A model generated the notes under the pieces. It did not search any database, had not been told where the DNA came from, and worked only from the letters and a program-made list of their open reading frames with translations. A DNA stretch of 36,281 nucleotides from a virus, in IMG/VR virus record IMGVR_UViG_3300036835_000339, positions 1 to 36,281 of that record. One strand, written 5' to 3'. Shown one piece after another: positions 1 through 36,281 of this stretch. A program made the translations under genes and the position numbers. How positions within the stretch are numbered: position 1 is the stretch's first letter; each line of letters begins with the position of its first letter.

Positions 1-127
1 CAACAACTCCGATATGCCGCTGCGCCGGCACCCGGTCGAGGTCGCGCTCGGCGATACCTCGACCTGGGCCGGACCGCCGATCGCCGGCCGCGTCTGTGTC
101 TTTCTCGACGGGCTCGAGGTCCCGGCC
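1..127. repeat. Terminal direct repeat, left copy (circular closure)
   Basis: These 127 bases are identical to the last 127 bases of the window (36155-36281). Both copies lie inside one open reading frame that stays in frame when the ends are joined. A repeat inside a gene, with a length equal to a common assembler k-mer, points to a circular assembly or circularly permuted genome rather than a biological terminal repeat. Confidence 0.95.
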
Positions 128-1750
128 TCGATCTCGGCCGGGATGGGATTGGCCGGTCCGTGCTACGCCTGGATCATCGTCAGCGAGCTCGCCCCGGGGG
201 CGAGTCTGACCTACGACGTCGTCTGGAACGGGGCGACGGCGGCCAAGGTTTTGAGTGGGCCCGACATCCCGGCGTTTGACACCTCGAGCTATCGCGGCGT
301 GAGCTCGGCGGTGGCCGTCAATCGCCTCTATGTCGCCGGCACGCCGTGGGATCTCGATCAGTTCACCGGCGGCGAGGTCACGATCATCACCGGCACCGGC
401 GCCGGGCAAACCCGCAGTGTGGTCTCGCAGCCGGTCGCGAACATGCTCGCGATCTCGCCCAACTGGACGGTCCAACCGCCGGCCGGCTCGACCTTCCTCG
501 TCCGCCAGAGCAGCAACACCTCGTGGAATTACCGCGTGCGCCAAACCGAGCACGCCGGGGCCGGTGACCGCCGCGGCCTGTGGTACCTCAACCGTGGTCA
601 AACCAAACCGAGCATGGCCGTCTTTGATGTGCCCGGCGGCTGGTACCGGCTCCTGCGCTACGACAACAACGACGAGAAGAACCAATCGCGCTGGGTCGGG
701 ATCGTGCCCGAGGGCGGCAGCGCCGACGCCGATTACTACGCCCTGCTCGACGCCGATCGCACGGCCCAGGGCTGGACCAAACTGCCAGAGGAGGGCCAGG
801 GCGATAGCGTCGGTTTGTCCTGCCCGATCACGATTACCGGCTGGCGTTTTGATTGGGTCTTTCGCAATCCCAACGGCATTGCCCGCGCCCAGTTCGGGGC
901 GCGCGAGAGCGGGGCCGAGGATTGGGAGCTCTTCATCGACAACGCCGACATCTATCAAACCCTGACCCCGCAAACGCCGCAGGATCTGACCTTCACCGCC
1001 GATATGCGCCATTTGATCGCCACGCTCGGTCCGAGCAACGAGGAGGAGATTCCGGTCAGCTTAATCCGCGACCAGGGCAGCCGCACCGGCGGCGGCACGA
1101 TCACGCTCTTTGACGACTCGAAATCGTGGCAGCCGGGGCAGTGGCGCGGGGCCAAGGTGCGGATCGTCGACGGCACGGGCGCCGGCCAGGCGCGCACGGT
1201 CCAGGACAACTCGAGCGTCGCCCTGACCTTGACCTCGGCCTGGGGCACGATCCCGAGCGACGACAGCCGCTATGAGGTCGTCAACAAAGTCCTCATCGCG
1301 ACGCTCCGCACCGGTACGACCTGGCAGGTGCGGCTCAGCGGGACGGGGCTCTCGGTCTCAGCGGTCGCCGGCGAGACCGCGATCTTCGCCCAGAAACGGT
1401 CGTTCTTCCTCTCCCAGGTGGAGACGCTCGCGTTCCCCTATCAGGAGATCCGGATCGGGCTCGACGGCCGCCGGGTGTTCTTAACGGACACCGAGGAGCT
1501 GCGCATCGACGGCCGCTCGCGGCGGGCACTGATCTATCAGGCCGGGACGAACGTGCTCAAAGGCGACGCCACCAGCGGGGTGCGCGTCAACGACGTCGTC
1601 AGCGCCGATACGGGCTATTACGCGCCGGAGTGGCTCCCGGTCTTCGCCGTTCCCGCCGACACGGCGACCGCGACCCTGATCCTGCCGAACCAAGCGACTG
1701 ACGTCACCGTGGCCCTCGGGGCGCACCTCACGGAGGGCTGGTATGCCTAA
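2..1750 (+). CDS. Distal tail (Dit-like) protein, C-terminal part; 5' end at 35610
   Basis: This is the downstream part of a 764-residue protein that starts at 35610 and crosses the circular junction in frame; the ATG at 14 is only internal Met187. The part here is beta-rich, with many Trp and Tyr. It carries two copies of a module of about 60 residues around the motif GTGAGQTRSV / GTGAGQARTV (full-length residues about 290-350 and 545-607). Such modules occur in phage tail-tip proteins. The Dit role rests on the N-terminal half and on the place directly after the tape measure. The extra 570 residues are far longer than a minimal Dit, so this is an evolved Dit that may help bind receptor or carbohydrate (inference). 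The stop overlaps the tail-spike start by 8 bases. Confidence 0.85.
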   Translation, partial: NNSDMPLRRHPVEVALGDTSTWAGPPIAGRVCVFLDGLEVPASISAGMGLAGPCYAWIIVSELAPGASLTYDVVWNGATAAKVLSGPDIPAFDTSSYRGVSSAVAVNRLYVAGTPWDLDQFTGGEVTIITGTGAGQTRSVVSQPVANMLAISPNWTVQPPAGSTFLVRQSSNTSWNYRVRQTEHAGAGDRRGLWYLNRGQTKPSMAVFDVPGGWYRLLRYDNNDEKNQSRWVGIVPEGGSADADYYALLDADRTAQGWTKLPEEGQGDSVGLSCPITITGWRFDWVFRNPNGIARAQFGARESGAEDWELFIDNADIYQTLTPQTPQDLTFTADMRHLIATLGPSNEEEIPVSLIRDQGSRTGGGTITLFDDSKSWQPGQWRGAKVRIVDGTGAGQARTVQDNSSVALTLTSAWGTIPSDDSRYEVVNKVLIATLRTGTTWQVRLSGTGLSVSAVAGETAIFAQKRSFFLSQVETLAFPYQEIRIGLDGRRVFLTDTEELRIDGRSRRALIYQAGTNVLKGDATSGVRVNDVVSADTGYYAPEWLPVFAVPADTATATLILPNQATDVTVALGAHLTEGWYA

Positions 1751-3731
1751 GACCTTGCCGCGCTACGAAACCCTCGACGAGTACCCGGTCGAGGACAAGA
1801 ACGATCTGAACGCGTGGGTTGAGGCGGTCCTGCCGGAGACGGCCGGCGAGCTGATCACCGGCGGCGGTCCCGGCGTGTTGCCGATGCGGGTGCCGCCTGG
1901 TCCCGGCGGCATGGTGCTGGCGATGCGGCCGGCCGCCGACGGCCTGACCTGGGTGGCGCCGGCCGGGCAGCCGGTGAATATCACGAGCGCGCCCTATAAC
2001 TGCATCGGCGATGGCCTCACCGACAACACCACGGGGATGCGCGCCGCCTTCGCCGACGCCGACGCCAATAATCTGCCGGTGATCATCCCGCCGGGGACGT
2101 ATATCACCGACACCATTGACTACAAGATGCAATCGTTTTTCGGCACGCAGATGAACCTGTGCGTGATCAAAGGCGTGCCGGGCAAGGACATCTTCAACGT
2201 CAATCCCGGCATCGGCCAGTTTTACCGCCAGGGCGGCACGGTCCACGACATCACCCTCATGCTCGACGATTCCGTCGACGCCGCCGCCAGCTTTCCCAAC
2301 CGCAACGGGGTCGGCAACGCCTGCTATGCCAACGATTACAACGACAAGCTCCTGCCGGCGCCGCCGAGCGCGATCAACTGGCAGTACTACAACTGGCAAT
2401 TCACGAGTGCGAGTCAAACCGTCGGCGGCAAAAACAATAGCGCCGGGATCTACACGCAAAGCAATCACTTCAGTCAATATCGGATGAACGGGATCTGTAT
2501 CAGCTATCTGAAGTGGGGCTGGAAGGACCACTATCCTAATCTCAATTTCACGCCCTATGTGACCAGCTTCAGCCGCGATCACCCGCAGGTGAATTTCCTC
2601 CATTTCCTGCGCAACGGCTACCAGTGGACGGCCTACGGCTGGGGCGTGGGCGAGGTCAGCAACGTCATGTTCCACGGCGGGCCGAGCATCGTCGATCTCG
2701 ACTGTGACTGGAACTACATGCACATCGCCGGGGTCGAAATGGTGGGCAATGCGCCGAGCCTCAACTGGCTGCAATCGACGCGCAACTACAAGAACGAGTA
2801 CACGGCGTTCACCCTGAGCTGCAACGGCAAGATGCTCTGGAACGAGAGCGAGAGCATTTTCCGAGGGAACATCAACTTTCCCTCGAACCCGCTCCCCTGG
2901 CTCCAGGTGAACGGCGATTACAATGAGTTTTATCTGACCACGGTCGATGCGGCCCAGACGAACTACGGCTTTGATTTCGTCGATGACCGCGGGCGGGGCA
3001 ACCAGTTCTGGGCCGGACGCACGCCCTCGAGCTCGATCCCCCACAACCGCCAGGCGATGACGCCGCAGGGCAACCGCGTGGCCCGCAACCGCGACAGCGC
3101 CTCGGCCCTGCTCGGCATCGTCGATCCGATGTTCCTGAGCGGCACCGATCTCTTGATCAGCGGCCGGGATATGAAGCTGACCGCCAACCAGGGCACTGGC
3201 TGGGACATCATCTTTGACGCCACCGCCGATTTTCGGGCGTTTTTTCGCCGGCTTTCCACCGCGATCACGTTCGATAACAATCACCTGAATGGGATCGACG
3301 GCTTTAAGATCGGCCAATTCCTGCCGCCGGCCCGGGTCCGGGTCTACATCAAGCAGAAAGCGGATGTCGCCGGCAACCTCACCTGGACGCTGCAGGCGCC
3401 GAGCGGCACGTCGAGGGGGAGCGGCGTCATCGCCGCCGCGGTCGGAACCTGGACGGTCGGGTATCTTGACGCCGACCTGACCGGAGTCGCTGCGGGGACG
3501 GCGTTACGCCTGACCACGAGTGTGCTCGCCGGGGCGGCCGCGATCGACATCGCCTGGATCATGTTCCGGCCGTGGGCGAAGGACGCGCTCGTCAGCGAGA
3601 GCGCCTGGAACACCGGGCATCTGCTCCTCGGCGCCAACCACCTCTGGATCGATGCCAGTGGTCGCCTCCGGGTCAAGGCCTCGGCGCCGACGTCAGACAC
3701 CGACGGCACGATCGTCGGTACCCAGAGCTAA
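1743..3731 (+). CDS. Tail spike/fibre with pectate-lyase-like beta-helix
   Basis: 662 residues. Residues about 78-125 match the entry of the pectate-lyase-3 superhelix fold: a short strand, then IGDGLTDNTTGMRAAF, then LPVIIPPGTYI. This signature is common at the head of phage tail-spike depolymerases. The middle (about 130-480) is rich in Asn, Gly, Tyr and Trp, as in a right-handed beta-helix. The C-terminal part (about 540-662) looks like a separate beta-sandwich with a trimer-like end. A GGAGG lies about 8 bases before the ATG, and the start overlaps the previous stop. The likely role is host surface recognition, possibly cleaving a polysaccharide. No catalytic residues can be assigned by eye, so enzymatic activity is inference. 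Confidence 0.75.
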   Translation: MPKTLPRYETLDEYPVEDKNDLNAWVEAVLPETAGELITGGGPGVLPMRVPPGPGGMVLAMRPAADGLTWVAPAGQPVNITSAPYNCIGDGLTDNTTGMRAAFADADANNLPVIIPPGTYITDTIDYKMQSFFGTQMNLCVIKGVPGKDIFNVNPGIGQFYRQGGTVHDITLMLDDSVDAAASFPNRNGVGNACYANDYNDKLLPAPPSAINWQYYNWQFTSASQTVGGKNNSAGIYTQSNHFSQYRMNGICISYLKWGWKDHYPNLNFTPYVTSFSRDHPQVNFLHFLRNGYQWTAYGWGVGEVSNVMFHGGPSIVDLDCDWNYMHIAGVEMVGNAPSLNWLQSTRNYKNEYTAFTLSCNGKMLWNESESIFRGNINFPSNPLPWLQVNGDYNEFYLTTVDAAQTNYGFDFVDDRGRGNQFWAGRTPSSSIPHNRQAMTPQGNRVARNRDSASALLGIVDPMFLSGTDLLISGRDMKLTANQGTGWDIIFDATADFRAFFRRLSTAITFDNNHLNGIDGFKIGQFLPPARVRVYIKQKADVAGNLTWTLQAPSGTSRGSGVIAAAVGTWTVGYLDADLTGVAAGTALRLTTSVLAGAAAIDIAWIMFRPWAKDALVSESAWNTGHLLLGANHLWIDASGRLRVKASAPTSDTDGTIVGTQS

Positions 3732-3733
3732 CC

Positions 3734-4879
3734 ATGAGCCTGCCACCGCCGCGCGTTTTCCGCTTCGGCCAAGGGCGGTTCGACCACGATCTCTTCGGGC
3801 CGTTGCCGCCGCCCTTCCCGGTGCCGCCGGGCGGCCTGGTGCCGCTCAATCCCGACGCGCCCTGGCGCGATGGCCCGATGACCTCCGAAGTCACGATCAT
3901 GCTCCCTGGGGAGTCCCGGCCGGTGACGGTCAGCACGAGCGGCGTCAATCTGGCCTGGCAAGTCGAGGGCCAGAGCGCGTTCAGCTGCGAGTGCGCCACC
4001 GCCGAGCTGCGCGCCATCTTCGCCGACGTCGATCTGCGCGGGCGCTGGCTGCGCTGGGAGCATCCGACCCTCGGCGTCTGGGCCGGGCGGATCAATGACG
4101 TCGAGGCGGACGGGGATACCGCCACGACCGAGATCGCCGCCCTCGATTATTCCGATCTCCTCAGCAGCCGCCGCCTCGTCAAAGACTACCGGGTGACCGC
4201 GGCCCCGGCCGGGGCGCTGGCCAAACGGGTGGTGCGCGACGCCGCGCGCGAAGCCGGCGGCTACTCGTGGATCACCGAGATCGTGGCCGAGGAGACCGGC
4301 GATCCGATCAGCCTCGAGGTGCGCGGCGGCAAGGTCGACGACGCGTTGCGCACAATTGCCGATCGCGCCAACGAAACCTGGTGGGTCGACGAGCACCGCG
4401 TCATGCACTGGTCGCGCCGCCGCGGCCACGATCTGACCGGCCGGGTGCAGCTGGTCGAAGGCCGGCACGTCAGCGCCCTGCGCTATTCGCTCGCCCTCGG
4501 CCCAATCGTCAATGACTTGCTCGCCGTGCCCGGGGACGACGCCTACGCCCAGGCGGAGCAGTTCGTGATCGACGACGATGCCAGCATTCGCCGCGTCGGC
4601 CGTCGTCAGGATCAGATCAGCTATACCGGGATGGTGACCGCGGCTACGATCCGGCCGCTGGCCAAACGCGATCTGGCGCGTTTAGTTGCGCTCGGCGACA
4701 CCGTGCGCTTTGACCTGATCAACGTTGACGGCTGCTACGCCTGGTTTCGCGAGGGCGATTCTGTCTACCTCCTCGCGCCGAGTCTGAACCGGCGCCTGCA
4801 AGTCCGGGTACTGGTCCGCAGTTTCGATTCGGATCAGGCGCGGCTCACGGTCAGCGCCGATGTCGAGGCGGTGGCCTGA
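3734..4879 (+). CDS. Tail hub / baseplate-like protein
   Basis: 381 residues from the ATG two bases after the tail-spike stop; an in-frame upstream ATG at 3572 lies inside the previous gene and gives a non-protein-like Arg-rich lead, so it is rejected. The N-terminus is Pro-rich. Residues about 50-130 (WQVEGQSAFSCECATAEL, then RWLRWEHPTLGVWAGRIND) and later DYSDLLSSRRL resemble gp27-like tail hub folds in siphophages. The C-terminal segment (about 310-375, ending in a strand pattern with LQVRVLVRSFD) resembles a hub beta-barrel. Position after the distal tail protein and spike supports a tail-tip role. The family call is by pattern and context only. Confidence 0.6.
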   Translation: MSLPPPRVFRFGQGRFDHDLFGPLPPPFPVPPGGLVPLNPDAPWRDGPMTSEVTIMLPGESRPVTVSTSGVNLAWQVEGQSAFSCECATAELRAIFADVDLRGRWLRWEHPTLGVWAGRINDVEADGDTATTEIAALDYSDLLSSRRLVKDYRVTAAPAGALAKRVVRDAAREAGGYSWITEIVAEETGDPISLEVRGGKVDDALRTIADRANETWWVDEHRVMHWSRRRGHDLTGRVQLVEGRHVSALRYSLALGPIVNDLLAVPGDDAYAQAEQFVIDDDASIRRVGRRQDQISYTGMVTAATIRPLAKRDLARLVALGDTVRFDLINVDGCYAWFREGDSVYLLAPSLNRRLQVRVLVRSFDSDQARLTVSADVEAVA

Positions 4880-5595
4880 TGGTGCGGGTCAACAAAGCTC
4901 GGATCGTCGTTCCCGGCCACGCCCATGAAACGCATCTGGCGAGCCGGCTGGCGCTGCTCTCGGTCCGGCGCGTGCGCCGGGCCCAGGAGGAGCTCGCCGC
5001 CGACAAGAGCCGCAAACCGAAAGCCCCGGCCCTCGCCGGGGCGGTCGGCGATGGCACCGCGTTGCGCAATCTGACCACGCTGTTGCATGAGGCCGGGCTG
5101 GTCAGTGACCAAACCGTGCTCGGCTTTGCCCCGGGCGCGGCCGAGGAACCGCCGCCGGCGCTGGTTGCCCACAGTCACGACATCGCGCTCTTTCGCTTTG
5201 CCAACGCCAACAAGAACACGACGCCGGTCCTGGTCGATCACGACGACCAGCAAACGATCTGGAGTTTCACCCTCAACCTAACCGACGGCGTCAAATACAA
5301 CATCGTCGCCGACGCCGTGGCCGAGGGCTACAGCGAGGTCGGCTCACCCGTCGAGGTCCGGCTCGGGATTCAGATCGGCAGTGACAGTATCAATTGGGGA
5401 TCGAGCACGAGCAGCGAAAACGAGAGCGCGCCGGTGGCGGCGAGCGCCGCCGCGGCCGATTTTGTGGCGAGCGGCGACGTCACGATCACGGTCCTGGCCC
5501 GGCGCGAAGTCACGACCGCCCAATGCTGGATTCGGGCCGGCCACGCCAAAGCCTTCGCCCTGCAGGCCGAAACGCTGGGCTACATCCTGAGCTAA
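4879..5595 (+). CDS. Unknown structural protein in tail-tip operon
   Basis: 238 residues; the ATG shares a base with the stop of the hub-like gene (TGATG), so translation is probably coupled. Residues about 15-55 form a charged helix rich in Arg, Lys and Ala. The rest is predicted beta-rich: it includes an NANKNTTPVLVDHDDQQ stretch and an Ala/Ser-rich turn near residue 190. No known domain is recognised. Operon position between the hub-like gene and the lysis genes suggests a minor tail or receptor-binding component, but a function should not be assigned. Confidence 0.65.
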   Translation: MVRVNKARIVVPGHAHETHLASRLALLSVRRVRRAQEELAADKSRKPKAPALAGAVGDGTALRNLTTLLHEAGLVSDQTVLGFAPGAAEEPPPALVAHSHDIALFRFANANKNTTPVLVDHDDQQTIWSFTLNLTDGVKYNIVADAVAEGYSEVGSPVEVRLGIQIGSDSINWGSSTSSENESAPVAASAAAADFVASGDVTITVLARREVTTAQCWIRAGHAKAFALQAETLGYILS

Positions 5596-5604
5596 GGAGA
5601 GACG

Positions 5605-5652
5605 TTCCCCCGGTGGGGGAAAGGTGGCGCGAAGCGCCGGAAAGGGGACACG
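5605..5652 (+). promoter_or_regulatory. Two-hairpin leader with G-rich ribosome site (copy A)
   Basis: The gap between two genes folds into hairpin 1 (TTCCCCC, loop GGT, GGGGGAA; 5605-5621) and hairpin 2 (GGCGC, loop GAA, GCGCC; 5626-5638), followed by AAAGGGG and then the ATG at 5653. The C-run of hairpin 1 could instead pair with the downstream GGGG ribosome site, so two exclusive folds are possible. Related copies lie at 7298-7356 and 31668-31713. Confidence 0.6.
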
Positions 5653-5838
5653 ATGCCGGAACATCTGAACCGTGTCGTCGCACCGATCCAAAGCGATGAG
5701 GAGGCCGAGCACGCGCTCGCCCGGCTCACCGCCTGGGAAGCGCTCACCGAGCAAGAGCGCTCACCCGAGATCGAGGATCTGATCATTGAGGAGCGCGGCC
5801 GGCTGGATGCGTGGACGAAAGCGAGCGAGCAGCAATGA
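5653..5838 (+). CDS. Small acidic helical protein, unknown function
   Basis: 61 residues, preceded by the structured leader and an AAAGGGG ribosome site 5 bases before the ATG. The sequence is acidic and helical (IQSDEEAEHALARLTAWEAL, then a Glu-rich helix), with no Cys, signal peptide or membrane segment. Its last four bases overlap the start of the amidase gene (ATGA), so the two are probably translated together. This could be a minor virion protein or a lysis accessory; nothing in the sequence decides between these. Confidence 0.6.
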   Translation: MPEHLNRVVAPIQSDEEAEHALARLTAWEALTEQERSPEIEDLIIEERGRLDAWTKASEQQ

Positions 5839-6833
5839 GTGAGGCGCTCGTCTTCGGCAATATCAAGCACCCGCCGTTTGTCGACCGGCTCGTCACCGAC
5901 GCGCAAAACGGCGCGTGGGATCCGCTCGGACCGCGTAAGGTGCTCGGGGTGGCTCAACACACGATGGTCGGCTCGCTCTGGGGCACCGACTCGTGGTTTC
6001 GCCGCGGCGCCGCGAGTAACGGTCTGACCGATTACGGGATCGGCGGTGCGAGCGACGGCCCGGATTACGACGGGGTGATCTTTCGCTGGAACGATCCGAC
6101 CGGCAAGAGCTCCGGCACGAAGGGGCAGGCCAACTATGTCTCGCCGAACCGGTGGCCGTGGGCGTCGGGGCCGACGAACGGGCTCGAGGGCGACGGCACG
6201 GCGTTTGTCAACAAATATGGGAGTAACGCCGTCAACGGCTACCTCGTCTCGATCGAACGCAGCGACGGCGGCAACCCCGATACGCCCCCGAGCGCGAAGT
6301 ATCTCGAGAGCTTCGCCCAATTGATGGCCTATTACGCCGATCTGGCGCAGTGCCCCTATGACACATTTCCGATCCTGCCGGTGAGCGGCTTGACCTTTCA
6401 CTACTGGCACCTCGAGTTCTCGACGAGAACGTGTCCCAATCCGGCGGTGACGGCGACGGTCGATCAAACACAAGACCGCGTGCGCGAGATCCTCAAAGCC
6501 GGGCAAACGCAAGGCGTGACACCGCCGGTGCCCGAGCCGGTGCCGCCGGATACCGGCGACAACGGGCTCCTCGCCTTGCCGGCCGGCATGTCCTGGGAGC
6601 TCGTGGCCCGGCTCTATGGCAGTTATGCGGCGCCGTGGGGCACGACCTACCAGTGGAACCAAAACCGGGCGCCCTGCCGCGTTTGGTATCAAACGGCGGT
6701 GCGCTCGATCCCCGCCGGAGAGAGTTACGAGGCGGGGAGTTGGCCGCCGCTCGAGATCGTGATCCGGCGCGGCGATCAAACCCGATGTTTATTCCAATGG
6801 TCAAACGGGATGACGTATGAGGCCGGCTGCTAG
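5835..6833 (+). CDS. Endolysin: N-acetylmuramoyl-L-alanine amidase (Amidase_2/PGRP fold)
   Basis: 332 residues from the ATG that overlaps the previous stop (ATGA); the alternative at 5811 would add eight residues and overlap more. The catalytic part (1-225) shows the amidase-2 zinc ligands in order: H42 in VAQHTMVGS, then a VSIERSD strand with E141, then a TFHYWHLEF segment (H189 or H192) and C200 in RTCPNP. It should cleave the amide between MurNAc and L-Ala. A Pro-rich linker (about 225-245) leads to a C-terminal domain of about 85 residues (WPPLEIVIRRGDQ, ending in Cys), probably for cell-wall binding. There is no signal peptide, so export would need a holin; small membrane proteins follow directly. 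Confidence 0.88.
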   Translation: MSEALVFGNIKHPPFVDRLVTDAQNGAWDPLGPRKVLGVAQHTMVGSLWGTDSWFRRGAASNGLTDYGIGGASDGPDYDGVIFRWNDPTGKSSGTKGQANYVSPNRWPWASGPTNGLEGDGTAFVNKYGSNAVNGYLVSIERSDGGNPDTPPSAKYLESFAQLMAYYADLAQCPYDTFPILPVSGLTFHYWHLEFSTRTCPNPAVTATVDQTQDRVREILKAGQTQGVTPPVPEPVPPDTGDNGLLALPAGMSWELVARLYGSYAAPWGTTYQWNQNRAPCRVWYQTAVRSIPAGESYEAGSWPPLEIVIRRGDQTRCLFQWSNGMTYEAGC

Positions 6834-7021
6834 TGGAGACGTTGAGTGGGACGACGCTGGCGATCATCGACGGCACCGCGATCGCGCTCCTGCTCGGCGG
6901 GCTCGTCTTTGTCGTGCGCTGGCTCAATGGGCGGCTGGAACGGGCCGAGGCCAAGATCGAGGAGATGCACCGCGAGATGCGCTTACTCGCCGGCTTGCCG
7001 GCGCCGGAGCAACGACCATGA
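6833..7021 (+). CDS. Holin-like small membrane protein (one TM)
   Basis: 62 residues starting at a GTG that shares a base with the amidase stop. One membrane segment (about 8-29, ending GGLVFVV) is followed by RWLNGRLERAEAKIEEMHRE, an amphipathic coiled tail. Size, topology and place right after the endolysin fit a class III-like holin or a holin partner. Its stop overlaps the next membrane gene by 4 bases. Which of the three small membrane proteins here forms the lesion cannot be told from sequence. Confidence 0.65.
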   Translation: METLSGTTLAIIDGTAIALLLGGLVFVVRWLNGRLERAEAKIEEMHREMRLLAGLPAPEQRP

Positions 7022-7287
7022 CCTGGATTGGCGAGTGGACGATACGGGGCGTCGTGGTCTTTCTCGGCATCTTCTGCGTCATGCTGGCGACCAACATCCT
7101 CGGGCTGAGCAAATCGGACAACCCGTTCGATACCTGGGCGGCCTTTTGGCAAGCGATGGCGCTGGGCTTTGGCGTGTGCGGTCTGCTCTTGATCGAGGCG
7201 CTGGTGCGGCATGAGGGCTGGAGCATCAACAAACCAACGATCAAGATTTCGGAAGAGGAGCATCCGCCGCCGCCGCCGATGAATTGA
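7018..7287 (+). CDS. Holin-like small membrane protein (two TM)
   Basis: 89 residues. The start chosen is the ATG at 7018, inside ATGA with the previous stop; an in-frame ATG at 6817 would give an unlikely non-membrane lead. Two membrane segments are seen: about 8-29 (VVVFLGIFCVMLATNIL) and about 45-64 (ALGFGVCGLLLIEALV). The tail is charged, ending in a run of six prolines. Two-TM proteins of this size after an endolysin are typical holins or antiholins. The ribosome-site block CGGAGCAACGACCATGA is identical to the one at 15122-15138. Confidence 0.65.
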   Translation: MTWIGEWTIRGVVVFLGIFCVMLATNILGLSKSDNPFDTWAAFWQAMALGFGVCGLLLIEALVRHEGWSINKPTIKISEEEHPPPPPMN

Positions 7288-7297
7288 GGGAGGCGTG

Positions 7298-7356
7298 CCC
7301 CCGGGTGCCCTTTGGGCGGTGGGGAGAGGTGGCGCGAAGCGACGGAAAGGGGTCCC
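7298..7356 (+). promoter_or_regulatory. Two-hairpin leader with G-rich ribosome site (copy B)
   Basis: Copy of the leader at 5605. The outer stem is CCCC (7299-7302) with GGGG (7321-7324), enclosing an added inner stem GCCC-TTT-GGGC (7307-7317). The second hairpin GGCGC-GAA-GCGAC (7331-7343) has one mismatch. AAAGGGG (7346-7352) then serves the ATG at 7357. The block GGTGGCGCGAAGCG is identical to copy A, while stem 1 differs in sequence but keeps pairing. Confidence 0.55.
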
Positions 7357-7452
7357 ATGACACCGCAGCTCTGGTCCGTGATTTATTTTGGTCTGGTGGT
7401 ACTCATCATCGTGATCGCGCTGCTCGTCCTCCATGACCGCGGCGTGATCTAA
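7357..7452 (+). CDS. 31-residue single-TM peptide in lysis cassette
   Basis: A 31-codon frame running from ATG to TAA. It is almost entirely one membrane segment (residues about 7-25, VIYFGLVVLIIVIALLVL) with a short charged tail HDRGVI. It has a strong AAAGGGG ribosome site inside the structured leader. Small one-TM peptides next to holins often act as pinholins, antiholins or spanin-like factors; here only the topology and context support a lysis role. Confidence 0.55.
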   Translation: MTPQLWSVIYFGLVVLIIVIALLVLHDRGVI

Positions 7453-7689
7453 CCATCCCCATGACGTTCGTGTACGTACGATGCAAGTGGCATCGGCGTT
7501 GCGCCGTCTCTCGTGCGTCGCATACGACAACAACGCCCCAAACCATCGCATCCTGGCCCGAATCTGGCGTAGACTAGAACGGCTCGGTGGCGCGTGAGGC
7601 GTGACTCCCCTCGGGCCTTGAACCGAGCGTGCGGGCCGACTCCGCCGGGATTCGGCCCGCGTCCGTACGCCGATTCATGGGACTGGAGA
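7453..7689. other. Intergenic region with several inverted repeats
   Basis: No convincing gene is seen in these 237 bases. They hold inverted repeats: CGATGC/GCATCG (7479-7495), GCTCGGT (7582-7588) with ACCGAGC (7622-7628), and GCGGGCCGA (7631-7639) with TCGGCCCGC (7652-7660). A possible promoter TTGCGC-N17-ATACGA lies about 7499-7527. There is no T-tract, so a simple terminator is not supported. It separates the late lysis genes from the lysogeny module. Confidence 0.4.
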
Positions 7690-7911
7690 ATGGACACGGA
7701 TTACCACCTGTACATTTTCGCCGCAGCTGGGCGGCTCCTCTCCGCGATGCACTTTGACGCCGGCGAAGAGATCGCCGCCGATCTGGCCTACCGCCAGGCG
7801 CTCAAGCTCTTTCCCCAGGCCCACGTCGTCCTCGTCGATATGCGGACCGCGACCGTGATGACCGAGCGCAAAGCGGCGCAGCCCGCTGCGGCCGAACCCG
7901 CGCCGGTGTAG
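7690..7911 (+). CDS. Small protein of unknown function
   Basis: 73 residues from the ATG at 7690. A longer frame from GTG 7594 would run through the strong inverted repeat at 7631-7660 and is rejected. The sequence is mostly alpha-helical (IFAAAGRLLSAMHFD, then EEIAADLAYRQALKLFPQ) followed by a strand (HVVLVDMRTATVM) and an Ala/Pro tail. No known family is recognised. It ends just before the excisionase promoter. Confidence 0.5.
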   Translation: MDTDYHLYIFAAAGRLLSAMHFDAGEEIAADLAYRQALKLFPQAHVVLVDMRTATVMTERKAAQPAAAEPAPV

Positions 7912-7939
7912 CCCGGACCCTCACTTTCCCGCGTTCTGG

Positions 7940-7963
7940 TGCTATCATCCCGTCTATCGGGAA
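7940..7963 (+). promoter_or_regulatory. Extended -10 promoter overlapped by TTCCCG-type operator (excisionase-integrase)
   Basis: TGCTATCAT (7940-7948) is an extended -10; no good -35 is seen. The palindrome ATCCCG-TCTAT-CGGGAA (7947-7963) overlaps its end, and a lone TTCCCG lies at 7926-7931, 21 bases upstream. A second inverted repeat TGTGCC/GGCACA (7965-7981) follows. Repressor bound here would block excisionase and integrase transcription. Confidence 0.55.
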
Positions 7964-7999
7964 GTGTGCCGTTGTGGCACAATGATGGGAGTCACGCCG

Positions 8000-8398
8000 A
8001 TGAGTACCGCCCCGCGCCAGCCGTCGTTGATCGTCCCGCTCGTCCCCGCGCGCCCGGTCGCCGTGCCCTGGCCCGTCCGCATCCAGAAAAAGATCGAGCT
8101 CAAACGGACCGTCGCCCTCGCCCCGCAACCCGGCGAACGCCTCACCGTGAGCGTGGCCGAGGCCGCCGATCTGCTCGGCATTTCCCGCCGGACCGCCTAT
8201 GAGCTGGTCAAAGCCGGCGAGATCCCGAGTCTGAAACTGCGGCAAACGATTCGCGTGCCCTATCAGGGCTTAGTTGAGATGATCGAAGCGGCCTGCGCCG
8301 CGCATCGGGGGATCGATCAGCAATGGCGCTCACACCCAAGAAACGGGTCAACAAAGACGGATCCGAAACGTTCACCCTACGGCTCGACCTCGGAGTAA
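8000..8398 (+). CDS. Excisionase-like MerR/HTH_17 DNA-binding protein
   Basis: 132 residues from ATG 8000, which has GGGAG eight bases upstream; earlier in-frame starts (7964, 7982, 7985) lack this. Residues about 55-100 form the HTH_17 excisionase-type winged helix: LTVSVAEAADLLGISRRTAY, ELVKAGEIPSLKL, then a hydrophobic strand and helix. Such proteins bend attachment-site DNA and set the direction of integrase. The N-terminal 50 residues are Pro/Val-rich. The 3' end overlaps the integrase start by 76 bases in another frame, so the two are co-transcribed. It could also be a helper regulator rather than a true excisionase. Confidence 0.65.
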   Translation: MSTAPRQPSLIVPLVPARPVAVPWPVRIQKKIELKRTVALAPQPGERLTVSVAEAADLLGISRRTAYELVKAGEIPSLKLRQTIRVPYQGLVEMIEAACAAHRGIDQQWRSHPRNGSTKTDPKRSPYGSTSE

Positions 8399-9549
8399 AT
8401 CCGCTCACCGGCGAGCGCGACCGGCCGTACATCAACGGACGAACTGAGGGCGAATGTATCGCCAACTACCTTGAGGAGCGGCGGCGGCGCAAACCGCGAC
8501 GCGACAAAACGGTCTTTCGCTCTGAGCTCACCTACTCGGAATGGGTGGCCGAATGGCTGGCGATGCGCGAGGGCAGCGTCCGCCCGAAAACCTGGCGCAA
8601 CGAGAAGTACTCCCTGCACGCCAGCGCCGAGCCCTTCCTCGGCCGGCGCAAACTCCGCGAGATCGACGAATTCATCATCGCCGATTGGCTGGTCTGGCTG
8701 CGCGACGAGCGCGGGCTCGAGCCCGGCACGCGCAAGCGCCTCAAGATCCTGGTCGCGCAAACGTTTGAGGCGGCCAAGCGCTGGGGCGTGATTCCCGAAA
8801 ACGTGGTACGCAACGTCGACACGCCCATCGGCAAGCGCAGCAAAGAGCCGGTCTACCTCACCGACGACGAACTCAACCGGCTTGACGCGGTCTGCCAGGC
8901 CGACGAGCTCGAGCCGGTCTGGAGCCTCTTGATCGCGACCGGCGCCCGGATCAGCGAAGTCCTGGGTCTGCGCTGGGACAACGTCGACCTCGCCGCCGGG
9001 CACCTCAGGATTGAGGAGCAGCTGGTCGACCTCGGGCCGGGCAACGGCCGCGGATTGGCCGAGCCGAAAACTCCGCGCGGGGTCCGCACCGTGGCGCTCG
9101 AGCCGTGGGCGCTCGAGCGCCTGCGCACCTACCGCGCGGCCGAGCACGTCCGCCGGCTCGGCCGGGTTGGCTGGAACCCCGCGCGCTTCGTCGTCGTCAC
9201 CCGCGCCGGCAAGGTCCCGTGGGCGGAAACGATCAATCGCCGGCTCGAGGGATTAGCCAAGCTGGCCGGCGTCCGCCCGGTGACGGCCCACGATTTCCGG
9301 CACTCCCATATCGACTACCTGCGGCGCCGGGGCTGGCCCGATGCCGCGATCATGGCGCGGGTCGGGCACGCCAGTAGCCGGCAGCTCGACACCTACACCG
9401 GGCGCTACGCCGGCGATCAAGCGGCACTGGTCGAGACGTTGCCGGCGCGGGTTGGCCTAATCGCCGAAACCGTTTGGCCTAATGATGGCCTAATGGAACC
9501 GAACGGGAAGCAAGATGAGTGGACTGATCTGGAGCTCTCCGGGGACTAG
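8323..9549 (+). CDS. int: Tyrosine recombinase (phage integrase)
   Basis: 408 residues. The N-terminus (1-65) is an arm-binding domain with GSETFTLRLDLGVNPLTGER. Residues about 70-165 are the SAM-like core-binding domain. The catalytic domain (about 175-370) has the full set: R209 in ATGARISEVLGLRW, K249 in AEPKTPRGVRT, H323 and R326 in AHDFRHSHIDYL, H349 in RVGHAS and the nucleophile Y358 in LDTYTGRY. It would insert the phage at a bacterial attachment site. The last 35 codons are built partly from the GGCCTAAT repeats, which suggests that the phage attachment site overlaps the gene end. The start is fixed by the typical N-terminal pattern despite the 76-base overlap with the excisionase gene. 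Confidence 0.93.
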   Translation: MALTPKKRVNKDGSETFTLRLDLGVNPLTGERDRPYINGRTEGECIANYLEERRRRKPRRDKTVFRSELTYSEWVAEWLAMREGSVRPKTWRNEKYSLHASAEPFLGRRKLREIDEFIIADWLVWLRDERGLEPGTRKRLKILVAQTFEAAKRWGVIPENVVRNVDTPIGKRSKEPVYLTDDELNRLDAVCQADELEPVWSLLIATGARISEVLGLRWDNVDLAAGHLRIEEQLVDLGPGNGRGLAEPKTPRGVRTVALEPWALERLRTYRAAEHVRRLGRVGWNPARFVVVTRAGKVPWAETINRRLEGLAKLAGVRPVTAHDFRHSHIDYLRRRGWPDAAIMARVGHASSRQLDTYTGRYAGDQAALVETLPARVGLIAETVWPNDGLMEPNGKQDEWTDLELSGD

Positions 9550-9815
9550 TTAGGCGTCGATTGCGCGACAAGTGAGCGGGGCTTCGTCTCGGGGATCAAG
9601 CTCATCATGAATGTCGCTGAGAAGCACAATCGTGAAACTTCCCGTTTTTTTCCGCAATCTGCTAACGATTTGTGCGGGGAACTATTCCCGTTCTCGGGAA
9701 TACGTCGGTGATCAGTGCGCCCCGCCACACTGCTTTTGCGCAGCGTTCGGCCTAACGATGGCCTAATGGCGAGCGCGCAGTGGCCTAATGGGCACGGATT
9801 TGGCCTAATGGAACC
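9454..9815. repeat. Phased GGCCTAAT repeats: candidate attP arm sites
   Basis: Seven copies of (T)GGCCTAAT(G) or a one-base variant, all on the + strand, have their GG at 9454, 9476, 9487, 9749, 9760, 9782 and 9802. Steps within clusters are 22, 11, then 11, 22 and 20 bp, about one or two DNA turns. Two copies extend to matching GGCCTAATGGAACC. The clusters flank about 200 non-coding bases after the integrase stop. This layout fits integrase arm-type sites around a core, which itself was not identified. Confidence 0.55.
9676..9701. promoter_or_regulatory. TTCCCG-type operator in the attP region
   Basis: ATTCCCG-TTCT-CGGGAAT (9684-9701) is a perfect inverted repeat. A further half site GGGGAA lies at 9676-9681, forming a nested GGGAA-CTA-TTCCC. 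It matches the operator family seen at 7947, 10358, 11495, 20594 and 31629. No promoter is evident here, so repressor might act on recombination or transcription into the repressor gene. Confidence 0.5.
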
Positions 9816-9822
9816 CACTTCC

Positions 9823-10263
9823 CTAGCCCGCACGATTCGGCCCCGGTAAGCGCTCGGCGATCTTGACGATCGTCTCGTCCCGGATGCGGTGATCGGCGAG
9901 GGCATAGAACCAGGGCAGCGTCGCCGCCAGGAGCGCCTCGTCGACCGAATTGAGGAGCGCCGCGAGCTCGGCCCGGATCACTCCCGGCGCCAGTTCGTCG
10001 CGACTGCGGTGGCCGGCGGCGAGGAGGACGACGTCGGGATCGAGATCGAGCGCGGTGGCAATGATCGCGCAGTAGCGCGGGGTCGGACGCTGCTCGTTGT
10101 TTTTCCACTTGTAGACGAGGCTGGCATAGGGCAGACCGGCCACCTCGCGAAAGTGATAGAGGGTCCAGCCGCGGCGGTCGAGCTGGCGCATCAGCCACCC
10201 GCCGAAGTCGATGGTCCGGGCTTCCGCACCGCGCGCCGGCGCGGTCGTCTCATCAGTGTCCAT
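9823..10263 (-). CDS. Leftward HTH (Cro/CI type) regulator, candidate lysogeny repressor
   Basis: 146 residues, the only leftward gene in the lysogeny module. Residues about 18-85 form an HTH_3 domain: WLMRQLDRRGWTLYHFREVA, GLPYASLVYKWKNNEQRPTP, then IIATALDLDPDVVLLAAG. The C-terminal half (about 90-146) is helical with no LexA-type Ser/Lys peptidase motif, so RecA-driven self-cleavage is not expected. It faces the early promoter at 10317 divergently across about 230 bases, the classic arrangement for a CI-like repressor. Its own promoter could not be resolved. Binding to the TTCCCG palindromes is inference. The attP-type repeats lie just past its stop. Confidence 0.72.
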   Translation of the reverse strand: MDTDETTAPARGAEARTIDFGGWLMRQLDRRGWTLYHFREVAGLPYASLVYKWKNNEQRPTPRYCAIIATALDLDPDVVLLAAGHRSRDELAPGVIRAELAALLNSVDEALLAATLPWFYALADHRIRDETIVKIAERLPGPNRAG

Positions 10264-10316
10264 TCGTCGTGACTCCCCAACGACGCGCTCCCGTTGCCGT
10301 GACTACAACGGAAACA

Positions 10317-10374
10317 TTGACAAAGTGTCGAGTGGATTGTATACGAGCGGGACAAGGTTCCCGGACCTCGGGAA
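10317..10374 (+). promoter_or_regulatory. Main early promoter with TTCCCG operator
   Basis: TTGACA (10317-10322), a 17-base spacer and TATACG (10340-10345) form a near-consensus sigma70 promoter pointing to the early genes. The expected start is about 10352. The palindrome TTCCCG-GACCT-CGGGAA (10358-10374) lies at about +6 to +22, where bound repressor would block escape or elongation. The rest of 10264-10490 holds a GCCGGG/CCCGGC hairpin near 10411-10430 and no gene. Confidence 0.7.
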
Positions 10375-10490
10375 GGTCCATCCCTAGTGTACCAGTCTCC
10401 GGTCGCTTCGATCGCCGGGATGCGCCGCCCGGCGCCAACCTACGATGCAGCCAGCACGAGCGGAGTCCGCGTTTACTCGAGGGGAGAGCA

Positions 10491-10790
10491 ATGCCGCCCG
10501 CCGCCGACCATTTCTCGGTATCCCGTCTCGTCCTCCTCTATCGCCGCGCCGGGGTCGCGCCCGACGACTACCGCGAGGCCGTGAGCACCGCGGCCGATCT
10601 CATCATCAACGCCCTGATCGCCACCGGCTTTGCCGAGGCCGAGTCCCCGCCCGGGGTGATCGCGCTCGCGCGCCAGGAGCAGGGCAGCGAACTCCTCGGG
10701 ATCATGACCGAACCCGTTCCCCAAACTACGACGTTCCTGCTACAATTAGCGACGAGCTTCGATTGGGGAGCGTTGTCGCTGATCACCTAA
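10491..10790 (+). CDS. First early gene, unknown function
   Basis: 99 residues from the ATG at 10491 with AGGGGAG just upstream; longer frames would run over the promoter and operator. The sequence is helical (SRLVLLYRRAGVAPDDYREA, then AADLIINALIATGFAEAE) with no recognised domain. Being the first gene after the main early promoter, it may be a regulator or anti-host factor; this rests on position only. A promoter-like element (10726-10746) lies inside its 3' end. Confidence 0.6.
   Translation: MPPAADHFSVSRLVLLYRRAGVAPDDYREAVSTAADLIINALIATGFAEAESPPGVIALARQEQGSELLGIMTEPVPQTTTFLLQLATSFDWGALSLIT
10726..10746 (+). promoter_or_regulatory. CTACGA/extended -10 promoter before annealing gene
   Basis: CTACGA (10726-10731), nine bases, then TGCTACAAT with -10 TACAAT (10741-10746). 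The same layout occurs at 18058, 18552 and 32962. It lies inside the previous gene, 58 bases before the start at 10805. Confidence 0.45.
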
Positions 10791-10804
10791 GGGAACGGAG
10801 AACC

Positions 10805-11476
10805 ATGACCGATAGACCAATCTTCGATCCGGCCAAGTACGTCACGAGACTCGAGCACAAGGCGAAAAGCGGCAAGGTCTTTTCGACCGACTATCTCGAG
10901 GTCAAGTGGCGCCTCGTCTGGTTGCGTGAAGTCGATCCGCAGGCCGTCATCGAAACCGAGCATATCCGGATCGACGACGTCGCCGCGATCTTTAAGGCGC
11001 GGGTCACGCTTTCCACCGGCGGCAGCGCCACCGGTTACGGCAACGTCAACGCCGGCGAGTTTCCCGACTACATCGGCAAGTGTGAAACGGTCGCACTCGG
11101 CCGCGCCCTCGCCGCGCTCGGGTTTGGCACGCAATTCGCCGGCGATTTTCAGGAAGAGCGGATCGCCGATAGCCCGGTCAGGCGGCCCGCCGCGCGGTCG
11201 GTCGCTCCGACGTCGAAACCGGACGCCCAGGCGGCGCCGGCCGAACCGACGCCGATCACCAGCGCCCGCGCAACTGGCGCCGGCACTGACCGGCCGACGC
11301 CGGGCATGCTGCGCTATCTCGAGCAGGAGGCGAAGAAACGGGGGTACACGGCCGAGGACGTCGAGGTCCGGGCGCGCCAGCTCTTCGGGCGGCTGCCGAG
11401 CGAGCTCTCGACCACGGAGCACGCTCAGCTCGTCGAGTGGGCGAAAGCGCCGGCGGCCGCGGCCGGTCAACGCTAA
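10805..11476 (+). CDS. Probable single-strand annealing protein (Rad52/Sak-like)
   Basis: 223 residues; AACGGAGAACC precedes the ATG. The N-terminal 120 residues have the layout of phage annealing proteins of the Rad52/Sak kind: YLEVKWRLVWLREVDPQA, a strand with FKARVTLSTGGSATGYG, then DYIGKCETVALGRALAALGF, where the family usually has an EKAETKAIGRALA-like helix. A Pro/Ala-rich linker (about 130-160) joins a C-terminal helical domain (about 165-215). It would bind single-stranded DNA and promote annealing in recombination-linked replication or circularisation. No partner exonuclease was found. The family call is by motif memory and needs a profile search. Confidence 0.6.
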   Translation: MTDRPIFDPAKYVTRLEHKAKSGKVFSTDYLEVKWRLVWLREVDPQAVIETEHIRIDDVAAIFKARVTLSTGGSATGYGNVNAGEFPDYIGKCETVALGRALAALGFGTQFAGDFQEERIADSPVRRPAARSVAPTSKPDAQAAPAEPTPITSARATGAGTDRPTPGMLRYLEQEAKKRGYTAEDVEVRARQLFGRLPSELSTTEHAQLVEWAKAPAAAAGQR

Positions 11477-11494
11477 GCTCTTTTTTGGCGATCC

Positions 11495-11510
11495 TTCCCG
11501 ATTTCGGGAA
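11495..11510. promoter_or_regulatory. TTCCCG-type operator before replication gene
   Basis: Perfect TTCCCG-ATTT-CGGGAA, 19 bases after the stop of the annealing gene and before the initiator gene. Fifteen bases are identical to the site at 31629. No -10 was recognised next to it, so it may act as a roadblock to elongation rather than at a promoter. Confidence 0.5.
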
Positions 11511-11534
11511 TCACCGTGCCGTCGTCGAGGGAAC

Positions 11535-11570
11535 AAAAAATCCGGGCTGGTCAGGACGTGACCGGCCCGG
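11535..11570 (-). terminator. Strong hairpin with T-tract in the leftward direction
   Basis: Bases 11542-11553 and 11559-11570 form a 12-bp stem (one G-T wobble) with a 5-base loop. On the - strand the stem is followed by TTTTTTG, so this looks like an intrinsic terminator for leftward transcripts. On the + strand no T-tract follows. No leftward gene is seen upstream of it, so it may stop antisense transcription into the annealing gene. Confidence 0.5.
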
Positions 11571-11663
11571 AGGCTCCCAAGGGAAGGGAGTGCTGCTGAT
11601 CGCCAGACATCGGGGGACGCCTTTGCGCAACAAGGCAGCAGCGGTAGTGTCGAGGATTGCGGC

Positions 11664-12383
11664 ATGAGCGTCAAGATCATGACTGCGGTGTGGGAACTCA
11701 AACTGAGCCACGCGGAAAAGTTGGTGCTGTTGGCGTTTGCCGACAACGCCAATGATGAGAACCGGGCCTGGCCGTCGGTCGCACGGGTGGCCTGGAAATC
11801 GGGCTACTCCGAGCGTCAAGTCCAGCGGATCATCCACGACATGATCGATCGCGGCCTGCTCAAGATCGAAGCGCCGGCCACCCCGACCGATCCCACGAAA
11901 TACAGCATCCATCCCGAACACGGGGTACCACTGCCCCCGTTCCACGCCCGGAACCACAGGGGTGACAAAACGGCACCGGGTGACACTATGACACCGGGTG
12001 ACAACGGGCGCCGACGGGGTGACATAGCTATGTCACCCGAACCGTCAAGAGAACCGTCAAGAGAACGGTCTCCCTCTCCCCCGCGCGCGAGCACGTCGCT
12101 CCCGGCCGACTTCACGGTGACGAAGGCGATGCGTGATCAGCTGACGCTGGCCGGCGTCCGCCTGACCTCGGCTGAAGTCGCGCGCGGGACGGCGAAATTC
12201 ATCGCCAACGCCCAGGCCAAAGACGAGCGCCGGGCCGACTGGCCGGCAGCCTGGCTGCGCTGGATGCTCGACGAGCCGGGGTTTACCGCGCCGCGATCAA
12301 GGCGCGGCGGGCGCGGAGCTGAGCCCCTGATCGATCCCGAGCAATACAAAGGCGACAACTACCTGAAAGTCCGCGGAGGATGA
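11664..12383 (+). CDS. Replication initiator-like winged-helix protein (lambda O-like layout)
   Basis: 239 residues with GAGG nine bases before the ATG. Residues about 10-75 form an HTH_36-type winged helix: LSHAEKLVLLAFADNAND, WPSVARVAWKSGYSERQVQR, IIHDMIDRGLLKIE. This domain is common at the N-terminus of phage replication proteins. The middle (about 95-145) is disordered, low complexity and encodes the iteron cluster. The C-terminal part (about 150-215) is helical, with a WPAAWLRWMLDEP stretch like that of phage proteins that recruit helicase. It would bind the iterons and load the host replisome. The resemblance to lambda O is in layout, not proven homology. Confidence 0.65.
   Translation: MSVKIMTAVWELKLSHAEKLVLLAFADNANDENRAWPSVARVAWKSGYSERQVQRIIHDMIDRGLLKIEAPATPTDPTKYSIHPEHGVPLPPFHARNHRGDKTAPGDTMTPGDNGRRRGDIAMSPEPSREPSRERSPSPPRASTSLPADFTVTKAMRDQLTLAGVRLTSAEVARGTAKFIANAQAKDERRADWPAAWLRWMLDEPGFTAPRSRRGGRGAEPLIDPEQYKGDNYLKVRGG
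11957..12065. other. Iteron cluster inside the initiator gene: candidate replication origin
   Basis: Four direct copies of GGGTGACA start at 11960, 11978, 11996 and 12017, with steps of 18, 18 and 21 bases. The fourth joins an inverted copy TGTCACCC (12031-12038) to make a perfect 22-base palindrome (12017-12038). Two tandem 12-base repeats CCGTCAAGAGAA follow (12042-12065). Iterons within an initiator gene are known from lambda O. No strongly AT-rich unwinding stretch is seen next to them. Confidence 0.6.
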
Positions 12384-12391
12384 CGCAACCA

Positions 12392-12778
12392 ATGTCCACC
12401 CCAGCAACACTGGATGTCAGTTACCGCCCGGTCAGCGCCGGGCCGCTTCTGACCTATCACCGCCTCACCGCCGGCCACACGCAGGCCGAGCTCGCCCGCC
12501 GGGCCGGGATCGATCACTCGCTGCTCAACCGCTATGAAGCGGGCGAGCGCCGGCCGAGCCGGGCGCGGGTGCTCAAGCTCGCCCATGCCCTCGGGCTCTC
12601 GGCCGACGAAACCGATGAGCTCCTGCAGACCGCTGGCTGGGCGCCGGCGACCCCGACCTATCGCCGCCTGGTCGTCCTCTTTGCCGCCTGCGGCGATGCG
12701 AACCGGCGGCGCAAAGCGGCGCGCCTGCTCGACCAGGCGGTCGCCGTCCTGGCGGCGCCGATCCGGTATGACGACTGA
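12392..12778 (+). CDS. XRE-family HTH regulator
   Basis: 128 residues. Start 12392 is chosen because the GGAGG (12375-12379) touches the alternative ATG at 12380, leaving no spacing. Residues about 17-75 are a clear HTH_3: LTAGHTQAELARRAGIDHS, LLNRYEAGERRPSRARVLKL, AHALGLSADETDELLQTAGW. The last helix and the AGW ending are common in the XRE group with a short helical C-terminal domain. It may be a Cro-like second regulator of early genes; it could also compete for the TTCCCG operators. Function is by family only. Confidence 0.8.
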   Translation: MSTPATLDVSYRPVSAGPLLTYHRLTAGHTQAELARRAGIDHSLLNRYEAGERRPSRARVLKLAHALGLSADETDELLQTAGWAPATPTYRRLVVLFAACGDANRRRKAARLLDQAVAVLAAPIRYDD

Positions 12779-12791
12779 GGAGGGGAGTCCG

Positions 12792-13445
12792 ATGCATGAC
12801 GAATCGAACGACGAGATCCGGGCCGCGGTTGAGGCCGCGGCCGAGGCGATCGGCGGCCAGATCATGACCGACGTCGAACTGGCCGCTTTCGTCGAGGAGG
12901 GCGAGCGGGCCGAGCAGGCATTCGATGATCAGGCGCGCGCCGAAGGGCGCCGGTTCCTCGACGAGGAACAGGACGGAGAGGTCATCGCCCAGTGGTATCG
13001 CCGCGCAGGCGAAACGAAGACCGTCGCCGCGGCCGCGGCGCTGGCGCATAGCCTCATCCTCGACTACCGCCACGACTACGGCACGATCTGCCACGCCACG
13101 ACCGCGGCCGCGCTGGCGATGGCGAGCGCGCTCAACGAGTCAGACCAGGGCGGTCTGACGGGCTTCCAGGCGTCGCTGATCGGCTGGGGGTTCATGCGCC
13201 GCTGGCTGGATTGGGACAAAGCACCGCGCCGAATGATCAATACCGAGCGGCTGCTCTATCCGCAATCAGACCACGAGTGGAACCGCCTCCCGGCCGACCA
13301 TGTTGCCTGGTTGCAGAAGCGCGCGGCCGAATTGTTGGCAGAGCATCCGACTGCGCATCCCGACGTGCGCGCCCGGTGGGAAGACATCGCGGCGGGCCGC
13401 TTCCCTTCGTTCGTTCAACCGGAGCGCTCCGATGGCGACCTGTAG
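12792..13445 (+). CDS. Conserved-type phage protein of unknown function
   Basis: 217 residues from ATG 12792 with AGGGGAG upstream. The N-terminal 75 residues are acidic and helical. The part from about residue 95 on, with the motifs YGTICHATTAAALAMASAL, GGLTGFQASLIGWGFMRRWL and TERLLYPQSDHEW, resembles a protein often seen in early regions of phages of Gram-positive hosts, whose job is unknown. The last 14 bases overlap the next gene. No catalytic motif is visible. Confidence 0.7.
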   Translation: MHDESNDEIRAAVEAAAEAIGGQIMTDVELAAFVEEGERAEQAFDDQARAEGRRFLDEEQDGEVIAQWYRRAGETKTVAAAAALAHSLILDYRHDYGTICHATTAAALAMASALNESDQGGLTGFQASLIGWGFMRRWLDWDKAPRRMINTERLLYPQSDHEWNRLPADHVAWLQKRAAELLAEHPTAHPDVRARWEDIAAGRFPSFVQPERSDGDL

Positions 13446-13665
13446 GAGTTGCGGCGCCGCCATCGTCTGGACCCTTACTCCGGCCGGCAAGCGCTTCCCG
13501 GTCGACGCCGCGCCCGACCGCGAGAGCGGCACGATCTACGTACGCGCCGGGTACATGCGGCGGCTCGCCGGCGAGGAGCTCGAGGAGGCGCGAGCGCGCG
13601 ACGTCGAACTCTTCGTGTCCCATTGGGCGACCTGCCCCCAAGCCAAACGCTGGTCGCGGTCATGA
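13432..13665 (+). CDS. Small zinc-ribbon-like protein
   Basis: 77 residues; ATG chosen because the protein begins at once with the zinc-binding half MATCRSCGAAIVW. A second pair may come from C71 in HWATCPQAKRW with a nearby His. The middle is a charged helix (RRLAGEELEEARARDVELF). Similar small phage proteins with CxxC at both ends are common and lack a known role. The start overlaps the previous gene by 14 bases and its stop overlaps the nuclease start by 4. Confidence 0.65.
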   Translation: MATCRSCGAAIVWTLTPAGKRFPVDAAPDRESGTIYVRAGYMRRLAGEELEEARARDVELFVSHWATCPQAKRWSRS

Positions 13666-14051
13666 TCTCGGCCGAGGAGTACCGGGCGTCGATCTCTGAG
13701 GCGGACTTCACCGCGAAGGTGATCATCCTCGCCGAGGAGGCCGGTTGGCTCGTCTATCACATCCCCGATTGGATGTGGCGCGCGGCCTTTGCCCGCTGGA
13801 AAGCGACCGGAGATCGCGCCGGTCGGCGCTGGCCGGTGCGCGGTTTTCCCGATCTCGTGCTCGTGAGGCCGCCCGAGCTCGTCGCGGTTGAACTGAAAAC
13901 CACCTATGGCCGGCGCTCGGTCGATCAGCGCCGGTGGGAAGCCGCGCTCATGGCCTGCGGCATCAGCGTCGAGCTCTGGCGGCCGCGCGATTGGCGCTAT
14001 ATCGAGGCGCGGCTCGCGCCAAAGGAGGAATCACATGCCGAGGGTCTATGA
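13662..14051 (+). CDS. VRR-NUC family (PD-(D/E)XK) nuclease
   Basis: 129 residues from the ATG inside ATGA. The VRR-NUC pattern is clear: SEADFTAKVIILAEEAGWLV (Glu in helix 1), then RGFPDLVLV with the catalytic Asp, then VAVELKTTYGRRSVDQRRW with the ELK motif and the following Gln. This fold cuts branched or single/double-strand junction DNA. In small phages such genes sit among recombination or replication genes and may resolve replication intermediates. Length is close to the stand-alone phage versions. Confidence 0.82.
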   Translation: MISAEEYRASISEADFTAKVIILAEEAGWLVYHIPDWMWRAAFARWKATGDRAGRRWPVRGFPDLVLVRPPELVAVELKTTYGRRSVDQRRWEAALMACGISVELWRPRDWRYIEARLAPKEESHAEGL

Positions 14052-14454
14052 ATCGGCCGCCGTCGCCGTCCAGATCAAACTGACGATGCTCGACTGTGCG
14101 AGCTGCGGGATGGTCTTTGGCGTGACGACGGAGCTGGAGAAACGGCGGCGGGAAGACGGCAAGAGTTTTTTCTGTCCGAACGGGCATTCCAACTTCTTTG
14201 TCGAGAACGAGCTCGACAAGGCCCGCAAAGAGGTCAAGCGCCTCCAAGACGAAAGCGAGCGCCGGCGCCAGCTCTGGCGGGATGAGCAAGCCGCCCACGA
14301 CGCGACCCTGAAGAGTTTGGCTGCGACCAAAGGGCATCTGACGCGAACGAAGAAATATATCGCCGCTGGCGTCTGTCCCTACTGTCACCGCCATTTCAGC
14401 GCGCTCGAGCGCCACATGGCGAGCAAGCATCCGGACGAGCCGGCGGCTGATTGA
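14035..14454 (+). CDS. Zinc-finger/coiled-coil protein, unknown role
   Basis: 139 residues with a strong AAAGGAGGAA before the ATG. N-terminal zinc ribbon: CASCGMVF with a later CPNGH pair (residues about 17-52). Then a coiled coil (about 60-110, KARKEVKRLQDESERRRQLW). The C-terminus is a C2H2-type finger, CPYCHRHFSALERHMASKHP. Proteins with this three-part layout occur in phage early regions; DNA or RNA binding is likely but the target is unknown. It overlaps the nuclease gene by 17 bases. Confidence 0.72.
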   Translation: MPRVYESAAVAVQIKLTMLDCASCGMVFGVTTELEKRRREDGKSFFCPNGHSNFFVENELDKARKEVKRLQDESERRRQLWRDEQAAHDATLKSLAATKGHLTRTKKYIAAGVCPYCHRHFSALERHMASKHPDEPAAD

Positions 14455-14466
14455 GGGAGGGCCAGG

Positions 14467-15120
14467 ATGAGACGACGGGCGCTTGTAGTCCTGTTCGTGC
14501 TGAGTGCGGTACTCGCCACTACCGGGAAACCCGGTATCCAGAAAGCCGAGGCCCATTCCGGCTATTGGCGCGTCGCCGACACCGCCGGCAACGGGCTGCG
14601 ATTGCGCTCAGGTCCGGGCGGCGACTACCCGATCCTGCTCGTGATGCAACGCGGTGACAGGCTGAAAGCGTTTGGTCACCGCGGGAATTGGATCAAGGTC
14701 CGGCACCTGGCGAGCGGAACGGTCGGTTGGGCCTGGCTCGACTTCGTCGTCGCCGATGCGGGCTCGAGCGCCGGCGGGACCGGCGGCGGGTCGGGTGCCA
14801 TTTGCTTGACGAACTACTGGCGGGAGGCCATCTGCAGCTCGAGCGACGTCGGCAACGCGATTCGCTACTGGGCCGGGCAGTACGGCATCGGCTGGTGGTG
14901 GCTGGGGGCCACAGCGGCGTGCGAGTCGAGCTTTAACGTCTATGCGTTCAATCCGATTTCCGGCGTCACCGGCTTATTCCAATTCGAGCCGAGCACGTTT
15001 TGGGCGTGGGGCGGCGTCGATCTCTATGACCCGTGGGATCAAAGCCGCATCGCAGCAAAAATGTTCGCGGCCGGCGAGGCACGTCAGTACTTTTGCGCGA
15101 TCTTGATTGGCTACGCGTGA
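14467..15120 (+). CDS. Secreted lytic transglycosylase-like protein with SH3 domain
   Basis: 217 residues; GGGAGGG lies upstream of the ATG. Residues 1-29 are a signal peptide (MRRRALVVLFVLSAVLATTG, cleavage near AEA-HS). Residues about 31-95 are a bacterial SH3_3 domain (NGLRLRSGPGGDYPIL ... GWAWLDFV). A Gly/Ser linker (about 97-111) leads to a lysozyme-like SLT domain with the likely catalytic E153 in ATAACESSFNVYAFNP, then SGVTGLFQFEPSTFWAWGG. It would cut peptidoglycan glycan strands outside the membrane. A secreted wall enzyme among early genes, far from the lysis cassette, is unusual; it may serve superinfection control or lysogenic fitness rather than lysis. Confidence 0.8.
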   Translation: MRRRALVVLFVLSAVLATTGKPGIQKAEAHSGYWRVADTAGNGLRLRSGPGGDYPILLVMQRGDRLKAFGHRGNWIKVRHLASGTVGWAWLDFVVADAGSSAGGTGGGSGAICLTNYWREAICSSSDVGNAIRYWAGQYGIGWWWLGATAACESSFNVYAFNPISGVTGLFQFEPSTFWAWGGVDLYDPWDQSRIAAKMFAAGEARQYFCAILIGYA

Positions 15121-15134
15121 GCGGAGCAACGACC

Positions 15135-15359
15135 ATGAGCGAACAGGTTGAGCCCGCGAGCCCCGAGCAGATCGACGATTTCCTGCGCTGGCTGACCACC
15201 GAGGCCGGCTATAGTCTCTGGCGCTATCACGAGCCGAGCCGCCAATTCGTGCCGGCGGTGAACGCCTTTTATAAGATTATCGCCGCTTACACCGGCGTGA
15301 CTGAGCACGACCTCTTTGTCGCCGACCGCGCGCGGCAGGTACCTGTCGATGAGCAGTAA
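15135..15359 (+). CDS. Small unknown protein
   Basis: 74 residues from the ATG at 15135, preceded by the block CGGAGCAACGACC also found before 7018. It reads as a compact helical protein (SPEQIDDFLRWLTTEAGYSL, then FYKIIAAYTGVTEHDLF) of a type seen in phage early regions. No motif gives a function. Its 3' end overlaps the next gene by 11 bases. Confidence 0.6.
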   Translation: MSEQVEPASPEQIDDFLRWLTTEAGYSLWRYHEPSRQFVPAVNAFYKIIAAYTGVTEHDLFVADRARQVPVDEQ

Positions 15360-15591
15360 CTATCCGGCGACCGATCGGCAGCGCGCCTATCTCGCCGACC
15401 TCGCCCGGCTCTTGCACATCAGTGATGCTCAACTCGACCAGATCGCACGCGAGCAACATCAAGCTCCACTCGCTGCCCTGACCATGCAGCGCGCTTCGAG
15501 CCTGATCAATCTGCTCGAGGCGTGGCGCGAGCGACCGGCCGATTTTCTGCGCAGCCGCGGCCAAGTCGACTTGCCGGGCTTTGGGTCATGA
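15349..15591 (+). CDS. Small helical protein, unknown
   Basis: 80 residues. The ATG at 15349 is preferred to 15316 because it starts the helical fold directly and limits overlap with the previous gene. The sequence (TDRQRAYLADLARLLHI, then TMQRASSLINLLEAWRERPA) resembles the short DUF3072-like or SAP-like helical repeats found in phage proteins, but the match is not firm. Its stop overlaps the next start (ATGA). Confidence 0.55.
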   Translation: MSSNYPATDRQRAYLADLARLLHISDAQLDQIAREQHQAPLAALTMQRASSLINLLEAWRERPADFLRSRGQVDLPGFGS

Positions 15592-15833
15592 CGATTGCGC
15601 TCAACCTCGCCACGCTCCTCATCTGCGCCGGCGGGGTCGGGATCCAGCTCTGGCATTACCGCCGGCGCACATTGCACGCGGCCCCGTGGTTCCTGCTCGC
15701 CATGCTCGCGCTCGCCGCCTCGGCACTGGCAGCGCTCGCCGGCCTGCCGGCCTGGCTCACACTCGGCTTGGTCACCGTCGGCGCGATTGGCCTCGGCGGG
15801 CAAGTCTGCGCGCTGGTGCGGGTCAAGTCATGA
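15588..15833 (+). CDS. Small three-TM membrane protein
   Basis: 81 residues from the ATG inside ATGA. Hydrophobic segments lie at about 4-21, 34-52 and 56-76, divided by HYRRRT and a short Pro turn. No signal for lipoprotein processing is present. Membrane proteins in the early region of temperate phages sometimes exclude superinfecting phages, but nothing here proves that. It overlaps both neighbours by 4 bases, so it is translated as part of the run of small genes. Confidence 0.62.
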   Translation: MTIALNLATLLICAGGVGIQLWHYRRRTLHAAPWFLLAMLALAASALAALAGLPAWLTLGLVTVGAIGLGGQVCALVRVKS

Positions 15834-16057
15834 CCAAAGACGTGCGCCGCGGCGAGCTCGATCTCTTGCCGATGGTCTTTCAAGCGCTGATGGAGTTCGA
15901 GCAGCACCTTGCGCTCTATCGCCACCTCGAGCCGAAGACCGTCGCCCAGTGGAAACTCAACAAAGACGTGCTCCTCAAAGCGTGGGAGCGCTGTGCGGTC
16001 GTGGCCGCGGCCTACGCCGCGACGTGCCCTGAGCTCGGCGAGGAGGCGGGGACATGA
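15830..16057 (+). CDS. Small helical protein, unknown
   Basis: 75 residues from the ATG inside ATGA. It is alpha-helical (LLPMVFQALMEFEQHLALYR, then KLNKDVLLKAWERCAVVAAA) with no Zn pair, signal peptide or catalytic motif. It ends where the base composition drops, at the start of the low-GC islet. Confidence 0.6.
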   Translation: MTKDVRRGELDLLPMVFQALMEFEQHLALYRHLEPKTVAQWKLNKDVLLKAWERCAVVAAAYAATCPELGEEAGT

Positions 16058-16107
16058 GCGAACCAACCACACCCCCGACCGGAGCGGATGAGTTCGAGGC
16101 GGATTGA
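16054..16107 (+). CDS. Possible 17-residue peptide (coupling ORF)
   Basis: The ATG inside ATGA opens a 17-codon frame, MSEPTTPPTGADEFEAD, ending in TGA. It overlaps the start of the 43-residue gene at 16088. It may only couple translation between neighbours, or be the remnant of a longer gene cut at the left edge of the low-GC islet. There is no sign of a function. Confidence 0.25.
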   Translation: MSEPTTPPTGADEFEAD

Positions 16108-16219
16108 GGCATTGATTGACGCGGAACAGGATGCCCGGTTTCTCTACCCCGAGGACTTCGACCCCTTCTTGGAGGAACTACAAATTGTCTCTAACCGACG
16201 GAGGACTGTCAAACCATGA
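16088..16219 (+). CDS. 43-residue protein, unknown
   Basis: 43 codons from ATG to TGA, with GGAG three bases before the start. The sequence starts with MSSRRIEALIDAEQDARFL and continues with an acidic YPEDFDPFLEELQ stretch and a basic end. Its stop overlaps the next ATG (ATGA), as is usual in this operon, which supports a real gene. No family is recognised. Confidence 0.5.
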   Translation: MSSRRIEALIDAEQDARFLYPEDFDPFLEELQIVSNRRRTVKP

Positions 16220-16563
16220 CCACGCCCACAGCAGAGGAGCGACGGGTGAAGAAGCAACGAGAAGTCTTTCTGGAGCGGTTGACGTATCCCAATGGGTACT
16301 ATCGCTGTGATGACTGTGGCGAGAAATGCGCCGATGGGACGGCAATCAACAGCATGGGCGGGGATAACACCCACCTTTGGCTGTGCGATTCCTGTCGCCT
16401 CGCCCTGGCGCGGGCACTGGCGCCGGAGATGTGGAAACGGGCAGAGCGGTTACGCAAGGTCGCGGAACGTCTCTGGCAATTAACCGGCGACGAGGAGCAT
16501 CATTTCGTTGGCCGCTACCTCCTCGATGACGACTTCGCTGATGACTTGGAGCCAAAACCATGA
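16216..16563 (+). CDS. Zinc-ribbon protein of low-GC islet
   Basis: 115 residues. Two CxxC pairs, YRCDDCGEKC and WLCDSCRLAL (residues about 29-58), make a zinc ribbon. The C-terminal 45 residues (ERLRKVAERLWQL ... DDDFADDLEP) match the end of the next protein (ERLRQVAEEA ... SGDLADDLVP), so the two share a duplicated tail. Base composition is lower in GC than the phage average. The role is unknown; nucleic-acid binding is possible. Confidence 0.62.
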   Translation: MTTPTAEERRVKKQREVFLERLTYPNGYYRCDDCGEKCADGTAINSMGGDNTHLWLCDSCRLALARALAPEMWKRAERLRKVAERLWQLTGDEEHHFVGRYLLDDDFADDLEPKP

Positions 16564-16919
16564 CCCCGACCGAGCCGGAACTGCCGGATGTGATTGCGCA
16601 GGCGATTGACGAGTATGGCAATGCCGTTGAGAACATGACGCGAGATGTGAGCAAAGAGACGATCAAGGCAAATCACGAGAGCCTTGACCAACTCCGCACC
16701 GCCATCCGCGCCGAACTTGCCGAGCGTAAGAGCACCATCACGCTCCTCTTACAGCATTACAACGAGTTAGTGCAGCGGTGTGAGCGGTTGCGGCAGGTGG
16801 CAGAAGAGGCGGCGAACTACGGTGTTGGTGATGACATCACGATGCTGCGCATTCGATTGGGGGAACTCCAATCCGGTGATCTCGCCGATGACCTCGTGCC
16901 AGCCCAGGAGGGGGAATGA
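16560..16919 (+). CDS. Helical protein sharing a tail with its upstream neighbour
   Basis: 119 residues from the ATG inside ATGA. It is a long helix or coiled coil (DQLRTAIRAELAERKSTITL, LLQHYNELVQRCERLRQVAE) with no zinc pair. The C-terminus repeats the ERLRxVAE ... ADDL(V/E)P pattern of the protein before it. Some 60-base lines here have only 48-58% GC, counted by hand. The stop overlaps the next gene by 4 bases. Confidence 0.6.
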   Translation: MTPTEPELPDVIAQAIDEYGNAVENMTRDVSKETIKANHESLDQLRTAIRAELAERKSTITLLLQHYNELVQRCERLRQVAEEAANYGVGDDITMLRIRLGELQSGDLADDLVPAQEGE

Positions 16920-17107
16920 GCACAGCCGCCCAAGTATTGACCGATGCCGGTGTCCGACTTGGTGAGAATCAGAACATTCCGCCAAACATTGTCATTGCAA
17001 CGACTGACCGGGCGATTAGTTACGTGCTTGAGGATTGGCTGGACACCAAGCAACTCATCATCATTGACCTCGCCACCGCCGCGAGCGATGAGGGCGGGGA
17101 GGGATAG
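16916..17107 (+). CDS. Small unknown protein
   Basis: 63 residues, ATGA-coupled to the previous gene. It contains ATTDRAISYVLEDWLDTKQL followed by a hydrophobic strand (IIIDLATAA) and an acidic, Gly-rich end. It lies in the low-GC islet. No family is recognised. Confidence 0.55.
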   Translation: MSTAAQVLTDAGVRLGENQNIPPNIVIATTDRAISYVLEDWLDTKQLIIIDLATAASDEGGEG

Positions 17108-17110
17108 AGG

Positions 17111-17359
17111 ATGGCAGTTGAAACCCGACGATTTCGCTGCATGGATTATCGCGATCCGGGAACTGGTTGGCGTATCTGCGCCGCGCTGAAGCGTGATGAC
17201 GGCTATCAGTGGTTGTTCATTCCCAAAACCGTGTTTGAGCGAATCGACTTTTGGCCACCGATTGGCGCAGAGTTTGATCTTACCTATGAATTTGTGCCAA
17301 AACTGATCACGCACGGCGTGGCAAACATCGTCCTGCCACGACCCCCAGTAGAGGGTTAA
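17111..17359 (+). CDS. Small unknown protein
   Basis: 82 residues with GGGAGGG before the ATG. It is beta-rich with many aromatic residues (FRCMDYRDPGTGWRICAALK, YQWLFIPKTVFERIDFWPP). There is no signal or membrane segment. It is the last gene of the low-GC islet; GC rises again in the next gene. Confidence 0.58.
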   Translation: MAVETRRFRCMDYRDPGTGWRICAALKRDDGYQWLFIPKTVFERIDFWPPIGAEFDLTYEFVPKLITHGVANIVLPRPPVEG

Positions 17360-17362
17360 CTG

Positions 17363-17671
17363 ATGAGCCCTGACGGGAATACTGTCGGCGAGCGCGATCA
17401 CTTCTTTCGCTATGAGCGCCGCGGCAAGCTGCTGCGCGTGACATTGCGCGGCATGACCAATCACGAGATCCGCGAGCTGCTCGTCGGGCTGTGGGCGCGG
17501 CTGGATGCGGACGATCGCGACGATCACCTGCGTGAGCTCAACCATTACGCGCCGATGCTCAGGAATCCCGGCACGTACCCGGAGCGCCATCTCTCGCCCA
17601 TTGCCGAAGCGATCCGTCAGGGCGAGGAGGGCGAGGGCGCGATTGATCTGGCCCGGTTTGGCCATGGATAG
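17363..17671 (+). CDS. Unknown protein, paralogue of 19667-19924
   Basis: 102 residues with GAGGG eight bases before the ATG. Residues about 13-60 (HFFRYERRGKLLRVTLRG, then IRELLVGLWARLDADDRDDH) align with the N-terminal part of the 85-residue protein at 19667 ([16 protein letters not shown], then [18 protein letters not shown]). Both fit a strand-strand-helix fold. The phage therefore carries two divergent copies of one unknown family. Its stop overlaps the next start by 8 bases. Confidence 0.6.
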   Translation: MSPDGNTVGERDHFFRYERRGKLLRVTLRGMTNHEIRELLVGLWARLDADDRDDHLRELNHYAPMLRNPGTYPERHLSPIAEAIRQGEEGEGAIDLARFGHG

Positions 17672-18053
17672 CGGCGGCGAGCAAGACCATTACATCCTCG
17701 ACGAGCACGACCAGCCGGTGCCGGTCGATCTGCTGACCTGGGGTCGCTGGTCAGCAGACTTCGACAATCGCCGCGTCGCGTCGTGGGTAGCCGTCAACCC
17801 GCGCCGGCCTGATTGTCCGATCCACGTCTCGACCGTTTTCCTTGGCATCAACCACAACTGGGATCCGGCCGGCCCGCCGCTCCTCTTTGAGACCATGATC
17901 TTCGCCGCCGGCTACGAGATCGACAAAACGACCGCGCGCGCGGCAACGATGACGGAAGCACGGGTCAAGCACGACGTGGGGGTCGCGCTCGTCACCCATG
18001 TCCTTGCCGCTGAGCGCGAGGAAGCCCTGCGCAACCAACGCGCGCCAGGCTGA
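17664..18053 (+). CDS. Conserved-type phage hypothetical protein
   Basis: 129 residues from ATG 17664; a longer in-frame start at 17505 lies inside the previous gene. The stretches LLTWGRWSADFDNRRVA, HVSTVFLGINHNW and GPPLLFETMIFAA, and a TMTEARVKHD helix, follow a pattern I know from uncharacterised phage proteins in many hosts, in which VSTVFLG and LFETM are the fixed parts. It is probably a small globular protein. Function is unknown. It is the last gene before the 18058 promoter. Confidence 0.68.
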   Translation: MDSGGEQDHYILDEHDQPVPVDLLTWGRWSADFDNRRVASWVAVNPRRPDCPIHVSTVFLGINHNWDPAGPPLLFETMIFAAGYEIDKTTARAATMTEARVKHDVGVALVTHVLAAEREEALRNQRAPG

Positions 18054-18057
18054 TCCA

Positions 18058-18078
18058 CTACGATCTTTCTGCTAGAAT
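18058..18078 (+). promoter_or_regulatory. CTACGA/extended -10 promoter, leaderless start
   Basis: CTACGA (18058-18063), nine bases, then TGCTAGAAT with -10 TAGAAT (18073-18078). The ATG at 18086 is only seven bases past the -10, about where transcription should begin, and no Shine-Dalgarno lies before it. The mRNA is therefore predicted to be leaderless. Confidence 0.6.
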
Positions 18079-18085
18079 TCCACCT

Positions 18086-18463
18086 ATGAGCAAGCCTGGA
18101 CCGAAACCCCGCCTCAGCGACGAGGATCTGATCTGGCTGAAAGCGCGCGACGCCCGCGGCATCCCGCGGCGCGAGATCGCGCGCGAGTTTACACAGACCT
18201 TCGGCAAGCCGGTCTCGACCGCGCTCCTCCACAAAACCCTCGACGCCCGCGTGCCCAAGCCGAAACTGGAGACCGTGCGCATCACGGTCGTCCTTACCCC
18301 CGAACACGCCGAAACCTTACGCGACATGGCCTACGAGCTCGGCTACGTCAATTCGCGCGGCCCCCGCGCCGGCTCCGGGCACCTCGACGCCCTGCTCGGC
18401 GCGATCGCAGCCGGGAACGTCACGCTCTTGCCCGATCAGGCGCCGAGCCGCAAGATCGCCTAA
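18086..18463 (+). CDS. HTH (resolvase-type) DNA-binding protein, leaderless
   Basis: 125 residues. Residues about 10-50 (SDEDLIWLKARDARGIPRRE, then IAREFTQTFGKPVSTALLHKTL) form a helix-turn-helix like those of Hin-type or sigma-like regulators. The second half (about 60-110) has strands and a helix (TVRITVVLTPEHAETLRDMAYEL is split over two elements), perhaps for dimer contact. Its own promoter and leaderless start suggest separate control from the operon before it. It may regulate late genes, but this is context only. Confidence 0.62.
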   Translation: MSKPGPKPRLSDEDLIWLKARDARGIPRREIAREFTQTFGKPVSTALLHKTLDARVPKPKLETVRITVVLTPEHAETLRDMAYELGYVNSRGPRAGSGHLDALLGAIAAGNVTLLPDQAPSRKIA

Positions 18464-18466
18464 ACC

Positions 18467-18572
18467 CTCCCGTTTTTCCCGAATCGCCAGATCACCGCAC
18501 GCATCGCGACCCACGCGACTAGTCTTGATTTCCCGTTTATTCCCTAATCAGCTACGATATTTATGCTATAAT
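18467..18572 (+). promoter_or_regulatory. CTACGA/TATAAT promoter with head-to-tail TTCCCG half sites
   Basis: CTACGA (18552-18557), nine bases, then TGCTATAAT with -10 TATAAT (18567-18572), the best -10 in the window. Direct half-site pairs precede it: CTCCCG-TTT-TTCCCG (18467-18481) and TTCCCG-TTTA-TTCCCT (18530-18545), the latter next to the -35 zone. An ATG at 18579 opens a 51-codon frame that may be a leaderless upstream ORF; the main gene starts at 18629. Confidence 0.6.
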
Positions 18573-18628
18573 TCCCTCATGAGCGGGGAGAACGGCTTCC
18601 CGCGCACCCAAGGGAGAACGGGAACAGG

Positions 18629-19069
18629 ATGGAAACTCCGGAGGAGACCGAGGCGAGGATGCTCGCCAAAAGCATCGCGGATCACGTCGCGGTGCGCTAC
18701 CGCAACGATGGGCGCTACGCCACGCGCAGCCTGACGACGCCGCGCGGCCTGGTCTACGTCACCACGCCGACGAGCTGCACCTGCCCGGCGACGGTCGAGC
18801 TCTGCAAGCACATCGCGGCCGTCCGGGCCGAGGAAGCCAAGCTGACCGATTACTGGCGGCGCGTGCGCGAAAGCCGGCGGCAATCGGCGGCGGCGCGAGA
18901 AATCATGGCCGAGGTCGAAGCCGAGCACGGATCGTGGAGGATGGTCACCGGCGCGGGGCGGATCGGCAAGCGGGCGACGTTTCACCGGCCGCCGGCGAGC
19001 GCCGCGTGCCCGACGTGCGGCGCCCATCACGCCGATTGCCTCTGCATCGGCATCGGGCGGGCGGGCTAG
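18629..19069 (+). CDS. SWIM zinc-finger protein
   Basis: 146 residues with GGGAACAGG before the ATG. Residues about 40-72 hold a SWIM finger: LVYVTTPTSCTCPATVELC followed by KH, that is CxC-x6-CxH. A second zinc ribbon lies at the C-terminus (CPTCGAHHADCLC, about 127-140). The region between is a basic helix (DYWRRVRESRRQSAAAREIM). SWIM fingers bind DNA or protein; the job in phages is not known. It opens the 18.6-19.9 kb gene run under the TATAAT promoter. Confidence 0.72.
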   Translation: METPEETEARMLAKSIADHVAVRYRNDGRYATRSLTTPRGLVYVTTPTSCTCPATVELCKHIAAVRAEEAKLTDYWRRVRESRRQSAAAREIMAEVEAEHGSWRMVTGAGRIGKRATFHRPPASAACPTCGAHHADCLCIGIGRAG

Positions 19070-19071
19070 CC

Positions 19072-19290
19072 TTGAGCACCGTCAATCCACTCCAACCCAA
19101 TGAGCGCGTGCGCGTTACCCGTGGCTATGACAAAGGCAGAACCGGCACCATCACTGAACTCACGCCGCCGAGTGGGTCGTATCCCCACGGCTCGGCCTGG
19201 GTGAAATTGGATCACGCGCCCGGCCAAACACATCGGCAGCAGACATTCGGGATCAAGTCTCTGGTTCGCTGCGAGGAGGGTGAGTCATGA
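19072..19290 (+). CDS. KOW-like small protein
   Basis: 72 residues, with a TTG start two bases after the previous stop; no ATG or GTG gives a better frame. The sequence NERVRVTRGYDKGRTGTITEL followed by an AWVKLDHAPG strand has the look of a KOW motif, a small RNA- or RNAP-binding barrel found in NusG and ribosomal proteins. It might act in transcription elongation, but it is only one short motif. The stop overlaps the next gene by 4 bases. Confidence 0.55.
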   Translation: MSTVNPLQPNERVRVTRGYDKGRTGTITELTPPSGSYPHGSAWVKLDHAPGQTHRQQTFGIKSLVRCEEGES

Positions 19291-19670
19291 GCCTCACCCA
19301 CCCCCCCACCGGCCGCACCTCTACCGATTGGAACGGTCACCGCTGGATTGAGACGCCCGCCGGCTGGCGGCGCGCGGATGGCGTCGAGCCACCGAGCAGC
19401 GTCGTCACCACCACCCACCGCGACGGCACGGTCACCGTCCGCCGGCTCTGCATGGAGCAGATCAACGCCGAGCGCGACGCCGAGGCCGCCGATGAAGCGC
19501 GGGCGATCATTCGCCGCTTTTTGGCCGCGCTCGCCAGCGACGACCCCGATGCCGTCAAGCGGGTTTTTGAGTCGGTGCGTCACGAGCACGGCTCGGTCTG
19601 CGCGATGAACTGCCGCCACACCGCCGAGCGGATGCACGCCCGCGCCACGGCCACCGAGCACGCTCGATGA
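19287..19670 (+). CDS. Unknown protein
   Basis: 127 residues from the ATG inside ATGA. The N-terminal third carries a WNGHRWIETPAGWRRADG pattern with several Trp, followed by a Thr-rich strand. The rest is helical (EQINAERDAEAADEARAI, FLAALASDDPDAVKRVFESV) with Cys and His near the end (CAMNCRHTAERMH), perhaps a metal site. No family is recognised. It overlaps the next start by 4 bases. Confidence 0.58.
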   Translation: MSLTHPPTGRTSTDWNGHRWIETPAGWRRADGVEPPSSVVTTTHRDGTVTVRRLCMEQINAERDAEAADEARAIIRRFLAALASDDPDAVKRVFESVRHEHGSVCAMNCRHTAERMHARATATEHAR

Positions 19671-19924
19671 CCGACGTTGATTTTCACTACACCCGCGACG
19701 GGGCGCGCCTGACGGTGCGTCTCGTCGGGCTGGAAGCGGTCGAACTGGCCGAACTGATCGTCGGCCTCTTCATTCGGTTCGATCCGATCAGCCGGCAAGC
19801 GGTGCTCGCCGGGCTCTCGGCGCTCACCGTCGAGGGCAAACGCGCGAGCCTCTCCGCGATCGCGTCCGCCGTGCGCTACGCCGGGGCGGAGGCGAGTGTC
19901 ATTGTGTTACGGGAACGGGAGTAG
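19667..19924 (+). CDS. Unknown protein, paralogue of 17363-17671
   Basis: 85 residues from the ATG inside ATGA. The pattern [16 protein letters not shown] followed by [18 protein letters not shown] aligns with the N-terminal part of the protein at 17363. After it comes a short helical end ([18 protein letters not shown]). The family is unknown. It is the last gene of the run, followed by the lipoprotein. Confidence 0.6.
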
Positions 19925-19988
19925 GGCGCTGCCGAGGAGTATGGTATCCTCGTCACCTCGGGACAAAATGTCAATTCGGAGCGATCGT

Positions 19989-20369
19989 ATGCTGCGCCCT
20001 ATCGTCGGCCTGTGCCTCGTTGCGGTTCCGCTTCTCCTCGCCGCATGTTCGGCGACCGAGTCGTGCTCGTACGGGGGCGATCCTGAAATGAGCTGCGCCG
20101 CGCGCCGGGCTCAGGCGAACTACGAGGCGACACGGGATGCGGAGGAATATCTCGACTGGCAAGCCGAAGAAGGATGGAAAGACTGGCAGGTCGCCAAAAC
20201 GCAAACGGCAGTGGCCGGGTCCCTCTCCTATCCGGGTGCGTACGATTGCGAAGACTTTTCTTCCCAAGGGGAAGCGCAGGCATTTTACGAAGAGAACGGC
20301 GGCCCGTGGTCCGATCCCTACTTTCTCGACGAAGACAACGACGGGGTCGCCTGTGAGTGGCTGCCCTAG
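19989..20369 (+). CDS. Lipoprotein with Excalibur-type calcium-binding domain
   Basis: 126 residues from ATG 19989, with GGAG eight bases upstream; an ATG at 19968 would add seven residues and is possible. Residues 1-18 are a type II signal peptide ([11 protein letters not shown] lipobox, lipidated Cys near 19). A charged helical middle follows. The C-terminus (about 84-126) matches the Excalibur pattern: [17 protein letters not shown], then [11 protein letters not shown] with DxDxDG-like calcium ligands. It would be anchored on the outer face of the membrane. It is a likely lysogenic-conversion or exclusion factor, not a virion part (inference). A terminator follows. Confidence 0.75.
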
Positions 20370-20393
20370 CACGGCAGACTCGTTTTGAGCCCT

Positions 20394-20424
20394 CGCCACC
20401 GGTCGGATCGACGGGTGGCGTTTT
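20394..20424 (+). terminator. Intrinsic terminator of early region
   Basis: CGCCACC and GGTGGCG plus inner GTCG and CGAC make a 12-bp stem with one mismatch and a GAT loop (20394-20420), followed by TTTT. It lies 25 bases after the lipoprotein stop and closes the early transcript. Confidence 0.72.
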
Positions 20425-20426
20425 CC

Positions 20427-20442
20427 TTCCCGAACCTTCCCG
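20427..20442. promoter_or_regulatory. Head-to-tail TTCCCG pair
   Basis: TTCCCG-AACC-TTCCCG, two direct half sites ten bases apart, right after the terminator. The spacing equals that of the palindromic sites with N4. It may be an extra binding site for the same regulator upstream of the late promoter. Confidence 0.4.
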
Positions 20443-20544
20443 TTCTTGACCGCCGTCCCCGCCGGTGCGACCATCCCGGCGGCAACGGCGCCGGAGGTGT
20501 TGCGGGCACGCGGGGCTTGACATCTGAACGGAGCCGGTCGCCAC

Positions 20545-20583
20545 CGGCGGCGGATGCTGCGGAGTACCGCCGCCGTTTCGTTT
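20545..20583 (+). terminator. Second terminator-like hairpin before late genes
   Basis: CGGCGGCGG (20545-20553) and CCGCCGCCG (20567-20575) form a 9-bp stem with a 13-base loop, followed by TTTCGTTT. It is a weaker terminator candidate that would insulate the terminase operon from read-through. Confidence 0.5.
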
Positions 20584-20610
20584 GCTACACTTAGTCCCGA
20601 TCTTCGGGAA
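20583..20610 (+). promoter_or_regulatory. Late promoter candidate with TTCCCG-type operator
   Basis: TGCTACACT (20583-20591) is an extended -10 like those at 7940 and 10739; no CTACGA box or clear -35 precedes it. The palindrome GTCCCG-ATCTT-CGGGAA (20594-20610) starts just after it, over the expected start point. It lies 64 bases before the small terminase gene. Confidence 0.55.
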
Positions 20611-20654
20611 GTCCGCGCGCCCTGGTCGTCGCTTATTCCGCACAATGCGCACAT

Positions 20655-21011
20655 ATGAAACCGACCGTCAGGACGGCTGAGCATGAGCAGCGGATCGTCG
20701 CCAAACTCGCCCGCGGGTGGAGTGTGACTGCCGCCTGCAAGGCCGCCAAGATCGGCCGCCGGACCTACTACGACTGGCGCGCGGCGGATCCCGATTTCGC
20801 CGCCCTCTGCGACGACGCCCTGGAGATGGGGACCGATCACCTCGAGGATGCCGCCACACGGCAGGCGATCAAGGGCAATACCGCGCTCCTCGTCCTCTTG
20901 CTCAAAGCCCGCCGTCCGGAGAAATACCGCGAGCGCCTGCAGACCGAACATGTCGGCGAGGGCCTGCGCGTGATCCTCGAGGTCGCCGGCGTCGACGAGG
21001 ACGCGCTCTGA
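20655..21011 (+). CDS. terS: Terminase small subunit
   Basis: 118 residues. Residues about 5-53 form the HTH DNA-binding part: TAEHEQRIVAKLARGWSVTA, ACKAAKIGRRTYYDWRAADP. A helical oligomer part follows (LCDDALEMGTDHLEDAATRQ), then the KARRPEKYRER motif usual in small terminases. It recognises phage DNA for packaging and feeds the large subunit. The stop shares a base with the next ATG. Identification rests on this pattern plus the large subunit right after it. Confidence 0.82.
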   Translation: MKPTVRTAEHEQRIVAKLARGWSVTAACKAAKIGRRTYYDWRAADPDFAALCDDALEMGTDHLEDAATRQAIKGNTALLVLLLKARRPEKYRERLQTEHVGEGLRVILEVAGVDEDAL

Positions 21012-22321
21012 TGGTCGCCGTCGCCACCGTCCGCTATCACCCCCGCGGCGCGGCCAAAGCCCTGTTCGCCGATCGCTCGCCCGAGCTCCTGATCGAGGGT
21101 CCGGCCGGGACCGGCAAGACGTACGCTTGTCTCTTCAAGCTCCACGCCCAGGCGATGAAATACGCCGGTATGCGCGGTCTCATCCTGCGCAAGACCCAAG
21201 TGAGTTTGACCGCCTCGGCCCTCGTCACCTACACCACCCGCATCCTCGGGGCCGACCCGCGCGCCTTCGGCGTGAGCTTCTTCGGTGGCAACAAGATCCG
21301 CCCGGCCCAATTCGTTTATCCCAACGGCAGCACGATCGTGGTCGGCGGGCTCGACAAAGCCTCCAAGATCATGTCGACCGAATATGACGTCGCCTACATC
21401 AACGAGAGCACCGAGCTCACCCTCGAAGAGTGGGAGCTGATCGGCTCGCGCCTGCGCGCCGGCAACATGCCCTACACCCAGCTCCTGGCCGACGCCAATC
21501 CCGGTCCGCCGTCGCACTGGCTCAATCAACGCTGCGAGGCCGGACTGACGGCGCGCCTGCTCAGCCGGCACCGCGACAATCCGATCCTGTGGGATGAGGA
21601 GATCGACGCCTGGACGGCGGAAGGCGAGCGCTACGTCGTCGACCGCTTGGGCAAGCTCACCGGCGTCCGCCGCCTGCGATTAGTCGAGGGCATCTGGGCC
21701 GCGGCCGAGGGCTTGATCTACGAGGAGTTTGATCCCGCCCGCCATGTCGTCGCTCGCTTCTCGATCCCCGCCGATTGGCCGCGTTACTGGGTGATCGACT
21801 TCGGCTACGTCCACCCGTTTGTCTGGCAGTGGTGGGCGCTTGATGGCGATAAGCGGGCCTACTGTTACCGCGAGATCTATCGCACTGAACGCCTGGTCGT
21901 CGATCACGTCGCCGACGGGCTCGCGGCTTCGGCTGGTGAGCCGGCGCCAAAGGCCGTCATCACGGACCACGACGCCGAGGATCGGGCGACGTTCGAGCGG
22001 GCGGCCGGCCGCAAAACCACGCCGGCGGTCAAGAACGTCTCGGCCGGGATCCAGCTCGTCGCCAATCGCCTGCGCCCGGCCGGTGATGGGCGAGCGCGGT
22101 TGTTCTATCTGCGCGATAGCGTCCTTGCTCGAGATCGCTCGCTCGTCGAGCAAGGCTTGCCAACGAGCACGGTCGAGGAGTACGCCGGTTATATCTGGGA
22201 CACGCGCCAGGGCCGGCGCAAGGGCGAGGAGCCGTTCAAAGAGCACGACCACGGCATGGACGCGACCCGCTATTTCGTGATGCACCTCGACGGGCCGCGC
22301 AAGGTCGTCAAATTCTTGTGA
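21011..22321 (+). CDS. terL: Terminase large subunit
   Basis: 436 residues from ATG 21011 (TGATG overlap); a longer frame from 20717 lies inside the small subunit gene. ATPase part: Walker A GPAGTGKT at 30-37, Walker B VAYINE with E132 at 127-132, and a later DANPGPPSHW motif. Nuclease part (RNase H fold): D263 in YWVIDFGYVHP, D319/D321 in VITDHDAED, and D417 in EHDHGMDATRY. It drives DNA into the head and cuts it. All key residues are present and the length is usual for the terminase-6 group. Confidence 0.92.
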   Translation: MVAVATVRYHPRGAAKALFADRSPELLIEGPAGTGKTYACLFKLHAQAMKYAGMRGLILRKTQVSLTASALVTYTTRILGADPRAFGVSFFGGNKIRPAQFVYPNGSTIVVGGLDKASKIMSTEYDVAYINESTELTLEEWELIGSRLRAGNMPYTQLLADANPGPPSHWLNQRCEAGLTARLLSRHRDNPILWDEEIDAWTAEGERYVVDRLGKLTGVRRLRLVEGIWAAAEGLIYEEFDPARHVVARFSIPADWPRYWVIDFGYVHPFVWQWWALDGDKRAYCYREIYRTERLVVDHVADGLAASAGEPAPKAVITDHDAEDRATFERAAGRKTTPAVKNVSAGIQLVANRLRPAGDGRARLFYLRDSVLARDRSLVEQGLPTSTVEEYAGYIWDTRQGRRKGEEPFKEHDHGMDATRYFVMHLDGPRKVVKFL

Positions 22322-22334
22322 GAGGAGGAGCCAC

Positions 22335-22847
22335 ATGGTCACGACGATCACACCAGGCTTGGGTGCCGGCGTGCGCCTCGAGCTCCCCGAGGAGAGCGAG
22401 TTTCCGGCCAACGGCTTTCTCGCCGCGCCCGATCTCGCTCACATCGGGGCGCGGATGCGCGATGAGCACGAGGATCTTTCCGGGTTTACCGAGGTGTCGG
22501 TCGATTACCTGTGGAAAAAGCACGGCGGTGAGGCGAGCGGCCGGCCGAAGCTCGGGGCGGAGATCATCGTTGCCGGTTTCTGGCGCTATTACTGCCAAGC
22601 CGATCTGATCATTTGGCTCGCCGCCGATCACCTGCGGGGGCGCTCGCCCGACGTCGTACGGGCCGTGCTCTTTCACCACCTCTGCGCGATTGACGTTGAT
22701 CCGAAAACCCTCGCCCCGAAACTGCGCCCCGCCGACGTCAACGCGTTTCTCGCCGAGATCAAGACCTTTGGGCTCTGGAACGACGATCTCCGGACTGCCA
22801 AAGACGTCTTTGTTCAGGCCGAGCTCATCCCCGCGGAGGAATCATGA
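22335..22847 (+). CDS. Putative metallopeptidase-like protein, degenerate active site
   Basis: 170 residues with AGGAGGAG before the ATG. The order of elements (KLGAEIIVAGFWRYYCQADLI, then a strand IIWLAAD, then RAVLFHHLCAIDVD, then RPADVNAFLAEIKTFGLWND) follows the phage putative metallopeptidase family seen beside terminase genes, where the core is HExxH. Here the core reads HHLCA, so both the catalytic Glu and the second zinc His are absent. It is likely a non-enzymatic relative with a structural or regulatory job. Family placement is by pattern memory. Confidence 0.55.
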   Translation: MVTTITPGLGAGVRLELPEESEFPANGFLAAPDLAHIGARMRDEHEDLSGFTEVSVDYLWKKHGGEASGRPKLGAEIIVAGFWRYYCQADLIIWLAADHLRGRSPDVVRAVLFHHLCAIDVDPKTLAPKLRPADVNAFLAEIKTFGLWNDDLRTAKDVFVQAELIPAEES

Positions 22848-23161
22848 CCGACGTCGAGCTCCGCGCGATGAACGCGGTCACCGCCAAGCATTTCGCCGAG
22901 GAGCAACCCGACCTCCTGAATCCGGTTGAAACCATCGAAACCATGATCGCTTCGGTTGACCAGCAGGCCAGAATGGCAACCGACATGCTCTACAAATCCC
23001 AAGCAGTCTTGCAAGACGCGCAGATCCGCAAAAAGCGCTGGGATGTGCTGCTCGAAGGTCTACGCATCGCACTGAACGGCATGGAACTCACCGAGCATGG
23101 CGTCCCCACCCGAACGCTCGAGACGACCACGGCAGGAGAGCATCCCAATGGGCATCCTTGA
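22844..23161 (+). CDS. Small helical protein between terminase and portal
   Basis: 105 residues from the ATG inside ATGA. It is a long helix (TMIASVDQQARMATDMLYKS, QAVLQDAQIRKKRWDVLLEG) with a flexible Thr/Gly/Pro tail. It overlaps the portal start by 14 bases. It might be a packaging accessory or head component; no known domain is recognised. Confidence 0.6.
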   Translation: MTDVELRAMNAVTAKHFAEEQPDLLNPVETIETMIASVDQQARMATDMLYKSQAVLQDAQIRKKRWDVLLEGLRIALNGMELTEHGVPTRTLETTTAGEHPNGHP

Positions 23162-25313
23162 TCGCGTCTCAACCGCCTTCCGCACCCCGCACCCCGACCA
23201 GGCGCCGTTTAGTGATCTCCGCCGGCAGCCCTCGATGAATGGACACGCCCCGCCCGAACGCCGGACCGGCCTACCGACGATCGCGCTCTATCGCTACGGA
23301 CGCCCAACCTGGAGCCAATACGACTACGCCGGCGCGATCACGGCCTACGACCGGGTCGTCGTCGTTTTCGCCTGCGTCAACCTAATCGCCGATGCCGCGG
23401 CCACGGCGCGGATCGTCGTCCGCGACGAGCAGGCCGGAGATCAACCGCTCGATGACCATCCCTTGCGCGCCTTGATGCGCGCTCCCAACCCGCAGATGAG
23501 CGAGGCCGAGTGGATCAACACCAACGTCAAGATCGCGGCGGTCACCGGGTTCTGTGTCAATCAGATCGAACGGGGCACCGGTGCCCGCCCGGTCGCGCTC
23601 CACCCCTTGCGCTCCGATTGGCTGGTGCCGATTCCGCGCCCGGACAACCGAGTCGATTGGCGCTACAACATCCCCGGCCAACGCGAACCGACGACCTTGC
23701 TCGCCGAGAATGTCGTCGCCTGGACCTATCAGACGGGCCCGCTCCTCGGGGCCTGCGGGATCACGCCGATCACCGCCGCCGGCCGCGAGATCGACATCGA
23801 GAACGAGGCGACCGGCTTTGTCAAAGCCTTTTTCGATGCCGGGGCCGTGCCGCAACTGGGGCTGGTGCCGGCCGAGAACGCCGAGTTCAACCAATCCGAG
23901 GCCGACACCCTACGCGAGAAGTTCAAGCAATTCGCGGGGCAGCCCTGGGTTCCGATCGTGATGCAGGCGATCACGGATGTGAAACGGCTCGGCTTTGATC
24001 TGAATGAAATGGCCTATGCCGATCTGCGCAACCTCGACAGCACCCAGATCTGTAGCGCCTTCCGCGTCCCGCCGGTCATGATCGGCACCCTCGCCGGACT
24101 CGAGAATTCGCCCTGGTCGAAATATGAGGAAGCGCGGCGCAGCTTCTACGAAGACACGATCACGCCCCTCTGGGCCCGGCTCGACGGCGCCTTGACCCGC
24201 AGTCTCCTGCCCGAATTCGAAACGCGGCCGAGCGTGCAGCTCGAATTCGATACCAGCCAGGTCCCGGCTCTGCGCGACGACGATTCGCAGGTCTGGACCA
24301 CGGTCGGGGCGGCCGTGGCGCAGGGCTGGTTCCCGGTCAATTGGGCGTTGCAGGCGGTCGGCTATCCCCCGGTCGAGGGTGGCGATGTCTTCCTGCGCAC
24401 CATCGCCCAGCTGGAGGAGCCGGCGATCGAGACGGCGCCGCCGCGGCGCGGCATCCCCGGCCCCGACGAACTTCGGGACCGGCGCGAGTGGGCCCGCCTG
24501 CTCGCCGCCGATCCGCTGGCTTTGCCGCCCAACGGGAAGCACGCCCACACCCGAAACCGGCTCACACGCGAAATCAGGGCTCGTGTGGCGGCAACCAGCC
24601 GCGAAACGATGCTGCGTATTGCCGAACGACAAGCGCCGTCTCTACGACGTTTTTGGCGCGCCCAGGGGCGACGCTACACCACGGCCCTCTTTGGCGCGAG
24701 CCTGGCCTACCCGGTCGAGGTCGAACGCCGGGCCGTGCAGGTCCTCGACTGGGAGGAGGAGGACCGGCAGCTGAGCGCGGTCGTGGCCAAGCTCTACCAG
24801 CAGAACGGCCAGGCCGCCTTCGACGCGGCCAGCGCCTTCCTCGGCGTGGATCTGCGCTTCGATCTCGCCAATCCGCGGATCCGGGACGTCGCCGACAAAC
24901 TGGGGCAGCGCGTCAGCGGGATCAACGAGACGACCCGCGCGGATCTGGCCCGGCTGGTCACCGATTCGCTGCATGAAGGCGTGAGCATGAACGAGCTCGC
25001 TGATCGGATTCAGGCGCAGTTCGACGGCTACGGCGAAGGGCGGGCCCTGACAACCGCGAGGTCTGAGTCCCAAGTGGCGTACAACAGCGCCAGCGTGTTG
25101 GGGTACCGCGAGAGCGGGCTCGTCAGTGACGCCGAACTCTTCGACAATCCGGATCACGGGGACTATGGCGGGGATGAGGACGGCTTGACCTGCGCCGAAC
25201 GCAACGGGCTCGTCGTGCCGCTCGCAGGGGTTGAGACCCATATCAACGGCACGCATCCGAATTGCATTTTGGCGGTTGCCCCGGTGCTCTCGACTGAGCT
25301 CGGCGAGGCGTAG
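23148..25313 (+). CDS. Portal protein fused to a MuF-like domain
   Basis: 721 residues from ATG 23148, with GGAGAG seven bases upstream; the ATG at 23097 gives an Arg-rich lead inside the previous gene. Residues about 1-440 match HK97-type portals: VVFACVNLIADAAATARIVV, HPLRALMRAPNPQMSEAEW, then DLRNLDSTQICSAFRVPPVM and the WSKYEEARRSFYEDTITPLW helix. Residues about 470-715 look like a MuF/SPP1-gp7 minor head domain: TREIRARVAATSRETMLRIA, then RALTTARSESQVAYNSASV and a Cys/Asp-rich end with DEDGLTCAERNG and HINGTHPNC. It forms the DNA gate at the head vertex, with the fused part inside or at its foot. Confidence 0.85.
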   Translation: MGILDRVSTAFRTPHPDQAPFSDLRRQPSMNGHAPPERRTGLPTIALYRYGRPTWSQYDYAGAITAYDRVVVVFACVNLIADAAATARIVVRDEQAGDQPLDDHPLRALMRAPNPQMSEAEWINTNVKIAAVTGFCVNQIERGTGARPVALHPLRSDWLVPIPRPDNRVDWRYNIPGQREPTTLLAENVVAWTYQTGPLLGACGITPITAAGREIDIENEATGFVKAFFDAGAVPQLGLVPAENAEFNQSEADTLREKFKQFAGQPWVPIVMQAITDVKRLGFDLNEMAYADLRNLDSTQICSAFRVPPVMIGTLAGLENSPWSKYEEARRSFYEDTITPLWARLDGALTRSLLPEFETRPSVQLEFDTSQVPALRDDDSQVWTTVGAAVAQGWFPVNWALQAVGYPPVEGGDVFLRTIAQLEEPAIETAPPRRGIPGPDELRDRREWARLLAADPLALPPNGKHAHTRNRLTREIRARVAATSRETMLRIAERQAPSLRRFWRAQGRRYTTALFGASLAYPVEVERRAVQVLDWEEEDRQLSAVVAKLYQQNGQAAFDAASAFLGVDLRFDLANPRIRDVADKLGQRVSGINETTRADLARLVTDSLHEGVSMNELADRIQAQFDGYGEGRALTTARSESQVAYNSASVLGYRESGLVSDAELFDNPDHGDYGGDEDGLTCAERNGLVVPLAGVETHINGTHPNCILAVAPVLSTELGEA

Positions 25314-25322
25314 GGGTTTCCC

Positions 25323-25496
25323 GTGAAACCAGTCGCGCCGCCGAAGAAACCCGCGGCGATCCTGATCCGTCCCCAACGCTGTCCCTATTGCGGGCACCGG
25401 CTGTTCGACGCCGATCTCCCGCCCGGCGCCACCGTCGAGATCCTCTGCAAAAAGTGTCAACCGCCGCGCAAAGTGATCATCTCGACGGCCGTGTGA
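25323..25496 (+). CDS. Com-like zinc-ribbon protein
   Basis: 57 residues from a GTG ten bases after the portal-MuF stop; AGGGG lies upstream. After a Lys/Pro-rich start it has CPYCGHRLF ... VEILCKKCQPP, that is CxxC-x18-CxxC, the Com pattern. Com in phage Mu controls translation of a DNA modification gene, but similar ribbons occur near portal genes with no known job. It shares the operon with head genes. Confidence 0.65.
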   Translation: MKPVAPPKKPAAILIRPQRCPYCGHRLFDADLPPGATVEILCKKCQPPRKVIISTAV

Positions 25497-25577
25497 TACG
25501 CTACGAACGTACACTCGTACGGCAGAGACCCTTCGAGGTCCATCTCCTGAGGCCCGCCGAGGCCCGAAAGCACCAGC

Positions 25578-26762
25578 GTGGCCGACTGGTCGGTGGGCGC
25601 CGATCGCGGGCTTTCGGTCGATGAGAACGCCTCCTGGGACGGCGCCGAGGCCGCCGGCCGGGTCTTTGCCTGGGCCGGCTGGCCGGACGATCCCAATCCC
25701 TCCAAAGCCCGCCGGGCGTTCTTAACCTACGACCGCGACGCCGACGAGCAAAAGGGCGCCTACAAACTCCCCTTCGCCGATGAGGTCGATGGCCGCCTGG
25801 TCGCGGTCAAAGCCGGGATCAACAACGCCGCCAGCCGTTTAAGTCAGACCAGCATCCCCCAGGAGGTCAAAGACCGGGCGCGGGCGGTGATCGAGCACTA
25901 TCAAGCCAAGTGGCAAGAGAGCAAGGCCGTGGTGCCGCCGTGGCTGCGGCGCCGGCCGGACGCGGGCGAGCTCGAATTCCGGGCCGCGACCGTCGAAGCG
26001 ACCGATGCCGGATTCACCGGACACGCGGCCACGTTCATGACGGCCGATTTCTATCTGTCGTGTTTCGCCCCCGGCTGTTTCAGCAAAACGCTCGGTGACC
26101 GCGGCGACCGCCTACCGGTGCTCTGGCAGCACGATCCCGACGTCCCGATCGGGAAGCACCTGGCGATCGCCGAGGACGCCACCGGGCTCGCCGTCGACGT
26201 CGAGATCATCGACGACGGGGCGGAGGGCTCAAGCGCGCTCAAACGCCTGCGCGGTGGGCTCCCCCTGGGCCTGTCGTTCGGCTTCAACACCGTCAAGGAC
26301 CGCTCGGCCGAGGAGGACGATCAGATCGATCTGTCCCAACTGCCGGGCGTCGAGCCATCGGAGATCCGCGTCATCACCGAAGTCAAGCTCTGGGAGACCT
26401 CGGTCGTCACCTTCCCCGCGAACGAGCAAGCCACGATCGACGCCGTGCGCCAACTGCGGCGCGCCAGCGTGCAATTCGCCGGCGCCGCCGCCGGCCGAGA
26501 CGCAGATCTCGTGGTCTCGGCCGCCGATGCCGCTGCGCTCTCAAGTTGGTCATGGGTCGGTGAGTCCGGCCCACTGCTCACGATCAAGACCGATTTCCCC
26601 AGCTCCTTTCGCGCCCATGTCGTCGCCGCTTCTGAATCCGCCGCCGCCGCCGAGCTCTCGCATGAGGCCGCGCACGGCACGGAGGCCGAGGCACGACGCC
26701 GCGAGATCGATCGCATCGTCACCCTGACTCGCTCCCGCGAGTACCTCGGAGTACGCCCATGA
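25578..26762 (+). CDS. HK97-type prohead protease with extra N-terminal domain
   Basis: 394 residues from GTG 25578, the first start after an in-frame stop upstream. Residues about 128-300 are the protease: FTGHAATFMTADFYLSCFAP, LPVLWQHDPDVPIGKHL with catalytic H185, and GLPLGLSFGFNTVKD with nucleophile S233. The first 115 residues (SWDGAEAAGRVFAWAGWPDD, then TYDRDADEQKGAYKLPFADE) are a separate domain seen fused to some phage proteases. The C-terminal 90 residues are Ala-rich and may act as scaffold. It trims capsid protein during head maturation. The stop overlaps the capsid start by 4 bases. Confidence 0.85.
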   Translation: MADWSVGADRGLSVDENASWDGAEAAGRVFAWAGWPDDPNPSKARRAFLTYDRDADEQKGAYKLPFADEVDGRLVAVKAGINNAASRLSQTSIPQEVKDRARAVIEHYQAKWQESKAVVPPWLRRRPDAGELEFRAATVEATDAGFTGHAATFMTADFYLSCFAPGCFSKTLGDRGDRLPVLWQHDPDVPIGKHLAIAEDATGLAVDVEIIDDGAEGSSALKRLRGGLPLGLSFGFNTVKDRSAEEDDQIDLSQLPGVEPSEIRVITEVKLWETSVVTFPANEQATIDAVRQLRRASVQFAGAAAGRDADLVVSAADAAALSSWSWVGESGPLLTIKTDFPSSFRAHVVAASESAAAAELSHEAAHGTEAEARRREIDRIVTLTRSREYLGVRP

Positions 26763-28060
26763 ATCCGAAACTGGTCGAACTGCGCGAGCTGATGACCACG
26801 CGGCTGACCGAGCTCGAGGGGCTCGGCAAGAAAGCCGAGCGCAGCGACGACGAGGAAGCGCGGATCGACGTCCTGATCGTCGAGCTGAACGACCTCGGCC
26901 CGAAGCTCGTCCGCGAGCAAGAGATCGAGCAATCGGCGAGTAAGCTCGCCGGCTTCACCCAAGCGAACGGGCAGACGGCGGGCGGGGCCCGGCCCGGGGT
27001 CGACCCGGCGACCGGCAAAGCGCCCGATACCCGCGGTCTGGCCGAGCGCTTCGCCGCGAGCCCGGAGATCGAGGAGTACCGCAAACACCCGGCCGGCAAG
27101 AGCTTGCCGGTCAAGCTCGAGACGTTTTTCCCGGACCGCGGCCGCCGCAGTCGCATGGCGGAGCAGCGCGGGTTGATCTATTCCGGTGGCGTCGCCGCCA
27201 GTCTCACCCCGCCGCAGATTGTGCCGGGGATCTATGGTCCGGCCGACACCGGCTTCCCGTCCTTACGCGACGTCCTTAATGTCGGCACGACCACGGCCGA
27301 CGCCATTACCTATATCGCCGAAACTGCTTACACGAATGCCGCCGCCGAGGTCGCCGAGGCGACGAGCGTGACGACGGGCGCCAAACCGGAGTCGGCGCTG
27401 ACCTTCGCCGAAGTCACGGTGCCGGTGGCCACCATCGCGCACTGGATCCCGATCACGCGCCAGGCGATGGACGACGCCCACCAGCTCCGCTCCTACGTCG
27501 ACGGCCGCCTGCTCGACGGCCTCGAGATGCGCGAGAACCACGAGTTGCTCGTCGGTGACGGTGTCGCTCCGAACATCCGCGGGCTCGAGAACTTTACCGG
27601 GGTGCAAAACCTCGACGCCACCTATTTCACCGGGGCGCCGGTGGCCGGGGCCGGGACCGGGGTCGAGAACTACAACCGGGCGCTGCGCGGCATGACCGCG
27701 GTCCAGTACACCGGCAAAGCGCGACCGTCCTTCTTCGTCGTCAATCCGACCGATTGGGAGTCGATGATCTCGGCGGTCAACGGCACCGGTGTCTTCTACG
27801 CCGGCGGCCCGTTCGGCGTCGCGGCGCCGACCCGCCTCTGGGGCCTACCCACGATCGTGACCGCCGATCAGCCGGCGAAAACACTCTTCGTCGGTGACGG
27901 TTCGCTGGCCACGATCTGGGACCGCATGTCGGCGCAGATCTTCATCGCCGATCAGCACGCCGATTTCTTCATTCGCAATATCTTCGTCCTGCTCGCCGAG
28001 GAGCGGGTGACGCTCGCCTGTTACCGCCCGTCGGGCTTCGCCAAGGTGGCGCTCGTCTAA
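26759..28060 (+). CDS. Major capsid protein, HK97 fold
   Basis: 433 residues. The first 110 or so are a charged helical delta/scaffold region (LVELRELMTTRLTELEGLGK, then RSDDEEARIDVLIVELNDL), which the protease should remove. From about residue 140 the HK97 fold follows: GPADTGFPSLRDVLNVGTTT, FAEVTVPVATIAHWIPITRQ, the LRSYVDGRLLDGLEMRENHE spine helix, then PSFFVVNPTDWESM and WGLPTIVTADQPA. The end (LLAEERVTLACYRPSGFAKV) is typical. It forms the icosahedral shell. Confidence 0.93.
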   Translation: MNPKLVELRELMTTRLTELEGLGKKAERSDDEEARIDVLIVELNDLGPKLVREQEIEQSASKLAGFTQANGQTAGGARPGVDPATGKAPDTRGLAERFAASPEIEEYRKHPAGKSLPVKLETFFPDRGRRSRMAEQRGLIYSGGVAASLTPPQIVPGIYGPADTGFPSLRDVLNVGTTTADAITYIAETAYTNAAAEVAEATSVTTGAKPESALTFAEVTVPVATIAHWIPITRQAMDDAHQLRSYVDGRLLDGLEMRENHELLVGDGVAPNIRGLENFTGVQNLDATYFTGAPVAGAGTGVENYNRALRGMTAVQYTGKARPSFFVVNPTDWESMISAVNGTGVFYAGGPFGVAAPTRLWGLPTIVTADQPAKTLFVGDGSLATIWDRMSAQIFIADQHADFFIRNIFVLLAEERVTLACYRPSGFAKVALV

Positions 28061-28284
28061 TGGCGCGGCGGGCGCTGGCCTTGCAGACGGCGAATTCCCT
28101 GCGGCTGATCGAGGAAACGGTCAACGCCTATCTCGCCGAGCTCTCGACCAAGGACGCCGCCGATAGCAAGATCGTCGTCTTCCCCCCAAGCCTGACCGGC
28201 TCGCCCTATTTTGTCGCTGTTGACTACACGACGGACGAGCCCTATGTGCCGCCGGCGCAGCTCGAGCCGCTGCCCGCGGACTGA
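28060..28284 (+). CDS. Small head-operon protein, unknown
   Basis: 74 residues; the ATG shares a base with the capsid stop. The first half is a helix (LQTANSLRLIEETVNAYLAE), the rest strand and Pro-rich. It sits where head decoration or completion proteins are often found. No domain is recognised. Confidence 0.6.
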   Translation: MARRALALQTANSLRLIEETVNAYLAELSTKDAADSKIVVFPPSLTGSPYFVAVDYTTDEPYVPPAQLEPLPAD

Positions 28285-28296
28285 TGGAGTGCACGT

Positions 28297-28515
28297 ATGC
28301 CCAAAGCCGAGAAAGCCGGCGTGTTCGAAGTCGACGGCGTGCCGTTTCAAGTCGCCGCCGGCGACGACTACCCCGACGGCGCGACTTTTCGCGAAAGCGA
28401 CATGCCGAGTCTGGCGGACCCTTTAGCCTACGACGCCTCGGCCCTGCAACCCGAGGCGTCCGGATCGAGCGGATCGACTACCGGCAAGAGCAGCAAGCAG
28501 CCGTCCGCCACGTAA
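28297..28515 (+). CDS. Small head-operon protein, unknown
   Basis: 72 residues with GGAG before the ATG. The start (AGVFEVDGVPFQVAAGDDYP) looks like two short strands; the tail is Ser/Gly/Lys-rich and disordered. It may be a decoration or linker protein by position only. Confidence 0.55.
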   Translation: MPKAEKAGVFEVDGVPFQVAAGDDYPDGATFRESDMPSLADPLAYDASALQPEASGSSGSTTGKSSKQPSAT

Positions 28516-28580
28516 AGCGGGCCGGGACGCCGGAGTTTCGCCTCGAGGGCACGCCGCCCTATGTCAGGAGCACTGACCCG

Positions 28581-28754
28581 ATGACGGATGACGAAAAGAT
28601 CCTGCCCGAGCCCGAAGACGGCGAGGAAGAGGAAGACGCGACCGGCGAGGAGCCGGTGGAGGCCCCGCCCGCCGAGGGCGAGCCCGCGGTGGTTGACGAG
28701 GGCCTCCGGCCTGAAGAGGAGCGCAAGCTCGACGCCGCCCCGGAGAACCGCTAG
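28581..28754 (+). CDS. Highly acidic small protein
   Basis: 57 residues with AGGAG ten bases before the ATG. It is almost all Glu, Asp, Pro and Ala (PEPEDGEEEEDATGEEPVEA) and is surely disordered. Acidic small proteins in head operons can act as chaperone-like or DNA-mimic factors; here only composition and position are known. The next gene begins three bases later. Confidence 0.5.
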   Translation: MTDDEKILPEPEDGEEEEDATGEEPVEAPPAEGEPAVVDEGLRPEEERKLDAAPENR

Positions 28755-28757
28755 CGC

Positions 28758-29384
28758 ATGAGCGCGACGGTGCGCGCCGTCGATCCGGCGCTCGGCTATG
28801 GCGACATGGACCAGATCAAGGCGATGCTGACCACCACCGGCACGGTCTTCGCGCCGAGTGACGAAGCCCGCCTGACCGAACTCAACCTCGTCCTCAGTCT
28901 CGCCTTCGACGACGCCACGGGGCGCACCTTCGGCGTCGCCGGCACGGAGGAGACGCGCCTGGTCTACGCCAAGGGCGGAACCATGCTCGTTCTGCCGAAA
29001 CCGGTCTGGGCGGTGACGAGCATTGGCACCGGCGGCACAGTCGACGGTGACGAGATGACGGGCGATGCCGCGCTCGACGCCAGCGCGTGGCGGGTCGGGA
29101 TCGAGGATCATGCCGGCCAGATCCGGGCGCTCGAGATCCTGGCCGGTCTGGGCTCCAACCAGCCGGTCAACGTCACCGCCCGCTGGTGCGACGCCGATCA
29201 AGACGATGTCGTGCCGGCCGATGTCAGCTTCGCGGTCGAACGCCTGGTCTGCGAAACCTTCAAGCTCGAGAACATCCCGGTCGTGACCGAGGACGGCGTG
29301 GTCGTGCCGCGCTTCGACCCCTGGCTCGACCCGACCGTCGTCAAGACGATCAACACCTACCGCCTGCGGGATCTGGTGCTATGA
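28758..29384 (+). CDS. Head-tail connector (gp6-like)
   Basis: 208 residues. The helix-strand order fits HK97 gp6/SPP1 gp15 type adaptor proteins: TELNLVLSLAFDDATGRTFG, TMLVLPKPVWAVTSIG (a strand common in this family), then NVTARWCDADQDD and SFAVERLVCETFKLE helices, and an NTYRLRDLVL end. It should join the portal ring to the tail completion proteins. The next start lies inside the stop (ATGA). Confidence 0.72.
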   Translation: MSATVRAVDPALGYGDMDQIKAMLTTTGTVFAPSDEARLTELNLVLSLAFDDATGRTFGVAGTEETRLVYAKGGTMLVLPKPVWAVTSIGTGGTVDGDEMTGDAALDASAWRVGIEDHAGQIRALEILAGLGSNQPVNVTARWCDADQDDVVPADVSFAVERLVCETFKLENIPVVTEDGVVVPRFDPWLDPTVVKTINTYRLRDLVL

Positions 29385-29851
29385 GCGATTTTCAGATCGA
29401 CACGCACGAGGTCACGAAGCTCGCGCAGGAGTTCAGCCGGGCGCAGCCGATCATCCGCGAGGAGATGCTCGCCGGCATGAACCGGGTCGTGCTCGTGGTC
29501 GAGCGCAGCGCCAAGGCCAACGTCCCGGTTTTGACCGGCACGCTCCGGCGCAGCATCAGCCACAACGTCACCGCGGCCGCGGGGAACGTCACCGCCACGG
29601 TCTCGGCGAAAACGCCGTATGCGCGGGCAATCGAAGAGGGCCGCCCCGAAGTCACGATCCTGCCGAAAAAGGGCAAGTACCTCGTCTTCGAGATCGACGG
29701 CGAGGTGATCTTCGCGCGCAAAGTGGTGCAGCCGGCGCGGGCGGCGCAGCCCTATCTCAAACCGGCGATCACGAAGAACCGGGCGGCGATCGAGCGCGAG
29801 TTCGCGCACGCCGTGCCGCAGCGCATCATCCGCCGGCTAGGAGTCGGCTGA
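29381..29851 (+). CDS. HK97 gp10-like tail completion protein
   Basis: 156 residues from the ATG in ATGA. The motif VERSAKANVPVLTGTLRRSI followed by SHNVTAAAGNV and PYARAIEEGRP is the hallmark of HK97-gp10-like neck proteins. The helix at the start (VTKLAQEFSRAQPIIREEML) and the end helix (ITKNRAAIEREFAHAVPQRI) fit too. It sits between connector and tail terminator in the usual gene order. It probably helps dock tail to head. Confidence 0.85.
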   Translation: MSDFQIDTHEVTKLAQEFSRAQPIIREEMLAGMNRVVLVVERSAKANVPVLTGTLRRSISHNVTAAAGNVTATVSAKTPYARAIEEGRPEVTILPKKGKYLVFEIDGEVIFARKVVQPARAAQPYLKPAITKNRAAIEREFAHAVPQRIIRRLGVG

Positions 29852-30321
29852 TGCCGCTGCCCGAGCTGCGCGACCGCCTCGCCGAAGTCCTGATGCAAAC
29901 CCCGGCAGTGGCCGTCGACTACGGCACGGAACCGGCCGAGCTGAGCCTGCGGATCGTTTTCCCCTATCAACCGAAGCAACCGCCGGAGATCGTGCCGGCG
30001 GCCTGGCTCGGCGATAGCACCGGCACGATCGCGCAGGCGGGTCTCGAGATCTGGGTCCACACCTTGCCGATCACGGTCGCCGTGCACGACGCCGGCGTGG
30101 CCGAGATGGAGCGGGCCGCGGTCGAGGCCTTTCTCGCCGCGATCGTGGCCCAGCTACGGCGCCACGTCACGCTCACGTCGAACGATGTCTTCTTGGCGGT
30201 CACGGCCTACGAGGAGGGCGTGATCGCGTTCCAGGGCAAGACCTATCGTGGGTTCACGCTGACCGCCGAGCTGACCGAGAAATTTGAGGTCGCCAACGAC
30301 TACTGGCCACAAGCCGTGTGA
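29851..30321 (+). CDS. Tail terminator-like protein
   Basis: 156 residues; the ATG shares a base with the previous stop. Start ELRDRLAEVLMQTPAVAVDY, strands AGLEIWVHTLPITVAVHD, a helix of VAEMERAAVEAFLAAIVAQL and an end strand (YRGFTLTAELTEKFEVAN) match the alpha/beta layout of gpU/gp17-like tail terminators. Gene order (gp10-like, this, then tail tube) supports it. The family call is by layout. Confidence 0.65.
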   Translation: MPLPELRDRLAEVLMQTPAVAVDYGTEPAELSLRIVFPYQPKQPPEIVPAAWLGDSTGTIAQAGLEIWVHTLPITVAVHDAGVAEMERAAVEAFLAAIVAQLRRHVTLTSNDVFLAVTAYEEGVIAFQGKTYRGFTLTAELTEKFEVANDYWPQAV

Positions 30322-30330
30322 GGGATGCCG

Positions 30331-30591
30331 ATGGCTGATGACGCAACGACTCCGACTGTGGAGACGCCACCCGAGCCGGCGGAACCGGTCAAGCGCGCGA
30401 AGGCCCTCTACTACATCGGCGACACCGATCCGGTGAGTGGCGCCCCCGCGCAATACGTGCTCGGGGTGCCGGCGCGCGACCTGACGGAGGACGACATTCG
30501 GGTCTTAAGCGAAGCCGAGTATGCCGGTGCCCTCGGCGCCGGCATCTACGCCAAGACGGCCCCGGCCCTGAAGAAGGGGGGAGGGAGCTAG
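30331..30591 (+). CDS. Small protein before tail tube, unknown
   Basis: 86 residues from ATG 30331; the ATG at 30325 is possible but sits too close to the AGGG. The start is Pro/Glu/Thr-rich and disordered. A short fold follows (ALYYIGDTDPVSGAPAQYV, then VPARDLTEDDIRVLSEAEYA), like small phage proteins beside tail-tube genes. It ends in a basic, Gly-rich tail. Role unknown. Confidence 0.58.
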   Translation: MADDATTPTVETPPEPAEPVKRAKALYYIGDTDPVSGAPAQYVLGVPARDLTEDDIRVLSEAEYAGALGAGIYAKTAPALKKGGGS

Positions 30592-30593
30592 GA

Positions 30594-31622
30594 ATGGCGA
30601 CGATCACGAATGTGCAAAGCCTGCAAGGGCAGGAAGCGAAGATCGAAGCCGAGCGCTGCGTCGCCGAAGCGGTGATGACTCGCTGGCTCTACGCCACGAT
30701 GGGCAACTTCCGCTGGACCTATGCCCAGGAAGCGCTCGACATTCCGATCCAAACGCGCAGCTTCCACGCGCATAAGGATTTCGCACTCGGGCGCTACCAT
30801 AACACCTTCAGTTATGAAGAAATCATGAGCTTCGAGGACATGCCCTGGTGGCTCTGCATGATCCTTAAAGGGGGGCCCGGGCAGCGCACCGGCGTCACCA
30901 CCGGCAGCACCCCGCCCGGCTTCGCCTATGTCTCGGTGCCGAGCAGCAGCGTCGACGATCTCGACAGTTTCACCATGAAGTTCTGGGAGCCGAGCAACAT
31001 CTACACGATCGACCGCGTGATGTGCAACTCGGCGACCTTCGCCTTCGATGCCGTCAATAACCCGGCCTGGGTGATGACGCTCGATCTGATGGGCCGGCTC
31101 CTGACCTCGGGCTCGAGCTACGACGCGGTGGCCGATCGCACCCGCCATATCATCCGCGCCGCCGGGACCAAGGTCTATATCGACGAACCGGGCGGCGTGA
31201 TCGGCACGACGCAAGTGCTCGGCAAGCTCCGCTCCGGCTCGATTACGATCGATAACCAGATCGAAACCAAACAGTTCAGCGAAGACGCCCTGACTGACGC
31301 CTGCGACGTCGGCCGCGGCGAGCAGCTCGTCACCGGCGAGCTCGTGATCGAGTTCAAGGACGATAGCGAATTCGCCAAGATGCGCAGCGGCACCGCGCGC
31401 AAACTGCGGTTTGAGGCGCCCGGCGAGGTCATCGGGACGACGCCGGACACGACGTATCTGTGGCAGGTCGATATTCCGGTCGCGCACTGGATGGCGCCGA
31501 CGATGGACTACGCCGGGCAGAACAAGATCCAAACCTTCGGCTTCATGGGCTACACCGACGCAACCAGCCCGCAGCCGATCAGCATCAAGACGGTGAACGC
31601 CCTGGCGACGATCGCGGCTTGA
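30594..31622 (+). CDS. Major tail tube protein
   Basis: 342 residues, two bases after the previous stop. It is beta-rich: FAYVSVPSSSVDDLDSFTMK, ATFAFDAVNNPAWVMTLDLM, then SITIDNQIETKQFSEDALTD and ELVIEFKDDSEFAKMRSG, fitting a tail-tube double barrel with added domain. Position between tail terminator and tail chaperone is that of the major tail protein. It is longer than many tube proteins. It forms the DNA channel of the tail. Confidence 0.78.
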   Translation: MATITNVQSLQGQEAKIEAERCVAEAVMTRWLYATMGNFRWTYAQEALDIPIQTRSFHAHKDFALGRYHNTFSYEEIMSFEDMPWWLCMILKGGPGQRTGVTTGSTPPGFAYVSVPSSSVDDLDSFTMKFWEPSNIYTIDRVMCNSATFAFDAVNNPAWVMTLDLMGRLLTSGSSYDAVADRTRHIIRAAGTKVYIDEPGGVIGTTQVLGKLRSGSITIDNQIETKQFSEDALTDACDVGRGEQLVTGELVIEFKDDSEFAKMRSGTARKLRFEAPGEVIGTTPDTTYLWQVDIPVAHWMAPTMDYAGQNKIQTFGFMGYTDATSPQPISIKTVNALATIAA

Positions 31623-31628
31623 GCACAT

Positions 31629-31643
31629 TTCCCGATTTCGGGA
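31629..31643. promoter_or_regulatory. TTCCCG-type operator inside late operon
   Basis: TTCCCG-ATTT-CGGGA (last base C in place of A in the full palindrome), seven bases after the tail-tube stop. Fifteen bases match the site at 11495 exactly. No promoter is seen beside it, so it could stop elongating polymerase in lysogens. Confidence 0.5.
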
Positions 31644-31667
31644 CTGATCACCGACGTGAAAGGGAGA

Positions 31668-31713
31668 TTCCCCCCGTGTCGGGGGGAAATGGCGAAGCCA
31701 AAGGGGGGAACGA
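31668..31713 (+). promoter_or_regulatory. Two-hairpin leader with G-rich ribosome site (copy C)
   Basis: Hairpin 1 is TTCCCCCC (31668-31675), loop GTGTC, GGGGGGAA (31681-31688), a perfect 8-bp stem. Hairpin 2 is TGGC-GAA-GCCA (31690-31700). AAGGGGGG (31701-31708) then serves the ATG at 31714. Compared with copy A, both stems changed in sequence and length but kept pairing, and the GAA loop is constant. The C-run can also pair with the ribosome-site GGGGGG. Confidence 0.62.
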
Positions 31714-32259
31714 ATGCCGGCGCAAACGAAGAGTCAAAACGGGGTCGCCGGCTTTCTCTTTAGCCCGGTCTGGGCCTGGGTTGCCTACCCGGCGCTGGAG
31801 ATCGCCGGCGACGATCTGCCTGACGACCCGGCCTATCACGGATTTCGGATCGAAGTGATCACGAACATCAACGGCTTCAAGGCGCGCGAGCACGACGTCG
31901 CCCTGCGCGCCTTTGTCGCCGCGACGCGCGCCTTCGCCGAGTCGGGCGACATGGAGGCGCTGGATCGAGCCGAGGAGGAGTACCTCGCCGCCATCGCTTG
32001 GCGGGTGCGTGCCTGGAATTGGCAAGAACCGAACGTCGCTGGCGAGATCGTCGATCTGCCGGCGCCGGGCAATACCGTCGAGGAGGACGGCTGGCGGGCG
32101 TTTTTCTATCTCCCGCCGGAGCTCAGGACGTGGGTCGTGCGCGTGATCCGTCAGGCCGTGCGCCCAAAAGTGACGACCCCGCCATCGCCGAATGCTGGGA
32201 CTACGGTCGGGCCAACCCCGCCCTCGAGCAGCCCGGCGGCGACGCTCCCGGACTCCTGA
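31714..32259 (+). CDS. Tail assembly chaperone, short (zero-frame) product
   Basis: 181 residues. The helical body (AREHDVALRAFVAATRAFAE, MEALDRAEEEYLAAIAWRVR) and its place between tail tube and tape measure are those of lambda gpG-like chaperones. After residue 152 the zero frame reads only a Thr/Pro/Ser-rich tail, the sign that the useful coding moves to the -1 frame. This product and the frameshifted one should coat the tape measure during tail assembly. It is preceded by leader copy C. Confidence 0.78.
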   Translation: MPAQTKSQNGVAGFLFSPVWAWVAYPALEIAGDDLPDDPAYHGFRIEVITNINGFKAREHDVALRAFVAATRAFAESGDMEALDRAEEEYLAAIAWRVRAWNWQEPNVAGEIVDLPAPGNTVEEDGWRAFFYLPPELRTWVVRVIRQAVRPKVTTPPSPNAGTTVGPTPPSSSPAATLPDS

Positions 32260-32447
32260 TCGAGGCGTGGCTGCTGGCCGGCGGACGGATGAACCTGGCC
32301 GAGTACGCGCAGCTCGATATGCGCTGGTACTGGGAATTGCGCGCCGCCCTGTCGGCCTGGCGTGACGGCCAAAGTCAGGGCGGCGATATGCGCCGGCGGA
32401 TGGCCGAGGAGCTGGCTCGCCGGCAGGGGATCGGGGTGACGGGTTAG
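31714..32447 (+). CDS. Tail assembly chaperone, -1 frameshift fusion (G-T type)
   Basis: A -1 shift at the slippery site 32163-32169 joins residues 1-152 of the zero frame to 92 residues in the -1 frame, giving about 244 residues. The -1 part is protein-like (GLLIEAWLLAGGRMNLAEY, then LDMRWYWELRAALSAWRDGQ) and lacks a ribosome site of its own at the right place, so it is unlikely to be a separate gene. Its stop overlaps the end of the reverse-strand moron by 3 bases. Product ratio would be set by frameshift efficiency. Confidence 0.75.
32163..32169 (+). promoter_or_regulatory. -1 ribosomal frameshift site C_CCA_AAA
   Basis: The zero-frame codons are CGC CCA AAA GTG, so CCCAAAA fits X_XXY_YYZ exactly; slipping back gives CCC AAA AGT GAC. 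This is the usual type of site in tail chaperone genes. No Shine-Dalgarno-like enhancer is obvious just upstream, and the hairpin downstream was not modelled. Confidence 0.75.
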
Positions 32448-32899
32448 CGCAGATGAGCGCGGTCGGCGCGCAGGAGCGAAACGTAGATGCGGCCGAGGAC
32501 GAAAACATGCACCGCCACCGCGAGCGCGAACGGCCAGGCATGGGTCGCCGCCCATGGCGCCCCCGAGGTCGTGCCGTATGGATCTTCAAAGCCATTGCGC
32601 CACGCCTTGAAGATGAGCAGCACGATCACGCCGGCACAGGCGGCGATGAAGCCGAGCAGACCGAGCACCTCGCCCTCGCCCAGCGGCTTTGCCGCGGTGG
32701 CCGCTTTGGCCGCTTTCGATTGCTCGACATATGGCGTACGCAGATCATCGCCGCGGACCTTGGCCGCGACGCCGGCGGCAAGCAGATTCACGAGCGGTGG
32801 TTTCTCGCCGGTCGTATGGGCGGTTCCGCAGGCGAAACAGAGTTCGCGGCTGCCGTCATTCTTTTCCCCGCACTCGGGGCAATACCAGTCCGTGGACAC
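32444..32899 (-). CDS. Reverse-strand zinc-ribbon membrane protein (moron)
   Basis: 151 residues from a GTG at 32899 with AAGGGAAAGG just upstream; a longer frame to 32995 gives a poor N-terminus. Start: a zinc ribbon, WYCPECGEKNDGSRELCFAC (C7, C10, C21, C24). Then an Ala/Lys-rich linker (about 35-75) and two membrane segments, about 78-97 (VLGLLGFIAACAGVIVLLIF) and 121-143. It sits against the late genes between chaperone and tape measure, with its end overlapping the chaperone stop. This is the classic placing of a moron, a gene gained from elsewhere and perhaps expressed in the lysogen. Role unknown; membrane-linked exclusion is one option. Confidence 0.68.
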   Translation of the reverse strand: MSTDWYCPECGEKNDGSRELCFACGTAHTTGEKPPLVNLLAAGVAAKVRGDDLRTPYVEQSKAAKAATAAKPLGEGEVLGLLGFIAACAGVIVLLIFKAWRNGFEDPYGTTSGAPWAATHAWPFALAVAVHVFVLGRIYVSLLRADRAHLR

Positions 32900-32961
32900 G
32901 AAGCACCTTTCCCTTGGGTTTCGCGGCATCCATCGCCGCACGGCCGCAAACCATACCACAA

Positions 32962-32982
32962 CTACGACGTTTCTTGCATAAT
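32962..32982 (+). promoter_or_regulatory. CTACGA/extended -10 promoter before tape measure
   Basis: CTACGA (32962-32967), nine bases, then CATAAT (32977-32982) within TTGCATAATT. It matches the layout at 10726, 18058 and 18552. The tape-measure ATG at 32995 is 12 bases past the -10, so the leader would be very short, with AGGG as a weak ribosome site. It may make up for the break caused by the reverse-strand gene. Confidence 0.55.
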
Positions 32983-32994
32983 TAGGGATTTGCA

Positions 32995-35610
32995 ATGGCG
33001 ACGGGCGAACAGGTCACCATTACCTTAACCGCCAAAGACGGTGCAAGTCAGACCTTCCAAAAGGTCGGGCGCTCAGCCCAGGACATGGGCAAGCAGATCG
33101 ACGACGCCGGGAAGAGAGCCGGCACGGTCGGCGATCGTTTCAACCAGGCCGGCGCCCGGATCGGGCTCGCCTTCTCGGCAGCGCAAGGAGCGCTGACCGA
33201 ATTCGCCCGGGCCGCGGCCGAGAGCGAGGCTAGTCAAGCCCGGCTCGATACCGCGATCGAGAACACCGGCCACGTCACCCTCGAATATGCCGACGCCCTC
33301 GACAAAGCCAGCGCGGCCGCGATCAAGCTGGGGTTTGACGACGAGGACGCGGCCGACAGTATCGCCACCCTGACGACCGCCACGGGTGACGCGCAGACCG
33401 CGATCAATGATCTCTCGGTAGCCGAAGACATTGCCCGCACCCGCAAGATTTCGCTCGCCCAGGCGACCTCGATCGTGGTCGCCGCCGAGCAGGGGCGGAT
33501 GGGCGCCCTCCAACGCCTCGGCATCCAGCTCGACGCCAACGCCACCCGCGAGGAGCGGATGGACGCCTTGCAGGCGAAATTCGCTGGCAACGCTGAAGCC
33601 TATAGCCAGACGACGGCCGGCACGGTCGACCGCTTGCAGGCCGAATTCGGCAACCTCGAGGAATCGGCCGGCGCCGCCTTCGGTCAATTGCAGCCCTTTA
33701 TCGCCTTACTCCCCGGTCTCTCGATCGCCTACTCCGGCTTGGCGACGACGGTCGGCGCCCTGATCCCGGAATTGGAAGGGGCGGCCGTCGCCGCGACCGC
33801 GCTCGATCTCGCCCTCGGTCCGGTCGGTCTCGTTGCCGCCGGTATTGCGGCGGCTGGTGCACTCGCCCTCTTCATTGCCAAAACCGGCGATGCCGATGAC
33901 CGGATGCTCGATCTTGGCAAGTCGGCGGGTGATCTCAACCAAACGCTCGCCGATCTGGCCACCAGCGGCTTTACGACGGCGCAGCTCGAGGCGATCCGCG
34001 GCTACGAGGAAGCCATCCAGGAGATGGGTCGCAACTCGAACGCGACGGTGCCCGAGCTGAAAGCGGTCAACGACCAGATCACGCAGATCCAAGCCCAGCT
34101 CGAAGGGCCGTATCCATTAACGATCGATCCCAAGGACGCTGACGCGGCCCGGGCCGCCCTCGAGCGCCAGCTGGCCGCGCTCGAGGCGACGCGCGATCGC
34201 TACGAGAGCGCGATCCTGAGCAACGAGCAATACCTCCAGGTCCAGCAAGACATTGAGGAGATCTACGCCGGGGCCAACCCCCTCAACTTTGCCCTCGTCG
34301 AGCAACATCTCAAGGATCTCACCGCCGACATGCACGCCGGCGGCGAAACCGCCGATCAGTACGTGCAGAACGTTCACGATCTGAAAGAGCAAGAGGACAC
34401 CTACGGCTTAAGCCTCGATCAGATCACCCAGCAAACGCTCGATGCCGACGCGGCCAGTAACGAGTATTTCAACACCCTCGGCCGCGGCGGTAAGAGCCTG
34501 CAGGTCCTCGGCGATCAATTCACCGATATGGGCGAGGCCTCGCTCCACGCCGCCGACGGGGTCAAGGCGATCGACACGGCGACGAAGTCGTACGTCAACA
34601 CCCTCTCCGGGGCGGGGCGCGGCGAACAAGTCCTCGGCCAGCAATTCACGGAGATGGACGTCGGCGGGATCAACGCCGCCAATTCCGCCCTCGCCGATAC
34701 CGCCCGGCGGGCCAACGAGGCCGACGCCGCCCTGCGCAAACAGATGGGCGCCTACTACGGTCTGGCCGATGGCGTCACGACCGCCAAAGACGCGCAAGCC
34801 GCGTTCAAAGCGACGCAGGACGGGATCATCGCCGCCCAAGAGCCCTACACGCACCAGCTCAGTGAATACCAAACCCAGCTCGGCTACATCAACGACGCGG
34901 TCGATCTGCTCAACCAGCGCCAGGCCGAAGGCATCCCCTTAACCAAGGAACAGACCCAATTCCTGAACGATGCCGGCGACGCTCAGGCCCGGCTCCAGGG
35001 TGGGACCGAAGACGCCACGATCGCGCTGGGGTTGCAGGCCGAGCAGTACGCCGAAAACATGAAAATCGGCGACGAGATGAATCAGAAGCTCGGGGATCAG
35101 ACCGGGGCCACGGAAACGCTGACGGCCACCCTCAACAATCTGATCGCCGCCCTGCAAGGCATTCCGGGGTACGTCTCGTCCACGGTCAATGTCGATACGA
35201 CCGCGGCCACGAACAACATCAACTACATCAACCGCCAGCTTGACGAGCTCAACGGCCGGACGAGTTACGCCACCGTCGTCATCCAGAGTTACTACACCGG
35301 CAAAGGGGTGGGCTACACCACCGGCGAGGCCCTCGGCGGCTTGATCCCGAGCCCGCGCGAGGTCAAACGCGCGCAGCACGGCGCGGCGCTGACCGGCTGG
35401 AGTTGGGTGGGCGAGGCTGGCCCGGAGCTGATCTACGCGCCCGGCGCGCGGGTGCTGCCGCATACGGCGAGCGTGGCTTCGACGAAGGGAGCGCGCGCGA
35501 CCTACTCATTCCCCAATGCGACCTTCAACATTGCGGCCAATGACCCGACGGAGTTCGCGCGCAAGTTCGACCGGCAGATGGCCGCCTACCGCTACGGGGA
35601 CCTGCGCTAA
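32995..35610 (+). CDS. Tail tape measure protein
   Basis: 871 residues. The start (QVTITLTAKDGASQTFQKVG) is the usual tape-measure N-terminus. Long helices follow; a hydrophobic stretch at about 255-300 (ALGPVGLVAAGIAAAGALAL) is typical for the membrane-active part. Residues about 480-570 contain two related units of about 40 residues (LQVLGDQFTDM and EQVLGQQFTEM). The end has the standard GWSWVGEAGPELIYAPGA motif before HTAS. At about 0.15 nm per residue the tail would be near 130 nm (family rule, not measured). No lysozyme or peptidase domain is seen. The stop shares a base with the next start. Confidence 0.93.
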   Translation: MATGEQVTITLTAKDGASQTFQKVGRSAQDMGKQIDDAGKRAGTVGDRFNQAGARIGLAFSAAQGALTEFARAAAESEASQARLDTAIENTGHVTLEYADALDKASAAAIKLGFDDEDAADSIATLTTATGDAQTAINDLSVAEDIARTRKISLAQATSIVVAAEQGRMGALQRLGIQLDANATREERMDALQAKFAGNAEAYSQTTAGTVDRLQAEFGNLEESAGAAFGQLQPFIALLPGLSIAYSGLATTVGALIPELEGAAVAATALDLALGPVGLVAAGIAAAGALALFIAKTGDADDRMLDLGKSAGDLNQTLADLATSGFTTAQLEAIRGYEEAIQEMGRNSNATVPELKAVNDQITQIQAQLEGPYPLTIDPKDADAARAALERQLAALEATRDRYESAILSNEQYLQVQQDIEEIYAGANPLNFALVEQHLKDLTADMHAGGETADQYVQNVHDLKEQEDTYGLSLDQITQQTLDADAASNEYFNTLGRGGKSLQVLGDQFTDMGEASLHAADGVKAIDTATKSYVNTLSGAGRGEQVLGQQFTEMDVGGINAANSALADTARRANEADAALRKQMGAYYGLADGVTTAKDAQAAFKATQDGIIAAQEPYTHQLSEYQTQLGYINDAVDLLNQRQAEGIPLTKEQTQFLNDAGDAQARLQGGTEDATIALGLQAEQYAENMKIGDEMNQKLGDQTGATETLTATLNNLIAALQGIPGYVSSTVNVDTTAATNNINYINRQLDELNGRTSYATVVIQSYYTGKGVGYTTGEALGGLIPSPREVKRAQHGAALTGWSWVGEAGPELIYAPGARVLPHTASVASTKGARATYSFPNATFNIAANDPTEFARKFDRQMAAYRYGDLR

Positions 35611-36281
35611 TGCGCCTCCTCGCCTTCAACGGCGTTTCCTTTGCCGCGCTCCAGCTCGGCGCCGGCGTCACCCGTGACGGCCAACCCGGGCCCGAGGTCT
35701 CCCCCCTGACCCTGGCCCGCCGCGGGTATCTGCCGGTCCACCTCGGCGTGGCACAGGGCGTGAAAACCATCACCGGCCAATTCATCGTCGCCCCGGGAAT
35801 CGACGCCGAGCAGGCGCTGCTCAACGCGATCGGCATCTGGAACCCGCGCGATGAGACCGAGCGGTTACTCGAGGGCGAGCTCAACGACGGCACGCCGGTC
35901 CAGACTTACGCCGCCCTCGGCGCCTACCGTTTCCTCGCCGTCAACCAATTCGAGCTCGAGTTTTCCCAGGCCGATCCGACCTGGTGGCGGCCGACGCCGG
36001 TCACCTACGGTCCGGTGACCTGGCCCTACGAGGCGGCCGCGAGCTTGGCAGCGCCGAACACGGGCAAGGCGTTGACCAATCTCGTCGTCACGATCACGCC
36101 GGCGGCGAACAAAGCGAGCGGTGAGTTTCAGTGGCGGCGCCAGTTTACGATTACCAACAACTCCGATATGCCGCTGCGCCGGCACCCGGTCGAGGTCGCG
36201 CTCGGCGATACCTCGACCTGGGCCGGACCGCCGATCGCCGGCCGCGTCTGTGTCTTTCTCGACGGGCTCGAGGTCCCGGCC
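35610..36281 (+). CDS. Distal tail (Dit-like) protein, N-terminal part; continues at 2
   Basis: Start of the 764-residue protein whose rest is at 2-1750; the join across the circular closure keeps the frame. My translation starts MRLLAFNGVSFAALQLGAGV. Residues 30-75 (SPLTLARRGYLPVHLGV, then KTITGQFIVAPG) and 105-127 (YRFLAVNQFELEFSQADPTW) fit the Dit N-terminal ring domain, where the FSQADPTWW motif near the domain end is a common feature. The ATG shares a base with the tape-measure stop. It should cap the tail tube and hold the tip proteins. Confidence 0.85.
   Translation, partial: MRLLAFNGVSFAALQLGAGVTRDGQPGPEVSPLTLARRGYLPVHLGVAQGVKTITGQFIVAPGIDAEQALLNAIGIWNPRDETERLLEGELNDGTPVQTYAALGAYRFLAVNQFELEFSQADPTWWRPTPVTYGPVTWPYEAAASLAAPNTGKALTNLVVTITPAANKASGEFQWRRQFTITNNSDMPLRRHPVEVALGDTSTWAGPPIAGRVCVFLDGLEVPA
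36155..36281. repeat. Terminal direct repeat, right copy (circular closure)
   Basis: Identical over 127 bases to the left end. Unique genome length is therefore 36,154 bp. Confidence 0.95.

Follow-up and report, generated by a model that had tools for sequence, protein, structure and literature searches.

The phage contig analysed here (referred to below as the window, i.e. the whole 36,281-nucleotide stretch of the virus record) originates from a temperate phage, with terminase and portal genes further on, and carries a set of short, regularly spaced repeats around the 3′ end of its integrase gene. We asked which protein these repeats serve, and whether they mark the site of phage integration (attP). 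The original prediction regarded them as arm-type integrase sites placed on both sides of a core.

Organization of the repeats

Three genes make up the neighbourhood of the repeats. An excisionase-like gene, xis (7964-8398, + strand; Pfam HTH_17, E 9.5e-13, and PHROG excisionase families), lies just upstream of, and overlaps, the gene of a 408-aa tyrosine integrase, int (8323-9549, + strand; Pfam Phage_integrase, E 7e-19). Convergent with int is a repressor gene (9823-10263, − strand; phrog_3949, transcriptional repressor, E 2.1e-6). Six exact copies of GGCCTAAT, all on the + strand, and a seventh with a mismatch (GGCCTAAC, at 9749) form two clusters, starting at 9454, 9476 and 9487, and at 9749, 9760, 9782 and 9802. 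The steps between copies (22 and 11 bp in the first cluster; 11, 22 and 20 bp in the second) are close to whole helical turns, as is the step between the clusters (262 bp, i.e. 24.95 turns at 10.5 bp). The original prediction had given these start positions and spacings correctly throughout, and all seven predicted copies are present as sites, although only six of them are exact. Its assignment of three copies to the coding end of int and four to the gap before the repressor stop agrees with the int stop codon at 9547-9549. The last repeat ends at 9809, 14 bp short of the end of the repressor ORF (9823).

When extended to 11 bp, the copies within int are site 1 (TGGCCTAATCG, 9453-9463, reading-frame offset 0), site 2 (TGGCCTAATGA, 9475-9485, offset 1) and site 3 (TGGCCTAATGG, 9486-9496, offset 0), the latter two forming the int-side pair. 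The repressor-side pair consists of site 4 (CGGCCTAACGA, 9748-9758, with two deviations) and site 5 (TGGCCTAATGG, 9759-9769), and is followed by sites 6 (9781-9791) and 7 (9801-9811), both also TGGCCTAATGG. The two pairs and their immediate surroundings are closely similar (segments 9471-9496 and 9744-9769 are 92% identical along 26 nt). Between both arrays lies the interval in which a putative attP core would be expected (9495-9748), the first part of which (9495-9549) is still int coding sequence.

No further exact copy of GGCCTAAT was found on either strand of the whole 36-kb window, and dinucleotide-preserving shuffles of the whole window contained a mean of 0.3 and a maximum of 2 copies. 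In 40 shuffles no 8-mer occurred more than four times per 400 bp (six times in the real window). Helical phasing was also upheld: at 10.5 bp per turn the resultant length was 0.92, a value equalled in 0.2% of random placements (same two clusters, period free between 10 and 11 bp), although this percentage overstates independence, since the 11-bp pair looks duplicated and the steps are not fully independent.

Conservation of the repeats in a sister phage

A related contig (L090, IMGVR_UViG_3300036826_000113) permitted a comparison of the locus. The portal and terminase proteins of this sister phage are 87% and 84% identical to those of the window, the xis product and the repressor 53% and 56%, respectively, and the integrase only 34%. 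Copies of GGCCTAAT are nevertheless present in the sister, at L090 15557 (− strand), 15589, 15600, 15853, 15864 and 15882 (− strand), together with GGCCCAAT at 15571. Two pairs of the form GGCCTAATGRNGGCCTAATGGA are found: 15589/15600 within the 3′ end of int, like 9476/9487 (sites 2 and 3), and 15853/15864 in the gap ahead of the repressor gene, like 9749/9760 (sites 4 and 5). The pair-to-pair distance is 264 bp in the sister versus 273 bp in the window. The sister pairs are surrounded by outlying copies, two of which are inverted, one of these (15882) near the counterpart of site 6; thus, the common direction of the repeats, which holds for all seven copies of the window, is not a rule.

The consensus of all 14 sites of both phages is the 11-bp word TGGCCTAATGR. 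Relative to the int reading frame the copies show offsets of 0, 1 and 0 in the window and 2, 1, 1 and 0 in the sister. Since they occupy different reading frames and both strands, the signal resides in the DNA and not in the encoded protein, which indicates that selection on these repeats acts on DNA rather than protein sequence. The retention of both the word and its two-arm layout beside an integrase of only 34% identity strengthens the view that arm-type sites lie on both sides of a core. This conservation comparison rests on two phages, i.e. the window and the one relative in which sites were found; the exact word pair GGCCTAATGNNGGCCTAATGG was detected in no other record of the viral collection. 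A blastn map of the window against the sister showed that the two ends of each contig are adjacent in the other. Judged from this map, each contig seems to be a circularly permuted phage genome whose int-repressor gap is unsplit, which is what an intact attP should show.

The sister locus also contains a hairpin followed by a T-run (AAAAACCGCG...CGCGGTTTTT, L090 15648-15676), which overlaps the int stop codon and is likely to be the int terminator. A terminator scan of the equivalent region of the window found none.

Iterons are typically direct repeats in helical phase, and those around the int end might accordingly belong to a replication origin. However, the 9454-9809 repeats are neither within nor beside a replication-initiator gene, and a separate, iteron-like array is located inside the initiator gene at 11664-12383. 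It comprises four GGGTGACA repeats (11960, 11978, 11996 and 12017) plus an inverted TGTCACCC, and this segment (11960-12042) is likely to be the replication origin. The sister carries a different repeat array (L090 18027-18098), downstream of its repressor gene, and its GGCCTAAT set includes inverted copies. An iteron function of the int-repressor repeats is therefore highly improbable.

Candidate binding proteins

The product of int contains the catalytic positions GAR (207-209), HDFRH (323-327), GHA (348) and Y358, and the presence of the R, H-x-x-R-H and Y residues places the predicted protein in the tyrosine recombinase (phage integrase) family. The two integrases are not uniformly diverged: identity is 60% over residues 1-45, as against 33% in the catalytic part (Fisher p 0.001). 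In the predicted structure, residues 1-55 are modelled as three strands and a helix, and would constitute the arm-binding domain; lambda Int could be aligned to the integrase model from residue 2 to 354. With the N-terminal domain alone, neither a PDB fold search nor Pfam returned an integrase match. The weak PDB matches included dsRNA-binding domains (best Z 5.0, 56 residues, 3.5 A); the N-domain of Tn916 Int is reportedly a variant of the dsRNA-binding domain fold. In lambda Int it is this N-terminal end that binds the arm-type sites (PMC4880445). The part in which the two integrases are most alike is thus the one expected to contact the arms, which favours reading the repeats as integrase sites.

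The main rival reading is that the repeats are Xis sites within attP, i.e. that the HTH_17 protein binds direct repeats spaced by one helical turn and assists excision by bending the arms. In lambda, Xis sites are found among other bending-protein sites between the core and the arm sites and not as pairs on both sides, whereas both phages studied here have the same pair on either side, the sister also having inverted outliers, an arrangement that is a better fit to arm-type sites. In favour of this rival, the HTH_17-type Xis is likewise conserved in the sister (53% identity) and might itself bind the repeats; a precedent is provided by the related wHTH protein BldC, which binds 9-bp direct repeats head to tail, with one DNA turn per molecule (PMC11963761). 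On balance we consider Xis binding unlikely.

The repeats approach the end of the repressor gene to within 14 bp, and the repressor itself is conserved in the sister (56% identity); hence they could be operators of this repressor or of another regulator, or could control int expression. They are situated, however, at the 3′ ends of two genes, three of them within the coding end of int, and no promoter-like or terminator-like match was detected in the region 9300-10500. Better operator candidates are palindromes close to TTCCCG-N4/5-CGGGAA (at 7947, 9685, 10358, 11495, 20594 and 31629), several of which occupy the intergenic gaps that precede xis, the repressor gene and the terminase gene. Their number was not significant when compared with shuffled sequences, and only their positions are suggestive. 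Regulatory sites of this kind are, as an explanation of the repeats, very improbable. One of these palindromes (TTCCCGTTCTCGGGAA, at 9685) was also considered as the core, but was rejected because similar palindromes occur in other gene gaps, which makes an operator likelier.

Search for the core, the host and related loci

Neither a tRNA-like sequence nor any Rfam match was found in the core interval of the window; that of the sister gave weak Rfam matches to non-tRNA families, below the cut-offs. The terminase resembles those of Thermobifida and Streptomyces phages, and our guess for the host phylum is therefore Actinomycetota. Comparison of the core region with 198 sampled Actinomycetota genomes yielded a best E of 9.5e-4, which is chance level over that many genomes, and no attB or lysogen junction was found in the sampled genomes.

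A single-protein search for relatives of the integrase retrieved none from viral contigs and, from genome contigs, only a distant integrase of a MAG (L002, 30% identical); with an alignment as query, nothing beyond the sister and a single weak, partial match was retrieved. In 396 genomes of the phylum of this MAG, among them the 198 mentioned above, there was no match to the repeat pair and no lysogen detectable by a portal search, the latter result showing little. No DNA similarity to named phages or plasmids was observed.

Exact pairs at 11-bp spacing were also encountered in contigs L095-L097, where they immediately precede an unrelated phage gene, and in L094, near another unrelated gene; as no integrase was seen beside them, these were rejected. 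Relaxing the pair search yielded 51 contigs, and of the 54 loci screened from the exact and looser searches, only L118 and its near copy L136 contained direct repeats beside the 3′ end of an integrase gene. In L118 (3733-3982), an unrelated phage contig, three ATGTGGCCTAA repeats directly follow the int stop codon, and two TGTGGCCCA repeats are present about 229 bp further on, across a partial tRNA-like fragment (22 bits, below the Rfam cut-off of 29). It is likely that L118/L136 carry an attP of the same design, in which the arm word is similar and a tRNA-like core is visible. The similarity of the word may reflect common descent or coincidence.

Proposed structure of the attachment site

As in a lambda-type attP, copies of a short word are found on both sides of a central interval (three and four in the window), and the same is true of the sister. 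The repeats are very probably arm-type sites of the phage's own tyrosine integrase, marking its attP. Starting from the observed repeats, their clustering and phasing, their conservation beside a diverged integrase and the gene order, we infer integrase binding, the position of the core and the mechanism, the last after lambda and mycobacteriophage precedents.

In the proposed mechanism, the small N-terminal domain of the integrase would bind the 11-bp TGGCCTAATGR word in the two arrays, and the core-binding and catalytic domains would work on a core in the intervening segment (9495-9748). Bridges between arms and core would hold together the complex for integration at the host attB; excision would be favoured by Xis (7964-8398). 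The int-side arm would be contained in codons of the integrase tail, past the catalytic domain, and the other arm would lie beside the repressor stop. With the arms so placed, integration would leave xis, int and one arm together at one prophage end, and the repressor gene would mark the other end along with the second arm. In the lambda convention the arm beside int is P′. The presence of arm sites on both sides is supported, but the arm built into int, called the P arm in the original prediction, should thus be named P′.

If the core lies in the intergenic part, int would remain intact at one prophage end, with the repressor gene at the other. Alternatively, the core might be located within the last int codons (9495-9546), so that integration would replace the integrase tail and alter its activity, as in Mx8; in that case, the arm words would turn the end of the gene into an element of a recombination switch. 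We regard this variant as improbable.

The locus provides a concrete candidate attP and a defined 11-bp arm word for a phage group seen here only in metagenome contigs. The phage pair may also be viewed as a natural experiment, in which the integrases are 34% identical, the arm word is kept and the N-terminus is the most conserved part of the protein; this fits arm specificity evolving apart from core specificity. Given a host, the integrase-attP segment (about 8.3-9.82 kb) could possibly serve as an integration cassette.

Comparison with known attachment sites

Predicted repeat pairs of 10-11 bp flank the core in published mycobacteriophage attP sites (PMC3203893, PMC3706429), in accordance with the two-sided reading of the arms. 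In cluster K mycobacteriophages the predicted arm-type repeats are 11 bp long and paired on each side of the core; in Pixie, the left side has a direct pair plus one inverted outlier, and the right side three direct copies (PMC3203893). The attP sites of this cluster, especially those of Pixie and CrimD, thus resemble the putative attP of the window in having paired 11-bp predicted repeats that flank the core. They differ in their consensus, in being located 5′ of int (the sites of the window are 3′ of and inside int), and in a core that matches a host tRNA or tmRNA gene. In cluster J, attP is 3′ of int, with the core approximately 100 bp from the int end and flanked to the left and right by paired direct repeats of 10 bp (PMC3706429). 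The position on the 3′ side of int and the pairs on both sides are shared with the window; on the other hand, cluster J has the consensus TGCATAC..., four sites and a tRNA-Leu core, and no arm is described in the int coding end.

The ICEMlSymR7A element contains five 10-bp arm-type motifs in a 283-bp attP, all of which are needed for efficient integration (PMC11963761). Like the putative attP of the window, that of this element has several short arm-type motifs, but the element is an ICE and not a phage, with a different consensus (TGKTGGTATC) and gene order. In myxophage Mx8, attP lies within int and integration changes the int 3′ end (PMC6070905). Attachment-site elements are therefore found within int coding sequence in both phages, although in Mx8 this applies to attP itself and in the window only to the proposed arm-type sites.

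As proposed for the window, two arms with sites for the integrase N-domain bracket the core of the lambda attP, next to int and xis; lambda differs in its five arm sites and its mapped IHF, Xis and Fis sites. Overall, the comparison supports an ordinary but well-formed attP of the lambda type, one arm of which lies within the coding end of int. Such an arrangement is well known from other phages, its less common feature being that about half of the sites are located inside int.
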